Positions 1 through 64,000 of a stretch of DNA of 64,000 nucleotides are shown here, in pieces (the first letter of the stretch is position 1; every line of letters starts with the position of its first letter). The position numbers and the translations under genes are program-made. A model generated the notes under the pieces. That model did no database searches. It was not told the DNA's origin and was given only the letters and a program-made list of their open reading frames with translations. Source of the stretch: Hyphomonas sp. (GTDB taxonomy: Bacteria > Pseudomonadota > Alphaproteobacteria > Caulobacterales > Hyphomonadaceae); NCBI RefSeq assembly GCF_016125515.1, contig NZ_WGLO01000018.1:1-64000 (forward strand). Reading direction: 5' to 3'.

Positions 1-192
1 AAGACGAGGGCGATCAAACTCTAGTTCGGAGCGTAAGACCTCCTGCCTTGCGACGATCCGTCCCTCGCCGCCGTTCGGGAGCTGCAACTCCCGGCGGCGG
101 TGCCAATATCTCCCAATCGGCTGGGAAAGTCATAAGACAAGTCTGGGCTGCCGCCTTGCAAGGCGTGCCGCAAGCCGTGACGAAAGGGCGCT
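1..192. other. Leader region without a recognisable gene
   Basis: No complete gene is supported here. Short open frames on both strands have no family resemblance and read like GC-rich background. An AAAGGG ribosome-binding site (183-188) lies just ahead of the ABC ATPase start, so the region probably carries that gene's leader and promoter. I could not pick out a convincing promoter. Confidence 0.4.
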
Positions 193-1152
193 ATGCCAAC
201 TCCAAAATACGCCATCGAAGTCCGCGATTTGCGGAAAACCTATGCTGCGACTGGCAAAATGCCCGAAAAGCAGGCTCTCAGAGGTATCTCTCTGGAGATC
301 CCGACAGGTTCGATATTCGGCCTCTTGGGACCAAACGGCGCAGGCAAATCCACCTTCATCAACATCCTCGCGGGAATGGTGAAGAAAACCTCCGGCACCG
401 CCCGGATCTGGGACCTCGACATCGATGAGCACCCGCGTCAGAGCCGCGCGGCCATCGGTGTCGTGAACCAGGAGATCGTAGCAGACCCCTTTTTCACGCC
501 CTTCGAGATGCTGGAGCTGATGGCCGGCTTCTACGGCGTGCCGAAATCGGAGCGCCGGTCTGTGGAAATCCTCGCAGCACTCGGACTCGACGACAAGAAA
601 GACGCCTATGTGCGCCAGTTGTCAGGCGGCATGAAACGGCGCCTGATGGTGGCCAAGGCACTGGTCCATAATCCGCCCGTGCTGATCCTGGACGAGCCCA
701 CCGCCGGCGTCGACGTCGAACTGCGTCGCCTTCTCTGGGACTATGTCCGCGAGTTGCACGCCAAAGGCACGACCATCATTCTCACAACCCACTACCTCGA
801 GGAGGCCGAGGAACTCTGCGACTCGATCGCCATTGTGAATCATGGCGAAATCGTCGCGTGCGAGCCCACGCCGAAGCTGTTGTCGCGCCTCGATTACAAG
901 ACGCTGATCATCGAGCCGCGCGAGCCTTTGACCGAAATTCCGGCAGAGCTGGCCATGCACGATGCCAAGCTGCGTCCCGACGGCACGCTGGCGATCACGT
1001 TCAAGACCGCGGAAACCGGAATCGGAAGGCTGCTCGAGAAAGCCCGCGCTGCCGGCATAAGTGTGGCAGACTTGTCCACCAAATCACCGGATCTCGAAGA
1101 TGTGTTCCTGGCCCTGACGAGCGATCAGGCCAGCGTTACAGCGACTGGCTGA
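193..1152 (+). CDS. ABC transporter ATP-binding protein (ABC-2 exporter type)
   Basis: This 319-residue protein is an ABC ATPase that would power an exporter from the cytoplasmic face. It has a Walker A motif (GPNGAGKST, about residue 46), the ABC signature (LSGGM), Walker B with catalytic Glu (LILDEPTAG) and an H-loop (TTHYLEEAEELCDS). About 100 residues follow the nucleotide-binding domain, as in the ABC-2 subfamily (DrrA/CcmA-like). The start is supported by AAAGGG five bases upstream. No permease is visible: the next gene runs the other way and overlaps its 3' end by 17 bp. The membrane partner is therefore upstream of the window or encoded elsewhere. The substrate cannot be told. Confidence 0.9.
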   Translation: MPTPKYAIEVRDLRKTYAATGKMPEKQALRGISLEIPTGSIFGLLGPNGAGKSTFINILAGMVKKTSGTARIWDLDIDEHPRQSRAAIGVVNQEIVADPFFTPFEMLELMAGFYGVPKSERRSVEILAALGLDDKKDAYVRQLSGGMKRRLMVAKALVHNPPVLILDEPTAGVDVELRRLLWDYVRELHAKGTTIILTTHYLEEAEELCDSIAIVNHGEIVACEPTPKLLSRLDYKTLIIEPREPLTEIPAELAMHDAKLRPDGTLAITFKTAETGIGRLLEKARAAGISVADLSTKSPDLEDVFLALTSDQASVTATG

Positions 1153-1456
1153 TCCAGTTCGCCAGCGCTTGCCGGTTCATGGCACCATTGTGGGTCGCGG
1201 CAACCTTGCCCTGTTTGAACAGAAGCATGGTCGGAAGGCCGCGGACGCCGTATTTGGCGCCAACCAGCGGGAAGTCGTCAACGTTGAGCTTGACGATTTT
1301 GACCTTGCCGTCGAGTTCGCCGGCCACGGCTTCGATATGCGGCGCCATCTGCTTGCAGGGCCCGCACCATTCTGCCCAGAAATCAACGACTACCGGGACT
1401 TCAGACGCACCGAGCAGCGCGTCGAATTCATCATCGCTTACATCCATACCAGACAT
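1136..1456 (-). CDS. trxA: Thioredoxin
   Basis: A 106-residue thioredoxin-fold protein with the classical redox motif WCGPC and the cis-proline region GLPTMLLFKQG. It is a cytoplasmic protein disulfide reductant, normally recharged by thioredoxin reductase. I chose the start at 1456 because an AAGGAG ribosome-binding site sits at the right distance; an upstream in-frame start would add nine residues without support. It lies 64 bp after addA in the same direction, at the end of the tsaE-amgK-murU-addB-addA run. Its 3' end overlaps the convergent ABC ATPase gene by 17 bp, so the two transcripts must be antisense to each other there. Confidence 0.95.
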   Translation of the reverse strand: MSGMDVSDDEFDALLGASEVPVVVDFWAEWCGPCKQMAPHIEAVAGELDGKVKIVKLNVDDFPLVGAKYGVRGLPTMLLFKQGKVAATHNGAMNRQALANWISQSL

Positions 1457-1520
1457 GATTCCGGCTCCTTTTTTGCAGCCCAAGACTGGGAGCTTGATAG
1501 ATAGGCAGTCTACCGGCCTG

Positions 1521-4500
1521 TCAAATGGCTCTCAAGGCATTGTTGAGGGATTCTGACAGCATGGCTTCGGGTATCCGCATCATCCGGGGGCCGTCGGTCC
1601 AACATAGCACAGCGCCGACTTCGCGGCCCGGATAGGCCTCTGCCAGCACCGCCCAATAGGCTGCCATCTGGGCGACATAGGTCTCTGCCACATCTTCAAC
1701 GCGGGCCGGAGCAGGCTGGTCGGTCTTGAAATCAACGACCAGAACCTGCTCAGGCGAGACCACCAGGCGGTCGACCCGTCCATTGATGATCATGCCCTCA
1801 GGCAATAGCTTCGATGTGCCAATGACGGCGGCCTCCGCCCTCCCCCCCGGCGCAAACAGCGCCGAAAGCGATACGTCGTTGAGAATGCCTTCTGCCGCCT
1901 GCAACATTTCGCGGCGCTGCGCCGCCGTCAGGTCTGAATCGCGCGCAAGAAATGTCTCACCGGCGGCTTTGCGCGCCTCGACGGGAAGTTCCGGCAAATA
2001 CTGAAGAAGTGCGTGTATCAAACGCCCCCGCTTCAAGCGCGCTTCGCGCTTGGGATCGAAGGGGGCAACCACGCAGGTTTTTGGACCTAACAAACTCGTC
2101 GGCGCGGTCAGCCTGCGGGGCTCGGCTTCGGCTTCGGGAGCACGCCGCGCCCAATCCGGCAAAGTCGTTTGCACGGTCGCCGTTGACGGTCTTGCCTCTG
2201 TCGCAGGCACGTCTTCGCCATACCGGAGCACACCGTCTTCCTGCTCCGTGATCCCAAGCGCCTCCATCCCGTTCCGGCAAAGCGCATACCAGGACTCGTC
2301 ATGATACCCCTTGGCACCTTCCGTCTCACCCCCGAACCAGTGGCCGGCAATCAGCAGTCGGTCTTGCGCACGGGTCAGTGCCACGTAGAGCAACCGGCGG
2401 TGCTCCTCACGGGCTTTGGCCTCGGCCATGAGCCGTGCACGCTCGGCAGGCTCAATGTCTGCATCCCTGCGCGGCGACCAGATCACGGCACCATCGCTCG
2501 ACAGGATCGTCTCACTCGTCAACTTGGGCTTTGCGGTCGTATCCGGCAGAATCACGATCGGCGCTTGAAGCCCTTTCGCTCCGTGGACGGTCATCACCCG
2601 CACTTCACTACCGGCCTCTGCCAGATCGCGTTTGATCTCGACCGGGGCGGACTCCAATGCCGCGACGAACAATTGAAGGGACGACGGTCCGGAGGTGTCG
2701 TGCGACAGGGCGCGGGCAAGCAGCGCCTCAACCGGATCGCGCGCCGGCGTTCCGAGCCGTGCATTCAACTTTTCCCAACCGGTCGAGCCCGCCTCGTCCG
2801 GAAGGTCCAGCACAGCGGAAAGGAATTCAAAAGGCGGCAGCGCCGCACGCGCGAGCAATGCGGACAGGAAACTCCGGATACGCATTACTTCCGGAAGCGT
2901 GCTCGATTGGACCCGGGACCACAACGACTCCCCTTTTTCTCGCCCGACAGCCAGCGGAAACAGGAAGCGATTATCATCCACAAGGCCGCAGAACGGACCG
3001 CGCAGAATTTCCGCAAGCGTAAGATCGCGCGTCGGTAGCGCAGCGAACCGCATGAGATTAAGGCAATCCTGGACACCGATATAATCAGCCAACCGCAGCC
3101 GGTCCGCTCCTGCCACCGGAACGCCTTGGTTCTTCAAGGCATTGATCACGGCTTCAAACAAACCGCCGCGCCGTTCGCGCACCAGGACGAGCACATCACC
3201 AGGCCGTGCAGGCCGGCGCACGCCGCTCCGGTCCCAGACCGTCGTGCCGCCGGATACCATTTCCTTGATTGATCGCGCGACGCTTTGCGCCAGCTTGACC
3301 TTCGGCGACGTTGTCCGAAGCGCGTCGAGCGGGCGTTCCCAGGCATCGGTCTCCGGTTCAGGATCTTTGGGAACAATCGGCCAGAGCTCCACGAGACCTT
3401 GTTCATTCCAGCGCTTCGCCGTGTGCACGATCTTGTCGGCGGTCATCGGCCGCTGATCTGCAACCGGAACATCAATGACTGGCGCCTCGTTCCATACTGT
3501 ATCGACGAAACTGAGGATTTCCGGACTGGAGCGGAACGACATCCGCATATCAGCCTGCGACGTGTTTGGGTCGCGCTTTGCAAGGTTCCGCGTCTCGTCC
3601 AGGAAGCGGGCCGGATCCGCACCCTGGAACGAGTAGATTGACTGCTTGTCGTCGCCCACCATGAAGATCGTCCGTGGATCCTGCAGGCGTTCGCGCCCCT
3701 CCCCGGAGGTAAACTCTTGCGTCAGGGCACCGATGAGCTCCCACTGGGCGGGGCTGGTGTCTTGCGCTTCGTCCAGCAGCACATGGCTGAGCCCGCCATC
3801 AAGCTTGTAGAGCACCCAGTTCGACAAACCTTCCGATGCCAGCAGATCGCGCGTGCGCTCGATCAAGTCGTCGAAATCAAGCGCGCCGCGCCGCGTCTTG
3901 CCTTCATCATAGGACGCTAACGCGGGCAGCCCGATTTTCAGCAGCGCTTCTGTTCGGGCAAACGCTTCGGCCCGCTTGAGCGCCTCGAGAAGCGTCTGTA
4001 TCCGGACCGTCTCCCGGCCCGGACCATCTACAATGGCGAACAGATCCATCACCAGCGGCGCTGCATCCGTTGCGCCCTTGGTGAAGGGGTTCTTGGCGCG
4101 GGGTTGCCCCGTGGCCGTGAAGAAGACCGACTGATAGAGCTGCAGCGCTGAACGCGCATCCGTCTCGGCAAGGACATTAGCCAATGCATCCGCCAACTTC
4201 TGGTCTGTCGGCTTTCCAGCTGCCAGTGCGCCAATGACCGACTTGATTTCGGTGCGCGGAAAATCCGCCGTCATCGCGCGTTCCACAAGCGCGTCTACTG
4301 GCAGATCCGGCGGCGAGATCAACCGCTTCAGCGATGCCTGGATCTGGTCGAACGCGTCATCATGCTTAGTGGCAAAGGCCCGCAAAAAACTCGCCGAGCC
4401 GCGGAGCGAATCCAGCGCGCTGCTCGCCCCGTCGCGACCGGCTTCGCGCGAAATCAGGGCGAGTGCTTCCGGTTCCGTTTCGACGGCTTTCAGAATGGCT

Positions 4501-5030
4501 GCTTTGCGAGCCTGTTGCCAGATCTCCCGCGCATCCTCTTCCTCAAGTTCCACGAAACCCGGCGGCACACCCGCTTCCAGCGGAAACCGCCGCAGCACCC
4601 TTGCGCAGAAGGCATGGATCGTTTCGATCCTCAGACCGCCGGGCGTCTCAAGTGCGCGCGCGAACAGGGCCCGCGCCGCTTTGAGCTGGTCTTCCGTGTA
4701 CGACGAGGCCTCGCGGCCTTCGAGCTTCGCCAATTGTTCGCGCAAGGGCGCATCTTCCATCACCGCCCAATTGCCAAGCGTATCGAACAGACGCGTAAGC
4801 ATCTCGCTCGCCGCAGCTCGCGTGTAGGTGATGCAAAGGATCGAATCCGGGTCCGCGCCGGGTCGCCCGTCCGGCCGGCGCAACAGCAGACGCGCGACCC
4901 GATCTATCAAAACCTTGGTCTTGCCGCTGCCTGCGTTGGCCGTCGCAAAGGCCGACCGGTTGGGATTGGCTGCAAGCGCTTGCGCTTCGCTCGCTTGCGC
5001 CAGCGCATGAATATGGGCCGCGTCACTCAT
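1521..5030 (-). CDS. addA: AddA helicase-nuclease subunit (double-strand break repair)
   Basis: UvrD-type helicase and nuclease subunit of AddAB, the alphaproteobacterial counterpart of RecBCD, which resects double-strand breaks for RecA loading. With the start at 5030 the protein has 1169 residues. Walker A (ANAGSGKT) is at residues 31-38. Further on are Walker B (LLDEAQDTS), motif III (GDDKQSIYSFQGA), a late helicase motif (TVHGAKGLQ) and a C-terminal RecB-like nuclease core (VVDFKTDQ). I prefer the 5030 start because it overlaps the addB stop by 8 bp, a typical translational coupling; the longer frame to 5102 would run far into addB. trxA follows. Confidence 0.95.
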   Translation of the reverse strand: MSDAAHIHALAQASEAQALAANPNRSAFATANAGSGKTKVLIDRVARLLLRRPDGRPGADPDSILCITYTRAAASEMLTRLFDTLGNWAVMEDAPLREQLAKLEGREASSYTEDQLKAARALFARALETPGGLRIETIHAFCARVLRRFPLEAGVPPGFVELEEEDAREIWQQARKAAILKAVETEPEALALISREAGRDGASSALDSLRGSASFLRAFATKHDDAFDQIQASLKRLISPPDLPVDALVERAMTADFPRTEIKSVIGALAAGKPTDQKLADALANVLAETDARSALQLYQSVFFTATGQPRAKNPFTKGATDAAPLVMDLFAIVDGPGRETVRIQTLLEALKRAEAFARTEALLKIGLPALASYDEGKTRRGALDFDDLIERTRDLLASEGLSNWVLYKLDGGLSHVLLDEAQDTSPAQWELIGALTQEFTSGEGRERLQDPRTIFMVGDDKQSIYSFQGADPARFLDETRNLAKRDPNTSQADMRMSFRSSPEILSFVDTVWNEAPVIDVPVADQRPMTADKIVHTAKRWNEQGLVELWPIVPKDPEPETDAWERPLDALRTTSPKVKLAQSVARSIKEMVSGGTTVWDRSGVRRPARPGDVLVLVRERRGGLFEAVINALKNQGVPVAGADRLRLADYIGVQDCLNLMRFAALPTRDLTLAEILRGPFCGLVDDNRFLFPLAVGREKGESLWSRVQSSTLPEVMRIRSFLSALLARAALPPFEFLSAVLDLPDEAGSTGWEKLNARLGTPARDPVEALLARALSHDTSGPSSLQLFVAALESAPVEIKRDLAEAGSEVRVMTVHGAKGLQAPIVILPDTTAKPKLTSETILSSDGAVIWSPRRDADIEPAERARLMAEAKAREEHRRLLYVALTRAQDRLLIAGHWFGGETEGAKGYHDESWYALCRNGMEALGITEQEDGVLRYGEDVPATEARPSTATVQTTLPDWARRAPEAEAEPRRLTAPTSLLGPKTCVVAPFDPKREARLKRGRLIHALLQYLPELPVEARKAAGETFLARDSDLTAAQRREMLQAAEGILNDVSLSALFAPGGRAEAAVIGTSKLLPEGMIINGRVDRLVVSPEQVLVVDFKTDQPAPARVEDVAETYVAQMAAYWAVLAEAYPGREVGAVLCWTDGPRMMRIPEAMLSESLNNALRAI

Positions 5031-8000
5031 TGCCGCCTTCCCCCTCGGACGTGTCGCTCGTCCATTCGGCGCGGCGGGCAAGAAGATTGTAGCCGTAGTC
5101 ATACTTCACGAACTGCACGCGCGGCGCGGACGTGAAGGCGGCATCCGGCTGCCGGTAGGCCTCAATCAATCGCTTGAGCCCCTCCTCCGCCTGCACAGCC
5201 ATTTTCGCCGGCGTCAGTTCACCATCCTTGCCGCGGCCGATGGTGCGCGCTGCGGGCTTGGCTTTGAACTCAACGTATTCGAGCGCCGCCACCGGAGCAG
5301 CCCTCACCGTTTCAAATCCGCCCTTCGCGGCAATCAACGCCTGCAACGGCATCTGTTGATCGAACCCCGTGCGGATCATCCGGTCCGTCGGCGAACTCCC
5401 GGTCTTGAAATCCACGATCGTGATCTCTCCGGTCGCGCCGATCTCGATCCGGTCTGCCTGCGCCGACAACCTGAACGGCTCACCGGCGATCTCATACTCA
5501 AGTCTTCCGCTCGCTTCGTGAACCACACCGCCCGACACATCGCGGGCGCCGTGCCAGCCGAGAAACCACTTCGACACATCGTCCCAGATTGCCTTTCGGC
5601 TCTGCCAGTCCGTCTGCGCCTCCCCGGCCTTGGCAAGCTCTTCTTCAAGCAGGTTAAGCAGTGCCGCTTCCGTCTTCGGAGAATGCTCCGTATCGAAACG
5701 TTCCAGCGCCTTGTGGATCGCCGTACCCCTGAGGTTGGGTTGCATCGGCGTGTTCATCGGATCCAGTACACTCAATCCAAGCGCGTCTTCAGCCCATATC
5801 GAGTAAGGATCGCGCTGCAGCCGGTCCACGCGTGTGACTGAAAGTTTCGCAGGCCAGCCTGGCGGACGTGACACCGGCTTCGGCTCTGCCGAGAACTCCG
5901 GCGCCTGCCGGCCGATCCCTTCTGCCTGGATCAAACGCACCCAGTCCGGCAGGTCAGCACAGCCGCCTTTCAGTGCTTCATCCGCCGCGACCAGCAACGC
6001 GCCCTGCGTCAACGTCCGCAGCCGCCAGACCCAGCGCGAAGCGACGGCCGGCGCATCATCCCGCCGCGCGGCATACAGCATCGCCACCCTCGGCGCACAG
6101 GCTAGCTGTGCGAAGTCGTGGGCGGAAAGGCCAAGCCGCTCGTCCGGGTCACTCAGGCCCAGAACAGGACGGAACCGACGTGGCAGGAACGCATCCGGCG
6201 GCGTCTTCTCCGGCCAGACGCCTTCATTCAGGCCCGCCAGCACAACAAGATCGGCCGACTGAAGACGCGCTTCGAGCGGGCCCCAGATGCTCAGTCGCGG
6301 ATGCTCGCGCTCGCCCATGCTGATGTTGAGGTTGGCGCACTCTGTTTCGATCAGTTCCGCCAGATCGCGAGGTGACATTTCGCCGAGGAACTCTCCCAGT
6401 TCTCCGACCCGCTCCAGCAGGCGGGACGCGCCCGCGCCGTCCTCGCCTGCCCACGGAAGCGGTGTCTCGCTGATGGCCCCTGCCAGCGAAGCAATGCGCT
6501 GAGCGCCGTCGTCCGCTCGAATGCCCTCGACGCCGGACAGATCGCCGCCGGCCGACGACACAAGCGCTGAAAGTTCCCGCACGAACGTTGCAGCCTGAGA
6601 CATGTCTGCGTCCGTGAACGACCTGTAGCGCTCGTCCTTTCGGGCCTCGATCAAGCTCGCGAGGTCTTCCAGCGTCTGCCACCGGCGCGCACCGCGCAAA
6701 AAATGAAGGTCCAACAGGTCTCCGGACACCCGATATCGAACAAAAGGATGCTTCAGAACGGCAGAGAGCGAAACCGGATCGGCCGGATCAACCGCCCAAC
6801 GGGCACAAAGTGCGATCAAGCTTCCCGCGGGCGTGCGCCCGAGCGGCTGGCCGGCCGAAGGCGGCACCGAGATGCCCCAACGCTCCAACAGCGCCCCTAC
6901 CCGCCGCGCCAATCCCGCATCGGGCGTCACCAGCGCGCCCGTCGCCTTTGGCTTCTCAAGAACACCTCTGAGCAACAGCGCCGCAGCTTCGGCCTCTGCT
7001 GCTTCGTTGGGCAGCTCCACGACCGAAAGGCCGGTCATAGCCTCTTGTGCGAACGCATCGGGCTTGAGCCCCGCCCCGGCCGACAGTTCCTCCAGCGTTT
7101 CACGCCAATCGGCGGTGTCGTCCGCAGGCGCCAGCGCTTCATAGACCAGTTGGCGCCGCGAAGCGGATTGCTGGCCGCGACCAGGCCATTCTGCTACGGA
7201 CGCGAGCTCAATCTCCAACATTTGCAGCGTACGGACCAACGCGTGCTGGGGATGGCTCGGCGCCACGCGGACGGCGTCCATCGCCTTCGCGGTCAGTCCG
7301 GTATCCAGACCCGGGAACACAACCAGCCCTTTGGGAAGATCCAACGCCGCGCGCATGAGGCTACGCCCCGAGGGTGTTGCACCGGTGGATCCAGCGATGA
7401 TCACAGGTGCTGAGGGTGGCTTGGCGCGCCATGCCGTCACCAGCGCGCTCGCAGCCACGCGGCGGCGCTCGTAAGGGTCGGCGGCATTGTTCTGCGCCAG
7501 CCATTGCGGCCAGGCTTCTGTGATGATGCCAAGGAAGCGCGTCGAATTGATCCAGTGCACGGCAAGATCGGAGTCTTTGACGAGGGTCTGAAGCTGCGTC
7601 CAATCCACCGCATCGTCGCCCATCGTCGATTGCTCGAGTAGCCGCGAGAGCTCCCTCGCGGCAGCCAGCGCAGAATTAGGCGGTAAAGTGAGCCCGTATT
7701 CTGCGCGGTAGAAAGCAGTTACCAGCTGCGCCAGCGCGCCTTGGCGTTTTGCCGGCGACAAGGCTGGCGGAAGCGACGCAATCGCTGCTTCGCTGACAGG
7801 CGGTGGTTCATCTGTCTCCAGATCACCCAGGGTCCGTATGTCGGGCGGCAGGAGCGTCCCAACGCCGCCGAGCGTGTCGAACAGGGCCAGCGTCAACGCG
7901 CGCGCAGAGCGCCTGTTCGGCACGTAGATCAGCGCGTCGGCCAATGCGTCCGGCTTGTGTTTCAGATCGAAGGCTTCAGCCAAGACCCGGGCAAGCGATC

Positions 8001-8076
8001 CGAGGAAATCCGTACCCGGCGGAATGGTCCAGACTTTCCGGGCGCCTTCTGCGAATGGCCGAAGCTCATCCGCCAT
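5023..8076 (-). CDS. addB: AddB subunit of the AddAB helicase-nuclease
   Basis: A 1017-residue partner of AddA. It belongs to the family (TIGR02786) in which a degenerate UvrD-like N-terminal region is followed by a RecB-family nuclease domain. The C-terminal part shows RGTAIHKALERF and IVDFKTGSSP, which fit the Asp and Lys of a PD-(D/E)XK nuclease. No clear Walker A is visible near the N-terminus, as expected for alphaproteobacterial AddB, where AddA supplies the helicase motor. The ATG at 8076 overlaps the murU stop by 11 bp. The frame extended to 8127 would invade murU and lacks a ribosome-binding site. Confidence 0.93.
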   Translation of the reverse strand: MADELRPFAEGARKVWTIPPGTDFLGSLARVLAEAFDLKHKPDALADALIYVPNRRSARALTLALFDTLGGVGTLLPPDIRTLGDLETDEPPPVSEAAIASLPPALSPAKRQGALAQLVTAFYRAEYGLTLPPNSALAAARELSRLLEQSTMGDDAVDWTQLQTLVKDSDLAVHWINSTRFLGIITEAWPQWLAQNNAADPYERRRVAASALVTAWRAKPPSAPVIIAGSTGATPSGRSLMRAALDLPKGLVVFPGLDTGLTAKAMDAVRVAPSHPQHALVRTLQMLEIELASVAEWPGRGQQSASRRQLVYEALAPADDTADWRETLEELSAGAGLKPDAFAQEAMTGLSVVELPNEAAEAEAAALLLRGVLEKPKATGALVTPDAGLARRVGALLERWGISVPPSAGQPLGRTPAGSLIALCARWAVDPADPVSLSAVLKHPFVRYRVSGDLLDLHFLRGARRWQTLEDLASLIEARKDERYRSFTDADMSQAATFVRELSALVSSAGGDLSGVEGIRADDGAQRIASLAGAISETPLPWAGEDGAGASRLLERVGELGEFLGEMSPRDLAELIETECANLNISMGEREHPRLSIWGPLEARLQSADLVVLAGLNEGVWPEKTPPDAFLPRRFRPVLGLSDPDERLGLSAHDFAQLACAPRVAMLYAARRDDAPAVASRWVWRLRTLTQGALLVAADEALKGGCADLPDWVRLIQAEGIGRQAPEFSAEPKPVSRPPGWPAKLSVTRVDRLQRDPYSIWAEDALGLSVLDPMNTPMQPNLRGTAIHKALERFDTEHSPKTEAALLNLLEEELAKAGEAQTDWQSRKAIWDDVSKWFLGWHGARDVSGGVVHEASGRLEYEIAGEPFRLSAQADRIEIGATGEITIVDFKTGSSPTDRMIRTGFDQQMPLQALIAAKGGFETVRAAPVAALEYVEFKAKPAARTIGRGKDGELTPAKMAVQAEEGLKRLIEAYRQPDAAFTSAPRVQFVKYDYGYNLLARRAEWTSDTSEGEGGNE

Positions 8077-8791
8077 GGCAGGCGACCCACATCTCGGCGT
8101 CGGCGAGCGCCTTGGGGTCACCGACATGCAGCCAGAAGCGATCCAGCTTGTGGCCGGCCAGCCGGCCTTGGGGAATGAGACTGTCCCAGACCTTGAGCGC
8201 CGAGAATCGCTCGACCGGGAGATTGTCGTAAAGTTGGGGCTTCATGATCCGGACGCCAGCATAGGCCCAAGGCGCTGAGGCCGCCTGGCCGCGCCGTTCC
8301 AGCCTGTCTGCGTCTTTCAGGAAAAAGTCGCCTGCTCCGTCAAAGCCAAGCGCCCGTTCGGTATCGGCCAGCAACAGGCGCTCGTCCTCCCCGTCCGGAT
8401 CAAACGCCGCCGCCAGATCCAGAAACGGAGCCGGGGATTCCGGTCCCCAGAAGGCGTCGGTATTCATCACAAAGATTGGGTCCTCGCCCAGCAAGGGTCG
8501 GGCCTTGGCCAGTGCTCCGCCGGTTTCCAGCACTTCGCCGCGCTCATCCGAAATGATCACATCAATTCCGGATCGCGATGCGAGATGCGTTTCGACCTGA
8601 TCGGCGAGATAGTGGACATTGACGACAATTCTTTTGACGCCGGCTTCTGCCAGTGGATCCAGCAGGCGGTCGATCAACGCCTTCCCGCGCACCTTGAGCA
8701 AGGGCTTTGGCGTAGCATCCGTCAGCGGACGCATCCGTGTGCCAAGCCCGGCAGCCAGGACCATGGCCGTATGCGGAACATCGACGCTCAT
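8066..8791 (-). CDS. murU: N-acetylmuramate alpha-1-phosphate uridylyltransferase (MurU-like)
   Basis: A 241-residue nucleotidyltransferase with the sugar-phosphate signature LAAGLGTRMRPLTDATPKPL near the N-terminus and a NTDAFW metal-binding segment. Directly after the AmgK-type kinase, the best assignment is MurU, which turns MurNAc-1-phosphate into UDP-MurNAc in the peptidoglycan recycling route that bypasses de novo MurA (known in Pseudomonas and Caulobacter). Substrate choice is inferred from the pairing; a mannose- or glucose-1-phosphate enzyme is the alternative. It overlaps amgK by 4 bp (ATGA) and addB by 11 bp, so it is tightly coupled. Confidence 0.85.
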   Translation of the reverse strand: MSVDVPHTAMVLAAGLGTRMRPLTDATPKPLLKVRGKALIDRLLDPLAEAGVKRIVVNVHYLADQVETHLASRSGIDVIISDERGEVLETGGALAKARPLLGEDPIFVMNTDAFWGPESPAPFLDLAAAFDPDGEDERLLLADTERALGFDGAGDFFLKDADRLERRGQAASAPWAYAGVRIMKPQLYDNLPVERFSALKVWDSLIPQGRLAGHKLDRFWLHVGDPKALADAEMWVACHGG

Positions 8792-9888
8792 ACCTTACCT
8801 TCGAACACAAACGGGGTTGTTTCACGCACGAACGCCGCCATGCCGCCCAGCGCCGGATGCGACAGGTTCCGGGCCAGCAATTGAAGCTGTCGCGGTTGGA
8901 AATCAGCATAGCGCCGTTTGCCATCCCTGTGTTGCAGGCGTGAGAAGACGCCGGCGATCCGCAGCGCATTGAGCGCGCCAATGACAGCAAGCCGCTCGTC
9001 AAACTCGGTACGCCCCTGCCCGGTCAGGTCGAGGAACCTCCCGATCGCGGCTTCAGCCGCTTCGTTTGAAACGTTGCGGCGGGCATCCTGGGTCAGCATC
9101 GCAAGATCCCACGCATCCCACCCCAGCACGGCATCCTGGAAATCAAGCAGGCCGACCTCACCGTCCGGCAGCCAGAGCAGGTTCTCGGCGTGATAGTCGC
9201 GCAGCGTGAAGGCGCGCGGAAACGCCATCGCTTGCGCAATGAGCCCGTCGCGTTCGGCTTCCCAGCGCGCGCGCGCCGCCCCATCGAGCGGGCCCTGTCC
9301 TATTTCGGCCGGTAGCCAGTCTGCATAGAGATCAGCATTGGCCGCCAGGGCCACATTGTCGAATTCGAGGATCGGCCAGACGATCCCGTCTTTGGACAAG
9401 GACTTCGGCACAGGCGCCGCATGCAGTTTCGCAAGCCGCTCGGCTGCCGCGATGTAGAGGGGTGTTTCTTGCGCCTCTCCGCGTTCGATCAGGCGCGCGA
9501 ATTCGCGGCTGTCTCCGAAGTCTTCGATCAGGGCAAGGCCCGCTACCGGATCAAACCGGAGCACGTTCGGCGCCTTCAAACCGAGGCTGCGCAAGTGGTC
9601 CGAGATCAGCGCGAAGGCTTCCACGCGCGAGGCGGCCAGCCGGGTCATGGCATTCCAGCCCATTTTCAGTCGTGTCGCCGCATTGGCATCAGGAGGGCAC
9701 GGATCGCTTTCGACCCGGGGCGCATCCATCAGCAAAGCAGTCTGCCCATCCGCGCGGAACAAGCGGATATAGCGCCGGGTGGAGGCGTCCTGGCCCAGCG
9801 GTTGCCGGCGCGCCTGGCCCCATCCGTCTCCGGCAGAAGCCAGAAAGGCATCGATCACTTCAGTCCGCGGATCAGACAACGAGCTCAT
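8788..9888 (-). CDS. amgK: Anomeric sugar kinase AmgK (aminoglycoside phosphotransferase fold)
   Basis: A 366-residue kinase of the aminoglycoside phosphotransferase fold. The catalytic loop (YHAENLLWL) and the metal-binding DFQD (GLLDFQDAVLGWDAWD) are both visible. Next to murU it is best read as AmgK, which phosphorylates MurNAc or GlcNAc at the anomeric carbon during wall recycling. The start at 9888 overlaps the tsaE 3' end by 17 bp; the longer open frame to 9966 would overlap tsaE much more. No antibiotic-resistance role is implied beyond the known ability of this route to lower fosfomycin sensitivity in other species. Confidence 0.85.
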   Translation of the reverse strand: MSSLSDPRTEVIDAFLASAGDGWGQARRQPLGQDASTRRYIRLFRADGQTALLMDAPRVESDPCPPDANAATRLKMGWNAMTRLAASRVEAFALISDHLRSLGLKAPNVLRFDPVAGLALIEDFGDSREFARLIERGEAQETPLYIAAAERLAKLHAAPVPKSLSKDGIVWPILEFDNVALAANADLYADWLPAEIGQGPLDGAARARWEAERDGLIAQAMAFPRAFTLRDYHAENLLWLPDGEVGLLDFQDAVLGWDAWDLAMLTQDARRNVSNEAAEAAIGRFLDLTGQGRTEFDERLAVIGALNALRIAGVFSRLQHRDGKRRYADFQPRQLQLLARNLSHPALGGMAAFVRETTPFVFEGKV

Positions 9889-10324
9889 CCACTCGTTCCT
9901 GCCAGCCTTCGCCTCGGGGTTCCAGTCTTGCCCGGCGGCCTTCCCCAGAGATTTCAAGGAACACATCCAACCGTGACGAAGGCAGCAAACTGCCCGCCCG
10001 GTCCGGCCACTCGATCAGGGCGACGCCGTTCTGCGTCTCGTCCCAGCCGAGCTCATGCACGTCGCCGGGCTCATCGAGCCTGTAGAGATCAAAGTGCCAG
10101 AGCGGAAAGCCAGGACCTTCATAGACCTGCACCAGCGTATAGGTCGGGCTCGGCACCTCAGTTTCCGGTCCGTTCAACGCCTGGATCAGCCCCCTGGCCA
10201 ACGTCGTCTTGCCCGTACCGAGATCACCGTGCAGCGCAACCACGTCGCCACGCCTCAGCCGCGCGGCAAGGCGCGCGCCCAGGTCGCGGGTGTCGGTGTC
10301 AGAAGCCAATTCAAGAATCTGCAT
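9872..10324 (-). CDS. tsaE: tRNA t6A biosynthesis ATPase TsaE
   Basis: A 150-residue P-loop protein with Walker A GDLGTGKTTLARG, a PSPTYTLVQVYEG segment and HFDLYRLDEP, all hallmarks of TsaE (YjeE). With TsaB, TsaC and TsaD it makes threonylcarbamoyladenosine at A37 of ANN-decoding tRNAs. The start at 10324 gives a family-standard N-terminus; the extra upstream frame has no homologous look. It is the first gene of the leftward operon tsaE-amgK-murU-addB-addA and is divergent from the ferredoxin reductase gene, so its promoter lies in the 149-bp gap 10325-10473. Confidence 0.93.
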   Translation of the reverse strand: MQILELASDTDTRDLGARLAARLRRGDVVALHGDLGTGKTTLARGLIQALNGPETEVPSPTYTLVQVYEGPGFPLWHFDLYRLDEPGDVHELGWDETQNGVALIEWPDRAGSLLPSSRLDVFLEISGEGRRARLEPRGEGWQERVDELVV

Positions 10325-10473
10325 GGGAACGCGTACACTAGCTTTCTGCAGCGTTGACGCAACGCGGGGAAACCTGTGACGGTGTGCCCCGATTGCGCTT
10401 GGTTGCAGGGTTGGGCACAAACGCATAAAAGCAAAAGTGACGCACCCGTCACGAAATGCAGGAAGGGGCCGGA

Positions 10474-11718
10474 TTGTCTACGCAGCAGACGAAAGACATC
10501 GTGGTTGTCGGCGCTGGCCAAGCGGCTGCGCAGGCCGCCCAGTCCCTTCGCGCGGGCGGGTATTCGGGGTCTTTGACCATCGTTGGTGACGAATCTGCGC
10601 TGCCTTACCAGCGCCCGCCGCTGTCCAAAGCCTACATGAAAGGCGAATTCGACGAGGAGCGGCTCTATTTCAAACCCGCAGCCTGGTACAAGGACCAGAA
10701 GATCGAGGTTCTGCTGGGAACGCAGGCGACCGGAATTGACCGGGCAGCGCGACGGGTCCTGCTGGGGCATGGCGGCCACCTGCCTTATGACGCCCTGATC
10801 ATCGCCACGGGTTCGCGGCCCCGGCCCATGCCGACCCCGGGCGCGGACCTCGAAGGTGTCCACGACTTGCGCACCTTGGCCGATGTGGAGCGCATGCGGC
10901 CCCAAATGGTCGCTGGACGGCGCATTGTGATCATCGGCGCGGGCTATATTGGCCTCGAAGCGGCCGCCGTTGCCCGCCAGATGGATCTCGAAGTGACCGT
11001 CATCGAAATGGCGCCGCGCGTCCTGGCACGCGTCACCAGCCCCGCAATCAGCGAGTTTTACACCGCCGAGCACCGCCGGCAGGGCGTGACCATCCTGACC
11101 AGCACGTTGGTGTCGAAACTCGAAGGCAGCGCAGGCAAAGTGAGCGCCGCAGTGCTGGCGGACGGCACGCGGATTCCGGCTGACATGGTGCTGGCGGGCA
11201 TCGGCATCCTGCCCAACGAAGAACTCGCGCGCGACGCGGGCATTGCCTGCTCGAATGGGATCCTTGTGGACCGGGACGCGCGCACATCAGATCCGCTAGT
11301 GTTCGCGGCCGGTGACTGTGCCAGCCGGCCTCTGGTTCATTACGGGCGCACAGGCCGCCTCGAAAGCGTCCACAACGCCATCGAACAGGGAAAGCTCGCA
11401 GCGGCCGCGATCCTCGGTCAACCCCGCCCAGCCGAAGACTGCCCCTGGTTCTGGTCGGACCAGTATGATCTCAAACTGCAGATCGCCGGGCTCAGCCAGG
11501 ACTATGACACGCTCGTGGTCCGCGGAGATCCGGCCGCACGCAAATTTGCGGTATTCTACCTGCGCAACGGCACCCTGATCGCGGTTGACGCCGTGAACAG
11601 CCCGCCAGAATTCCTGGCTTCGAAAAAACTCATCATGTCAGGGGCAAAGCTTGCGCCGGACGTGCTTAGCGATACATCAACCCCCATGAAGGATATAGCG
11701 GCCCAAGCAGCCGCCTGA
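10474..11718 (+). CDS. FAD-dependent NAD(P)H:ferredoxin reductase (rhodocoxin/putidaredoxin reductase type)
   Basis: A flavoprotein of 414 residues with two Rossmann dinucleotide motifs ([14 protein letters not shown] at the N-terminus for FAD and [13 protein letters not shown] midway for NAD(P)H) and the late FAD motif VFAAGDCAS. It should pass electrons to the [2Fe-2S] ferredoxin encoded 17 bp downstream. I place the start at a TTG at 10474 because GGAAGGGG (10461-10468) precedes it; an ATG at 10456 lacks such a site. Family members serve cytochrome P450s, Rieske oxygenases or Fe-S assembly. No P450 is encoded in this window, so the end user is unknown. Confidence 0.88.
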
Positions 11719-11735
11719 AGGAGACGGAAAACAAG

Positions 11736-12056
11736 ATGGCAAAGATCACCTATGTGGCCCACGACGGCACCGAACGCACGGTCGAGGCAAAGAACGGCAT
11801 GTCCGTCATGGAAGTCGCCGTAAACAACTCGATTCCCGGCATCGATGCCGATTGCGGCGGCGCCTGCGCTTGCGCCACGTGCCATGTCTATGTCGACGAA
11901 GCCTTCCTGGCCAAAACGGGCGAGCAGCAGGAGATGGAAAAATCGATGCTCGACTTCGCCGAGAACGTACAGGCCAACTCGCGCCTGTCTTGCCAGATCA
12001 AGGTCACGGATGAACTCGACGGGCTGCGAGTGACCACGCCGGAAAGCCAGCACTGA
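11736..12056 (+). CDS. [2Fe-2S] ferredoxin (adrenodoxin/putidaredoxin type)
   Basis: A 106-residue electron carrier with the cluster-binding pattern [16 protein letters not shown] (C-x5-C-x2-C) and the distal fourth cysteine in RLSCQIKV. It lies directly after its likely reductase, with a purine-rich ribosome-binding site (GAAGGAGAC). It could serve Fe-S cluster assembly (the isc-type Fdx role) or a monooxygenase; the sequence does not settle which. A strong terminator follows, so the two genes form a closed two-gene operon. Confidence 0.93.
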
Positions 12057-12082
12057 AGGCCCATTGCCGTCAAATGTATCCA

Positions 12083-12110
12083 CGCCCCGGTTGCGAGACC
12101 GGGGCGTTTT
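12083..12110 (+). terminator. Rho-independent terminator after the ferredoxin gene
   Basis: A perfect 9-bp stem CGCCCCGGT/ACCGGGGCG (12083-12091 with 12098-12106) with a six-base loop is followed directly by TTTT. It lies 27 bp after the ferredoxin stop codon and would end the reductase-ferredoxin transcript. Confidence 0.85.
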
Positions 12111-12185
12111 CATGTGACGCAGGGTAATGACTTGGTTCCTTTCCGGAACCGTGTACGACGCATACTCCCCTCCCAGGAGCCAGCC

Positions 12186-12974
12186 ATGGATTATTCAGAC
12201 CTCATCGCTTCGGGCGTGGACGCAGCTGACCTTTCGCGCGCCACGACGATTCCGGAAACCTGGAAGCAGGGTCGCACCGCCTATGGCGGGCTGACCGCCG
12301 CGCTCTGCCTTCAGGCCGCTACGCCGCTCGCCGGAGGGCTTCCGGTGCGAGCGGTGCAGGTCGGCTTCGTCGGACCTGTGAACGGCACGGTGAACTGCAC
12401 GCCGGTATTGCTCCGCCAGGGCAAGAACACTGTGTTCGTCCATGTCCGCATGTCCGGCGATGAGGGAATCCTGGCCGATGCGATCATCACGTTCGGCGCG
12501 GCCCGAGCGTCTGCACTGGACTTTGGCCATCTGCCGCCGCCCGACGTGCCACCTCCCGAGCAGGCCACCAACTATTTCAAGACCGACCGCCCCGGCCCTG
12601 CCTTTGCGGCTCATTTCCAGATGCTGCTCGCGGGCGGCTATCCACCCATGAGCGGTGCGCCAGCGGGCGACGTCTCGATCTGGATGCGACACCGAGATCC
12701 GAAGACGCCGAGCGATGCGATTGCCCTGCTCGCCCTAGGCGATGCGCCGCCACCTGCCGCCATGTCCCTTTTCACGCAGCCCGCCCGGATCAGCTCGATG
12801 ACCTGGATGGCGGAATTCCTGACCGAGACCTTCGAAACCGAAGACCGCTGGTTCCTCGCCCGCCATGTCGCGCAAACCGCACGCTACGGCTATTCCAGCC
12901 AAGCAATGACCATGTGGAACAGCAAGCGCGAGCCAGTCATGGTTGGTCGCCAGACCATCGCCGTTTTCGGCTGA
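12186..12974 (+). CDS. Acyl-CoA thioesterase family protein (TesB-like double hotdog)
   Basis: A 262-residue protein resembling the TesB-like acyl-CoA thioesterase family (double hotdog, 4HBT_3). The N-terminal part has WKQGRTAYGGLTAALCLQA, where family members place the GG segment of the first hotdog helix. The C-terminal part has the second hotdog (SSMTWMAEFLTETF and SSQAMTMWNSKREPV). The start at 12186 follows CCAGGAG; the longer frame from 12114 begins within the terminator zone. The gene is monocistronic and ends 2 bp from the convergent dioxygenase gene. It probably hydrolyses medium- or long-chain acyl-CoA; the natural substrate cannot be told. Confidence 0.82.
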   Translation: MDYSDLIASGVDAADLSRATTIPETWKQGRTAYGGLTAALCLQAATPLAGGLPVRAVQVGFVGPVNGTVNCTPVLLRQGKNTVFVHVRMSGDEGILADAIITFGAARASALDFGHLPPPDVPPPEQATNYFKTDRPGPAFAAHFQMLLAGGYPPMSGAPAGDVSIWMRHRDPKTPSDAIALLALGDAPPPAAMSLFTQPARISSMTWMAEFLTETFETEDRWFLARHVAQTARYGYSSQAMTMWNSKREPVMVGRQTIAVFG

Positions 12975-12976
12975 AA

Positions 12977-14029
12977 TCAGCCGCCGGACAAACGGCGCTT
13001 TACCGCCCGCAACGCGCTTGTCAGTTGACCGAGTCCCGAACGGCGCGGAGAGGTCCAGCTGGGGAGCACCGGATCGGGATCAAACCATTTCGACCGGTAG
13101 CAATACGCGCCATTCTCAAACACGCCAATTGGCCGGCCAAGGTCATCGAGGTTGCGCATCCAATCCGGCAGGGCCCGTTCGGCGGTGTAGTGCGTGACAT
13201 AGCTCTTTCGCGTGAGCGCCGGGTTGTTCACGGCCGTGCCCTCGTGCGGCAGGTTTCCATGCCAGAGCAGCCCGTCACCGCGCTTGGGGCAAAACACCTG
13301 GCGCTCGATCCCGAGGCTCGAAATCCGCTCCCTGAGATAGCGTGAAAATTCAGCCGGCGACCGCTTTGCCTGTTCACGCTGGACGATCGCGCCGCCGCCC
13401 CAATCAAAGAAACCTGATCTGTCAACTTTGTGCGCCCCCGGATAATAGCCGAGCGGTCCGAAATCCGGATGAACGTCTTCCAGCGGGATCCACGAAGCCG
13501 CCAGATAGCTCAAAGGAGATTGCTGGCGAACGTAGGGATAATCGATGTGAATAAGCTGCTCGCTGCCACGCCAGAACGTCAGCGACTGACAAACGGAAGC
13601 GGGGTTGCGGAACACATGACCGAGGAAGCCCGTCATATGCGGCGTTAGACGCTACTTGGCCGCATGACTTGAGAAGCAGTGCATGTGATTGAGCTTCACG
13701 CCGGTCAGATCGTCCGGGAACCCATCGAGATCACTGCTGATCAGGTGCTTGCCGCGCACTTCGATAACGATCCGGTATTGTTCGAAGTCGCGCATCGGCA
13801 CAGCGATGTCGTCGAAGTATCCCTCGATATCGGCGTCCGAGACCGCCTTCTCGAATATGACAAAGCCATTTTGCTGCCAGCTCTTCAGCTTGGCCGACAG
13901 GTCGTAGGCGGCGGGCTGCTTCAGGGGCGCGACATAGGCGTCGACATCGGCGCCCGGATGGTCGGTCCACGGCCGGTCATGCATCCAGCTGGCGGAATCA
14001 ATGTCTTGCGGGATTTCCTTCGCGCCCAT
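12977..14029 (-). pseudogene. Phytanoyl-CoA dioxygenase (PhyH) family gene interrupted by an in-frame TAG
   Basis: Two open frames in the same phase (14029-13652 and 13636-12977) together give a 350-codon PhyH-type Fe(II)/2-oxoglutarate oxygenase. They are separated by a single amber codon at 13652-13654, after HCFSSHAAK, and reading continues in frame as RLTPHMTGFLGHVF. The downstream half holds the iron-binding HID motif (LIHIDYPYV) and the distal His (WHGNLPHEGTA). The upstream half is the usual N-terminal region. Internal ATG at 13636 could allow a 219-residue C-terminal fragment. Either the gene is a recent pseudogene, the stop is a sequencing error, or amber is read through; the first two are more likely. 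The natural substrate is unknown. Confidence 0.8.
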
Positions 14030-14112
14030 GATCCTGACCGGTGCTGACTGTCACAGGCCCAATCTTAGCAGCATTCGCCGCAAGATGAACCTGGGCGGCT
14101 TCCAGCTCAGGA

Positions 14113-14520
14113 TCAGTTGGCCAGCGCGCCGCGGAGGCCTTCGAGGTAGGCGATGTGCTCCTGCAGCGTGAACTGCTTGGTGTCGTCCTTGTCGAGCGCC
14201 AGCAGCTTCAGCCGCGTGGCTTCGATCTCGGCATCGACGTCGTCTGCCTTGATGTCGTTCAGGTTGCGAGCCTCTTCGGCAAGGATCGTGAGCCCGGCCG
14301 ACGTGACGTCCGCGAAGCCGCCACGCACGAAGATGCGCATCTTGACCGTGTCGCCTTCCAGCACGCGGACGACGCCATTCTTCAACGTCGTCATGAAAGG
14401 CGCGTGATGGGCGAGCACGCCGAACTCTCCGTCCGTGCCCGGAGCGATCACGTGATCGACCTCACCAGAGAAAAGTTCTCTGGCGGGCGATACGAGTGAA
14501 AAGTGCAGTTTGTCGGCCAC
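14113..14520 (-). CDS. atpC: ATP synthase F1 epsilon subunit
   Basis: A 135-residue epsilon subunit that regulates and couples F1. The N-terminal beta-sandwich is visible (LHFSLVSPARELFSGEVD, then PGTDGEFGVLAHHAPFMTTL). A C-terminal helical part with many acidic and basic residues follows. It is the last gene of the leftward atpHAGDC operon, 27 bp after atpD, in the order used by most alphaproteobacteria with a split ATP synthase locus. Confidence 0.97.
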   Translation of the reverse strand: MADKLHFSLVSPARELFSGEVDHVIAPGTDGEFGVLAHHAPFMTTLKNGVVRVLEGDTVKMRIFVRGGFADVTSAGLTILAEEARNLNDIKADDVDAEIEATRLKLLALDKDDTKQFTLQEHIAYLEGLRGALAN

Positions 14521-14547
14521 GGTCGGTTATCCTTGCCTTCAGTCAGA

Positions 14548-16014
<1,467 letters not shown>

Positions 16015-16893
16015 CTAGAGGGCTTCGGCACCGGAGATGATCTCGATCAGCTCCTTGGTAATCTGTGCCTGGCGAGCCCGGTTGTACTTGAGGTTAAGGG
16101 CCTTGATCAGGTCCTTGGCATTACGTGTCGCGTTGTCCATGGCGGTCATGCGGCTGGCTTGTTCGCCGGCCGAGCTTTCCAGCATCGCGGACAGGATCTG
16201 CGTGTTGATATAGCGCGGAAGCAGCGCTTCGAGGAGCGCGCCTTCGTCCGGCTCGTAAGTGTAGATCGCGCAGCCCAGATCGATGACGGGCGCGCCCTCG
16301 GGGGCCTTCGCCGGGATCAGCTGCTGGGCCGTCGGCACCTGGCTGAGCACGTTCTTGAACTGCGAGTAGATCAGCGTGGCGACATCAAACTCGCCGGCGT
16401 CATAGCCCTTGGTCAGCATGTGACCAACGGCAATGGCAGACTCGGAAAAGTCATTGCCTTTGATGTCCGACAGGTTGACGTGCGAGGTGAACAGGTTCGC
16501 ATGGTCTCGCGACAGTTGCTCGCGGCCCTTCTTGCCGATGGTCATGACCTTCACGGTCTTGCCTTCGGCGATCAGGGACTGGATCTTCTGGCGCGCCAGT
16601 TTCACCACATAGGCGTTGAAGCCGCCAGCCAAACCACGCTCGGCGGTCATCACGACGACGAGGTGCACATCCGACTTGCCGGTACCGGCCAGCAGCTTCG
16701 GACCGCTGCCACCTGCCGAGCTGGCAAGGTTTGCAAGCACCGCCGCCATCCGCTCCGCATAGGGACGCGCGGCCGTGGCCGCATCCTGCGCGCGCTTCAG
16801 CTTGGCCGCCGCAACGAGTTGCATGGCCTTCGTGATCTTCTGCGTGGATTTCACGCTTGCGATCCGGTTCTTCAGATCCTTAAGGCTGGGCAT
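16015..16893 (-). CDS. atpG: ATP synthase F1 gamma subunit
   Basis: A 292-residue central-stalk subunit. The N-terminal coiled-coil helix ([20 protein letters not shown]) and the C-terminal helix ending [15 protein letters not shown] are the conserved rotor segments that turn inside the alpha3beta3 ring. The DRGLAG-type motif appears here as [10 protein letters not shown]. It lies 39 bp after atpA and before atpD. Confidence 0.97.
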
Positions 16894-16932
16894 GTCTGGC
16901 CTTTTTTGTCCTTAGGGCGCGCGCAACAGCGC

Positions 16933-18480
16933 TCAAGCGAACTTCGAGGTGAACGCTTCGAGAGCCGATTTGATCTCGGCCTCGATCTCGTCCGTGAGCT
17001 CTTTCTTCTCGCGAAGCTTCGCGAGCAGCTCTTTCTTCGAACCGCGCATGTGGGCGAGCAGTTCTTTTTCGTAGCGGACGACATCCTTGAGTTCGACCTT
17101 GTCGAGATAGCCGCGCGTACCGGCGTAGATCACGACCACCTGCTCTTCCATCAGCAGCGGCGAGTATTGCGGCTGTTTCAGGAGTTCCGTCAGGCGGGCG
17201 CCGCGGTTCAGCAGGCGCTGGGTTGCGGCATCGAGGTCGGAACCGAACTTCGCGAAGGCAGCCATCTCGCGGTACTGGGCGAGTTCGCCCTTCATCGAGC
17301 CGGCCACTTTCTTCATGGCTTTCGTCTGGGCGGCCGAGCCGACGCGCGACACGGACAGACCCACGTTCACAGCCGGGCGGATACCCTGGTAGAAGAGGTC
17401 GGTTTCAAGGAAGATCTGGCCGTCGGTGATCGAGATCACGTTGGTCGGGATGTAGGCCGACACGTCGTTGGCCTGGGTTTCAATGATCGGCAGCGCCGTC
17501 AGCGAGCCCGAGCCATTGTCCGAGTTCAGCTTCGCCGCACGCTCGAGGAGGCGCGAGTGGAGGTAGAACACGTCGCCCGGGTAGGCTTCGCGACCCGGCG
17601 GACGGCGCAGCAGCAGCGACATCTGACGGTAAGCGACGGCCTGCTTCGACAGGTCGTCATAGATGATGAGCGCGTGCATGCCGTTGTCACGGAACCACTC
17701 GCCCATGGTGCAGCCGGTGAACGGTGCGAGGTACTGCATCGGAGCAGGCTCCGACGCGGTCGACGACACGACGATCGTGTAATCGAGGGCGCCGCGCTCT
17801 TCGAGAACCTTGACCACCTGGGCCACGGTCGAGCGCTTCTGGCCGATGGCCACGTAGACGCAGAACAGCTTGTCCTTGTCAGATTTCGCCGCGTCGTTGA
17901 TCGGCTTCTGGTTCAGGATGGTGTCGATGCAGATCGCGGTCTTGCCGGTCTGACGGTCACCAATGATCAGCTCGCGCTGGCCGCGGCCGACCGGGATCAT
18001 GCCGTCGATGGCCTTGAGGCCCGTCATCATCGGCTCGTGCACCGATTTGCGCGGGATGATGCCCGGGGCTTTCACGTCCACGCGCTGACGGCTTGCAACG
18101 TCTTTCAGGGGGCCCTTGCCGTCGATCGGCTCGCCCAGCGGGTTGACGACGCGGCCCAGCAGGCCCTTGCCGACTGGGGCAGCAACGATCTCGCCGGCGC
18201 GCTTGACGGTCGCGCCTTCCTTGATGCCGCGGTCGTCGCCGAAGATCACGACGCCGACGTTGTCGTTTTCGAGGTTGAGGGCCATGCCTTTGAGGCCGCC
18301 TTCGAACTCCACGAGCTCACCGGCCTGGACGCTGTCGAGACCGTAAACGCGGGCGATACCGTCGCCGACCGAAAGCACCTGGCCAACGTCCGACACTTCG
18401 GCTTCAACGCCGAAATTGTCGATCTGGGACTTCAGGATGCCCGAAATTTCTGCGGGTGAAATATCCATCGAGCTACTCAT
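16933..18480 (-). CDS. atpA: ATP synthase F1 alpha subunit
   Basis: A 515-residue non-catalytic nucleotide-binding subunit with P-loop GDRQTGKT at residues 174-181 and the alpha-specific [11 protein letters not shown] near the N-terminus. The ATG at 18480 overlaps the atpH stop as ATGA, so translation is coupled; a second in-frame ATG four codons later is the possible alternative. Length and motifs fit the family throughout. Confidence 0.98.
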
Positions 18481-19037
18481 GCTCCCTTCATGGCGGTGTT
18501 CATGCGATTCAGTTTGGCGGCAACGCTGGCATCCACGAGCTTGGAGCCGATACGCAGCTGGATGCCGGCGATCAGCGAGGCGTCAACCTCGCTGGAAAGT
18601 TCAACTTCGCCCCCGACCATTTTGGCCAGAAGCGATTCAATGCGGGACCGTTCGGCGCCGCTCATTTCCTTTGCCGTACGCACAACGGCGCGCTGGATGC
18701 CGCGCTGCTTGAGGTAAAGCTGGTCGAAGGCGGCTTCCGCACCAAGAATATCTTTCGCGCGGCCATTGGTGGCCATCACGCCGAGGAATTTGGAGAAGAT
18801 AGGCGAATAACCCGCTTTCTTGGCCACTGCGCCCAGCGCGCCGACCTTTTCCTCGCGGCTGAAAGCCGGGGAGTCGAGCAGCGTGGTCAGGTCTTTCGAG
18901 GTACGCACGCTTTCGGCAAACGCGCGGAAATCCGCATAAACTGCGGCCAAGGCGCCTTTTTCCTGCGCCAGTTCGAACAGAGCGGTTGCATACCGCTGTG
19001 CTGCTTCACTCGTCTGCGTCACGCTCGATGCCGGCAA
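18477..19037 (-). CDS. atpH: ATP synthase F1 delta subunit
   Basis: A subunit of up to 186 residues that joins F1 to the peripheral stalk. The N-terminal helical signature ([17 protein letters not shown]) and the C-terminal [22 protein letters not shown] are both clear. The start is uncertain: the longest frame begins at TTG (19037), while a GTG at 19022 would give a family-like N-terminus ([12 protein letters not shown]). Neither has a strong ribosome-binding site. It is the first gene of the atpHAGDC operon. Confidence 0.95.
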
Positions 19038-19184
19038 GGTCGCTATCCGTCATGGTTAAGGGGCAGAAATGCCCTGAAAATCCCAGTCGCAGGCCTTCGC
19101 AAATCATGCGCGCCCGCGACGATGAGCGGCGCTTAACACCAGAAAAGTGCCCTGACAACATGGGCGCCATGCCTGACGCTGCGG

Positions 19185-19214
19185 CGAAATGACAAACTCG
19201 CGACACATGTCAAA
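19185..19214 (-). promoter_or_regulatory. Candidate promoter of the atpHAGDC operon
   Basis: On the minus strand a TTGACA hexamer (plus coordinates 19209-19214) lies in the 188-bp gap between priA and atpH, about 12 bp past the priA stop. The matching -10 element is weak (ATTTCG at the usual distance). The gap holds no gene, and this is the only good -35 match I saw in it. Confidence 0.3.
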
Positions 19215-19225
19215 AACCCGAGTGT

Positions 19226-21397
19226 TTACAGGAACGAATACGGATCGATGTCGACCGATAAACGCACCTGCGAGGGCACTTTGAGCCGCGCTGACCATGC
19301 CGCCATATAGGCGGAAAGATCGACATTTCGCGGACTTTTCACAAGGAATCGCCTGCGATGACGCCCGCGAAGCACCGCAATCGGGGCCGGCGCGGGGCCA
19401 AACAACTCGATTCCTTCGGCGTTCGGGGCCTGTTCGGCCAGCAGAAGCGCAAAGCTGTCGACCAGCTCGGCCGAAGGCGCTGACAGGATCAGCGCGGCCA
19501 ACCGGCCAAAGGGCGGTAGGCCCAATTCGGCGCGCACTTCACGCTCGATGGCGAGGTAGCCGTCACGGTCATTGGCCGCCAAGGCCTGCATGGCCGGATT
19601 GTCGGGGGCATAGGTCTGCACATAGGCACGACCTGGCCGCTCCGCCCGCCCGGCCCGGCCGGCCACCTGGCTCAACAGCTGATAGGTCCGCTCCCCTGCC
19701 CTAAGGTCGCCGCCCTTAAGGCCGCTGTCGGCATCCACGACCCCGACTAGCGTGAGATTGGGAAAATTGTGACCCTTGGCGACGATTTGGGTGCCAATCA
19801 GAACGTCGATCTCCCCCGCAGCCATCCGCTCCACGATGCTCCGGGTTGCATCCGCGCCCTGCGCTGTATCGGACGAAAAGATCTCGATCCGCGCGTCCGG
19901 GAGCAGCACGCGCACCTCTTCTGCGACCCGTTCGACCCCTGGTCCGACCCCGATCAGCGAATCGGCGGCCCCGCATTTTGGGCAAACGGCCGGCTTCGGG
20001 ATCGAATAGCCCGTCAGGTGACAGACCAACCGGCCGGAATAGCGATGCTCGGTCAGCCAATTTTCAGTGCCAGGAGACTTCAGGCGCTCACCGCAGGCTT
20101 TGCAGATCACCAGCGGCGCATAGCCCCTGCGGTTCAGAAAAAGGAGAGACTGTTCGCCCGCCGCAAGCCGCTCGGTCATGGCGTGCTCAAGCACCGGGGA
20201 CAGCCACTTTCCTTTCCCAGGCGGAGCTTTGCGCAGATCAACCAATTCGATTTCCGGAAGCTGGGCCGTTCCGGGGCGGGCGGCGAGCCGCAGCCGGGCA
20301 TACCTGCCGGCTTCCGCATTCACGACGGTCTCAAGCGCTGGAGTGGCAGAGGCCAGCACCACGGCGCCATCTTCTAATTTAGCCCGCATCACGGCGAGGT
20401 CGCGCGCATGATAGGTGACACCGTCTTCCTGCTTGAAGCTCGGGTCATGTTCTTCATCGACGATGATGAGCTTCAATTTCCGGTATGGCAGAAACAACGC
20501 CGAGCGCGCGCCGATCACGATCCGGGCCCGGCCGTGCAGCACTTCGCGCATGGTGCGGCGGCGTTCCTTGGGGTTCAGACCGGAATGCCAGGGCGCGGGC
20601 GCCGCGCCGAAGCGCCGCTCGAAGCGCGACAGGATCGCTTGGGTCAACGCAATTTCCGGCAACAAGACCAGGATCTGGGCCTCGGGGTCAGCGCGAAGTA
20701 CTTCAGCAATCGCCTCGAAATAAACTTCGGTCTTTCCTGAGCCGGTCACGCCATCCAGAAGGAAGGACGAAAACCCGCCCTCACGAAGGCCGGCCCGCAG
20801 CGCTTCAGCGGCTTCGGCCTGTTCGCCCGTCAACACCTCGCCGGGTCGCTCAGGATCGGGCTCAGCGAAGGGTAGATCGGTCGGCTCCTCGATCTCTTCA
20901 AGCGCGCCCGTGACCACAAGGCCTTTGACCACGCTCGACGAAACGCCGGCTGCGGCGGCGAGCTCACTCGCGGTTGCCAGTCCAAGGATGCGGGCCTGTT
21001 CCAGCACCCGGGCTCGGGCATCTGTCACCCGGCCGGAGATTTCGAAGCCTGTCAGCCGATAGCGCACCTCCACCGGCGAAGGCAGCAAGGCCTCTCGCGC
21101 CCGCAGCGCCATGCCCAGCACCGTTCCCGGATGGCTGACCGTATACTTGGCCGTCCAGCTGAGGAATTCCCGCATGGCCTCGGACATGGGCGGCACATCG
21201 TAGACCGCCGAGACCGGCTTCAGTTTGCGGTTGGACCCGACCCGGTCGGGCAACACTTCAACCACCATGCCGAGCCGGTCATACGGGCCAACCGGCGCGG
21301 CCACATAACTGCCGGGCACGACGTCCATCCCGTCGGGCACCGTGTAATCGAACGGTTCCGGCAGGGGCAAAGTGAAGAGAATCCGGGCAACGGGCAT
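19226..21397 (-). CDS. priA: Primosomal replication restart helicase PriA (atypical zinc domain)
   Basis: A 723-residue 3'-5' DNA helicase that reloads the replisome at stalled forks. Walker A GVTGSGKT is at residues 216-223 and DEEH at 314-317; WHSGLNPKERR and the late helicase motif VAGRAGRAERPG are present. The zinc-binding region is unusual. C432, C435, C472 and C475 match the first zinc site of the family. In the second site only C459 remains, and the other three positions are S441, T444 and T462. It lies between the atp F1 operon (downstream, same strand) and the divergent moxR-type gene. Confidence 0.95.
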   Translation of the reverse strand: MPVARILFTLPLPEPFDYTVPDGMDVVPGSYVAAPVGPYDRLGMVVEVLPDRVGSNRKLKPVSAVYDVPPMSEAMREFLSWTAKYTVSHPGTVLGMALRAREALLPSPVEVRYRLTGFEISGRVTDARARVLEQARILGLATASELAAAAGVSSSVVKGLVVTGALEEIEEPTDLPFAEPDPERPGEVLTGEQAEAAEALRAGLREGGFSSFLLDGVTGSGKTEVYFEAIAEVLRADPEAQILVLLPEIALTQAILSRFERRFGAAPAPWHSGLNPKERRRTMREVLHGRARIVIGARSALFLPYRKLKLIIVDEEHDPSFKQEDGVTYHARDLAVMRAKLEDGAVVLASATPALETVVNAEAGRYARLRLAARPGTAQLPEIELVDLRKAPPGKGKWLSPVLEHAMTERLAAGEQSLLFLNRRGYAPLVICKACGERLKSPGTENWLTEHRYSGRLVCHLTGYSIPKPAVCPKCGAADSLIGVGPGVERVAEEVRVLLPDARIEIFSSDTAQGADATRSIVERMAAGEIDVLIGTQIVAKGHNFPNLTLVGVVDADSGLKGGDLRAGERTYQLLSQVAGRAGRAERPGRAYVQTYAPDNPAMQALAANDRDGYLAIEREVRAELGLPPFGRLAALILSAPSAELVDSFALLLAEQAPNAEGIELFGPAPAPIAVLRGRHRRRFLVKSPRNVDLSAYMAAWSARLKVPSQVRLSVDIDPYSFL

Positions 21398-21474
21398 GTT
21401 CCTCCCCTCCTAGCCGCGCCCTATCCCCGCGTCACGCCTTGCCTCTCAGCCGGGTGCGCCCTACCCCTCGTTCC

Positions 21475-22467
21475 ATGGCAAAAGACAAGACCACCGGCTA
21501 CGAGCCAATGACCTCGATCGAGGCGATCTCCGCAGGGCTCGGCACCGCGGGCTACATCTCGACAACCCAGATATCGACGGCTGTGTTCCTGGCCCACGGC
21601 CTGCGCAAACCGATCCTGATCGAAGGCCCCGCCGGCGTCGGCAAGACGGATCTGGCCGCCTCGCTGTCAAAGTGGATGAACCTGCCGCTGATCCGCCTGC
21701 AGTGCTACGAAGGCCTCGATGAGGGCAAGGCGCTTTACGAATGGAAGTATGGCAAGCAGCTACTCTATACGCAGATTCTGAAAGAGAAGCTCAGCGAGCT
21801 TCTGGGTGATGCGAAGACATTGAACGACTCCCTCGGCAAGCTGTCCGGGTTCGAGGACCTGTTCTTCTCGCCGCAATTCCTCGAAGCGCGCCCCCTGCTG
21901 AACGCCATGCAGCAGAAGAAGGGCTCGGTCCTCCTGATCGATGAGATCGACAAGTCGGATGAAGCTTTCGAAGCTTTCCTGCTCGAAGTCCTGTCCGACT
22001 ATCAGGTCTCGGTGCCGGAGATCGGCACCATCAAGGCGGACGTGCCGCCGCTGGTGATCCTGACCTCCAACAACGTTCGCGAACTCGGCGATGCCCTGAA
22101 GCGCCGCTGCCTTCACCTGCACATCGGCTTCCCCGACCATGAACGCGAGCAGCGCATCGTGCGAGCGCGTGTCGAGGGCATTTCCGATACGCTCCTGAAC
22201 CAGCTCGTGCGTTTTGTGCAGTCCGTTCGCGAAACGGATATCAAGAAACGGCCGTCCATCGCCGAAACAGTGGACTGGGCCCGCACATTGCTCTTGCTGC
22301 ATGCAAGCACGCTGGACGAAGTCTTCGTGCGCGACACGCTGAACGTTCTTCTGAAGCATGAAAGCGACATCGCCGCGATCGCGCCCACCATTCCAAAAAT
22401 GGTGCGCGAAGCGACCGGGCCGGATGCCCGGGGACGCCTCGCCTCAGGCTATCCGGACATGGGCTGA
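21475..22467 (+). CDS. MoxR-family AAA+ ATPase
   Basis: A 330-residue AAA+ ATPase with Walker A EGPAGVGKTDLA, Walker B LLIDEIDKSDEAFE and a sensor-1 region ILTSNNVRELGDALKRRCL. MoxR ATPases act as chaperones that insert cofactors or mature protein complexes, nearly always with a VWA-domain partner, which follows 15 bp downstream. This pair resembles the CoxD/CoxE-type couple found near carbon monoxide dehydrogenase genes, but no such dehydrogenase is present, so the client is unknown. I chose the ATG at 21475; one at 21508 is an alternative. Confidence 0.9.
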   Translation: MAKDKTTGYEPMTSIEAISAGLGTAGYISTTQISTAVFLAHGLRKPILIEGPAGVGKTDLAASLSKWMNLPLIRLQCYEGLDEGKALYEWKYGKQLLYTQILKEKLSELLGDAKTLNDSLGKLSGFEDLFFSPQFLEARPLLNAMQQKKGSVLLIDEIDKSDEAFEAFLLEVLSDYQVSVPEIGTIKADVPPLVILTSNNVRELGDALKRRCLHLHIGFPDHEREQRIVRARVEGISDTLLNQLVRFVQSVRETDIKKRPSIAETVDWARTLLLLHASTLDEVFVRDTLNVLLKHESDIAAIAPTIPKMVREATGPDARGRLASGYPDMG

Positions 22468-22482
22468 TCCCGGCGCGGCGGC

Positions 22483-23829
22483 ATGGAAAAGCAGATCTCC
22501 AACTTCATCCGCGCACTGAGATCGGCCGATGTCCGTGTCTCGACGGGTGAAGCGCTGGATGCGGCCAGAACGCTGGCCATGATCGGCTATGATGATCGTG
22601 CGTTAATGAAGGATTCGCTCGCCTGTGTGCTGGCCAAATCCGAGGCTGAAAAATCGATCCACGACCGGCTGTTCGATCTCTACTTCTCATCTGCACCGGC
22701 GGCGGCAACATCCGCCAGCGCGACGTCTGAAAGTGAAAGCGACAGCAATGAAAGCCCGGCCGACGCCGCAGAGCGACTGTCCTCCCTGACGGAAGCGGGC
22801 AATGAGGCAGAGCTTGCCAGCGCCGTGGAACGCGCAGCAGAAGCTGCGGGCCTCAACGACATCCGCTTCTCGACTCAGGTTGCCTACTTTGCGCAATCGA
22901 TGCTCAAGGCGATGGGCGGCGAAGCTCTGCAAACCCGGCTGCTGGAAGCGCTGCAAGGGCGGACGCCGGACGCCGACGCTGAAGCCCAACGCCTGATCGA
23001 TGTGCGACGTGCTCTGACGAAAGCCACGCGCGAACGGGCTGAGCGCGGGTTCGATATCTTCGGGGCGGCTGAAACCGAGCGTTTCCGCGATGACGTCGCC
23101 GCGACCAAGCGCCTATCCGCCATCGAAGCCAGCGACATGGCGAGGATGAAGCAGCTCGTCGCAAAAGTCGCCAAGAAGTTGGCCGTGAAACACTCCCGCC
23201 GCCGCAAACGCACCCAGCGCGGTATGCTGGACGTGCGCCGCACGATGCGCGCCAATGCCGGCTTTGACGGCGTGCCGTTCAATGTCGTCTGGCGGCAGAA
23301 GAAAAAGGACCGGCCGAAAATCCTCGTCATCTGCGACGTTTCCGGATCGGTGGCCGCCTATGTGCGTTTCCTGTTGTTGCTGCTGTTCTCGATGAAGGAA
23401 GCAATTCCGGACCTGTCCGCCTTTGCGTTTTCCTATCGTCTGAAATGCGTGGACGATATTCTGGAAACCCACGAATTCGATGCCGCCATCAAGAAGATCC
23501 TGCGCGAGATCGGCCTCGGCTCGACGAGCTATGGCCAAGCCTTCTCAGACTTCAAGATGGACCACGAGAACAAAATTGACCGGCGTACGACCATCATCAT
23601 CCTCGGCGACGGGCGTTCAAACTATGGCGATCCGCGTCTGGACCTGTTCCGCGATTTTGCAGGCCGGGCCAAGCGTATCATTTGGCTCAACCCCGAAGGC
23701 CGCGCCCTGTGGGGAACAGGCGACAGCGTCATTCCACGCTACGAACCCTTCTGTGCACAGATGAGTCACGTCGCGACGCTGAAAGATCTGGAGCGGGCGG
23801 TCGACGAAGTGCTAACCGCGTATGACTGA
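22483..23829 (+). CDS. VWA-containing CoxE-like protein, partner of the MoxR ATPase
   Basis: A 448-residue cytoplasmic protein. The first half is helical, with an acidic, Ser/Ala-rich linker around residues 68-90 (SATSESESDSNES). A very basic stretch (HSRRRKRTQRGML) precedes the C-terminal VWA domain. The metal site reads CDVSGSVAAY (DxSxS), followed by GSTSYGQAFSDF and IILGDGRSN. This matches the CoxE-like VWA family encoded after MoxR ATPases. The stop codon lies 3 bp before the convergent ccrM stop. Confidence 0.88.
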   Translation: MEKQISNFIRALRSADVRVSTGEALDAARTLAMIGYDDRALMKDSLACVLAKSEAEKSIHDRLFDLYFSSAPAAATSASATSESESDSNESPADAAERLSSLTEAGNEAELASAVERAAEAAGLNDIRFSTQVAYFAQSMLKAMGGEALQTRLLEALQGRTPDADAEAQRLIDVRRALTKATRERAERGFDIFGAAETERFRDDVAATKRLSAIEASDMARMKQLVAKVAKKLAVKHSRRRKRTQRGMLDVRRTMRANAGFDGVPFNVVWRQKKKDRPKILVICDVSGSVAAYVRFLLLLLFSMKEAIPDLSAFAFSYRLKCVDDILETHEFDAAIKKILREIGLGSTSYGQAFSDFKMDHENKIDRRTTIIILGDGRSNYGDPRLDLFRDFAGRAKRIIWLNPEGRALWGTGDSVIPRYEPFCAQMSHVATLKDLERAVDEVLTAYD

Positions 23830-23832
23830 CGC

Positions 23833-24981
<1,149 letters not shown>

Positions 24982-25029
24982 GAAAAGCCTACCGAATGGT
25001 TACTCCGCGCCTCCTGTGCGCCGTCTCCA

Positions 25030-26163
25030 TCACAGGCCCAGCAGGAATTGCCCGTCGGGCGTTACCAGCGGCCGGAAGAGGTCCGTGCGCAGCTCGGGCC
25101 GGCGCCCGCTGAGACCGTTGCGCGCCGCCGCCTTCTGAAAACGTTGCGAAATAAGGTTCGCCATCGGCCCGCGTCCCCGCCCTCGCTCGAACCAGCGCGG
25201 ATCATAATCCTTGCCACCGCGCATCTCGCGGATGAGGTTCACCACCCGCGCCGCCCGGTCCGGAACGTGCTGGACCAGCCACTCGTGGAACAGATCTTTT
25301 ATTTCATACGGCAGTCGCAGCACGACATAACCCGCGCCAGTGGCTCCATGTGCCGCCGACGCCTCCAGCAGCGCTTCGATCTCGTGATCGTTCAGTCCCG
25401 GAATGATCGGCGCCGTCATGACCGAAACGGGAATGCCGGCCTGCGACAGCGCCCGCACGGTTTCCAGCCGGCGCTCCGGCGTTGCCGCGCGCGGCTCCAT
25501 CTTGCGCGCGAGCTTCCGGTCCAGCGTCGTGATCGACACACCAACCCGCGCAATGCCCTTTTCCGCCATCGGCGCCAGCAGATCGATGTCGCGCTGGATC
25601 AGTGCAGACTTGGTGAGCAGGCTGACCGGATGGTTATGATCCGACAGGATCTGCAGGAGCCGGCGCGTCAGGCGTTGTTCGCGCTCGACCGGCTGATAGG
25701 CGTCCGTGTTGATGCCGAGCGCCACCGGCTTCGGGATATAGGCGGGCCGCGACAACTCCTTCACGAGCAGTTCCGGCGCATTCGATTTCTGGAAAAGCCG
25801 GCTTTCAAAATCGAGCCCCGCCGAGAGCCCCGACCAGGCATGCGTGGGCCGCGCGAAGCAATAGATGCATCCGTGCTCGCAGCCGCGATACGGGTTGATC
25901 GACCGGTCGAAATGGATGTCTGGCGAATTGTTGAACGTGATGATCGTCTTCGCCGTATCCTCCATCAGGAGGGTTTCGAGCGGCGCGGCGTCGTCCTCAA
26001 TCGTGCTCCAGCCATCATCGAACGGATCGCGGGTGTGGCGTTCATACCGCCCGGTCTGGTTCGACACAGCGCCGCGACCACGATGCTCGAACCGCTCACC
26101 CACCTCACCGGTCTCGATCAGGGTGACACGTCCGATTGGTTTCAGTTTCTGTCCGGTCCTCAT
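25030..26163 (-). CDS. PA0069-family radical SAM protein (SplB-like)
   Basis: A 377-residue radical SAM enzyme. The cluster motif is in RGCEHGCIYCFARPTH (C-x3-C-x2-C) about 85 residues from the start, followed by the SPL-like region SAGLDFESRLFQKSN. The barrel continues with LLTKSALIQRDIDLLAPM and VSITTLDRKLARKMEPR. It belongs to the PA0069 group (Rv2578c-like), whose reaction is not established. The ATG at 26163 is chosen over an upstream GTG; neither has a good ribosome-binding site. The TIGR04282-type glycosyltransferase gene lies 66 bp upstream on the same strand, so the two may be cotranscribed. Confidence 0.88.
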   Translation of the reverse strand: MRTGQKLKPIGRVTLIETGEVGERFEHRGRGAVSNQTGRYERHTRDPFDDGWSTIEDDAAPLETLLMEDTAKTIITFNNSPDIHFDRSINPYRGCEHGCIYCFARPTHAWSGLSAGLDFESRLFQKSNAPELLVKELSRPAYIPKPVALGINTDAYQPVEREQRLTRRLLQILSDHNHPVSLLTKSALIQRDIDLLAPMAEKGIARVGVSITTLDRKLARKMEPRAATPERRLETVRALSQAGIPVSVMTAPIIPGLNDHEIEALLEASAAHGATGAGYVVLRLPYEIKDLFHEWLVQHVPDRAARVVNLIREMRGGKDYDPRWFERGRGRGPMANLISQRFQKAAARNGLSGRRPELRTDLFRPLVTPDGQFLLGL

Positions 26164-26229
26164 AGCCGGTATGAGAGCCACAAGAAAAAGAACAAAGCAA
26201 GAACTTTTGGCGCGAATGTTCTGGGGAAT

Positions 26230-26832
26230 TCAGCGCAGGCGGCGGCGCCAGTCTTCCCAATCCTGGGCCTCGTCGATGTCGATCAAGGTTTCAAGCAGAC
26301 CGATACGGGCAGTAGGCGGCAATCGGCTCCACACATCCTCCATGGCATGCGGTCCGGACCATCGCACACCGTCAAACGGCGCCGGCGTGCCGGCCCGCTT
26401 GTGGAGTCCGAACAGCCAGAAACCGCCATCCCGCGCCGGTCCGAATACCGCGTCCCGCCTCCACAGAAGGCCCGCCGCCTGCCGGATCCGGCCGGGCGTG
26501 ATGTCCGGCACATCTGCACCAATGAACATGACCGGTCCGCGCGGCGCTTCGTGCAAGGCCCGGCTCAGCCGGTCTGTCAGGTCGCCGCCGCCTTGCGGAA
26601 AAAGGTCCGCGCCTTTGAAGGCCGCCGCTGCGCCGGCACGCCGCGCCACAGCATCGGGCGCCACATAGATCCGCACCCGGCAGCCGCTCGCCTGCGCGGC
26701 CCTGAGTGTGCGCCCCAATGTAAAGACAGCCACCCGGCGGGCGGCGGCCTTCCCCAGCCCTGACGCCAGCCGGGTTTTCGACAGGCCGATCTGCGGCGGC
26801 TTGGCAAAGACGATGAGGGTCGCAGGACGCAT
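26230..26832 (-). CDS. TIGR04282-type glycosyltransferase (DUF2064 family)
   Basis: A 200-residue protein of the DUF2064/TIGR04282 family, glycosyltransferases often encoded with TIGR04283 proteins and named for arsenosugar biosynthesis loci. Recognisable parts are the N-terminal IVFAKPPQIGLSKTRLA, the FIGADVPDI metal-binding region and GPARDGGFWLFG. No arsenic methyltransferase (arsM) or ArsS is seen in the window, so an arsenosugar role is unsupported here. The TIGR04283 partner is encoded about 600 bp away on the same strand. I use the ATG at 26832. Confidence 0.82.
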   Translation of the reverse strand: MRPATLIVFAKPPQIGLSKTRLASGLGKAAARRVAVFTLGRTLRAAQASGCRVRIYVAPDAVARRAGAAAAFKGADLFPQGGGDLTDRLSRALHEAPRGPVMFIGADVPDITPGRIRQAAGLLWRRDAVFGPARDGGFWLFGLHKRAGTPAPFDGVRWSGPHAMEDVWSRLPPTARIGLLETLIDIDEAQDWEDWRRRLR

Positions 26833-26912
26833 GCGCAAGAGGCCTTGGATTTGCCGGAAACGGGGGTGAAACTGTCTGACGCCTCTGGGAAACGCAAGGA
26901 AGGCCCGCCGTC

Positions 26913-27443
26913 ATGAAACCGCACGTTTACGTGATCCCGTTCCTGGCCCTCACAGTACTGGCCGGCTGTTTCATGTCGACCGAGCCGAGAATCGAGACCG
27001 GAGCGGCGCTTGGCGAAGGCCCCGTTGCCTTTTGCATGCCCGACGAACAGCCCTGCCAGATTGGACAGCCCGAGGGCGATGGCTATCTCGTGAAGGCCGA
27101 GGAAGAAGACGAAGAAGATGTCCGCCTTCGGTTCGAACCACTCACCGAAGCAGACGGAGCGACGATCTATCTCGGGGAATCGGAGCTGCGCGATGACGAG
27201 GACGTCGCCTGGAGCTACATCGTCGCCCGGGCCGACGGTGAAACGCCGGAAGGACTGATGCGCTTCACCATCATGATGCCGGGCTGCAGCGACATGGATG
27301 CGGAACAGCGCGAACGCTTCAAGATCGAGAAGGCCGACTCCTACACCTGCATGGTCGACGACATTGCCAACTTCCGCGCCTATCTCATCGAGGCGTATAC
27401 GGAGCATTTCGCTGACCCCGCCTGGTGGACCGACGAAAACTAG
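26913..27443 (+). CDS. Acidic lipoprotein of unknown function
   Basis: A 176-residue protein I do not recognise. A hydrophobic signal (residues 8-18) ends in the lipobox LAGC, so the mature protein should be lipid-anchored at Cys19. The mature part is very acidic, with a run of Glu and Asp (KAEEEDEEDVRLRF) around residues 57-70 and four further cysteines that could form disulfides. It sits between, and runs against, the two glycosyltransferase genes, and its 3' end overlaps the TIGR04283 gene by 4 bp. A GGAAGG site precedes the start. Confidence 0.75.
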   Translation: MKPHVYVIPFLALTVLAGCFMSTEPRIETGAALGEGPVAFCMPDEQPCQIGQPEGDGYLVKAEEEDEEDVRLRFEPLTEADGATIYLGESELRDDEDVAWSYIVARADGETPEGLMRFTIMMPGCSDMDAEQRERFKIEKADSYTCMVDDIANFRAYLIEAYTEHFADPAWWTDEN

Positions 27444-28123
27444 CTGTAGGATTTCGCCAGCGCTTCCGGCTTCGCGCCAAGCAGAAAACGTGTCAGCAGC
27501 CAGGCATTGCGCCAGGCCCGCTTGTGCCAGCCATCGCGTTCATATTTGGCTGCCGACGTGCGCGCTTCCGCGTCCAGAATGACCAACCGCTTTTTGCCTA
27601 TGCCCTGGACGATCATCACGTCTTCCATGAGTGGCACGTCCGCAAACCCGCCCACCTCACGATACAAGGCGCGCGAGATCAGGAGCCCTTGGTCGCCATA
27701 GGGCAGCCCCATCAATCGGGCCCGCCGGTTCGCACGTTTTTCCAGCCAGCGCGCCGCCCGCGCATCGGAGCGGAACTTCAGCGTAAAGGCCGCGGCCATG
27801 CCGGGCCGGGTGCCCATGTGCGCCGCCGCCCGCTCGGCCCAGTCCCGCGACAGCGCCGTATCGGCGTGCAGGAACAGGAACCACTCCCCGCGTGCCGCCG
27901 CTGCGCCGGCGCGCAATTGTCTACCGCGTCCCGTTTCGCTCTCGACAACATCCGCGCCGGCAGAACCCGCGATCGCGCGTGTCGCATCGCTTGATCCGCC
28001 ATCCACGACAATCACTTCCCGGATGAGGCCAGCTTCCAGCCCCGGCAACAGGCTTTCGAGACACAGCGGCAGATCACCTGCTGCGTTCAAAGCCGGAATG
28101 ATGATCGACAGCGGCGCCGGCAT
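27440..28123 (-). CDS. TIGR04283-type glycosyltransferase (GT2 fold)
   Basis: A 227-residue family-2 glycosyltransferase with SIIIPALNAAGDLPLCLESL at the N-terminus, the nucleotide-binding VVDGGSSDATR, the DxD-like FLHADTALS and YGDQGLLISR in the acceptor region. It matches the TIGR04283 family named for arsenosugar loci. The start overlaps the upstream glycosylase stop by one base (TGATG), so the two are translated together. The longer frame to 28633 is the glycosylase gene read in the wrong phase. Confidence 0.85.
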   Translation of the reverse strand: MPAPLSIIIPALNAAGDLPLCLESLLPGLEAGLIREVIVVDGGSSDATRAIAGSAGADVVESETGRGRQLRAGAAAARGEWFLFLHADTALSRDWAERAAAHMGTRPGMAAAFTLKFRSDARAARWLEKRANRRARLMGLPYGDQGLLISRALYREVGGFADVPLMEDVMIVQGIGKKRLVILDAEARTSAAKYERDGWHKRAWRNAWLLTRFLLGAKPEALAKSYS

Positions 28124-28920
28124 CAGCCTTCCAGCTCGGCAAGCCGCTTCTCGATGAGCATCAGGTCGCGCCAGGCACGGCTCTTGTCCTGAGGTCGGCG
28201 CAGAAGGTAGGCGGGATGCAGGATCGGAATGATCGGCACCTTGAACCCGTCCGGCGTGGAGTAGGCGTATTCGTTGCCGCGCAGCTTCATGATGCCGTCC
28301 TTGCTGGCCAGCAAGGACACCGCCGGCACACCGCCTGCCGCAATGATCAGCTTCGGCTGCGCCAGTTCGATCATCCGGTCGACGAAGGGCCGGCAAACGG
28401 CCAGCTCGTCCGGTTCCGGGTTCCTGTTGCCGCCGGGACGCCAGTAATTGACGTTGGTAATGAAGACATTCTCGGCGCGTGACCGTCCGATCGCCGCCAG
28501 CATCTTGTCGAGCAGCTGCCCGGCCCTGCCCACAAAGGGAAGGCCCCGGCGATCCTCTTCGGCGCCCGGCCCCTCGCCGATCACCATCAGGCTGGCCCCC
28601 AGGACGCCATCGCAAACCACCGCCTGTTCGCACGTCGCCTTCAGCGCGCTGCCGTCGAACGCCCGGATCGCCGCAGCAAGGGCTTCCAGCGTCTGTGCGC
28701 CTCGCGCCTCGTTGCGGGCCACATTGGCCCAGTCCGACACCGTCCGCGATGCCTTGCGCAGCGGAATGACGGCCGCCGCGTCCCTGGTCGGTTCATCCCT
28801 TTCAGGCGTCGGCGCGGTCTTCAACAAAGCGTCCACCAACGCTTTATCCACGCTCACGCCCATGTCGGCCCACCATTCGGTGAGCGCCGAAATTGGCTCT
28901 CTTGACGCAGGGGTTGGCAT
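28123..28920 (-). CDS. Uracil-DNA glycosylase, family 4-like
   Basis: A 265-residue glycosylase that removes uracil from DNA to start base-excision repair. Motif 1 reads GEGPGAEEDRRGLPFVGRAG and motif 2 HPAYLLRRP; NYWRPGGNRNPEP is also typical of family 4 enzymes. These enzymes usually hold a 4Fe-4S cluster. Here the cysteines just before motif 1 (ATCEQAVVC) do not fall into the common spacing, so cluster binding is uncertain. The ATG at 28920 fits the family start; the frame extends to 28992 without support. Confidence 0.88.
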   Translation of the reverse strand: MPTPASREPISALTEWWADMGVSVDKALVDALLKTAPTPERDEPTRDAAAVIPLRKASRTVSDWANVARNEARGAQTLEALAAAIRAFDGSALKATCEQAVVCDGVLGASLMVIGEGPGAEEDRRGLPFVGRAGQLLDKMLAAIGRSRAENVFITNVNYWRPGGNRNPEPDELAVCRPFVDRMIELAQPKLIIAAGGVPAVSLLASKDGIMKLRGNEYAYSTPDGFKVPIIPILHPAYLLRRPQDKSRAWRDLMLIEKRLAELEG

Positions 28921-28951
28921 TGCAGACAGACTGGACCTCAAGGAAACAGGC

Positions 28952-28965
28952 GTTAAGTGCTTAAC
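28952..28965. promoter_or_regulatory. Palindrome between the divergent udg and ETF-QO genes
   Basis: GTTAAG-TG-CTTAAC (28952-28965) is an inverted repeat with a two-base centre, lying in the 87-bp divergent gap. It looks like an operator or a regulator-binding site. The half-sites resemble CtrA halves but the spacing is wrong. Confidence 0.35.
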
Positions 28966-29007
28966 CGGATAGAGATAAGGCGCAAAGCGCAAACAAGGAG
29001 CTGACCT

Positions 29008-30687
29008 ATGGCCAACGCCCCCGAACGCGAGTCGATGGAGTTTGATCTGGTGATCGTCGGCGGCGGCCCTGCCGGGCTGTCAGCGGCCATCCGGTTCAAG
29101 CAACTGGCGAACGAAGCCCGCGAGGACCTGTCGGTCGTCGTGATCGAAAAGGGCGGCGAGATCGGCGCGCACATCCTGTCCGGACTCGTGCTCGACCCCA
29201 AGGCGCTGGACGAACTTCTGCCCGACTGGCGCACCCGCGCCGACCGCCCTTTGACGACCGAAGTGAAAGTCGACAGCTACAAGCTGCTTGGTGAGAACGG
29301 CTCCGCCGAGATGGGTTGGGCCCCCTTCCCGCCGCTGATGAGCAACCATGGCTGTTTTATTGGATCGCTCGCGAATGTCTGCCGCTGGCTGGGCGCTGAA
29401 GCCGAAAAGCTGGGAATCGAAGTGTTCCCCGGCTTTGCGGCCTCGGAAATCGTCTACGGCGAGAACGGCGAAGTCAAAGGCATCGTCGCGGGCGTCATGG
29501 GCCTCGACAAGGACGGCAAGCCCGGCCCGGACTACCAGCCCGGTATGGAGCTTCTCGGAAAATACGTCCTCTTCGCCGAAGGCGCTCGCGGCTCGCTGAC
29601 GAAAGATCTGACCGCCAAGTTTGGCCTGCGTGACGATTGCGACCCGCAGAAGTTCGGCATCGGCCTCAAGGAAGTCTGGTCCGTGCCAGAGGAGAATTTC
29701 CAGGAAGGCCTCGTGCAGCACACATTTGGCTGGCCCGTGATGGGCAAGAACGGCGACGGCGGCGGCTTCCTTTACCACTTCCGCGACAATGGCGAAGCGT
29801 TCGTTTCGGTCGGCTACGTCGTCCACCTCAACTACAAGAACCCCTATCTTTCGCCCTATAACGAATTCCAGCGCTACAAGCACCACGCCGATGTCGTGCG
29901 CTATCTCAAGGGCGGCAAGCGCGTCGCGTACGGCGCGCGGGCCATCACCTCCGGCGGCATCCAGTCGATCCCGCAACTCGCCTTCCCGGGCGGCGCGCTG
30001 ATCGGCTGCTCGGCCGGCTTCGTGAACCTGCCGCGCATCAAGGGCACCCACAACGCCATGAAGACCGGCATGCTCGCTGCTGAAGCGGCCTTTGAGGCCG
30101 TTAGAGCCGGCCGCCAGAGTGACGTGCTGGAGAGCTATTCGGACTGCGTGCGCGAGTCCTGGGTCTGGAAAGATCTCTCGCCTGTGCGCAACATGAAGCC
30201 GCTGATGTCGAAGTTCGGCACGCTGGTCGGCGCCATGATCGGCGTGCCCGACATGTGGATGCGCAGCCTCGTCGGCTTCGGTTTCCTGCCGACGCTCCAC
30301 CACACCAAGACCGATGCCGAATCGCTCAAGCCGGCGAAGTATTTCAAGCCGATCGACTATCCGAAACCGGACGGTGTGATCAGCTTCGACAAGCTGACGA
30401 ACGTCTCCTTCACCAACACTTATCATGGCGAAGACCAGCCGGTTCACCTGATCGTGGCCGACATGTCCCTGCAGAAATCGTCCGAGCACGACATCTATGC
30501 CGGCCCTTCGGCACGTTACTGCCCGGCCGGTGTGTATGAGTGGGTGGGCGAAGGCGCTGACCTGAAGTTCCAGATCAACTCGCAGAACTGCATCCACTGC
30601 AAGACTTGCGACATCAAGGATCCGAACCAGAACATCAACTGGACCGTTCCTGAGGGCGGCGGCGGCCCCGCATACCCGAACATGTAA
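29008..30687 (+). CDS. Electron transfer flavoprotein-ubiquinone oxidoreductase
   Basis: A 559-residue inner-membrane-associated flavoprotein that takes electrons from ETF, produced by fatty-acid and amino-acid oxidation, and passes them to ubiquinone. The FAD motif is VIVGGGPAGLSAAIR at residues 14-28. The C-terminus holds the 4Fe-4S ligands: one in YCPAGVYEW and three in NCIHCKTCDIKDP. It ends with the family-typical PEGGGGPAYPNM. An AAGGAG site precedes the ATG. It appears to be monocistronic; ETF subunits are not in the window. Confidence 0.97.
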   Translation: MANAPERESMEFDLVIVGGGPAGLSAAIRFKQLANEAREDLSVVVIEKGGEIGAHILSGLVLDPKALDELLPDWRTRADRPLTTEVKVDSYKLLGENGSAEMGWAPFPPLMSNHGCFIGSLANVCRWLGAEAEKLGIEVFPGFAASEIVYGENGEVKGIVAGVMGLDKDGKPGPDYQPGMELLGKYVLFAEGARGSLTKDLTAKFGLRDDCDPQKFGIGLKEVWSVPEENFQEGLVQHTFGWPVMGKNGDGGGFLYHFRDNGEAFVSVGYVVHLNYKNPYLSPYNEFQRYKHHADVVRYLKGGKRVAYGARAITSGGIQSIPQLAFPGGALIGCSAGFVNLPRIKGTHNAMKTGMLAAEAAFEAVRAGRQSDVLESYSDCVRESWVWKDLSPVRNMKPLMSKFGTLVGAMIGVPDMWMRSLVGFGFLPTLHHTKTDAESLKPAKYFKPIDYPKPDGVISFDKLTNVSFTNTYHGEDQPVHLIVADMSLQKSSEHDIYAGPSARYCPAGVYEWVGEGADLKFQINSQNCIHCKTCDIKDPNQNINWTVPEGGGGPAYPNM

Positions 30688-30805
30688 TGCCAACAAAGCG
30701 GGCGGCCCGCCCCGGCCGGCCCGCCACCAGCACACCAGCGCCTTGCTCTTGCCGCACGGGCCTGCTTCACTCGCCTTTCCTTCAAAGGTGGAGTTTTCCG
30801 CGCCT

Positions 30806-32707
30806 ATGTCCCCGAAACCCCTTCTGTTCGCTTCGGTTCTCGCTCTGGCTCTGACCGCTTGCGCAGCGGTTCCGGGCGAAGCGGGCCCCTCCGCCGCCAC
30901 TGAAAGTACGCAAGTGGCCGTCCGGCTGTCTCCGGCCGCCCGTGCAACGGCTGTGTTCGAGGCCGATGGCAACCAGGCCACTTATGACGCTCCGCTCGAC
31001 GCGCTGAAGGCCGGCGATACCGCCGGCTACCTTACTTTGCTGGCGCGCATGCCCGCCGACGAGCGCGACGAAGACAAGTTCGCGAATGCCTATCTGGCGC
31101 TGGACCGGGCCTCGGCCGGCGACATGGCAGCAGCGCGCGCCTATCTCAGGCTCACCGGCGATGAAACGTCGGATATGGAGCAGCCCGGTTTCTACCTGTG
31201 GGTCGATGCCTGGCTGAAAGCACTTGAAGGTGATCTTGAAGGCGCCATCAATCGCCACAGGGAAGTCGCCGGCGGCATGCCCGGCATTACGGCAGACCTG
31301 TCCCTCGCCGCGATGCTCGAAGCGGCCGGGCGCAACGATGAGGCGCTTGCCGTCTACGAAGCCCTGACCCCTACCAAGATCCAGGCGCCGGAGCACGAGT
31401 TTGACCCGCAGGGCATCATCTTTGCTCATATCAGCACGGTGATCGTCCGCCACTCGCTGCTGCTGCAGCGTATGGGACGGATCGAAGAGGCCCAGCAGGT
31501 CTACCAGCAACTCGCCGATGCCGAGCCGGAACAGGCCACCAGTTACGCCGCTGCCATTGACAGCCTGCAGACCGGCAAGAACCTCGACAATGAGCCACTG
31601 ACGGTGAAGACCGGGTTCGCGCTGGCCCTGTCTGACGTATCCTACGCGATGCAGCAGCAACGCTACATCCAGACCGTGATGATGGGTGGCACGATCTCAG
31701 GGCTCGACGACAAGCGCACGGCATTCGATCTGGCGATTCTGCTGATCGATCCCGAAAACGAAAACATCCGTGCCGGCGTGATCGACGCGCTCTACAGCGA
31801 GGCGCTGTACCCGGGCGCGGCCCATGTGGCGCTGACAGCGCCGGAGACGTCGCCCTCTCTGCAGATTTCAGCGGCTCAGGCCCTGCTGATGAGCGGTGAT
31901 GAAGCGGCCGCGCGATCCGCCGTCGAACGCGCCCTTGCGATCACTGACGACAAGGACCGCCTTTCGACCCTTTACGGAGCGCTGCAACTGCGCGCCTTGC
32001 TGGATGACCGTCAGGCCGCCTTTGACCTGGTGCCGGAACTGCTCGGCCTTGCCGAAAACCCTGCCGAGAAAGCTGCAGCGCTCGGTGCTTCCAGCTCGAT
32101 CTACTTGCACTTTGGCGAGCCGGCAAAGGCCGCCGAATACGCCCGGGACGCCCGCACCCTCGACGATACACACGAGCGCCGGATGGTGCTGGCCGACGCC
32201 CTCGGCCAGGCCGGGCACATCAATGATGCTCTGGTGATCCTGCGGTCTGAGCGCGTCGCCCGCCCGAACGATCCTTATACGTTGAATTCGCTTGGCTATT
32301 TCCTGATCACTCGGACGGACAAGTATGAGGAAGGCTACAAGGTGCTCGCCAGAGCCCTGTTGTTGGCCGATTCGGACCCTTACATCGCAGATTCCTTCGG
32401 TTGGGCCCTTTATCAGCTCGGCGATCTGGACCGGGCCAAAGGCTTGATCGAAAGCGCCCGCGAGGAGCTATCGCCCCAGAGCCATTGGGAAATCGAGGAT
32501 CATCTCGGCGACATCTACTGGCATCTCGACCGCAAGGACGACGCCCGAGCGGCCTGGAAACTGGCCCTGGACAACTATCCACCCAAGGCGGACGGGGAGC
32601 GGATCGCGGCCAAACTGGCCGATGGCCTGACCACGCCGCGGCCGGAAAAGCGCCCCCTTCCAGAAATTTCACTGGAAGACCTCGAGGTTGAACGTCAGGA
32701 CATCTGA
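30806..32707 (+). CDS. TPR-repeat outer-membrane lipoprotein
   Basis: A 633-residue protein whose N-terminus is a lipoprotein signal (LALALTACAAV, lipidated Cys about residue 17). The rest is helical with many TPR-like units, for example YLTLLARMPADERDEDKF, AMLEAAGRNDEALAVYEAL, RMGRIEEAQQVYQQLADAE and GHINDALVILRSERVARPND. It should be a periplasmic or outer-membrane scaffold; the binding partner is unknown. I use the ATG at 30806, preceded by AAAGGTGGAG, rather than the earlier frame start, because it gives a proper signal peptide. PBP1A follows after 129 bp. Confidence 0.85.
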   Translation: MSPKPLLFASVLALALTACAAVPGEAGPSAATESTQVAVRLSPAARATAVFEADGNQATYDAPLDALKAGDTAGYLTLLARMPADERDEDKFANAYLALDRASAGDMAAARAYLRLTGDETSDMEQPGFYLWVDAWLKALEGDLEGAINRHREVAGGMPGITADLSLAAMLEAAGRNDEALAVYEALTPTKIQAPEHEFDPQGIIFAHISTVIVRHSLLLQRMGRIEEAQQVYQQLADAEPEQATSYAAAIDSLQTGKNLDNEPLTVKTGFALALSDVSYAMQQQRYIQTVMMGGTISGLDDKRTAFDLAILLIDPENENIRAGVIDALYSEALYPGAAHVALTAPETSPSLQISAAQALLMSGDEAAARSAVERALAITDDKDRLSTLYGALQLRALLDDRQAAFDLVPELLGLAENPAEKAAALGASSSIYLHFGEPAKAAEYARDARTLDDTHERRMVLADALGQAGHINDALVILRSERVARPNDPYTLNSLGYFLITRTDKYEEGYKVLARALLLADSDPYIADSFGWALYQLGDLDRAKGLIESAREELSPQSHWEIEDHLGDIYWHLDRKDDARAAWKLALDNYPPKADGERIAAKLADGLTTPRPEKRPLPEISLEDLEVERQDI

Positions 32708-32836
32708 CACTGGCCTCTTTTGTGCGCCGCGCGCGCGCCATAGTATCGCCGGAAACACGTGCGACCCCGTCAGCCTGCCCGGAAGACTGGGGCTGCAATG
32801 GCTTATGGCAGTCGAATCACCGCACAGGCTTAACTG

Positions 32837-35431
32837 ATGACTGACACTCCTCCCCCGACCTTCCGAATGACCCTCGAAAAGTACTCTACTCACCTGAAAT
32901 GGGCGCGGCGGCTTCTGATTGCGGGTCTCGTGCTCTTCGTGATCGCGGTGATCGTTGTGTGGGGCTATTTCGCCGCCCTTGGCCGCGATGTGCCCTCGAT
33001 TGCCAAGCTGAAGCAGTACGAGCCGCCAATCACGTCGCGGGTGCATGCAGGTGATGGCACGCTGATCGCGGAGTTTGCGGACCAGCACCGGGTGTTCGTG
33101 CCTTACGAGTCAATCCCGGAACATGTGATCGAGGCCTTTGTCGCGGCCGAGGACAAGAACTTCTTCAAGCATGATGGTCTCGACTATGCGGGCATCACGC
33201 GCGGCGCGCTGAACTCGGCCAAGAACAAGCTGACCGGCGATGGCGGGCTGCAGGGCGGCTCAACCATCACGCAGCAGGTCGCCAAGAATATGCTGCTGAC
33301 GCGCGACCAGAAACTGGAGCGCAAAGCCAAGGAAGCCATTGTCGCCCAGCGGATGGAGAAGGAATTCACCAAGGGTGAGATCCTCGAACTTTACCTCAAC
33401 GAGATCTATCTCGGTGGCCGCTCCTATGGGGTCGGCTCTGCCGCGTTGAACTATTTCAACAAGTCGCTGACTGAACTCGACCTGTCGGAAGCCGCGATCC
33501 TGGCCTCGCTGGCCCAACTGCCCTCGGCCGTGAACCCCTACACGAACCCGGAGCGTCTGCTGAAGCGGCGCAACTACGTGCTCGGCCGCATGGTCGAAGA
33601 TGGCTACATCACCCAGGAAGAGGCCGACGAGGCCAAAGCAAAGCCTCTGACGACGACCAAGCGCCTGCGTGGCCCCGAATACGCCGCAACCACCTATTTT
33701 GTTCAGGAACTGCGTCAGGACCTGATCAAGACCTATGGCGAAGACACACTCGAACAGGGCGGCCTGTCCATCCGGTCGACCATCGACACTCGTCTCCAGC
33801 TGGCCGCCCAGTCCGCCCTGCAGAACGGCCTGATCGCCTATGACCGCCGCCATGGCTGGCGTGGGCCGATCACGATTCTGCCTGTTGACGACAATGCCGT
33901 CGAAGCCCTGAAAGCCGTTAAACTGCCGGGCGGTTACGGCACCTGGGAAGCTGCACTGGTCACTAAAGTAGGCACCAATTCCGCCGACCTTCTGTTGACC
34001 GACGGCGCGAAGATCAAACTCCCCGTCGACGAGATCAAATGGGCCCAGACCTACAAGCCTGAGAAAGGCAAGGCCGGCCTCCAGGTCGGACATGTCATCC
34101 TTGCCGAACTGAAGCGCCAGGCGCTCAATCCGAGCGAAGCTAGCGCGCCGCCGGAATCGGCGGAGCTCGATCCGGATGGCAATCCGATCGCAATGCCCAA
34201 CCCCGAGCCCGTCATGGTGCCGGTCGGCAACGCCACGCTGCGCCAGGTGCCGGAAGTGGACGGCGCGCTTGTCGCCCTCGACCCTCATACCGGCCGCGTT
34301 CTGGCGATGCAGGGCGGCTACTCGTTCTTCAAATCAAGCTTCAACCGTGTCACCCAGGCCAAGCGTCAGCCCGGCTCCAGCTTCAAGGCCTTCGTCTACG
34401 CAGCGGCGCTCGAAAAGGGCTACACGCCGGCCACCCGCATGCTGGACGCGCCCTTCGTGTCCTATGACGTGTCGACCCAGAAATACTGGGCACCCAAAAA
34501 CTACACGGCGGGCCAGTCCTACGGCATGGTCACCCTGCGCGTGGCACTCGAGAAGTCGCTGAACCAGGTCACCGCGCGTGTCGCGCAGGATATCGGCATG
34601 CAGTCGGTCTCGGATCTGGCAGAACGTGTGGGTGTCTATGAAAAGCTGCCGCCTTACGCTGCTATGTCGCTCGGCGCCGGCGACACCGAACTGATGAACC
34701 TCGTGCGCGGCTATGCGGCCTTCGTGAACGGCGGCAAGAAGGTCACTCCCACCCTTCTGGACCGCGTCCAGGACCGCTACGGCCACACCCTCTACCGCAA
34801 TGACCAGCGCGCCTGCGAAGGCTGCAAGGCCGACGACTGGAACGGCGAGGAGCCGCCGGAACTCCCTGACACGCGCGACCAGGTCGTCGATCCCATCGTC
34901 GCCTACCAGATCACGCATATGCTCGAAGGCGTCGTCGAACGCGGCACCGGTCGCCGGGCACTCCGCGTCGGCAAGCCGCTCGCGGGCAAGACCGGCACGA
35001 CCGACGACTACCGCGACGCAATCTTCGTCGGCTTCTCGCCGGACCTCGTGGTCGGCGTGCGCATCGGCTTCGACGACAACCGTCCGCTGGGCGAAGGTGA
35101 AGCGGGCGGCTCAGTCGCCGCGCCGATCTTCACCGAGTTCATGGAGAAGGCTCTGGAGAACGAACCGCCGACGCCGTTCCGCATCCCGCCGGGCGTGCGC
35201 CTCGTCAAGATCGACGCGCGCACCGGCGCCCTCGCCTCCGGCAGCGGCCCCGGCGTGATCGACGAAGCCTTCCGCCCCGGCACCGAACCGGGCCTCACGG
35301 TGTTCAACGCTGCGGAAGACTGCCTGTCGATTTCCGGTTCATGCGGTCCGAGTTCGGACGGCGCCGCGACGTCTCCCGACGGCACAAATCCAGGCGACAC
35401 CGCCGACGAGAACCTCGACGGCATCTTCTGA
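32837..35431 (+). CDS. mrcA: Bifunctional penicillin-binding protein 1A
   Basis: An 864-residue class A PBP, a glycosyltransferase and DD-transpeptidase that builds peptidoglycan. A transmembrane helix spans about residues 25-50. The glycosyltransferase domain has EDKNFFKHDGLDYAG and QGGSTITQQVAKN. The transpeptidase domain has the catalytic SxxK (GSSFKAFVYAA), SLN as the SxN motif, and GKTGTTDDYRDA as KTG. Between the two domains is the OB-like insertion of PBP1A proteins. The C-terminus is a Ser/Gly/Pro-poor, acidic tail. It is transcribed apart from prfB, which has its own promoter-like sequence. Confidence 0.95.
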   Translation: MTDTPPPTFRMTLEKYSTHLKWARRLLIAGLVLFVIAVIVVWGYFAALGRDVPSIAKLKQYEPPITSRVHAGDGTLIAEFADQHRVFVPYESIPEHVIEAFVAAEDKNFFKHDGLDYAGITRGALNSAKNKLTGDGGLQGGSTITQQVAKNMLLTRDQKLERKAKEAIVAQRMEKEFTKGEILELYLNEIYLGGRSYGVGSAALNYFNKSLTELDLSEAAILASLAQLPSAVNPYTNPERLLKRRNYVLGRMVEDGYITQEEADEAKAKPLTTTKRLRGPEYAATTYFVQELRQDLIKTYGEDTLEQGGLSIRSTIDTRLQLAAQSALQNGLIAYDRRHGWRGPITILPVDDNAVEALKAVKLPGGYGTWEAALVTKVGTNSADLLLTDGAKIKLPVDEIKWAQTYKPEKGKAGLQVGHVILAELKRQALNPSEASAPPESAELDPDGNPIAMPNPEPVMVPVGNATLRQVPEVDGALVALDPHTGRVLAMQGGYSFFKSSFNRVTQAKRQPGSSFKAFVYAAALEKGYTPATRMLDAPFVSYDVSTQKYWAPKNYTAGQSYGMVTLRVALEKSLNQVTARVAQDIGMQSVSDLAERVGVYEKLPPYAAMSLGAGDTELMNLVRGYAAFVNGGKKVTPTLLDRVQDRYGHTLYRNDQRACEGCKADDWNGEEPPELPDTRDQVVDPIVAYQITHMLEGVVERGTGRRALRVGKPLAGKTGTTDDYRDAIFVGFSPDLVVGVRIGFDDNRPLGEGEAGGSVAAPIFTEFMEKALENEPPTPFRIPPGVRLVKIDARTGALASGSGPGVIDEAFRPGTEPGLTVFNAAEDCLSISGSCGPSSDGAATSPDGTNPGDTADENLDGIF

Positions 35432-35456
35432 CGCACAGGATGCCGCACGACGTGCT

Positions 35457-35485
35457 TTGACCGCCCCTCCGGGCGCGTCTATAGC
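35457..35485 (+). promoter_or_regulatory. Candidate promoter of prfB
   Basis: TTGACC (35457-35462) and CTATAG (35479-35484) are 16 bp apart, close to the alphaproteobacterial housekeeping pattern. They lie about 40 bp ahead of prfB and just after the PBP1A gene. The extended -10 (TCTATAGC) also resembles the Caulobacter GCTANAWC element. Confidence 0.5.
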
Positions 35486-35526
35486 GCGTTCAACATCATA
35501 GACCCGAAGTTGAAGGAGGCGCTGCC

Positions 35527-36634
35527 ATGTCCGCCGAAATCCGTTCCCTGATCGACCAGATTCGCCAGTCAAGCGCCTTGCTACGGAGGCGTCTTTGACT
35601 GGGATACAGCCACAAAACGACTGGATGAGCTGACGGCCCTGTCCGAACGCCCGGGTTTCTGGGACGATCCGCAGGAAGCGCAGAAACTGATGCGCGAGCG
35701 TCAGAAACTGGCTGATGGTATTGCCGTCGTCCAGTCGCTCGAAAAGGACATCGCAGACGCGCCCGAACTGATGGAGCTCGCCGAAGGTGATCCCGCCATG
35801 CTGGCCGACCTGCAGGCTTCGCTCACCCGCGCGGCCGAAACCGGCGCCAAGGCAGAACTGGCCGCGCTCCTCTCGGGCGAAGCTGACGGCAATGACTGCT
35901 ATGTGCAGATCAATGCGGGCGAAGGCGGCACCGAATCGCAGGACTGGGCGTCCATCCTGCGCCGCATGTATGTCCGCTGGGCCGAAAAGCACGGCTTTCA
36001 GGTCGAGGAGCTGGACGAGCGCGAAGGCGAAGAAGCCGGCATCAAATCCGCAACGATCCAGGTCAAGGGCGAGAACGCCTATGGCTGGCTGAAATCGGAA
36101 ACCGGCGTGCACCGCCTCGTCCGGATTTCGCCCTATGATTCTTCGGCGCGCCGGCACACGTCCTTCTCATCGGTCAGTGTCACACCGGTGATCGATGACA
36201 AGATCGACATCGAAATCAATCCCGCCGATGTGCGCACCGACACGTATCGCGCCTCGGGCGCCGGTGGCCAGCACGTCAACCGGACCGACTCGGCCGTGCG
36301 TCTCACGCACATCCCCACCAACACCGTGGTGCAGTGCCAGAACGGCCGCTCGCAGCACCAGAACCGGGATGAGGCCTGGCGGATGCTACGCTCGAAGCTC
36401 TATGAGCTTGAGCTGCAGAAACGCAAATCCGTTGCCGATGCTCAGTATGCTGACAAGAGCGCGATCGGCTTCGGCCACCAGATTCGCTCCTATGTCCTGC
36501 AGCCCTATCAGATGGTGAAAGACCTTCGCACCGATGTCGAAACGTCCGACACAGGCGGCGTGCTGGATGGCGACATCGACCGGTTCCTGTCTGCCTCACT
36601 GGCGGCGTCGGTCGCCAAGGAAGAGACACAGTGA
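35527..36634 (+). CDS. prfB: Peptide chain release factor 2 (programmed +1 frameshift)
   Basis: A 368-residue RF2 that releases peptides at UGA and UAA codons. Translation starts at ATG 35527, reads 23 codons to CTT (35593-35595), meets in-frame TGA (35596-35598), and continues in the +1 frame from GAC (35597). The Shine-Dalgarno-like GGAGG (35585-35589) sits three bases ahead of CTT, as in the classical RF2 autoregulatory shift. The main domain has [12 protein letters not shown], and the peptidyl-tRNA hydrolysis motif GGQ lies in [17 protein letters not shown]. The codon-recognition region ([13 protein letters not shown]) carries the RF2-type SPF-like tripeptide segment. The stop overlaps the next gene as GTGA. 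Confidence 0.96.
35585..35599 (+). promoter_or_regulatory. prfB: Programmed +1 ribosomal frameshift site of prfB
   Basis: GGAGG (35585-35589) followed after three bases by CTTTGAC (35593-35599). The ribosome stalls at TGA when RF2 is scarce and slips forward one base, giving full-length RF2. The layout matches the well-known site in many bacteria. Confidence 0.95.
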
Positions 36635-37272
36635 CGAAACCGTCGCTCCCAGCGGATTCCGGCAAGAAGCCGGCAACGGTTCGTGTACGGGGGCGGCTGA
36701 TCAACTGGAGCGACGAACGCGGGTTTGGCTTCCTCGCCCCCGAGGGCGGCGGACAGGATGTCTTCGTCCATGCCAGCGCCTTCGCCAAGGAGGGGCGTCA
36801 CATCGAGATCGGCTGCGAGTACGCGTTTTCGGTCGATATCGGCAAGGACGGCCGCCCGAAAGCCAAGCGCGTCACGCTCGTCGTTGAGCCGAAAGCCAAG
36901 CCCAGCCTGTCCTCCCAGATTCTCCAGCGCGGCCCGCGCTTTCTGGTCATTCCGGCATTCATCTTCATCGTGCTGGCCATCGAAGCGGTCCAACCGGTCT
37001 CACCGAATTGGTTTGTCATCTACGGCGTCGCCAGTGTGGCCTGTTTCGCAGGTTACGGGCTCGACAAGCTAGCTGCTAACCAGAAAGCCTGGCGCGTTTC
37101 GGAAACCATCCTCCTGCTGATCGGTCTCGTCGGCGGCTGGCCGGGCGCGATCGTCGCCCAGGAAGTTTTCCGCCACAAAACGCAGAAGCGCTCCTTCCGT
37201 ACACTGTTCTGGATGAGCGTCGCCATCAACATGGCCGCTTTCGTCCAGATCAACGTTTTTGCGACACGGTGA
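36631..37272 (+). CDS. Cold-shock domain fused to a DUF1294 membrane domain
   Basis: A 213-residue protein with two parts. The N-terminal cold-shock domain (residues 10-80) has the RNA-binding RNP1-like motif GFGFLAP and VFVHASAF. The C-terminal DUF1294 domain has about four hydrophobic helices ([64 protein letters not shown]) with the family signature [10 protein letters not shown]. This fusion recurs in bacteria, but its role is unknown. The GTG start overlaps the prfB stop (GTGA), so it is probably coupled. Its 3' end overlaps convergent mutY by 23 bp. Confidence 0.87.
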
Positions 37273-38296
37273 TCCCGCCGAGCGCGGCGGCCTTGGAAAA
37301 CACGGTCGGCAATCCGGCCACCTGATCCGTCTCAGCCCAGAAGCCGTCCGGCAAATCCTTGCTGCGTGCCTCGGCGCTCCACACTGTGAGGTGCAAGCTG
37401 AAATGCGTGAACACGTGGCGCACGTCTCCGGCTTCGGTCCAGACGGCGTCCAGCGGTGGCTCGTGAGGGCCGCGCTTTTCGCTCCACTCCGAGGTCGGCA
37501 AGGCCAGCATACCGCCCAGCAATCCTGAAGGCTCCCGGCGCACCAGCCACACCCTGCCCCTGCGCGTCAGCACATAGGCCGAGCCAAAACGCACCGGCCG
37601 GGCCACTTTCTCGGGCTTCACCGGGTAGCGTTCCGGATTCCCTTCCGTCCGGGCCCGGCAAAGCTCAGCCAACGGACAGAGCGCGCAGTTCGGGCTCTTG
37701 GGCGTGCATACGGTCGCGCCAAGGTCCATCAGCGCCTCGGCAAAGTCACCCGGCCGATCCGCCGGCACGAGATCGCGGGCGATCGCACCGATGCGCTTCT
37801 TTGCTGCCGCCCAATCCTCCTTCATCGCCAGTAGGCGTGCGAAAACCCTCTCGGCATTGCCGTCGACGGCCGGCGTGCGCTCCCCGAAGGCCAGCGCCGC
37901 GATGGCGCCCGCCGTGTAAGGCCCGATCCCCGGCAGTGCGCGCAGCCCGGACTCGGTCCGGGGAAAGCCGCCCAGAGCCACCACTTCGCGGGCGCACTTC
38001 AGAAGGTTGCGGGCCCGCGCATAATAGCCGAGCCCCGCCCAGGCATGCATCACGTCCTCGTCCCTGGCTGCAGCGAGGGCTTCGACGCTGGGCCACCGGG
38101 TCGTGAACGATTCGAAGTAGGGTGCAGCGTGCGGCACTGTGGTTTGCTGCAGCATGATTTCAGATAACCACACGCGGTAGGGATCGCGCGCCACGCCGCG
38201 CGGGCTGCGCCAAGGCAGCGTCCGGGCCGATCTGTCGAACCAGGCCAGTAACAAGGGCGCGAGGCGCGTGAGCGTTTTGTCACTTTTGCGGCTCAT
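37250..38296 (-). CDS. mutY: A/G-specific adenine DNA glycosylase MutY
   Basis: A 348-residue glycosylase that removes adenine opposite 8-oxoguanine. The N-terminal domain has SEIMLQQTTVPHAAPYF, the helix-hairpin-helix LPGIGPYTAGAIAALAFG and the catalytic VDGNAERVFARL. The 4Fe-4S motif CTPKSPNCALCPLAELC shows C-x6-C-x2-C-x5-C. The C-terminal NUDIX-like domain follows (YVLTRRGRVWLVRREPSGLLGG), reading 8-oxoguanine. The start matches the family. It is divergent from the dciA-like gene, with only 39 bp between the two starts. Confidence 0.96.
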   Translation of the reverse strand: MSRKSDKTLTRLAPLLLAWFDRSARTLPWRSPRGVARDPYRVWLSEIMLQQTTVPHAAPYFESFTTRWPSVEALAAARDEDVMHAWAGLGYYARARNLLKCAREVVALGGFPRTESGLRALPGIGPYTAGAIAALAFGERTPAVDGNAERVFARLLAMKEDWAAAKKRIGAIARDLVPADRPGDFAEALMDLGATVCTPKSPNCALCPLAELCRARTEGNPERYPVKPEKVARPVRFGSAYVLTRRGRVWLVRREPSGLLGGMLALPTSEWSEKRGPHEPPLDAVWTEAGDVRHVFTHFSLHLTVWSAEARSKDLPDGFWAETDQVAGLPTVFSKAAALGGITVSQKR

Positions 38297-38335
38297 GCCT
38301 TTTCCTCGCCTCAGAAGCCGTGCAGATTTGCGATC

Positions 38336-38875
38336 ATGGTGCAGAGATCAACCCTCGATCCGCTCGAAGAAGCCCGCGCGCTGGTCCGGCTGCGGTACAC
38401 GCGGGCCCGCGCCTTGCGAGCGCCCATGAAACCGCTCTCGATCGCGGCTGACCGTGTGGGCCGAAAGACCGGCGCTGCCAAGCTGCCTCCGCTCAAGCTG
38501 CTGCAGGCGCGTTGGCGTGAGATTGCCGGCGACCAGCTCTATCGCTTTTCCCATCCCGAAAAACTGAGTTCTTCCAAGGACGGGCGCATCCTCACCTTGC
38601 GCGTCGTCCCGCAGGCCGCTCCGCTCGTCCAGCACCAGTCCGAGACCATCCGCCAGCGCGTTTCTGTCGCCGCAGGCGGTGACATTACCGGCATCCGCAT
38701 CGTGCAGGGCACCATCTCCCGCGGCGCCGAAACGGTCACCTATCGCCCCAAGGCTCGCGCCCTGACGAGGGACGAGGCCGCAACCCTCGAATCAGGCGCC
38801 AATCAGATTGAAAACACACGCCTGCGCGCCGCATTTGTGGCTTTGGGCAAGGCTGTGCTATCGGCGGACCCGTAA
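38336..38875 (+). CDS. DciA-like DUF721 protein
   Basis: A 179-residue protein with the DUF721 core (LKLLQARWREIAGDQLYRFSHPEKL), followed by LTLRVVPQAAPLVQHQSETIRQRV. Members of this family in bacteria without DnaC/DnaI (DciA) act with the replicative helicase; others are RNA-binding. The replication role is taken from the family. The N-terminal 30 residues are basic. It is the first of three rightward genes before the CtrA-like region; dsbA and smc follow after a 64-bp gap. Confidence 0.8.
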   Translation: MVQRSTLDPLEEARALVRLRYTRARALRAPMKPLSIAADRVGRKTGAAKLPPLKLLQARWREIAGDQLYRFSHPEKLSSSKDGRILTLRVVPQAAPLVQHQSETIRQRVSVAAGGDITGIRIVQGTISRGAETVTYRPKARALTRDEAATLESGANQIENTRLRAAFVALGKAVLSADP

Positions 38876-38893
38876 ACAACGAGCCCGGTTTCC

Positions 38894-38930
38894 TTAACCA
38901 TTTGGCAACCGGTGCGACTCATTCCTTAAC
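38894..38930 (+). promoter_or_regulatory. CtrA-like box with GANTC site upstream of dsbA-smc
   Basis: TTAACCATTTGGCAAC (38894-38909) reads as TTAA-N7-GCAAC, close to the CtrA consensus TTAA-N7-TTAAC. A GANTC site (GACTC, 38916-38920) and another TTAAC (38926-38930) follow in the same 64-bp gap. The arrangement suggests cell-cycle control of the downstream genes, as at ccrM. Confidence 0.45.
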
Positions 38931-38939
38931 GCGAGGCTT

Positions 38940-39626
38940 ATGACCATGGCATCTCTTTCCCGGCGTTTGGCCCTTTTGGCCGTTTCGGCCCTGGCCCTCG
39001 TGGCTTGTGGCGCAGCAAACAGTGATGGCAACAAGACCGAAACGCCCGCTGCGGCGTCCAGCACGGTCGAGGCCGGTGAGCTTGGACACATCAAGGGCGA
39101 CAAGAATGCGCCGATCACGCTGGTCGAATACGCTTCGCCGACCTGCCCGGCCTGCAAATACTTCCACGACTCCATCCTGCCGACGCTCGAAGAGAAGTAC
39201 ATCTCGACCGGCAAGCTGAAGCTCGTCTACCGCGAATTCCCGATTCACGGCGCCCCGGACGTCGCGGCCTATGTAGTCGCGCGATGCGCCGGAGACGACA
39301 AGTACTTCGACGTGCTCGACGACCTGTTCGCCAATCAGGAAGGCATCGTCCAGGCTGCCCAGGTCGGCGCACTCGGCGGCATGCTGAAGACTGTGGCCAA
39401 GCGCCACGGCATCGAAACCGACGAAGCCTTCGACGCTTGCATGGCGGACCGGTCGATCCGCGACAAGCTCGCCGCCGTCTACCAGACTGCCGAACAGTAC
39501 AACGTCAGCGGCACCCCCACTTTCATCCTCGACGGCAAGGTGCGTGACTTCGACGGCGACTTCCGATCGGCCGAAGGTTTCTCCCGCCAGATCGATGCCC
39601 TGCTCGCCGAAAAGGGCGTGCAGTAG
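38940..39626 (+). CDS. DsbA-family thiol oxidoreductase lipoprotein
   Basis: A 228-residue periplasmic thioredoxin-fold protein. An N-terminal signal (LALLAVSALALVACG) ends in a lipobox with Cys22 or so, so it should be lipid-anchored. The redox motif CPAC (SPTCPACKYFHDS) and the cis-proline GTPTFILDG are present. The family includes DsbA-like oxidases and DsbG/ScsC-type isomerases, and I cannot choose between them. It lies 15 bp ahead of smc and is probably cotranscribed with it. Confidence 0.88.
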   Translation: MTMASLSRRLALLAVSALALVACGAANSDGNKTETPAAASSTVEAGELGHIKGDKNAPITLVEYASPTCPACKYFHDSILPTLEEKYISTGKLKLVYREFPIHGAPDVAAYVVARCAGDDKYFDVLDDLFANQEGIVQAAQVGALGGMLKTVAKRHGIETDEAFDACMADRSIRDKLAAVYQTAEQYNVSGTPTFILDGKVRDFDGDFRSAEGFSRQIDALLAEKGVQ

Positions 39627-39641
39627 CCATGAGGTCCCGGC

Positions 39642-42600
39642 ATGCAGATCACTGAACTTCGCATTGCCGGCTTCAAGTCGTTCGTAGACCCGCAGACCGT
39701 TCCGATCGAGCCCGGACTCACCGGCATTGTCGGACCGAACGGCTGCGGCAAATCCAATCTCCTGGAAGCGCTGCGCTGGGCGATGGGGGCCAATTCCGCC
39801 AAAGCCATGCGAGGCGGCGAGATGGACGACCTGATCTTCTCAGGTGCCCAAGGCCGGCCCGCCCGTGAGACGGCGGAGGTCATCCTCGTCCTCGACAACT
39901 CGAAGCGCACCGCGCCGCCCGAGTTCAACGGCGCCGATGTGCTGGAAATCGAGCGCAAGCTGAAGCGCGGTGCCGGTTCCAGCTACCGGATCAATGGCCG
40001 CACCGTGCGCGGCAAGGATATCCAGCTCCTCTTCGCTGACGCCTCGACCGGTGCAAACTCGCCCGCCCTCGTCCGGCAGGGCCAGATTTCCGAACTCATC
40101 GGCTCGAAGCCGCAGAACCGCCGCCGCATCCTCGAAGAAGCGGCCGGCATCGCGGGCCTTAACAGCCGCCGTCATGAAGCCGAGCTCAAGCTCGACGGCG
40201 CAGAAGCCAACCTCCTGCGGCTGTCGGAAGTCTCGGCCGAAGTCGAGCGCCAGCTCGCCAGCCTCAAGCGCCAGGCCTCCAAGGCCCGCCGATACCGCAA
40301 GCTCTCTGAAGAGATCCAGGCGCTCGACGCCCTCGTCGCGCATCTGCGCTGGGCCGAAGCGCGCCAGACGATGGATATCGCCCGCACCCAGCTCGACACG
40401 CTGAAGCGTCAGGTCGAGGAGCTGTCGCGCGAAGACGCGATGCGCGAAAAGGAGCGGATCGAAGCCGGCGAAGGTCTCGCCCCCTTACGCGACGCCGAAA
40501 TGGAGGCTGCCGCCCGTCTGGGTCAGGCCCGTATTACCCTTGCCAAGCTCGAAACCGAGCGCCGCATCGCCGCTGACGCGCACGCCCGCCTCGAAGCCGA
40601 AGCGCTGCGCCTCGTTGACGACCTCGCCCGCGAAACCGCCGCCCACGTCGAAGCCGCCACCGCGCTGACGCAGGCGAAGGACGAACTTGCCGCCCTTCCC
40701 GAAGAAGACGCCGCGTTGACCGCCCGCCTCGAACAGGACGCCCGTAGCGCGCTCGAAGCCGCCCGCGCGGAGCTGGCCGAGGCAGAACGCGCTGCAGATG
40801 CGGCCCAGCAGAGCTTATCCGAACTGCGCGCCCGCCGCCGCGCGGCAGAAGAGAACGCCGCGGCGCAGTCACGCCGCAAGGAACAGCTGACGGCCGAAAT
40901 CAATCGCCTCAAGACCGAGATGACCGGCCTTGAGGACGCAGGCATCAACCTTTTGCACCTTCGCCAGGCCAAAAATGCCGAAGCCGAGGCCCAGATCGCG
41001 CTCGACGATGCCGAACGCGCGGTGGAGATGGCTGAGGCTGACCTCGCCCGCGCGCGGGTCGCCGAAGGCGAAGCACAGCCTCCCCACGACGCGGCCAACC
41101 ATGCCGTGCGCGCGCTCGAAGCCGAGATCGCGGGTCTTACCCGCCTGATGCGCCGCGCCGACCAGACCTCGGCACCGCCGGTGCTGGACCGCCTGCGCAC
41201 CCGCGACGGTTTCGAAAAAGCGGTCGCAGCTGCGCTAGGCGACGACATCGAAGCGTCGACTGATCGCGGCGCGGCGCTCTACTGGAATGGAGCCACTGCA
41301 ACGACCCAACCGCTGCCGGACGGTGCTGAACCGCTGACGCACTATTTGGAAGCGCCGGGCGAACTGGCCGCGCGCCTTTCACAGTGCGGCCTTGTCAGCC
41401 CTGCCGATGGCGCACGCCTCGCGGCCGGCCTCAATCCGGGCCAGCGCCTTGTGTCGCGCGAAGGACATCTCTGGCGCTGGGACGGTTTCATCCGCACGCC
41501 CGACGCGCCGGTCAGCGCCGCCGCCCGCCTTGAACAGAAAGCCCGGATCGAAACCGCGCAGGCCGAACTGGCAAGCCGCCAGGCGGAACTCGCCGAACTC
41601 GCGGCCCAACTCGAAGCGGCCCGTGCTGCACGCCTCGCGGCTGAGGAAACGCTGCGCCACCTCCGCCTGTTCATTGCGCCCGCCCAGCGTGCGCTGACGG
41701 ATGCCCGCGCTGCCGCCATCGAGGCGACCCAGGCCAACGAGCGTACCCAGCTGAAGCGCGAAGCCGGCACCGAAGCGCTCGCACGCGCCGAAACCGATCT
41801 GGCCGCCATCGCCGAACTTCTGGCCCTCGCCACGCCGGGCGCCGGCGCCGAGGAAGAAGCCGCTCTTGAAGAGGTCTATGGCAAGGCGCGTGAAACGCTC
41901 GCTTCTGCCCGCATCCGCGAAACCGACGCGCGGGGCGAACTTTCAGACTTTCTGCGCGGACGCGAACAGGCCGCTGCCCGCCGAATCGCGCTCGCCCGCG
42001 AAGTCGACGCCTGGACCACGCGCCTCGCGTCAGCCGCAGAGCGCCTGACGCAGGTCACTGAGCGCCGCGCAGACGTGGCCGCCTCGGTCGTCGCCTCCAA
42101 GCAACGGCCCGAGGCCCTGCATGCCGAAATCGAAGGTCTCGCCTCCGAAACCGAACGCCTTGAGCTGGAACGCCAGCAAGCTGCTGATGCCCTCGCCCGC
42201 AAGGACGCCGCCATTCGCGAAGCCGACGCCGCCGCCCGCCGCGCTGCCACCGCCGCTGCAGAGGCCCGTACTCAGCTCGCCGCCTGGTCGGTGAAACTCG
42301 AGAACGCAGAAACCAAGCTCGCCGACTGCATTGAGCATGCGCGCACCAACTTCCAACGCGCGCCCGAAGGCCTGCTCGCCATAGCCGAAGCCGGCCTCGA
42401 TGAAGACGAAATGGGCGCCTTCACGCCCCGCGGAGCCGAAGCGAAGCTCGATGGCCTGCGCCGCGAACGCGACCAGCTTGGCGGCGTGAACATGAACGCC
42501 GAAGAGGAAGCTGCGGAACTCGAATCCCGCCTCGGCGTCCAGATTGCCGAACGCGACGACCTGACCGCCGCCATCGCCAAACTGCGCGAGGGCGTGGAAG

Positions 42601-43103
42601 CCCTGAACGTCGAAGGCCGCCAGCGCCTCGTCGAGGCTTTCGAAACGGTCAACGAGCACTTCAAAGCCCTGTTCACGGCGCTGTTCGCCGGTGGCCAGGC
42701 CGAGCTACGCCTCGTCGACGCCGACGATCCGCTGAATGCCGGCCTCGAAATCTTCGCCCAACCGCCGGGCAAGAAGCTCGGCACGCTGGCGCTGATGTCG
42801 GGCGGTGAGCAGGCCCTGACGGCCTCCGCGCTGATCTTTGCCGTGTTCCTGTCCCGTCCCGCTCCGATCTGCGTGCTGGACGAGGTGGATGCGCCGCTGG
42901 ACGATGCCAACGTCGACCGCTTCTGCAACATGCTGAACGAAATGCGCCTGCGAACTGACACCCGATTCGTCGTGATCACACACAATCCGGTCACGATGAG
43001 CCGGATGGACAGGCTTTTCGGGGTCACGATGCGCGAAAAAGGCGTCTCGAAACTGGTTTCGGTCGACCTTGAAGCCGCCGAGCGGCTTGTTGCGGCGGAG
43101 TAG
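39642..43103 (+). CDS. smc: Chromosome segregation ATPase SMC
   Basis: An 1153-residue SMC protein that compacts and helps segregate chromosomes with ScpA/ScpB. Walker A is GPNGCGKSNLLEALRW (near residue 32). Two long Ala/Glu/Arg-rich coiled coils flank a hinge around residues 505-610 (DRLRTRDGFEKAVAAALGDD). The C-terminal head has the ABC signature LMSGGEQALTASAL and Walker B VLDEVDAPLDDANV. It is the last gene of the dsbA-smc unit. scpA and scpB are not in the window. The antisense frames in this gene arise from its repetitive codons. Confidence 0.97.
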   Translation: MQITELRIAGFKSFVDPQTVPIEPGLTGIVGPNGCGKSNLLEALRWAMGANSAKAMRGGEMDDLIFSGAQGRPARETAEVILVLDNSKRTAPPEFNGADVLEIERKLKRGAGSSYRINGRTVRGKDIQLLFADASTGANSPALVRQGQISELIGSKPQNRRRILEEAAGIAGLNSRRHEAELKLDGAEANLLRLSEVSAEVERQLASLKRQASKARRYRKLSEEIQALDALVAHLRWAEARQTMDIARTQLDTLKRQVEELSREDAMREKERIEAGEGLAPLRDAEMEAAARLGQARITLAKLETERRIAADAHARLEAEALRLVDDLARETAAHVEAATALTQAKDELAALPEEDAALTARLEQDARSALEAARAELAEAERAADAAQQSLSELRARRRAAEENAAAQSRRKEQLTAEINRLKTEMTGLEDAGINLLHLRQAKNAEAEAQIALDDAERAVEMAEADLARARVAEGEAQPPHDAANHAVRALEAEIAGLTRLMRRADQTSAPPVLDRLRTRDGFEKAVAAALGDDIEASTDRGAALYWNGATATTQPLPDGAEPLTHYLEAPGELAARLSQCGLVSPADGARLAAGLNPGQRLVSREGHLWRWDGFIRTPDAPVSAAARLEQKARIETAQAELASRQAELAELAAQLEAARAARLAAEETLRHLRLFIAPAQRALTDARAAAIEATQANERTQLKREAGTEALARAETDLAAIAELLALATPGAGAEEEAALEEVYGKARETLASARIRETDARGELSDFLRGREQAAARRIALAREVDAWTTRLASAAERLTQVTERRADVAASVVASKQRPEALHAEIEGLASETERLELERQQAADALARKDAAIREADAAARRAATAAAEARTQLAAWSVKLENAETKLADCIEHARTNFQRAPEGLLAIAEAGLDEDEMGAFTPRGAEAKLDGLRRERDQLGGVNMNAEEEAAELESRLGVQIAERDDLTAAIAKLREGVEALNVEGRQRLVEAFETVNEHFKALFTALFAGGQAELRLVDADDPLNAGLEIFAQPPGKKLGTLALMSGGEQALTASALIFAVFLSRPAPICVLDEVDAPLDDANVDRFCNMLNEMRLRTDTRFVVITHNPVTMSRMDRLFGVTMREKGVSKLVSVDLEAAERLVAAE

Positions 43104-43162
43104 CGCAGCCGCGCACCCGGTTTATTCAATAATTTCAAGGCGCTCAATCGCCGGGAATTCCG

Positions 43163-43188
43163 TTGACTTGGCAGGGTGGCGCTCATAG
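43163..43188 (+). promoter_or_regulatory. Candidate promoter of the Fo ATP synthase operon
   Basis: TTGACT (43163-43168) followed 12 bp later by GCTCATAG (43181-43188) resembles the alphaproteobacterial TTGaC-N(10-14)-GCTANAWC pattern. It lies in the 146-bp gap between smc and atpI, about 60 bp ahead of the atpI start. Confidence 0.45.
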
Positions 43189-43249
43189 TTTGCGCGAAAT
43201 TTGATGGGGTGGTGTACGTCGTCCCTTTGTCGTTGGCAGGAGCCTTCAG

Positions 43250-43594
43250 ATGTCCGGACCTGATCCATCGGATCTCGGCGACCGGATCGCTAAGGCCCAG
43301 GCCAAACGGGCAGAGAAGGCGAATCGGGCCGAGCGCCAGCGGAAGGAAAGCATCAACAAGCCGGCGAGCATGGCCCTGCGCTACAGCTCGGAACTTGTGG
43401 GCGCTGTCGTCGTTGGGGTCGGCCTGGGACTGCTGATTGACCATTTCGCGAACAGCTCGCCCTGGGGCCTGCTCGTAATGATGGGGTTCGGCATGGCGGC
43501 GGGACTACGAAACCTCATGCGGGCAGCTAAGAAGATGTCCGAAGATGCACAAAAAGCGGCGGAAACGCCCGAACCGACAGACGAGAAGACCTGA
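43250..43594 (+). CDS. atpI: ATP synthase assembly protein AtpI
   Basis: A 114-residue protein with a charged N-terminus and two membrane helices (ELVGAVVVGVGLGLLIDHF and GLLVMMGFGMAAGLRNLM). AtpI helps assemble the c-ring or import Mg2+. A GGAG site precedes the ATG. It opens the Fo operon and overlaps atpB by one base (TGATG). Confidence 0.93.
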   Translation: MSGPDPSDLGDRIAKAQAKRAEKANRAERQRKESINKPASMALRYSSELVGAVVVGVGLGLLIDHFANSSPWGLLVMMGFGMAAGLRNLMRAAKKMSEDAQKAAETPEPTDEKT

Positions 43595-44370
43595 TGAACC
43601 TGCCTTTCCCCGGTTTCCCTCCGATGGTGGCGACCGACCCCATCCACCAGTTCAAGATCTTCTCGCTGCTCGAGTGGAATGCGGCGGGCTACAACCTGTC
43701 CTTCACCAACTCCAGCTTCTGGATGATGGTCTCGACCGGTCTTGTGCTCACCATCTTGGGCCTCGCAGCCTCGCGCGGCGGCCTGATTCCCAACCGCCTG
43801 CAGTCGCTCGGTGAACTGTCCTACGGCTTTATCGCTGATATGGTGCGCTCCACTGCCGGTGAGGAAGGCCTGAGATTCTTCCCGTTCGTCTTCACGCTGT
43901 TCTTCTTCATCCTCGGCGCGAACATCGTTGGCATGTTCCCCTACGCCTTCACCACCACCAGCCACATCGCCGTAACGGGCGCGCTGGCCGTTGTGGTCAT
44001 CCTGATTGTCATCGGCTACGGCATTTACAAGAATGGCCTTGGTTTCTTTGGCCTTTTCGCCCCTCACGGCGTGCCGCTGCCGGTCATGTTCTTCCTGGTG
44101 CCGATCGAGATCATTTCCTTCCTCGCGCGCCCCATCACGCTCGGCATGCGTTTGTTCGCCAACATGCTGGCCGGCCACATCATGCTGAAATTGCTGGCTA
44201 TTTTCGTGGTCATGCTGGCCGGCGCTGGCCTCGCCTGGGCCGCATGGGTGCCCTATGTGCTGCTGATCCCGATCACCGCGCTCGAATTCCTCGTCGCCTT
44301 CCTTCAGGCGTACGTTTTTGCCCTTTTGACCTGCGTTTACCTCAAGGATGCGATCCACCCCTCGCACTGA
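43594..44370 (+). CDS. atpB: ATP synthase Fo subunit a
   Basis: A 258-residue membrane protein with five to six hydrophobic helices that forms the proton half-channels of Fo. The essential arginine is in LGMRLFANMLAGH; the N-terminal FKIFSLLEWNAAGYNLSF and the PYAFTTTSHIAVTGALAV segments fit the family. It is translationally coupled to atpI (one-base overlap). A 121-bp gap with two hairpins separates it from atpE. Confidence 0.97.
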   Translation: MNLPFPGFPPMVATDPIHQFKIFSLLEWNAAGYNLSFTNSSFWMMVSTGLVLTILGLAASRGGLIPNRLQSLGELSYGFIADMVRSTAGEEGLRFFPFVFTLFFFILGANIVGMFPYAFTTTSHIAVTGALAVVVILIVIGYGIYKNGLGFFGLFAPHGVPLPVMFFLVPIEIISFLARPITLGMRLFANMLAGHIMLKLLAIFVVMLAGAGLAWAAWVPYVLLIPITALEFLVAFLQAYVFALLTCVYLKDAIHPSH

Positions 44371-44389
44371 CAGGAGAAACCAACCCGCC

Positions 44390-44437
44390 GGTGCGTCCAA
44401 ACGCACCAAGACTGCCCCTTGACGGTTCCAGCGGAAC
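44390..44437 (+). promoter_or_regulatory. Tandem hairpins between atpB and atpE
   Basis: GGTGCGT-CCAA-ACGCACC (44390-44407) and GTTCC-AGC-GGAAC (44425-44437) are two short perfect stem-loops in the 121-bp gap ahead of atpE. They have no T-tract, so they are unlikely to be terminators. They may protect or process the mRNA so that more c subunit is made than a subunit; this is inference. Confidence 0.4.
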
Positions 44438-44491
44438 ACGCTTCACGGGCCCCACATCAACCGAATTCAAAGATTCCAACAGGAGACTCCC

Positions 44492-44728
44492 ATGGAAGGC
44501 AATATCACCGAAGGTCTGCGGTACGTCGGCGCTGGCCTCGCCACGCTCGGCATGATCGGCGCCGCTATCGGCGTGGGCAACATCTTCGGCTCGTTCCTCG
44601 ACGCCGCGATGCGCAATCCCTCGGCCGCCCCGCAGCAGTCGGGCAACCTCTTCCTCGGTATGGCCCTCGCAGAAGCCCTGGGCCTCTTCGCGTTCGTCAT
44701 CTCGATGCTGATCCTGTTCGCCGCTTAA
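44492..44728 (+). CDS. atpE: ATP synthase Fo subunit c
   Basis: A 78-residue hairpin membrane protein that forms the rotor ring. The Gly-rich first helix (GAGLATLGMIGAAIGVGNIFG) and the polar loop RNPSAAPQQS lead to the second helix with the proton-carrying Glu61 (GMALAEALGLFAFVIS). The residues around the carboxylate fit a proton-driven ring. CAGGAGA lies just before the start. Confidence 0.97.
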   Translation: MEGNITEGLRYVGAGLATLGMIGAAIGVGNIFGSFLDAAMRNPSAAPQQSGNLFLGMALAEALGLFAFVISMLILFAA

Positions 44729-44759
44729 TTCCGGCAACAGGTAAGGAGCTGGGCACGCC

Positions 44760-45320
44760 ATGAGCTTGCTGGCATTTCTCGCAGAAACCGCTGCCCACGG
44801 CGGCGAGCATGGCGAAGGCGTGAAAGCGCCCTTCCCAGCGTTCGATCCGACGTGGTTTGCGTCGCAGCTGTTCTGGCTCGCAATCTTCTTCCTGGGGCTC
44901 TACTTCGCCCTGGCGCGCTTCGTCCTGCCGAAGCTCAGCGACACGCTGGAGAAACGCGCCAACCGGATCGCTGCCGATCTCGACGAAGCCGCCCGGTTGA
45001 ACAACCAGTCGGTCGAAGCGCAGAAGGCTCTCGAACTCCGCCTCGCCCAGGCCCGTGCGAAAGCCCGCGAAACCGGCGACAAGGCGCGTGAGAAAACCGA
45101 AGCGGAACTCGCAACGGAAACCGCACGCGTCGATGCCGATCTCGCCCGCAAGCTTGAAACTGCTGAAGCCCGCATCTCCAAGCTGCGCGCCGATGCGATG
45201 AAGAATGTCGAGCAGATCGCTGTCGATACGGCCGAAGCGATGACCGCCCGGCTCGGCGTCAAGGCATCGAAGGCCGACGTCAAGAAAGCCGTCGCGGCAG
45301 CCTTGGAGAAACGCGGATGA
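44760..45320 (+). CDS. atpX: ATP synthase Fo subunit b'
   Basis: A 186-residue peripheral-stalk subunit. A membrane helix (residues 32-52, FASQLFWLAIFFLGLYFAL) is followed by a long charged coiled coil (DTLEKRANRIAADLDEAA and onward). This is the b'-type copy found in alphaproteobacteria and chloroplasts alongside b. It overlaps atpF by 4 bp (ATGA). Confidence 0.94.
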   Translation: MSLLAFLAETAAHGGEHGEGVKAPFPAFDPTWFASQLFWLAIFFLGLYFALARFVLPKLSDTLEKRANRIAADLDEAARLNNQSVEAQKALELRLAQARAKARETGDKAREKTEAELATETARVDADLARKLETAEARISKLRADAMKNVEQIAVDTAEAMTARLGVKASKADVKKAVAAALEKRG

Positions 45321-45883
45321 CCCTGCGCACGCTCACATCGGCCTTCGCGGCACTCGTCCTCGCGCCTACTGCATTGGCCGCCGAAGGCCAGGACACGCTG
45401 CTGACCCCGTTCACCGACACCGTCACGCACCTCGTGATGATCGGTATCGTGATTTTCTTCGTGATCGTTTGGCGCGCCGGTGCGTTCAAGGCGATCCTTG
45501 GCGGCCTCGACACCCGCGCCGAAGGGATCAAGAAGGAACTGGAAGAAGCGGCCAACCTGCGTGAGCAGGCCGCTGAAGCGCTGGCCCTGGCCGAGCGGCG
45601 TCAGCAGGACGCCGACAAGGAAGCCGAAGCCATCATCGAACAGGCGAAACGCGACGCCAAGACGATGCTGGAAGAGGCCAAGAAAGACCTTACGGACAAG
45701 ATCGCCCGCCGCGAAGCCCAGGCTGTGGCGCGCATCGCCCGCGCTGAAGCCGAAGCCGCTGAAGAAGTCCGCCGCGCCGCTGCGGACGCGGCGACCGAAG
45801 CAGCCCGCCGCGTGATGGCGGACCAGACCGGCGTCGACCAGTTCGAAGCGGCCGCGCGCGAGATCGAAAAAGCGCTAAGCTGA
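45317..45883 (+). CDS. atpF: ATP synthase Fo subunit b
   Basis: A 188-residue second peripheral-stalk subunit. A possible signal-like N-terminus (TLRTLTSAFAALVLAPTALA) precedes the membrane helix LVMIGIVIFFVIVWRAGAF. A long Ala/Glu/Lys-rich coiled coil follows, ending in a dimerisation region (AEAAEEVRRAAADAATEAA). It is the last Fo gene and is followed by a strong terminator. The extra hydrophobic stretch at the N-terminus is longer than in many b subunits. Confidence 0.94.
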   Translation: MTLRTLTSAFAALVLAPTALAAEGQDTLLTPFTDTVTHLVMIGIVIFFVIVWRAGAFKAILGGLDTRAEGIKKELEEAANLREQAAEALALAERRQQDADKEAEAIIEQAKRDAKTMLEEAKKDLTDKIARREAQAVARIARAEAEAAEEVRRAAADAATEAARRVMADQTGVDQFEAAAREIEKALS

Positions 45884-45910
45884 TCGTAACAGGCCTCTGA
45901 CCCAACAAAA

Positions 45911-45940
45911 AAGCCGCCGGAAACCCGGCGGCTTTTTTTT
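45911..45940. terminator. Bidirectional terminator between atpF and the TIR gene
   Basis: AAGCCGCCGG (45911-45920), loop AAAC, then CCGGCGGCTT (45925-45934), with an A-run on the left and eight Ts on the right. It ends the Fo operon rightward and also fits as a terminator for the leftward TIR gene, which stops at 45959. Confidence 0.92.
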
Positions 45941-45958
45941 ATTCCAGCTCTGAAGCCC

Positions 45959-46894
45959 TCAGGAGGGGTCCTCAGCCGTGTCGTCGACGATCTGCGGCTT
46001 GGTGTCATCGATGATCGGATCCGGCTCCAGCACCGTCAGCAGCGCGCGTGGCACGGTTCCAGCCGGACAGGTCGACAACTGCGAATTGGCGATCGCCACA
46101 CTGGACACATTCGGCCGGGCCGCCGGTTGGGTGCGGAACACCCAGGCGAGGAACAACATTGCACCGATCGCGAGGCTCACGGCTGCCATGGTGCCGAACC
46201 CGAGCGCCTCTTCAACGAGGTTGGCGGACGCGACAGCGCCTTCGGACGCGAGCGGGCTCGCGCCATTCTTGCGGCCATTGCCGGGCGCGGCCGGCGGCGG
46301 TCCGGAATTGCCGCGCAGCGAGGCGGCGGCCAGCGCAGCCGCGCCGATGGCTTCGCGCGCCGGTGCCGGCTTGATGCCGAGATCCTTCTCGCGTTTTTTC
46401 TTCGCATCGAGGGCCAGCGGGTCATCCGGGTGGGCGGCCAACCAATCGATCCGCTCGTCCTCATCCTGCGCGCCATAGCCCAGCCAAACCCGCAGGTCGG
46501 TCCGGCCCTGGCGGCGGCCAAGCTCATCGACCATGTCCAGGAAGCCCGGCGGCGTCTTGCGGGACGTCATGCCCTCCAGCGCAAAGCGTTTGTGCTGGCG
46601 GAACGGCTCATACGGGATCGCCTTGTCGAGCGCGGCCTCCACCAGCGCATCGCCGCGCGAATGCCCGACAGCCGAAGCCGCGCGCACCCAGTCGCTCTTC
46701 ACGGCATTTGCCGACCAGAGCACCAGCATCACCTGCGAATTCATCGCATCGCGCGCATCCTTGGCGTCGAAGATCTCGTCTTCCTGCTTCTGGTCGAACC
46801 AGACGCGGAACTTGAGCGACCGCAACCGCCGCGCGACCAGCTTCGCGGTGTCCCGATCCTCAAGGGCGGAGACGAGGAAGATGTCGTAACTCAT
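45959..46894 (-). CDS. TIR-domain protein with a C-terminal membrane anchor (lacks usual catalytic Glu)
   Basis: A 311-residue protein. Residues 1-95 look like a bacterial TIR domain (MSYDIFLVSALEDRDTAKLV, VWFDQKQEDE, VMLVLWSANAVKSDWVRAA). A helical charged linker and a Pro/Gly/Ala-rich segment follow, then a hydrophobic helix at about 233-253 (GFGTMAAVSLAIGAMLFLAW) and a short periplasmic tail. In NAD-cleaving TIR domains the catalytic Glu sits four residues after the conserved Trp (WVRAE type). Here that position, after W69, is Ala73, so NADase activity is doubtful. The start at 46894 is chosen because the TIR fold begins there; the frame to 46963 is unsupported. Confidence 0.82.
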   Translation of the reverse strand: MSYDIFLVSALEDRDTAKLVARRLRSLKFRVWFDQKQEDEIFDAKDARDAMNSQVMLVLWSANAVKSDWVRAASAVGHSRGDALVEAALDKAIPYEPFRQHKRFALEGMTSRKTPPGFLDMVDELGRRQGRTDLRVWLGYGAQDEDERIDWLAAHPDDPLALDAKKKREKDLGIKPAPAREAIGAAALAAASLRGNSGPPPAAPGNGRKNGASPLASEGAVASANLVEEALGFGTMAAVSLAIGAMLFLAWVFRTQPAARPNVSSVAIANSQLSTCPAGTVPRALLTVLEPDPIIDDTKPQIVDDTAEDPS

Positions 46895-47050
46895 GGGCGC
46901 GTGTACCCTTCTGATACGGTTAACCACGGCAGAATACCCCCGCGGTCTGGCCAGGCCAGCCATTTAAGCTGCCAAGCGATTTTTGTGCCTGTTTTTGCAC
47001 TGAGAAAGCGGGTAAGGCGCCGGTTCAGCCAATCCGGAGGTCAAGGCGCC

Positions 47051-48148
<1,098 letters not shown>

Positions 48149-48288
48149 AGTACACCGAACACAATCAAGCCGCAGGCACGGGCACTTTCCTGTTCTGGGC
48201 TTTCCTGGGTCAGATCGGCGCGAACAAGGCACTCACCCCGGACGTGCTCGATGATATCGCTAACCTGTTCGAAACCTGATCCTGTCGA
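48149..48288 (+). other. Gap between ychF and secF with a possible coding remnant
   Basis: No gene is supported. One open frame (ending at 48279) reads like protein for about 30 residues (FLFWAFLGQIGANKALTPD, then VLDDIANLFET) but has no start codon outside ychF. It could be the 3' remnant of a lost gene. Otherwise the gap just separates two convergent genes. Confidence 0.3.
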
Positions 48289-49278
48289 TCAAACGCCCTG
48301 AAAGCCCGGCGTGTCGTCGACGGTCTTCTTGGTCAGGTCCATGCCGAGCGAGAGCACGATCGACGAGGCGATGAAGATCGACGAGTAGGTACCGATCACG
48401 ATGCCCCAGATCAGCGCGAAGCTCATGCCGCGCAGGACCGGGCCGCCGAGGAAGAAGATTGCCAGCAGCGCCAACAGCGTCGTGCCGGAGGTCAGCAAGG
48501 TGCGCGACAGGGTCGAGTTCAGCGACAGGTTAATCACGTCGCGGTCCGCCATCTTCTTGTACTTGCGCCGCTCTTCCCGCACGCGGTCGAACACGACAAC
48601 TGTGTCGTTCATCGAGTAGCCGATGATCGTCAGCAGCGCGGCGATAGTGGTCAGGTTGAATTCAAGCTGCAGCGCGGAGAACACGCCAAGCGTGATGATG
48701 ACGTCATGCGCAAGCGCGGCCACGGCGCCGACCGAAAACTGCCACTCGAACCGGTACCAGATATAGGCCAGCATCAGGATCAGCGCGACCACGAGCGCGG
48801 TGATACCATCCCGGAACAATTCCTTCGACACTTTCGGGCCGACGGTATCGTTTTTCAGAAGATCCGTAGCCGGATCGATGCCCAGCTTCTCGACAAGGTT
48901 GCGCACCACCAGTTCGTTGGTTGCGCCGCTCGCGCGCTCTTCCTTCTCTGCGGCGCTGAGCGCCTGGAATTCCGGGCCCAGCAGGGCTTCCGGCGCTTCG
49001 CCGAATTTCACCACAACGATCTTGCGCGCATCCGTGCCGACCGCGGCGTTGACGTCGGCGCTGAAGGGGATCGCCGCACGCACCGTGCTTTCATTGATGG
49101 TCTCGGTTGCGTTCAGCTCCATGGCGGTGCCGCCGGCGAAGTCGACGCCGAAGTTCAGGCCGCGCGTACCAAGGAAGAAAATCGATGCCGTGAGCATCAA
49201 GAGCGAGAACAGCGTGCCCGCCATGCGCAGGCTCATGAAATTGAGGTGCGTCTCTTTCGGCCAGATCTTCATCAGCAT
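48289..49278 (-). CDS. secF: Protein export protein SecF
   Basis: A 329-residue membrane subunit of SecDF with six helices, using proton flow to pull proteins through SecYEG. The N-terminal helix is followed by the conserved FGVDFAGGTAME, and the C-terminal membrane part has GYSMNDTVVVFDRVREERR with the essential Asp. The gene follows secD by 18 bp. The start may be the ATG at 49278 or the next at 49272. Confidence 0.95.
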   Translation of the reverse strand: MLMKIWPKETHLNFMSLRMAGTLFSLLMLTASIFFLGTRGLNFGVDFAGGTAMELNATETINESTVRAAIPFSADVNAAVGTDARKIVVVKFGEAPEALLGPEFQALSAAEKEERASGATNELVVRNLVEKLGIDPATDLLKNDTVGPKVSKELFRDGITALVVALILMLAYIWYRFEWQFSVGAVAALAHDVIITLGVFSALQLEFNLTTIAALLTIIGYSMNDTVVVFDRVREERRKYKKMADRDVINLSLNSTLSRTLLTSGTTLLALLAIFFLGGPVLRGMSFALIWGIVIGTYSSIFIASSIVLSLGMDLTKKTVDDTPGFQGV

Positions 49279-49296
49279 AGCTGTCTCTCCCCGGTC

Positions 49297-50904
49297 CTAG
49301 ACCGAAAGTTTTTTGGTCTTGAACGTCTTGATCCAGACGACTGTCAGCCAGCGTGTCACCACGAAAGCAGTGAACACCGAGGTCAGGATCCCGACGCCAA
49401 GCGTCGCGGCAAAGCCCTTCACGGGGCCGCTGCCGAGCAGGTAGAGGATGGCGGCTGCGATCAGTGTCGTGATGTTGGCATCCATGATCGTCGACAGGGC
49501 GCGCTCATAGCCCGCCTGGACGGAGGTCAGCAGGCTGCGCCCCGCTTGTTGTTCTTCTCGGACACGCTCGAACACCAGCACGTTGGCGTCCACCGCCATA
49601 CCGATGGTGAGAATGATGCCCGCGATACCTGGTAGGGTCAGCGTCGCGCCAAGGCCCGACAGCGCGCCGAAGATCAGCACCACGTTTGCCGCCAGCGAAA
49701 TCACCGCAAAGATGCCCAGCAGGTTGTAGGCCAGGATCATGAAACCCGCGACGAGCAGGATGCCGATCACCGACGCGCGGATACCGGCATTGATCGAGTC
49801 GCGCCCCAGTGTGGCGCTCACGGTGCGCTGATCAAGGAATTGCAGCTTCGCCGGCATCTCGCCCGCCGATATGATCGCGGCGAGGTCCTGGGCTTCTTCC
49901 ATCGTGAAGTCGCCGGTGATGCGCACGTTGCCGCCCGCGATCGGCTCATTGATGTTCGGCGCCGACATGATCACGTCGTCCAGCACGATCGCAAAGCGCT
50001 TGTTCGTGTTGGCGCGCGTCGTCTCGAAGAACTTGCGGGCGCCGTTGGAGTTGAGGCGGAAGTTGATCTGCGGCCGGTTGGCTTCGTCATTGCCCTGGCT
50101 GGCGTTGGCGATATCCGAACCGACAATCTCCGGCAGCGACCGCACCAGCAGTTCGCCGGTCTGCGGGCCGCTCAGCAGGCGGAAGCCAGGCTTCACCACA
50201 CCGGCCTGCGCCGCAGTGATCGAGGACGGGCTGTCATCGACGATGTTGAACGTCATCCGGCCATCGCGGCTGAGCAGCGATTTCAGGCGCTCTGGGTCCG
50301 GTTCACCCGGCGCTTCCAGCACCAGCCGGCTCGTGCCCGAAGGCGTGATCGAAATCTCGGCGACGCCATCGGGGTCGACTCGGCGGCGCACGATGGTTTC
50401 GGTCTTGGACAGCGCGTCGGCCATCATCAGGTTTTCGGAATTCTCTGGCACCGAAATGAGGATCGAGTCCGGCCCCGCGCGGGCGACGTCATACGTCTTG
50501 CCGCCGGCCAGTCCGCCTTCCAGCGGGCCGTTGATCTTGTCGATCCGCGCAATCGCCGCTTCGACCGGGAAATTGCCGGCCTCATCCGCGCGCGTCAGCC
50601 GGATTGTCATCGTCTGGCCGTGCACTTCCGCGAGATGCGCGATCGGTTCGGCCGAATCCGTGCGCGCCAGCGCCGTACGCACATCGCGCGCAAACACTTC
50701 CAGCCGCCCGGCGATCACTTCCTCCGGCCGGATCTCCATCTCGAGGTACACACCGCCGCGCAGGTCGAGGCCGAGATTGACGCCTTCCTTCGGCAGGAAG
50801 CCCGGCGCACCGGACATGTTGACCACGTTGGGCAGGGCCATCACGACGCCCCAGGCGAGCGTGAGGACAATCAGCAGGACTTTCCAGGGTGGAAACTGAA
50901 GCAT
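49297..50904 (-). CDS. secD: Protein export protein SecD
   Basis: A 535-residue membrane subunit of SecDF. The first periplasmic region starts with GLDLRGGVYLEMEI. The C-terminal membrane domain has MAVDANVLVFERVREEQ, with the conserved Asp of the proton path. Length and layout (large periplasmic domain, then five membrane helices) fit the family. It sits between yajC and secF in the usual order. Confidence 0.96.
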   Translation of the reverse strand: MLQFPPWKVLLIVLTLAWGVVMALPNVVNMSGAPGFLPKEGVNLGLDLRGGVYLEMEIRPEEVIAGRLEVFARDVRTALARTDSAEPIAHLAEVHGQTMTIRLTRADEAGNFPVEAAIARIDKINGPLEGGLAGGKTYDVARAGPDSILISVPENSENLMMADALSKTETIVRRRVDPDGVAEISITPSGTSRLVLEAPGEPDPERLKSLLSRDGRMTFNIVDDSPSSITAAQAGVVKPGFRLLSGPQTGELLVRSLPEIVGSDIANASQGNDEANRPQINFRLNSNGARKFFETTRANTNKRFAIVLDDVIMSAPNINEPIAGGNVRITGDFTMEEAQDLAAIISAGEMPAKLQFLDQRTVSATLGRDSINAGIRASVIGILLVAGFMILAYNLLGIFAVISLAANVVLIFGALSGLGATLTLPGIAGIILTIGMAVDANVLVFERVREEQQAGRSLLTSVQAGYERALSTIMDANITTLIAAAILYLLGSGPVKGFAATLGVGILTSVFTAFVVTRWLTVVWIKTFKTKKLSV

Positions 50905-50943
50905 GAAACTTTCCTTGGGGGGCCGCCGGGCGGCCGCCGCAAC

Positions 50944-51321
50944 CTAGTCGTTTGCAGGAACAGGCTCAGCCTTGTTGCGCACTTCGATGATCATCGCCTT
51001 GATCACGCGCACACGCACGTTTTCGGCGAGATCAAGCGTGATCTCGGTGTCGTTGACCTTGTTGACCTTGCCGATCAGGCCGCCCGACGTGACAACCGTG
51101 TCGCCGCGCTTCACCGCCGCGATCATCTCGGCATGCTTCTTGGCGCGCTGCTGCTGCGGGCGGATCAGCAGGAAATAGAAGATCAGGATCAGCGGCAGGA
51201 AGAACAAGAGCTGCGTGATCAGGCTCGGCCCCTGGGCCGGAGGCGTCCCCGCCGCCTGCGCCAATGCGGGCGCTGCCATCATCGTCAGCACAAGCCCCGA
51301 CACCATCAATTTGTCCCGCAT
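50944..51321 (-). CDS. yajC: Sec translocon accessory protein YajC
   Basis: A 125-residue protein with a signal-like N-terminus, a membrane helix (ITQLLFFLPLILIFYFLLIR) and the conserved RPQQQRAKKHAEMIAAVKRG, then a beta-rich C-terminal region (GDTVVTSGGLIGKVNKV). It associates with SecDF. The start at 51321 follows GAGGAG; the longer frame to 51888 overlaps pcm and is in the wrong phase. It opens the yajC-secD-secF operon. Confidence 0.95.
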   Translation of the reverse strand: MRDKLMVSGLVLTMMAAPALAQAAGTPPAQGPSLITQLLFFLPLILIFYFLLIRPQQQRAKKHAEMIAAVKRGDTVVTSGGLIGKVNKVNDTEITLDLAENVRVRVIKAMIIEVRNKAEPVPAND

Positions 51322-51410
51322 GCCCGCTACTCCTCGAATCCAGCCGATTTCATGAAACTGCCAGCCGTATAGCTGCGGGGCCGGGCCTTGGCAAACACCC
51401 CCTGCAGGCT

Positions 51411-52064
51411 TCAAAGCACCGCCGCCACGCCTTCGGTAAGGGCCGGAACCTGCTGGAAAAAGGGCGTACGGTGCGTTTCGCCGTCCGCCGGGACCGCCAC
51501 GATCTCCCGCACGCCCCCGGAAACCACCGGCGCCACCAGCCGCCCGCCTTTCACCAGCTGGGCGAACAGACCGTCCGGCAGCTCGTCTACCGCGCCCGCC
51601 AGCACGATCCGGTCGAAGGGCCCGTGCTCCTGCCAGCCCATCAGCCCGTCGCCCTGCCGCAAGGTGACGTTGCCAATCCCCAGCCGCTCGAGCCGCGCCC
51701 GCCCCTCGGTCACCAGCCGCGCGTAGCGGTCCAGGGCGTACACATGCGCGGCAAGGCTTGCCGCCACGGCGCTCATGTAGCCCGACCCGAAGCCCACGAG
51801 CAGCACCCGCGCCAGCCCGTCTTCCGGCAGGGCCAGCGCCTGCAGGAGGTGCCCGGTCGTGGCCGGCCGCAGGATCACCTGCCCGCACGGGATCGGCAGC
51901 ACGGCATCCTCGAAAGCCAGCGGCGCCAGCGCCGGGTCGTCGACGAAGGCCGCCCGGTCGAGCGTCTCCATGGCGGTCAGCACGCGCGCATCCGTCACAC
52001 CTTCCTGGCGGAGGTGCAGCAGCAGCCGCGCGGCGCGGAACGGGTCGGCGATCAGGTCGGCCAT
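51411..52064 (-). CDS. pcm: Protein-L-isoaspartate O-methyltransferase
   Basis: A 217-residue SAM-dependent methyltransferase that repairs isoaspartyl damage. The N-terminus has RDARVLTAMETLDRAAFVDD-like family sequence, and the SAM site reads VLLVGFGSGYMSAVAA, a mild departure from the common EIGTGSGYQ form. The later FDRIVLAGAVDELPDGL matches the active-site region. It overlaps the surE stop by 13 bp, so the two form one unit. Confidence 0.9.
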   Translation of the reverse strand: MADLIADPFRAARLLLHLRQEGVTDARVLTAMETLDRAAFVDDPALAPLAFEDAVLPIPCGQVILRPATTGHLLQALALPEDGLARVLLVGFGSGYMSAVAASLAAHVYALDRYARLVTEGRARLERLGIGNVTLRQGDGLMGWQEHGPFDRIVLAGAVDELPDGLFAQLVKGGRLVAPVVSGGVREIVAVPADGETHRTPFFQQVPALTEGVAAVL

Positions 52065-52813
52065 GAGGCTTGCAGCGTTCTCAGGAACGCCTCATGCGTC
52101 AAGTCCACATGCAGGGGCGAGACCGAAACATAGCCCTCATAGATCGCCCGGAGGTCCGTGCCCTCGTCGGGCCGCGACAGCTTCCCGCGATAGCCGATCC
52201 AGTAATAGTCATTGCCGCGAAGGTCTTCGCGCCGGTCGGTGTGGATGATCGTCTCGTCCCGGAAGCCCTGCCGGGTGACCTGCACGCCGCGCACATCCTC
52301 CGGCTCGACGTCGGGGAAGTTCACGTTCAGCACCACATCCTTCGGCCAGCCCATATCGAGCAGCGGCTTCAGCGTCTTCGCGCCCCAGGCCTTGGCCGTC
52401 TCCCAGGGCAGCGAACCCCGGTCGCGGAAATTCTGCGCCTGACTGAGCGCAATCGACGGCACCCCCATCTGCATCCCGAACATGGCGGCCGCGACCGTTC
52501 CGGAGAAGCTCGTATCCTCGGCGATGTTCTGCCCCCGGTTGACACCCGACAGCACAAGGTCCGGCGGCTCCGGCATCAGGTCCTTGTAGGCCAGCAGCAC
52601 AGCGTCCGACGGCGTGCCCGCAATCGCCCAGGCCTTCGCCCCCACCTTCCGTACACGCACCGGCTGCGTCAGCGAAATCGCCCGCCCCTTCCCGGACTGT
52701 TCCTCTTCCGGCGCCGCAATCCAAATGTCATCGGAGAGCTGCTTCGCAATCTCCTCAAGCACGGAGAGGCCAGGGGCATTGATGCCGTCATCGTTTGTGA
52801 GGAGGATACGCAT
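52052..52813 (-). CDS. surE: 5'/3'-nucleotidase SurE
   Basis: A 253-residue metal-dependent nucleotidase with the N-terminal DDG motif (MRILLTNDDGINAPGLSVL), the VSGVNRGQNIAEDTSFSGTV catalytic segment and SFSGTVAAA-type region typical of SurE. The ATG at 52813 gives a family N-terminus; a GTG at 52828 would add five residues. It partners pcm in the common alphaproteobacterial order. Its upstream gap of about 140 bp to serS holds a pair of GC-rich hairpins. Confidence 0.94.
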   Translation of the reverse strand: MRILLTNDDGINAPGLSVLEEIAKQLSDDIWIAAPEEEQSGKGRAISLTQPVRVRKVGAKAWAIAGTPSDAVLLAYKDLMPEPPDLVLSGVNRGQNIAEDTSFSGTVAAAMFGMQMGVPSIALSQAQNFRDRGSLPWETAKAWGAKTLKPLLDMGWPKDVVLNVNFPDVEPEDVRGVQVTRQGFRDETIIHTDRREDLRGNDYYWIGYRGKLSRPDEGTDLRAIYEGYVSVSPLHVDLTHEAFLRTLQASWPT

Positions 52814-52849
52814 CGATTGGTCTTTCACAACACTTGCATTCTATCGCCG

Positions 52850-52946
52850 CCCCTCTCCCTCGGGGAGAGGGGTAGTGGTGAGGGGCTTGCGGTTGCGCGC
52901 CTAGGCTAGCCCCTCATCCCCCGCCCTTCTCCCCGTGGGAGAAGGG
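52850..52946. repeat. Paired GC-rich hairpins (repeat-like) between surE and serS
   Basis: Hairpin 1: CCCCTCTCCC-TCG-GGGAGAGGGG (52850-52872). Hairpin 2: CCCTTCTCCC-CGT-GGGAGAAGGG (52924-52946). The flanks GTGAGGGG and CCCCTCAT make the two units imperfect mirror images. Such two-armed palindromes occur as dispersed elements in many proteobacteria. In the serS-surE transcript they could act as processing or partial-termination structures. Confidence 0.75.
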
Positions 52947-52953
52947 AGTCACC

Positions 52954-54255
52954 TCACTGGATCACCTCGACTCCGCCCATATACGGCACCAGCGCCTTGG
53001 GAACAGTGATCGAGCCGTCCTTGTTCTGATAATTCTCCAGCACTGCCACGAGCGTTCGGCCCACGGCCAGCCCCGACCCGTTCAGCGTATGCACGAACTC
53101 AGGCTTGGCCTTTGCGTCGGCGCGATAGCGCGCATCCATGCGGCGGGCCTGGAAGTCGCCGCAATAGGAGCAGGACGAAATCTCGCGGTAGGTGTTCTGC
53201 GAGGGCAGCCAGACTTCGAGGTCATATGTCTTGCGCGCCCCTGCCCCCATGTCGCCCGTACAGAGCAGCAGGCGCCGGAAGGGCAAATGGAGGCGCTTCA
53301 GCACTTCTTCCGCGCATTCCGTCATCCGCTCCAGTTCCTTCAGGCCTTCTTCCTCGTTCGCGACGATGGAGACGAGCTCGACCTTGTAGAACTGGTGCTG
53401 CCGGATCATGCCCTTGGTGTCGCGCCCCGCACTGCCCGCTTCCGACCGGAAACAGGGCGAATGCGCCGTGAACCGCAGCGGCAATTGCGCTGCCTCAAGG
53501 ATCTGTTCACGGACAAGATTGGTGAGCGGGACTTCGGCGGTGGGGATGAGAAAATGATCCGCACCGGCAGAGAACAGATCCTCTTCAAACTTCGGCAGTT
53601 GCCCCGTACCGAAGAGCGCCTGATCGCGCACCAGAAGCGGCACACTCGTTTCCTGATAGCCATGCTCCGTGGTCTGAAGGTCCAGCATGAAGTTCGCGAG
53701 TGCGCGTTCCATGCGGGCGAGCTGTCCGCGTAGCGCCACGAACCGCGCACCGCTCATCTTCGCAGCGGCCTCGAAGTCCATCATCGAAAAGCCGCTCGGC
53801 ACCTTGAGCGCTTCGCCCAGGTCGGCATGGTCTTTCGGACTGTTGATCCGCTTCGGCTCGCCCCAGCGGCCCTTTTCCACATTGCCATGCTCGTCCGTGC
53901 CCTCTGGCACTTCGTCGAGCGGCAGGTTCGGCAGGCCCACCAGGATCTCGTCCAGCGCCGTGCGCGTGCGGTCTTCTTCCGCGCCCGCCGCCTCGATGGA
54001 GGCCTTGGCATCGGCCACCAGCGCCATCAGGCGCGCGGCTTCAGGCTCATCCTTCTTGGCTTTCGCCTGGCCGATCAGTTTGGAATTGTCATTGCGTGCC
54101 TTTTCGCCGTCCTGCTTGGCCGTAGTCGCCGCGCGCCAGGCCTTGTCCAGTTCGAGGATTTTCGAGACCGTTTCAGTCCCCAGCCCGGCCTTGCGGCGGT
54201 TCCAGGCCTTGATGAAGGTGTCGGGGGTCTCGCGGATCGCGCGGATATCGAACAT
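52954..54255 (-). CDS. serS: Seryl-tRNA synthetase
   Basis: A 433-residue class II aminoacyl-tRNA synthetase that charges tRNA-Ser. The N-terminal arm is a coiled coil (residues 1-100). Motif 2 is [20 protein letters not shown] and motif 3 ends [19 protein letters not shown]. The [14 protein letters not shown] segment near the C-terminus is common in the family. The start at 54255 ([14 protein letters not shown]) is the family start; the longer frame has no support. Confidence 0.97.
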
Positions 54256-54343
54256 GGGGTGGTCTCGGTCTCGGAGGGTCGGAAGGTTCGCGACAGGCTG
54301 TAATCCGCGCCACCCCCTCCTGTCCACATGGGGAGACGCGCGG

Positions 54344-55360
54344 TCAGGCCGGTGAGGACAGTCCCGAACGCACGGACGCTATCTCGTCGTCCTCGGTCAT
54401 ACGCTCACGCTCCGGCTCAGCCGGCGCCATGCGCTGGGCGCGCGGATTGCCGGCAGGCTCACGATAGACGATTTCGACGCGGCCCTGCCCCAGCGTCTTC
54501 ACCTCGATCTCGGGATGGATGACTGACAGGCGGCGCATCATCGCCGCAAAATTCTTGTGGCCGAGCCAAGGGCGGATGCCATTCTGGTAGGCGGGGGTGA
54601 ATTCCGGGATCGCGGTCAGCGTGCGCACGATCTTGGACTTCGAGAGCACCTGGTCCGGCATCCGCTCGCCGAGCGCCTTCACCATGTCGGCTGCGCGCTG
54701 CAGCTCCGGCGCCAGGGTCGAGCCGGCGCCCTCGCTGGTGTTGAGCGCCGCCCGCACCCGGCCCATCAGCGGCGACTGGCGCTCGCGCTGCAGGGTCAGC
54801 GGCGCAATCTCCGGCGGCGGCGAGCGCAGCTGGTACCATTTGCGCGGGGCGCGCTCATACTTGAATGCCTCCTTCATCGCCGCGATGTGGATCACCGCGT
54901 CAGCATGCTGGCTGTAGAGTTCATAGGTCGGGTCGGTTTCCTTGCCCGCCGTCACCACGCGCAGGCCCGGATGCTGCACCCGGTTGACCACCGGCACGAA
55001 GTCCGAATCCGTCGTCAGCACGATCAGTTCATCGAGCTTTTTCGTCTGCAAGGCGAGTTCGATCGCGTCCATGGTGATCACGATGTCGGCCGAGCTCTTG
55101 CCGGCGCTGATCTTGCGCTTAGCGAGGGCGCGGCAGTTGAACGCTTCGAAGCCGGCGCGTTCGAAATCGCTGCGGTACCTGTCGAATTGCAGGTTCCAGT
55201 AGACCCGCTTGTGCAGGAAGGTGCGGCGGCGGCCACCGACCGACAGCGCGCCATCCTCCAGCCACAAAAGCCAGTTATCGAGGTGCGTCACAACATCGTC
55301 GCTTGTCGCGCCGAAGATGTTGTCGAAGTCGACCAGCAATACGCTTCTGACGCGCGCCAC
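54344..55360 (-). CDS. NYN-domain (PIN-like) nuclease-fold protein
   Basis: A 338-residue protein. The first 170 residues form a NYN/PIN-like domain with the acidic metal-site residues in [11 protein letters not shown] (D11, D13), [11 protein letters not shown] and [12 protein letters not shown] linker follows, then a helical C-terminal region ([20 protein letters not shown], then [14 protein letters not shown]). That region recalls, without matching well, the OST-HTH/LOTUS RNA-binding domains often joined to NYN. It likely binds or cuts RNA. The start is a GTG at 55360. It lies between tatC and serS on the same strand, an unusual insertion in this cluster. Confidence 0.8.
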
Positions 55361-55461
55361 GCGATGCGCTCCTCGTTTCTCGAGTGACGGGCCCTGACCC
55401 GTCGTTCACAATCGACACCTGCAAGAAAAATGCAACCGGTGCACCGCAGGCAATTCAGGGT

Positions 55462-56289
55462 TCAGGTTTTTCCCGCTGCAGCCGAATCTTCCGCCAAAAC
55501 CTTCTTTTCAATAAGTTTTACGCAGAAGATCGAGATTTCGTAGAGCAGGTAGACCGGCCCGGCGAGCAGGAGCTGGGACATCGGGTCCGGCGGTGTGAAC
55601 ACCGCCGCAAAGGCCAGGATGGCCACAATGGCATACTTGCGCCCGGTCGCGAGCATGGCCGAGGAGACAATCCCGATACGGGCCAGCAGGGTCAGGATCA
55701 GCGGCAGCTGGAAGGACAGGCCGAAGGCCAGCATCAGTGCCATCACGAGGGACAGGTAATCTGCGACCTTGGGCAGGAGGCGGATGGTGGTGCCGGCCGC
55801 CTGGATCTGCTCCATCGACACGGTGAACCGCGCCAGCATCGGTAGCATGATGAAATAGACGAAAGCCGCCCCCAGCGCGAACAGGATCGGTGCCAGCACC
55901 AGATAGGGCCAGAACGCCCCCCGCTCGGACTTGTAGAGGCCCGGCGCCACGAACGCGTAGACCTGCCAGGCAATCACCGGGAAGGCCAGGAACAGACCTG
56001 CAAACACGGCAATCTTCAGCTGCGCGAAGAAGAATTCCATCGGGGCGGTGAAGATGAATTCCAGCGGCGTGCCGCGGATGTCTTCGGCCACGGCGGCGAA
56101 GGGCTTGATCAGCAACAGGTAGATGTCGCTGGCGAAATAGAAGCTGATGATCGCCCCAACTGTCAGGGCCAGCAGGCACTTGATGAGGCGGGCGCGCAGT
56201 TCGTTGAGGTGCTCCAGCAGTGGAGCGCGGCTCGATTCGACCTCGTCGTGGATCTCAGGCTGTTCGTCCTTCGGGGGCGTGTAGCTCAT
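55462..56289 (-). CDS. tatC: Sec-independent translocase TatC
   Basis: A 275-residue protein with six membrane helices, the substrate receptor of the twin-arginine translocase. The N-terminal PLLEHLNELRARLIKCL is the signature; the later helices include MEQIQAAGTTIRLLPKVADY and LLLAGPVYLLYEISIFCVKL. It overlaps tatB by 4 bp (ATGA). Confidence 0.96.
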   Translation of the reverse strand: MSYTPPKDEQPEIHDEVESSRAPLLEHLNELRARLIKCLLALTVGAIISFYFASDIYLLLIKPFAAVAEDIRGTPLEFIFTAPMEFFFAQLKIAVFAGLFLAFPVIAWQVYAFVAPGLYKSERGAFWPYLVLAPILFALGAAFVYFIMLPMLARFTVSMEQIQAAGTTIRLLPKVADYLSLVMALMLAFGLSFQLPLILTLLARIGIVSSAMLATGRKYAIVAILAFAAVFTPPDPMSQLLLAGPVYLLYEISIFCVKLIEKKVLAEDSAAAGKT

Positions 56290-56657
56290 GGCGCCTTGTC
56301 CTCCGGCGCGGGCGGCGGCGTCTGCGCGTCGGGTTCAGGCTCTGGCTCAGGCGCTGCATCAGGCGTGCTGCGCATCACAGCAGAGTTGATGTCCGCCTCG
56401 ACTGCCGCAAGATCTTCGGCCGCCTGGGTCATCGCGTTGGAGCGTTTCAGCGCCTCGATTTCCTTTTTCAGCTCATCCAGCTCGCTCTGGCGCGCGATGT
56501 CGTCGAAAGCGGCCTGGAACTCGCTGGCCATGCGCCGGCCCTTGCCGATGATCTGGCCCAGCTTGCGCATCAGCAAAGGCAAATCCTTCGGGCCGATGAA
56601 GATCAGCGCCGCAAGACCAAGGACAAGTATTTCGGAAAACCCGATACCGGGCAGCAT
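56286..56657 (-). CDS. tatB: Twin-arginine translocase subunit TatB
   Basis: A 123-residue protein with the N-terminal membrane helix and GFSEILVLGLAALIFIGPKD (note the conserved GPxxLP turn, here GPKDLP), then an amphipathic helix LPLLMRKLGQIIGKGRRMA. The acidic, Pro-rich tail is typical of TatB. It lies between tatA and tatC. Confidence 0.95.
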   Translation of the reverse strand: MLPGIGFSEILVLGLAALIFIGPKDLPLLMRKLGQIIGKGRRMASEFQAAFDDIARQSELDELKKEIEALKRSNAMTQAAEDLAAVEADINSAVMRSTPDAAPEPEPEPDAQTPPPAPEDKAP

Positions 56658-56681
56658 GGCAATGCGCCCTTCGATCAGCGA

Positions 56682-56894
56682 TTACGAAGAGGACTTCGTT
56701 TCGTCCTTCTTCGGCGTGATGTTGAGAAGGTCGTCCTTGTCGGCCGGCTTCGTCTCTTCATCCTTCAGGCCCTTGCGGAACGCCCCGATCCCCTTGGCCA
56801 TGTCGCCCATGATCGAGGAAATGCGCCCGCGTCCTCCGAAAAGGAGGATGGCCACAACCGCGACCAACAAAATCTGCATCCAACCGGGCGCCAT
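56682..56894 (-). CDS. tatA: Twin-arginine translocase subunit TatA
   Basis: A 70-residue protein with one membrane helix (WMQILLVAVVAILLFGGRGR) followed by the amphipathic FGGRGRISSIMGDMAKGIGA. It forms the variable pore with TatB/TatC. The start at 56894 gives the family-standard short N-terminus. It is divergent from xthA, with 80 bp between the starts. Confidence 0.94.
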   Translation of the reverse strand: MAPGWMQILLVAVVAILLFGGRGRISSIMGDMAKGIGAFRKGLKDEETKPADKDDLLNITPKKDETKSSS

Positions 56895-56974
56895 GCGCAA
56901 ACTCCTGATGATTTGCCCAACTATAGAGCCCCGAACCTGCTGGAACAATGGGGCGAAGCTGTTATGCAGGGCCG

Positions 56975-57751
56975 ATGCGGATTGCGACCTGGAATGTTAA
57001 CTCGGTGAAAGCGCGCCTGGCGACGGTGCTGGAGGTGCTGGATGCCATCGCGGCGGACGTCGTTTGCCTTCAGGAACTGAAGTGCGAGACCGACGCCTTC
57101 CCCTATCTCGAACTGGAAGACCACGGCTGGACCTGCGCCGTGCACGGGCAGAAATCCTATAACGGCGTTGCGATTCTCTCGAAATTCCCGCTTGAGGATA
57201 TCTCGACGGAGATGCGTACTCTGAAAGACGATCAGGCGCGCTATATCGAGGCGACCGTGCTGTGCGAGCGGCCGGTGCGAGTCGCCGGCGTCTATGTGCC
57301 GAACGGCAACCCAGCCCCCGGCGAGCGCTATGACTACAAGCTGGAATGGACCGACGCGCTGGAGCGCCACGCCGCCGCGATGCTGAAGGACGAGGCGCCG
57401 TTCGTGATCTGCGGCGACTATAACGTGATCCCGGCGCCGGAAGACTGCTGGGACGACACGGTGTGGAACACCGACGCACTCGGCCTGCCGGAGAGCCGGG
57501 CGGGCCTGCGCCGGCTGAAACATCTCGGCCTGACCGACGCTTTCGCGGCCTGTGACGGGCGCGCCCACCAATACACCTTCTGGGATTATCAAGGCGGCGC
57601 CTTCCAGAAGGATCACGGCATCCGCATTGACCATGTGCTCGCCTGCCCCCGGATGACCGACCGTCTCGAAGCCGCCGAAATCTACCGCAAGGCCCGCGCC
57701 CTCGACAAACCGTCAGACCATGTTCCGCTGATCGCGACTTTCGCGGATTAG
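56975..57751 (+). CDS. xthA: Exodeoxyribonuclease III (AP endonuclease)
   Basis: A 258-residue Mg2+-dependent nuclease that cuts at abasic sites and degrades DNA from the 3' end. Motifs: IATWNVNSVKARL, LQELKCETDAFPY, NGVAILSKFPLED, CGDYNVIPAPEDCWD and GIRIDHVLACPRM. The start at 56975 gives the standard N-terminus. It has no following gene on the same strand for 420 bp. Confidence 0.97.
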   Translation: MRIATWNVNSVKARLATVLEVLDAIAADVVCLQELKCETDAFPYLELEDHGWTCAVHGQKSYNGVAILSKFPLEDISTEMRTLKDDQARYIEATVLCERPVRVAGVYVPNGNPAPGERYDYKLEWTDALERHAAAMLKDEAPFVICGDYNVIPAPEDCWDDTVWNTDALGLPESRAGLRRLKHLGLTDAFAACDGRAHQYTFWDYQGGAFQKDHGIRIDHVLACPRMTDRLEAAEIYRKARALDKPSDHVPLIATFAD

Positions 57752-58173
57752 GCAGCACGTGAGGCCGGGCGCAGCTTTGGGGCTGGCCGGTTTGGGGATC
57801 TGGCGTCTTTCCAACCTCCGCGCATCCCGGCATGCACCGGGATAACAAGAGTTTCCGGTAAGTGTTGGGGTTGTGGATGAGGGGCCCGTCCCGCCCGCGT
57901 GCCGGGCTGAGAGGTCGTCCACCAAAAGATTGTCTGGAAGACTGGTCTCCCAGCTTGGATCACTGAGCTCACGGAAAGTGTAGGGGATTGGTTTGTAGAG
58001 GTCCGGGGCCTCCGCCTGCTGAGGGGGTGCGTTCGAGGCGATGAGCCAGTTTGCAAGCGCTTGTCCTTGCTCAGCAGTTTCTTTTTAAGACCCCCGGATT
58101 TTGTTGCGTAAGTCCCTGCTCTGCCGGGATGAGCGAAGGGGGCCCCCGGTTTACACCGGGGCGAGTAGCCGCC
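57752..58173. other. 422-bp gap with a protein-like remnant and hairpins
   Basis: No complete gene. On the minus strand a frame from 58084 down to about 57930 reads like real protein (LYKPIPYTFRELSDPSWETS, then LPDNLLVDDLSARHAGG) but has no start codon after its TAA and runs into low-complexity sequence. It may be a gene remnant. A perfect palindromic arm, ATCCCGG-CATGCA-CCGGGAT (57824-57843), and another hairpin, CCCCGGT-TTAC-ACCGGGG (58144-58161), are repeat-like. The second lies just past the entericidin stop and may end its transcript. Confidence 0.5.
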
Positions 58174-58419
58174 TTACTTGCAGGTCGGGTGGCCGCTTTT
58201 GCCTTTGAGTTCAGGGGCTCCGGAGTCGCATTTCTTTTCGGTGGGGGCACCTTTGGATCCGCTGCCGGGTTCGAACAGGAAGTCGCTGACCTCATCTGCG
58301 GTGTGGCCGATGGCTTCGCCGGCGACCTGAAGATCTTCGCCGGCGCCGGCAACCGTGTTGCAGGCGGAAAGGGCCGACATGGCCAAGGCGGCGGCAGCCA
58401 GAAGTTTGAGGCGCGACAT
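58174..58419 (-). CDS. Entericidin-like lipoprotein (long form)
   Basis: An 81-residue lipoprotein. The signal ends in SALSACNTV, so Cys20 should be lipidated. The mature segment NTVAGAGEDLQVAGEAIGHT is the entericidin A/B core, and an unusual 30-residue tail with two cysteines follows (KKCDSGAPELKGKSGHPTCK). Entericidins are small envelope lipoproteins, toxin (EcnB) and antidote (EcnA) in enteric bacteria. The long tail is not in the enterobacterial proteins. Which role, if either, applies is unknown. An AGGAGA site precedes the start. Confidence 0.8.
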   Translation of the reverse strand: MSRLKLLAAAALAMSALSACNTVAGAGEDLQVAGEAIGHTADEVSDFLFEPGSGSKGAPTEKKCDSGAPELKGKSGHPTCK

Positions 58420-58525
58420 TGCAGTATCTCCTTTCGCAGGGCGAACAGCTCAAATAACCTTGCCGAAATAAGGCACCCGTCGACTTTCAGCCAGACCCTC
58501 CCCGCATTTTTCCCGGAGTTCACGA

Positions 58526-58870
58526 ATGCCCTCGCACATTCTGCCGATCGTCCTGTTATCGGTATCGAACCTGTTCATGACCTTTGCCTGGTACGGACAC
58601 CTGAAGTTCAAAGCGGCCCCCTTGCTGCTGGTCATCTTCGCAAGCTGGGGGCTGGCCCTGCTGGAGTATTGCTTCGCCGTGCCCGCCAACCGCTGGGGCA
58701 GCAGTGTCTACTCGACGGCCCAATTGAAGACGATACAAGAGGTGATCACCCTGATCGTGTTTGCCGGATTTTCGGTGTGGGTGCTCAAGGAGCCACTCGG
58801 CTGGAACCACGCGGTAGGGTTCGGACTGATCGCGCTGGGCGCCTGGTTCATCTTCGAGGGCAAGGGATGA
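58526..58870 (+). CDS. DUF486 family small membrane protein
   Basis: A 114-residue protein with four hydrophobic helices (LPIVLLSVSNLFMTFAWYGH, LLLVIFASWGLALLEYCFAV, EVITLIVFAGFSVWVL and AVGFGLIALGAWFIF). It matches the DUF486 family, related by size and layout to small drug/metabolite transporters; function unknown. It runs opposite to, and between, the two entericidin-like genes. Confidence 0.88.
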   Translation: MPSHILPIVLLSVSNLFMTFAWYGHLKFKAAPLLLVIFASWGLALLEYCFAVPANRWGSSVYSTAQLKTIQEVITLIVFAGFSVWVLKEPLGWNHAVGFGLIALGAWFIFEGKG

Positions 58871-58871
58871 G

Positions 58872-58897
58872 CGGCGGAGCCTGTTGAGGCTCCGCCG
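58872..58897. terminator. Hairpin between the DUF486 and short entericidin genes
   Basis: A perfect 10-bp stem CGGCGGAGCC/CGGCTCCGCCG-type (58872-58881 with 58888-58897) and a six-base loop TGTTGA, lying between two convergent stop codons. No T-tract follows on either strand, so it is a hairpin that may serve both directions, possibly with Rho. Confidence 0.5.
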
Positions 58898-58912
58898 GTG
58901 CAGGACCGTCGA

Positions 58913-59065
58913 TTACTCGGTGATTTCTTTTTCGACGTCGGTGGCAACTTTTTCAACGGCTTCGCCGCCAGCCTGGACGTCTTTGCCGACGCCTTTGACC
59001 GTGTTGCAGGCAGCCAACGTCGGGACGAGGGCGGCAACAAAAAGTGCAGCTACGATTTTCTTCAT
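58913..59065 (-). CDS. Entericidin-like lipoprotein (short form)
   Basis: A 50-residue lipoprotein, the usual size of an entericidin. The signal ends in VPTLAACNTV, so Cys20 should be lipidated; the mature part NTVKGVGKDVQAGGEAVEKV matches the entericidin core. The rest is acidic (ATDVEKEITE). The start at 59065 follows GGAG. Its mature core resembles that of the long form 0.5 kb away, which suggests duplication. Confidence 0.85.
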   Translation of the reverse strand: MKKIVAALFVAALVPTLAACNTVKGVGKDVQAGGEAVEKVATDVEKEITE

Positions 59066-59234
59066 GTGTTCAATCTCCTGCTTAGTGTCGTTTAATGATC
59101 TAGGCCTGCCGTCTCGGGCATAGCAGGGCTTCTGTAATCCGATCTTGCCGAAACTGTGGCAGAATTGGCGCAACTGCCCAGAGCCGCACGCGACCCGTTT
59201 TCAAGCCGGGCGACTCCCTGCTAAGGAGCGGCGC

Positions 59235-59903
59235 ATGAAAACAGCCGTGATCGTCTTCCCGGGGTCGAACTGCGACCGTGATGCGCTGGATGCGCTGCGA
59301 CAGGCCACCGGCAAGGCGCCGGCCATGGTCTGGCACAAGGACGGGGCGATCCCGGAGGGTACGGATCTAGTCATGGTGCCGGGCGGGTTCTCCTACGGGG
59401 ACTACCTGCGCTGCGGCGCGATGGCGGGCAACTCGCCGGTCATCTCGCAGCTGACCGCCCATGCGGCGCGCGGCGGCTACGTACTGGGCGTGTGCAACGG
59501 CTTCCAGATCCTGACCGAGACGGGCCTCTTGCCGGGCGCGCTGGTGCGCAATGCCTCGCTGCACTTCGTCTGCCGGCCGCAGAAGCTGACCGTCGAGAGC
59601 ACGAACACCGCCTTTACCAGCGCCTACAAGGGCGCGGGCGAGATCGTTATTCCGATCGCCCATGCGGAGGGCAACTACTATGCCGATGCGGCGACGCTGG
59701 ACCGGCTGGAAGGCGATGGCCGCGTGGCGTTCCGCTATGCGCCGGGCGAGAACCCGAACGGCGCGGCGCGCGACATTGCGGGCGTGCTGTCCGAGAATGG
59801 CCGGGTGCTGGGCATGATGCCCCACCCCGAGCGGGCGATGGGCAACGCGGAGTGCGGCGGTGACGGCGCGGCTCTGTTCGCAAGCCTGATGGCGGCCGCG
59901 TGA
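59235..59903 (+). CDS. purQ: Phosphoribosylformylglycinamidine synthase subunit PurQ
   Basis: A 222-residue glutaminase subunit of FGAM synthase, fourth step of purine synthesis, feeding ammonia to PurL. The nucleophile is in [19 protein letters not shown]; the start has the P-loop-free [17 protein letters not shown] and [16 protein letters not shown]. The catalytic His-x-Glu is near the end ([11 protein letters not shown]). purS and purL are not next to it here. The start follows AAGGAG. Confidence 0.96.
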
Positions 59904-60289
59904 TCCGGCGGGGCGGCCTCGGCCTTGCCCTGTTCCTCGCGCTGATGGCTGGCGCCTGTTCCAAGGCGGTTGAAGACGAACCCGTTGCGGCGCCCGCGCC
60001 GGCGGTGGGAGATGTCATCTCCAACTCGATGGCGGGGCGCGGCGAGGCGATTGCGGAGCTCGCGTGTGCGCAGTGCCATGCGATCGGCGCGACCGGAGAC
60101 AGCCCCCATCCCGATGCCCCGCCCTTCCGTCTGCTGAGCCGGACGGTTGACCTGGACACGCTGCCGGAGCGGTTTGCCGAAGGCCACATTACCAGCCACC
60201 CGGACATGCCCGACTGGCAGTTCGAGGAGGTCGATATGGAAGGCCTGATCGCCTATCTCGAAAAGGTGCAGGCGCCGGATTCGGAATGA
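59900..60289 (+). CDS. Small c-type cytochrome, likely lipoprotein
   Basis: A 129-residue protein beginning at GTG (overlapping the purQ stop as GTGA). A hydrophobic N-terminus ends in LMAGACSKA, a lipobox-like site. The heme-binding motif is CAQCH (residues 53-57), and a later Met ([13 protein letters not shown]) is the likely axial ligand. It should sit in the periplasm. The redox partner is unknown. Being coupled to purQ is odd and may be chance. Confidence 0.87.
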
Positions 60290-60401
60290 CCGCGCGTGGG
60301 TGTCGCGCCGCGAAGTCTGCAAATTGTCTTATTTGCGCTCCCTCTTCCGCCGGAATGACGCAGCCATTTTCAGGCTTCAATCAGGTGCGGGAGACACAAT
60401 C

Positions 60402-61811
60402 ATGCGACAGGAAGTGAAATGGCTGGCGGCCGGGTGCTTGGCACTCGCCGTGCTGGCAGGATGCAGCACGCACGATGCAGGCATGGCCAAGCCCATGGAT
60501 GGCGAGATGGCTCCGGCGCCTCCGCCGCCACCGCCACCGCCGCCCCCTGCTTCAATTGCAGACGATGGACCGGGCGTCGGCTCCGTCGTCGTCACCGGCA
60601 GCCGATCAGAGGCCGCGTCTGCCGATCACGCCGCAACGTCGCCCATTGAGCCCAAGCCGCACGCCCCGGCCGCGCAAGCCGGGATGCTGACCGCCGGCGA
60701 CTATGACGACGTTCTGAACCCGGATCTCTACAAGGTCTATCTCGACAAGACGCTGCAGGGGGAACTCAGCGGCAAGGACCTGCCGTTTGTGGATGCCAAC
60801 CAGCGCATCGCGATCCGCGTCGTGGACCGGCTCGGCAAGCCGGTGCCGCTGGCGAAGATCCGTGTGGCGTCGGACGACGGCAAGACGGAGATCGCGCTGC
60901 GCACGGGCGCTGATGGCATGGCCTACATCTACCCGCTGTTCGACACGCTGAAGCCGGGCATGACGGTGAACGTCAGCGCGCCGGGCGGCAAGACCGCCAG
61001 CAAGGCCCTGACCGGGGAGCTGATCGAGACGGGCGGTGAACTGGCCATCGACCTCAGCGGTGACCGCGCGGCGGTCAGCAAGCTGGACCTGCTGCTGACC
61101 ATCGATGCCACCGGCTCGATGAGCGACGAGCTCGCCTATCTCCAGAAAGAGCTGGAGAGCATCCTGGACCGTGTGAGCTCCGCCAATGCGGGGATCGATA
61201 TTCGCGTGGGCCTGATTGTGTACCGCGACAAGGGCGATGAATATGTCCTGCGGGATTTTCCGTTCACGAGCGACTTTGCCGCCCTCAAGTCCGATCTAAT
61301 GGCGCAACGGGCCGATGGCGGCGGGGATATGCCGGAAGCCATGCAGGACGCGATGGCCAAAGGGCTCACGTTTGGCTGGCGCGACGATGCCGTGAAGGTG
61401 AACCTGCTGGTGGCAGATGCCCCACCGCATGACGGCGATATTGCCGCCACCTGGACCAGCGCCGCGAAATCGCGCGCGCAGGGCATCCACATCGTGCCTC
61501 TGGCTGCCAGCGGGGTCGACAAGACCGCCGAGTTCCTGATGCGCGCGATGGGCCAGGTGACTGGCGGTCGTTACCTGTTCCTCACGGATGATAGCGGCAT
61601 CGGCAACCCGCATGCCGAGCCGACCGTGGATTGCTATGTCGTGACGCGGCTGGACTCGCTGGTATCTCGCGTGCTGACGAGTCTCGTGCGCGGCGACCGT
61701 GTCGAGCCGGAAGGCGACGAGGTGATCCGTACGGTTGGCAACTACCGCACCGGGATCTGCAAGGTCGAGCCGGTGACCGAAGACCTGAAGGGCGGCCAGA
61801 TGGCGGAGTGA
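60402..61811 (+). CDS. VWA-domain lipoprotein with polyproline and TonB-box-like segment
   Basis: A 469-residue surface or periplasmic lipoprotein. The signal ends in AVLAGCSTH, lipidated Cys21. A run of ten prolines follows (about residues 40-49), then VGSVVVTGSR (60-68), a motif seen at the TonB box and plug of TonB-dependent receptors. The VWA domain begins near residue 229; its MIDAS site reads DATGSMSDE (235 on), and a second metal-binding Thr/Asp region is in VADAPPHDGD. Role unknown, perhaps as an adhesin or protein-binding scaffold. The start at 60402 gives the proper signal. Confidence 0.83.
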   Translation: MRQEVKWLAAGCLALAVLAGCSTHDAGMAKPMDGEMAPAPPPPPPPPPPASIADDGPGVGSVVVTGSRSEAASADHAATSPIEPKPHAPAAQAGMLTAGDYDDVLNPDLYKVYLDKTLQGELSGKDLPFVDANQRIAIRVVDRLGKPVPLAKIRVASDDGKTEIALRTGADGMAYIYPLFDTLKPGMTVNVSAPGGKTASKALTGELIETGGELAIDLSGDRAAVSKLDLLLTIDATGSMSDELAYLQKELESILDRVSSANAGIDIRVGLIVYRDKGDEYVLRDFPFTSDFAALKSDLMAQRADGGGDMPEAMQDAMAKGLTFGWRDDAVKVNLLVADAPPHDGDIAATWTSAAKSRAQGIHIVPLAASGVDKTAEFLMRAMGQVTGGRYLFLTDDSGIGNPHAEPTVDCYVVTRLDSLVSRVLTSLVRGDRVEPEGDEVIRTVGNYRTGICKVEPVTEDLKGGQMAE

Positions 61812-61819
61812 GGGCCAAG

Positions 61820-61855
61820 GGCGCGCCGGAACGGCTGGACAAGCTCCGGCGCGCC
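61820..61855 (+). terminator. Hairpin after the VWA lipoprotein gene
   Basis: GGCGCGCCGGA (61820-61830) pairs perfectly with TCCGGCGCGCC (61845-61855) around a 14-base loop. It is 9 bp past the stop codon. There is no clear T-tract, so I call it only a likely terminator. Confidence 0.5.
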
Positions 61856-61871
61856 TAGTCTAACAGGCCCC

Positions 61872-62885
61872 ATGCCTGACTTGTCCCGAAATGCCCTCAT
61901 CGCGCGCCTGCCGAAGGCGGAACTCCACCTGCATATCGAAGGAAGCTTCGAGCCCGAGCTGATGATGCAGCTGGCCGCGCGCAACAGGATCGACCTGCGC
62001 TTCAAGACGCTGGACGAGGCGAAGGCGGCCTACAATTTCTCAAACCTGCAGGAGTTCCTGGACCTCTATTACGAGGGCATGCAGGTGCTGCGGACGGACG
62101 AGGACTTCCACGACCTGACCTGGGCCTACCTGCAGCGCGCGGCGCAGGACAATGTGCGCCATGTCGAGATGTTCTTCGATCCGCAGGCGCACACGGCGCG
62201 GGGCGTGCCGTTCGGTGTGGTGACCGAGGGCATCCTCGCAGCGCTGAAGCGCGGCGAAAAGGAACTGGGCGTCACGAGCTACCTGATCCTGAGTTTCCTG
62301 CGTCACCTGTCCGAAGAGGACGGGTTTGCGCTGCTGAAGGAGTCCGAAGGCTGGCATGATCGGTTTGTCGGCGTGGGGCTCGACTCCTCCGAGATGGGCC
62401 ATCCGCCGCTGAAGTTTGAACGCCTCTACCAGCGCTGCCGGGAGATGGGGTTCAAGCTGTGCATGCATGCCGGCGAGGAAGGCCCGCCGGAATACGTGCG
62501 CGAGGCGCTGATTGAGATCGGCGTGGACCGAATCGACCATGGCAACCGGTCGATGGAAGACCCGGCGCTGATCCAGATCCTGAAGGACGCCCAGACGCCG
62601 CTGACGAATTGCCCGCTGTCGAACCTGTCCCTGTGCGTGATCAAGGACCTGAAGGACAGCCCCGTGAAAGCGCAGCTGGAGGCGGGCCTGATGGTGACCG
62701 TGAATTCCGACGATCCGGCCTATTTCGGCGGATATATCGGACGCAACTACGAACAGACCGCCGAGGCGCTAGGCCTGTCGGATGCGCAGCTGGTGACGCT
62801 GGCACGCAACAGCTTTAGCGCCAGCTTCCTGCCGGAAGCGGAAAAACAAAAACACCTCGCCGCGATCGATGCGGCGGTCGGCTGA
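61872..62885 (+). CDS. Adenine deaminase (adenosine deaminase superfamily)
   Basis: A 337-residue metal-dependent deaminase. The metal-binding HLH is in KAELHLHIEGSFEPE, the later His in HAGEEGPPEYV and the final VNSDDPAYFGGY are in place. The segment VGVGLDSSEMGHPPLKF, with its SSE, is the mark of adenine-specific members (Aah1-like) as opposed to adenosine deaminases. It converts adenine to hypoxanthine for salvage. The start at 61872 fits. Confidence 0.9.
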   Translation: MPDLSRNALIARLPKAELHLHIEGSFEPELMMQLAARNRIDLRFKTLDEAKAAYNFSNLQEFLDLYYEGMQVLRTDEDFHDLTWAYLQRAAQDNVRHVEMFFDPQAHTARGVPFGVVTEGILAALKRGEKELGVTSYLILSFLRHLSEEDGFALLKESEGWHDRFVGVGLDSSEMGHPPLKFERLYQRCREMGFKLCMHAGEEGPPEYVREALIEIGVDRIDHGNRSMEDPALIQILKDAQTPLTNCPLSNLSLCVIKDLKDSPVKAQLEAGLMVTVNSDDPAYFGGYIGRNYEQTAEALGLSDAQLVTLARNSFSASFLPEAEKQKHLAAIDAAVG

Positions 62886-62904
62886 GATGCCAAGGGAGAA
62901 CAAG

Positions 62905-64000
62905 ATGATCCTGCGTACAGGACTGGTCGCGGCGCTGATGCTGGTGGCGGGCTGCAAGGCCACGCAGGGACAGGAGCCGGATCTCTACGTCGAGCTGCCT
63001 GCGCAGCCGGAAGAGGTTCCCTTCGCGCATGTGGATTATGCCGACATGCGCAACTGGCTGTGCCACCCCGAAATGCCGGAGGGCAATGCCTGCGATATCG
63101 ACCTTACTGCAACGGTGATCCACGAGGACGGAACCACCGAGATCGAGGAATCGTATGCCTTGCTGGATACGGCGCCGTTCGATTGTTTCTACATCTACCC
63201 GACCGTTTCCTTCGACCAGACCTGGAACAGCGACCTGCTGACCGGGGTGGAGGAGATGAACGTCGCCGCCAACCAGCTCGCCCGGTATGGCACTGTCTGC
63301 AATCTCTACGCGCCGCTCTATCGCCAGCGCACGCTGCTGGAGCTGCAAACCCGGATCGCCACGGGCGTTGACAACGCCAATCTCGAAATGCGCTGGGCCG
63401 ATGTGGTGGACGGCTGGAACTATTATCTCGAACACAACAACCATGGCCGCCCCGTGCTGCTGATCGGCCATTCGCAAGGCGCCGACATGGTGATGCAGCT
63501 GCTGAAGGCCGAGATCATCGGCAAACCGGTGCAGGCGCAGCTCGTGGGCGTTCACGCAATCGGCTTCACGGCTCATGCCGACGCCGACGGCACCTATGGC
63601 GGCATGCCCGTCTGCAGCGCTCCCGGCCAGGCTGGGTGTATCGTGAACTACGAATCCTTCCGGGCGACGGCCGAGCCGCCGGCCGCCTCGCGCTTCGGCA
63701 TCAAGGCGGCGGATGGCGCGGCCGCGATCTGCACGAGCCCGCCCGCTCTGGTGGAGGGCGGGGCAACGGCGCTCGGCGCCTATATGCCCCGCCAGAGCCT
63801 CGGCGCACCGGCGCCGACGGACTATGGCGTGCCGGTGGAGACCCCGTTCGTGAAGCTGCCGGGTCTGCTGTCGGGCGAATGCCGGTCCAATGCCACGCAT
63901 GACTGGCTGGCCGTGACGGTGACGCCCGGTGATGGCCTGCGGACCGACACGATCCGGGGCGACGTGATCGTGAATGGCGAGGTACTGGCCGATTGGGGCC
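62905..64000 (+). CDS. DUF3089 lipoprotein, alpha/beta hydrolase fold (runs off the window)
   Basis: At least 365 residues are seen and the gene runs past the end. The signal ends in LMLVAGCKAT, so it is a lipoprotein. The region FDCFYIYPTVSFDQTWNSD and the nucleophile motif GHSQGADMVMQLL match DUF3089, a family of presumed serine hydrolases. The ATG at 62905 follows AAGGGAG; one at 62887 would add six residues. Substrate unknown. Continuing beyond 64000 is required for the full reading. Confidence 0.85.
   Translation, partial: MILRTGLVAALMLVAGCKATQGQEPDLYVELPAQPEEVPFAHVDYADMRNWLCHPEMPEGNACDIDLTATVIHEDGTTEIEESYALLDTAPFDCFYIYPTVSFDQTWNSDLLTGVEEMNVAANQLARYGTVCNLYAPLYRQRTLLELQTRIATGVDNANLEMRWADVVDGWNYYLEHNNHGRPVLLIGHSQGADMVMQLLKAEIIGKPVQAQLVGVHAIGFTAHADADGTYGGMPVCSAPGQAGCIVNYESFRATAEPPAASRFGIKAADGAAAICTSPPALVEGGATALGAYMPRQSLGAPAPTDYGVPVETPFVKLPGLLSGECRSNATHDWLAVTVTPGDGLRTDTIRGDVIVNGEVLADWG

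Follow-up and report, generated by a model that had tools for sequence, protein, structure and literature searches.

Most discussion of bacterial TIR domains treats them as defence enzymes that cut NAD or as host-directed effectors. A gene of Hyphomonas sp. raises the question of what a TIR protein does when it is anchored in the membrane and has no catalytic glutamate. The gene encodes a protein of 311 amino acids and lies at positions 45959-46894, on the minus strand, of the window, which is the whole analysed stretch of 64,000 nucleotides from contig NZ_WGLO01000018.1 (assembly GCF_016125515.1; family Hyphomonadaceae, order Caulobacterales). A sequence-only reading had described the product as a membrane-tethered TIR protein without the usual glutamate, and had proposed a signalling or decoy protein rather than a killer enzyme. 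The observation is confirmed: the membrane tether and the lack of the canonical NADase glutamate hold throughout the ortholog family, which is under strong purifying selection. The interpretation as a whole is partly supported, as set out below.

The gene start at 46894 is supported, because methionine occupies the start column in all 72 orthologs that have letters there. A further in-frame ATG is located upstream at 46963, and the plus strand over 45959-46894 is likewise open from end to end. The gene is divergent from a gene at 47051-48148 (plus strand) which we take, from its sequence, to be ychF. The region between the two starts comprises 156 bases (46895-47050). Both starts lie in this one region, so that co-regulation is possible. 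A promoter scan of 46895-47050 gave no sigma-70-like site, and a terminator scan gave one candidate, at chance level. The neighbour on the other side of the TIR gene (45317-45883, plus strand) is presumably atpF'.

A place was counted as an ortholog up to E 3.5e-32, and by this count all 42 genomes of the genus and 72 of the 105 of the family have one. The gene adjoins ychF, divergently and on the opposite strand, in 72 of 73 loci; the one locus that deviates is a gene fragment, on a contig of 3.9 kb. With this fixed neighbour and its presence throughout the genus, the location of the gene is not accessory or island-like. The far side, which the fetched sequences cover for some 1.5-3 kb, carries atp genes (atpF') in 23 of the 42 genus loci; inspection of 14 loci by eye showed rplY-pth in several from other genera and yet other genes elsewhere. 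A functional link to ATP synthase is not supported, since atpF' is present in just these 23 genus loci and ychF alone is constant. No ortholog was found in 33 of the 105 family genomes, some of them incomplete, so the gene is not essential to the way of life of the family. A search for ychF in 21 of these genomes gave no match in two; at the ychF flanks of the other 19 no diverged copy was detected, with the contig ending 426 bases (L123) and about 607 bases (L124) beyond the ychF start in two of them. No copy was found at 21 further ychF loci from other families of the order. In a class sample of 385 genomes there was no ortholog outside the order at 1e-20, and only two genus members matched. 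An order sample of 299 genomes added one recognised ortholog, L128, which belongs to a different family; 14 of the weaker matches that this sample gave outside Hyphomonadaceae were read. L128 is taken as a probable distant ortholog because it also diverges from ychF. Its gene is located at L128:815-2416 (minus strand), and the next match among 60 genomes of its family is far weaker (E 2.7e-23).

The N-terminal TIR domain named in the sequence-only reading was recovered by Pfam, where TIR_2 (PF13676) matches residues 5-75 with 33.1 bits (cut-off 28, E 9e-8) and is the sole match of the protein. When six proteins of the ortholog family were compared with PF13676, L054 and L076 scored above the cut-off, and L128 (18.8), L061 (18.1), L074 (22.3) and L081 (19.6) below it. 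AlphaFold models of the full-length protein (mean pLDDT 56) and of residues 1-175 (mean pLDDT 72) both have alternating strands and helices, and both are of low confidence near residues 37-45, the BB-loop region, and 74-100. The TIR domain is placed at residues 1-132 (46499-46894, minus strand). The best Foldseek matches of the 1-175 model were AbTir (8g83, E 0.012) and BtTir (7uxr, E 0.027), both weak; neither model gave a Foldseek match with E < 0.001. The first ten VIA-align matches of the 1-175 model were all TIR proteins, from SPARTA, Cat1 and TIR-STING, which align over 108-116 residues at Z 6.7-7.7 (best match Z 7.7 over 109 residues); Z is thus < 8, and other folds are close behind. 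For the full-length model, tRNA-synthetase-type domains were ranked first and AbTir 15th; this ranking is taken to reflect, in all likelihood, a common alternating strand-helix layout. TIR entries missing from the lists of fold matches carry no evidential weight. A Z below 8 alone is no proof of the flavodoxin-like TIR fold, but the Pfam score and the fold matches together suffice to identify the product as a TIR protein. Direct alignment to solved TIR structures ends at V70/R71, short of position 73.

The glutamate of the WxxxE motif is described as required for NADase activity in most bacterial TIRs (PMC11374754, available part). The accessible part of a survey places it in > 70% of all TIRs and in < 10% of the TIRs of MyD88, TIRAP and endosomal TLRs, and adds that its presence does not exactly track activity (PMC7075850). 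In the translated Hyphomonas protein the residue four after W69 is alanine (W69-V-R-A-A73; 46676-46690, minus strand), as had been read. Across 73 ortholog loci, from 72 genomes of which one, a MAG, has a second piece, the A73 column holds Ala in 49, Ile in 13, Met in 8 and Leu in 3, and is never acidic. The original claim was an alignment by eye, and it holds against a control of 34 other TIR proteins aligned with the family, 20 of them picked from other searches and 14 being the best matches of the order search: 33 carry Glu in this column. The only one without it is L128. A tree of 35 of the 72 family rows and all 34 comparison proteins, computed with the Glu column removed, joins the family and L128 in one clade (support 100/97) and separates them from the 33 proteins that have Glu; according to a warning of the program, long branches meet at this split. 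A single loss of the glutamate would be the simplest history, and the tree fits it. The loss is a trait of the family.

The family is under strong purifying selection, and the TIR part is its most constrained region. The mean dN/dS (NG86, 19 close pairs) is 0.040 in the TIR part versus 0.080 overall; the values for the other parts are 0.060 in the helical module (18 pairs), 0.103 in the linker, 0.083 in the membrane helix and 0.131 in the tail. Twenty columns are invariant among 29 diverse family members. From its distribution, its fixed place and its dN/dS, the Glu-less TIR protein belongs to the core proteins of Hyphomonas and its relatives, and is neither a recent defence gene nor a decaying enzyme. 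Recent acquisition for defence is rejected by its presence at one fixed place in all genus genomes, and a decaying pseudogene or enzyme is rejected by dN/dS. PADLOC gave for this protein only PDC-S66 (E 0.0029 over 35 residues) and no confident match; among four more proteins of the family, L076 matched PDC-S66 as well (E 2e-4) and the other three matched no model.

Beyond the TIR domain the protein contains four further parts. The conserved helical module (residues 103-175; 46370-46588, minus strand) has helices modelled at pLDDT of about 78-95 and carries a W..xHPxDPL motif, which is partly present in several Glu-bearing relatives. It is followed by a variable, Ala/Pro-rich linker (residues 176-232; 46199-46369, minus strand), with pLDDT < 50 over residues 180-238. 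The protein has one C-terminal hydrophobic helix (residues 233-254; 46133-46198, minus strand), modelled as a helix over 234-254. This bears out the membrane helix of the sequence-only reading: a hydrophobic 19-residue stretch is present in the C-terminal part of 70 of 70 orthologs of at least 250 amino acids and in residues 1-168 of none of them, three shorter fragment orthologs being left out of the count. The tail past the helix (residues 255-311; 45962-46132, minus strand) contains CPAGTVP (276-282) and acidic DDT motifs, and its Cys-Pro-x-Gly (C276, P277, G279) is invariant in all 71 orthologs with letters there. L128 has two PG_binding_1 stretches past its membrane helix (E 4.5e-27) and, by eye, no Cys-Pro motif in its tail; the Hyphomonas protein is shorter and is without this peptidoglycan-binding part. 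The statement that there is no partner domain needs amendment for the conserved helical module, the Cys-Pro-x-Gly tail and the PG_binding_1 of L128. Peptidoglycan is located outside the inner membrane, and from this we infer that the TIR domain is cytoplasmic and the tail on the outer side.

By analogy with the Glu-less TIRs of MyD88, TIRAP and endosomal TLRs, the protein is probably a non-enzymatic, envelope-anchored scaffold or adaptor, and its Glu-less TIR domain would not be expected to cleave NAD. The signalling role that had been proposed fits best in this form. A cytoplasmic TIR domain without the catalytic glutamate would be followed by the helical module and, after a flexible linker, by the single membrane helix and the conserved outer tail. 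The tail, whose counterpart in L128 contains the peptidoglycan-binding domains, may hold or sense the envelope, and the inner TIR domain may recruit partners through TIR-TIR or other contacts. One such partner, as a speculation, could be the TIR-ParA ATPase of the same cells. Among the points against a scaffold, W69, beside the catalytic site, is kept, which a pure scaffold need not do, and the family-specific acids D46 and E96 could serve a changed reaction.

Compared with known systems, the protein resembles the bacterial TIR NADases (AbTir, BtTir and TcpC; TIR_2) in its TIR_2 score above the cut-off, the retained Trp of WxxxE and the best, albeit weak, Foldseek matches of residues 1-175. 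It differs from them by the lack of Glu in 73 of 73 loci, by the membrane helix and outer tail, and by the position of its gene in the core genome. The TIR of plant RRS1, which we take to be a Glu-less partner TIR paired with RPS4, is among the fold matches (4c6s, Z 6.5, 112 residues, rmsd 3.7, 7% identity), but RRS1 is a many-domain plant NLR and the likeness may be that of the TIR fold alone. The Glu-bearing TIRs of the order have the TIR domain in common with the protein, and several also have the same helical module. By eye, several carry extensive C-terminal parts and stretches that resemble membrane segments; unlike the family, the 33 that were aligned carry Glu and their number varies from genome to genome. 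To the eye, the C-terminal parts of four of them (L088, L091, L094 and L098), which differ greatly from one another, resemble WD40 propellers, an MFS-type transporter and OmpA/Sel1-like repeats. The scaffold TIRs of animals (MyD88, TIRAP/MAL and endosomal TLRs) are similar in that Glu is rare there too, its lack being common but not universal among scaffold TIRs according to the available part of the survey (PMC7075850). Glu-less TIRs such as MyD88 and TIRAP are described as scaffolds, and assemblies of scaffold TIRs are reviewed, in PMC8635717 as far as its text was available. TLRs are, moreover, membrane proteins with the TIR inside, and the action proposed here is likewise non-enzymatic. 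In contrast to them, the Hyphomonas protein is bacterial and encoded beside ychF, and no death domain or leucine-rich repeats were seen in it.

A special case of the scaffold, contained within its probability and by itself unlikely, is that the protein anchors TIR-ParA, and that TIR-TIR recruitment fixes the place of some component at the cell pole or envelope of these budding bacteria. TIR-ParA is a fusion of about 435 amino acids that combines TIR_2 and a MinD/ParA-type domain; in the source genome (G000) it is encoded at C18:29593-30882 (minus strand), and it is also seen in L193 and L195:1059-2363 (minus strand). At E 1e-50 it was detected in 41 of the 42 genomes of the genus and in 65 of the 105 of the family. 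Among the latter, 61 have both proteins and 29 have neither. The source genome has 11 PF13676 matches, and 16 of the 42 genus genomes have only one or two. Fifteen of these 16 were selected for having few TIRs; in 14 of them the TIR_2 matches (E up to 0.1) are exactly the membrane TIR and TIR-ParA, and the remaining one adds a weak match (E 0.011). Against this anchor, 11 family genomes have the membrane TIR only (one of them, G083, with a piece of TIR-ParA) and four have TIR-ParA only, and six complete genomes keep the membrane TIR with no TIR-ParA found at E 1e-50. Both traits form clusters on the ychF tree, and shared ancestry may explain the overlap. G241 is coded in this tree as without TIR-ParA, and a later check of that genome found matches to the ATPase part only. 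The two genes are on different contigs in the source genome, and the Glu-bearing TIRs of other genomes are alternative possible partners. An obligate pair is unlikely; an optional pair is possible.

The rival that comes next is a rebuilt enzyme, in which a reorganised site still acts on a nucleotide and the glutamate is replaced by D46 in helix B (46757-46759, minus strand) or by D90 or E96 at the end of strand D. This is unlikely, although several columns speak for it. All 72 orthologs have D/E at position 46 and L128 has Asp, versus no acid in the 33 Glu-bearing relatives; the E96 column is acidic in 90% of orthologs and Glu in L128, again versus 0 of 33. D90 is acidic in 72 of 72 orthologs, though 45% of the relatives are likewise acidic there. 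W69 is retained in 69 of 72 orthologs, and the TIR part is the most constrained. We know of no TIR enzyme that uses the D46, D90 or E96 positions, which counts against such an enzyme. Further against it, Ile, Met or Leu takes the place of Glu in part of the family and fills the site, and the position of D34, where strand B ends, holds Asn in 20 of the 72 family members versus Asp in all 34 comparison proteins. Helix B contributes to the ligand pocket of SARM1 (PMC7075850, available part), which would suit D46. Whether another acid fills the site had been raised together with the original claim: the alignment offers D46 as a candidate, and the models, of low confidence at 37-45 and 74-100, leave the placing of the A73 site indistinct.

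The scaffold can also be extended beyond an anchor. A non-catalytic membrane TIR that faces the peptidoglycan and the TIR-ParA ATPase would then form a housekeeping TIR-TIR system, which ties the state of the envelope to a positioning ATPase without NAD cleavage or immunity and would be a bacterial counterpart of the TLR-adaptor principle of animals. We regard this extension as unlikely.

The role of a decoy or brake, in which the protein enters the assemblies that the cell's own Glu-bearing TIR enzymes form and stops them, or else lures phage factors, is very unlikely. Inactive enzyme versions have been proposed as dominant negatives or decoys in bacterial conflict systems (PMC7159879, as far as available), and Glu-bearing TIRs do occur in other genomes of the genus, including the source genome with its 11 TIR_2 matches. 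Yet the gene is kept in genomes with few TIRs: a decoy for Glu-bearing TIR_2 has no target in 14 of the 15, as the only other TIR_2 protein there is TIR-ParA, and PF01582 adds no match in any of the 15. Inspection by eye of six TIR-ParA sequences, of which five come from these 15 genomes, shows Asp at the place of Glu in all six, and Trp at the place of W69 in only one. The housekeeping neighbours and the PADLOC results point the same way. The decoy half of the earlier proposal is thus less likely for Glu-bearing TIR_2 of the own cell.

That the protein is a drifting remnant of a former TIR receptor which lost enzyme and sensor would agree with its being shorter than L128, without the peptidoglycan-binding part, and not found in some lineages, but is exceedingly improbable given the dN/dS of the TIR part, the presence in every genus genome and the invariant columns.

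TIRs without the catalytic glutamate are known; new is their occurrence as a core, envelope-anchored bacterial protein. A literature search gave no paper that joins Hyphomonas or Hyphomonadaceae with a TIR domain; publication elsewhere is possible. Nothing relevant was found on TIR pseudoenzymes, nor, among the matches listed, on TIR with ParA or MinD. A strongly selected, envelope-tied, Glu-less TIR of the core genome would be a natural test system for non-catalytic TIR scaffolding in bacteria, and could show whether TIR scaffolding is as old as TIR immunity. In strains with only two TIR_2 genes the question of a scaffold is directly testable by deletion. Three contigs titled Candidatus Sulfopaludibacter or Acidobacteria bacterium (L036, L037 and L039) carry orthologs of 69-77% identity in the same setting, and these titles are probably wrong.
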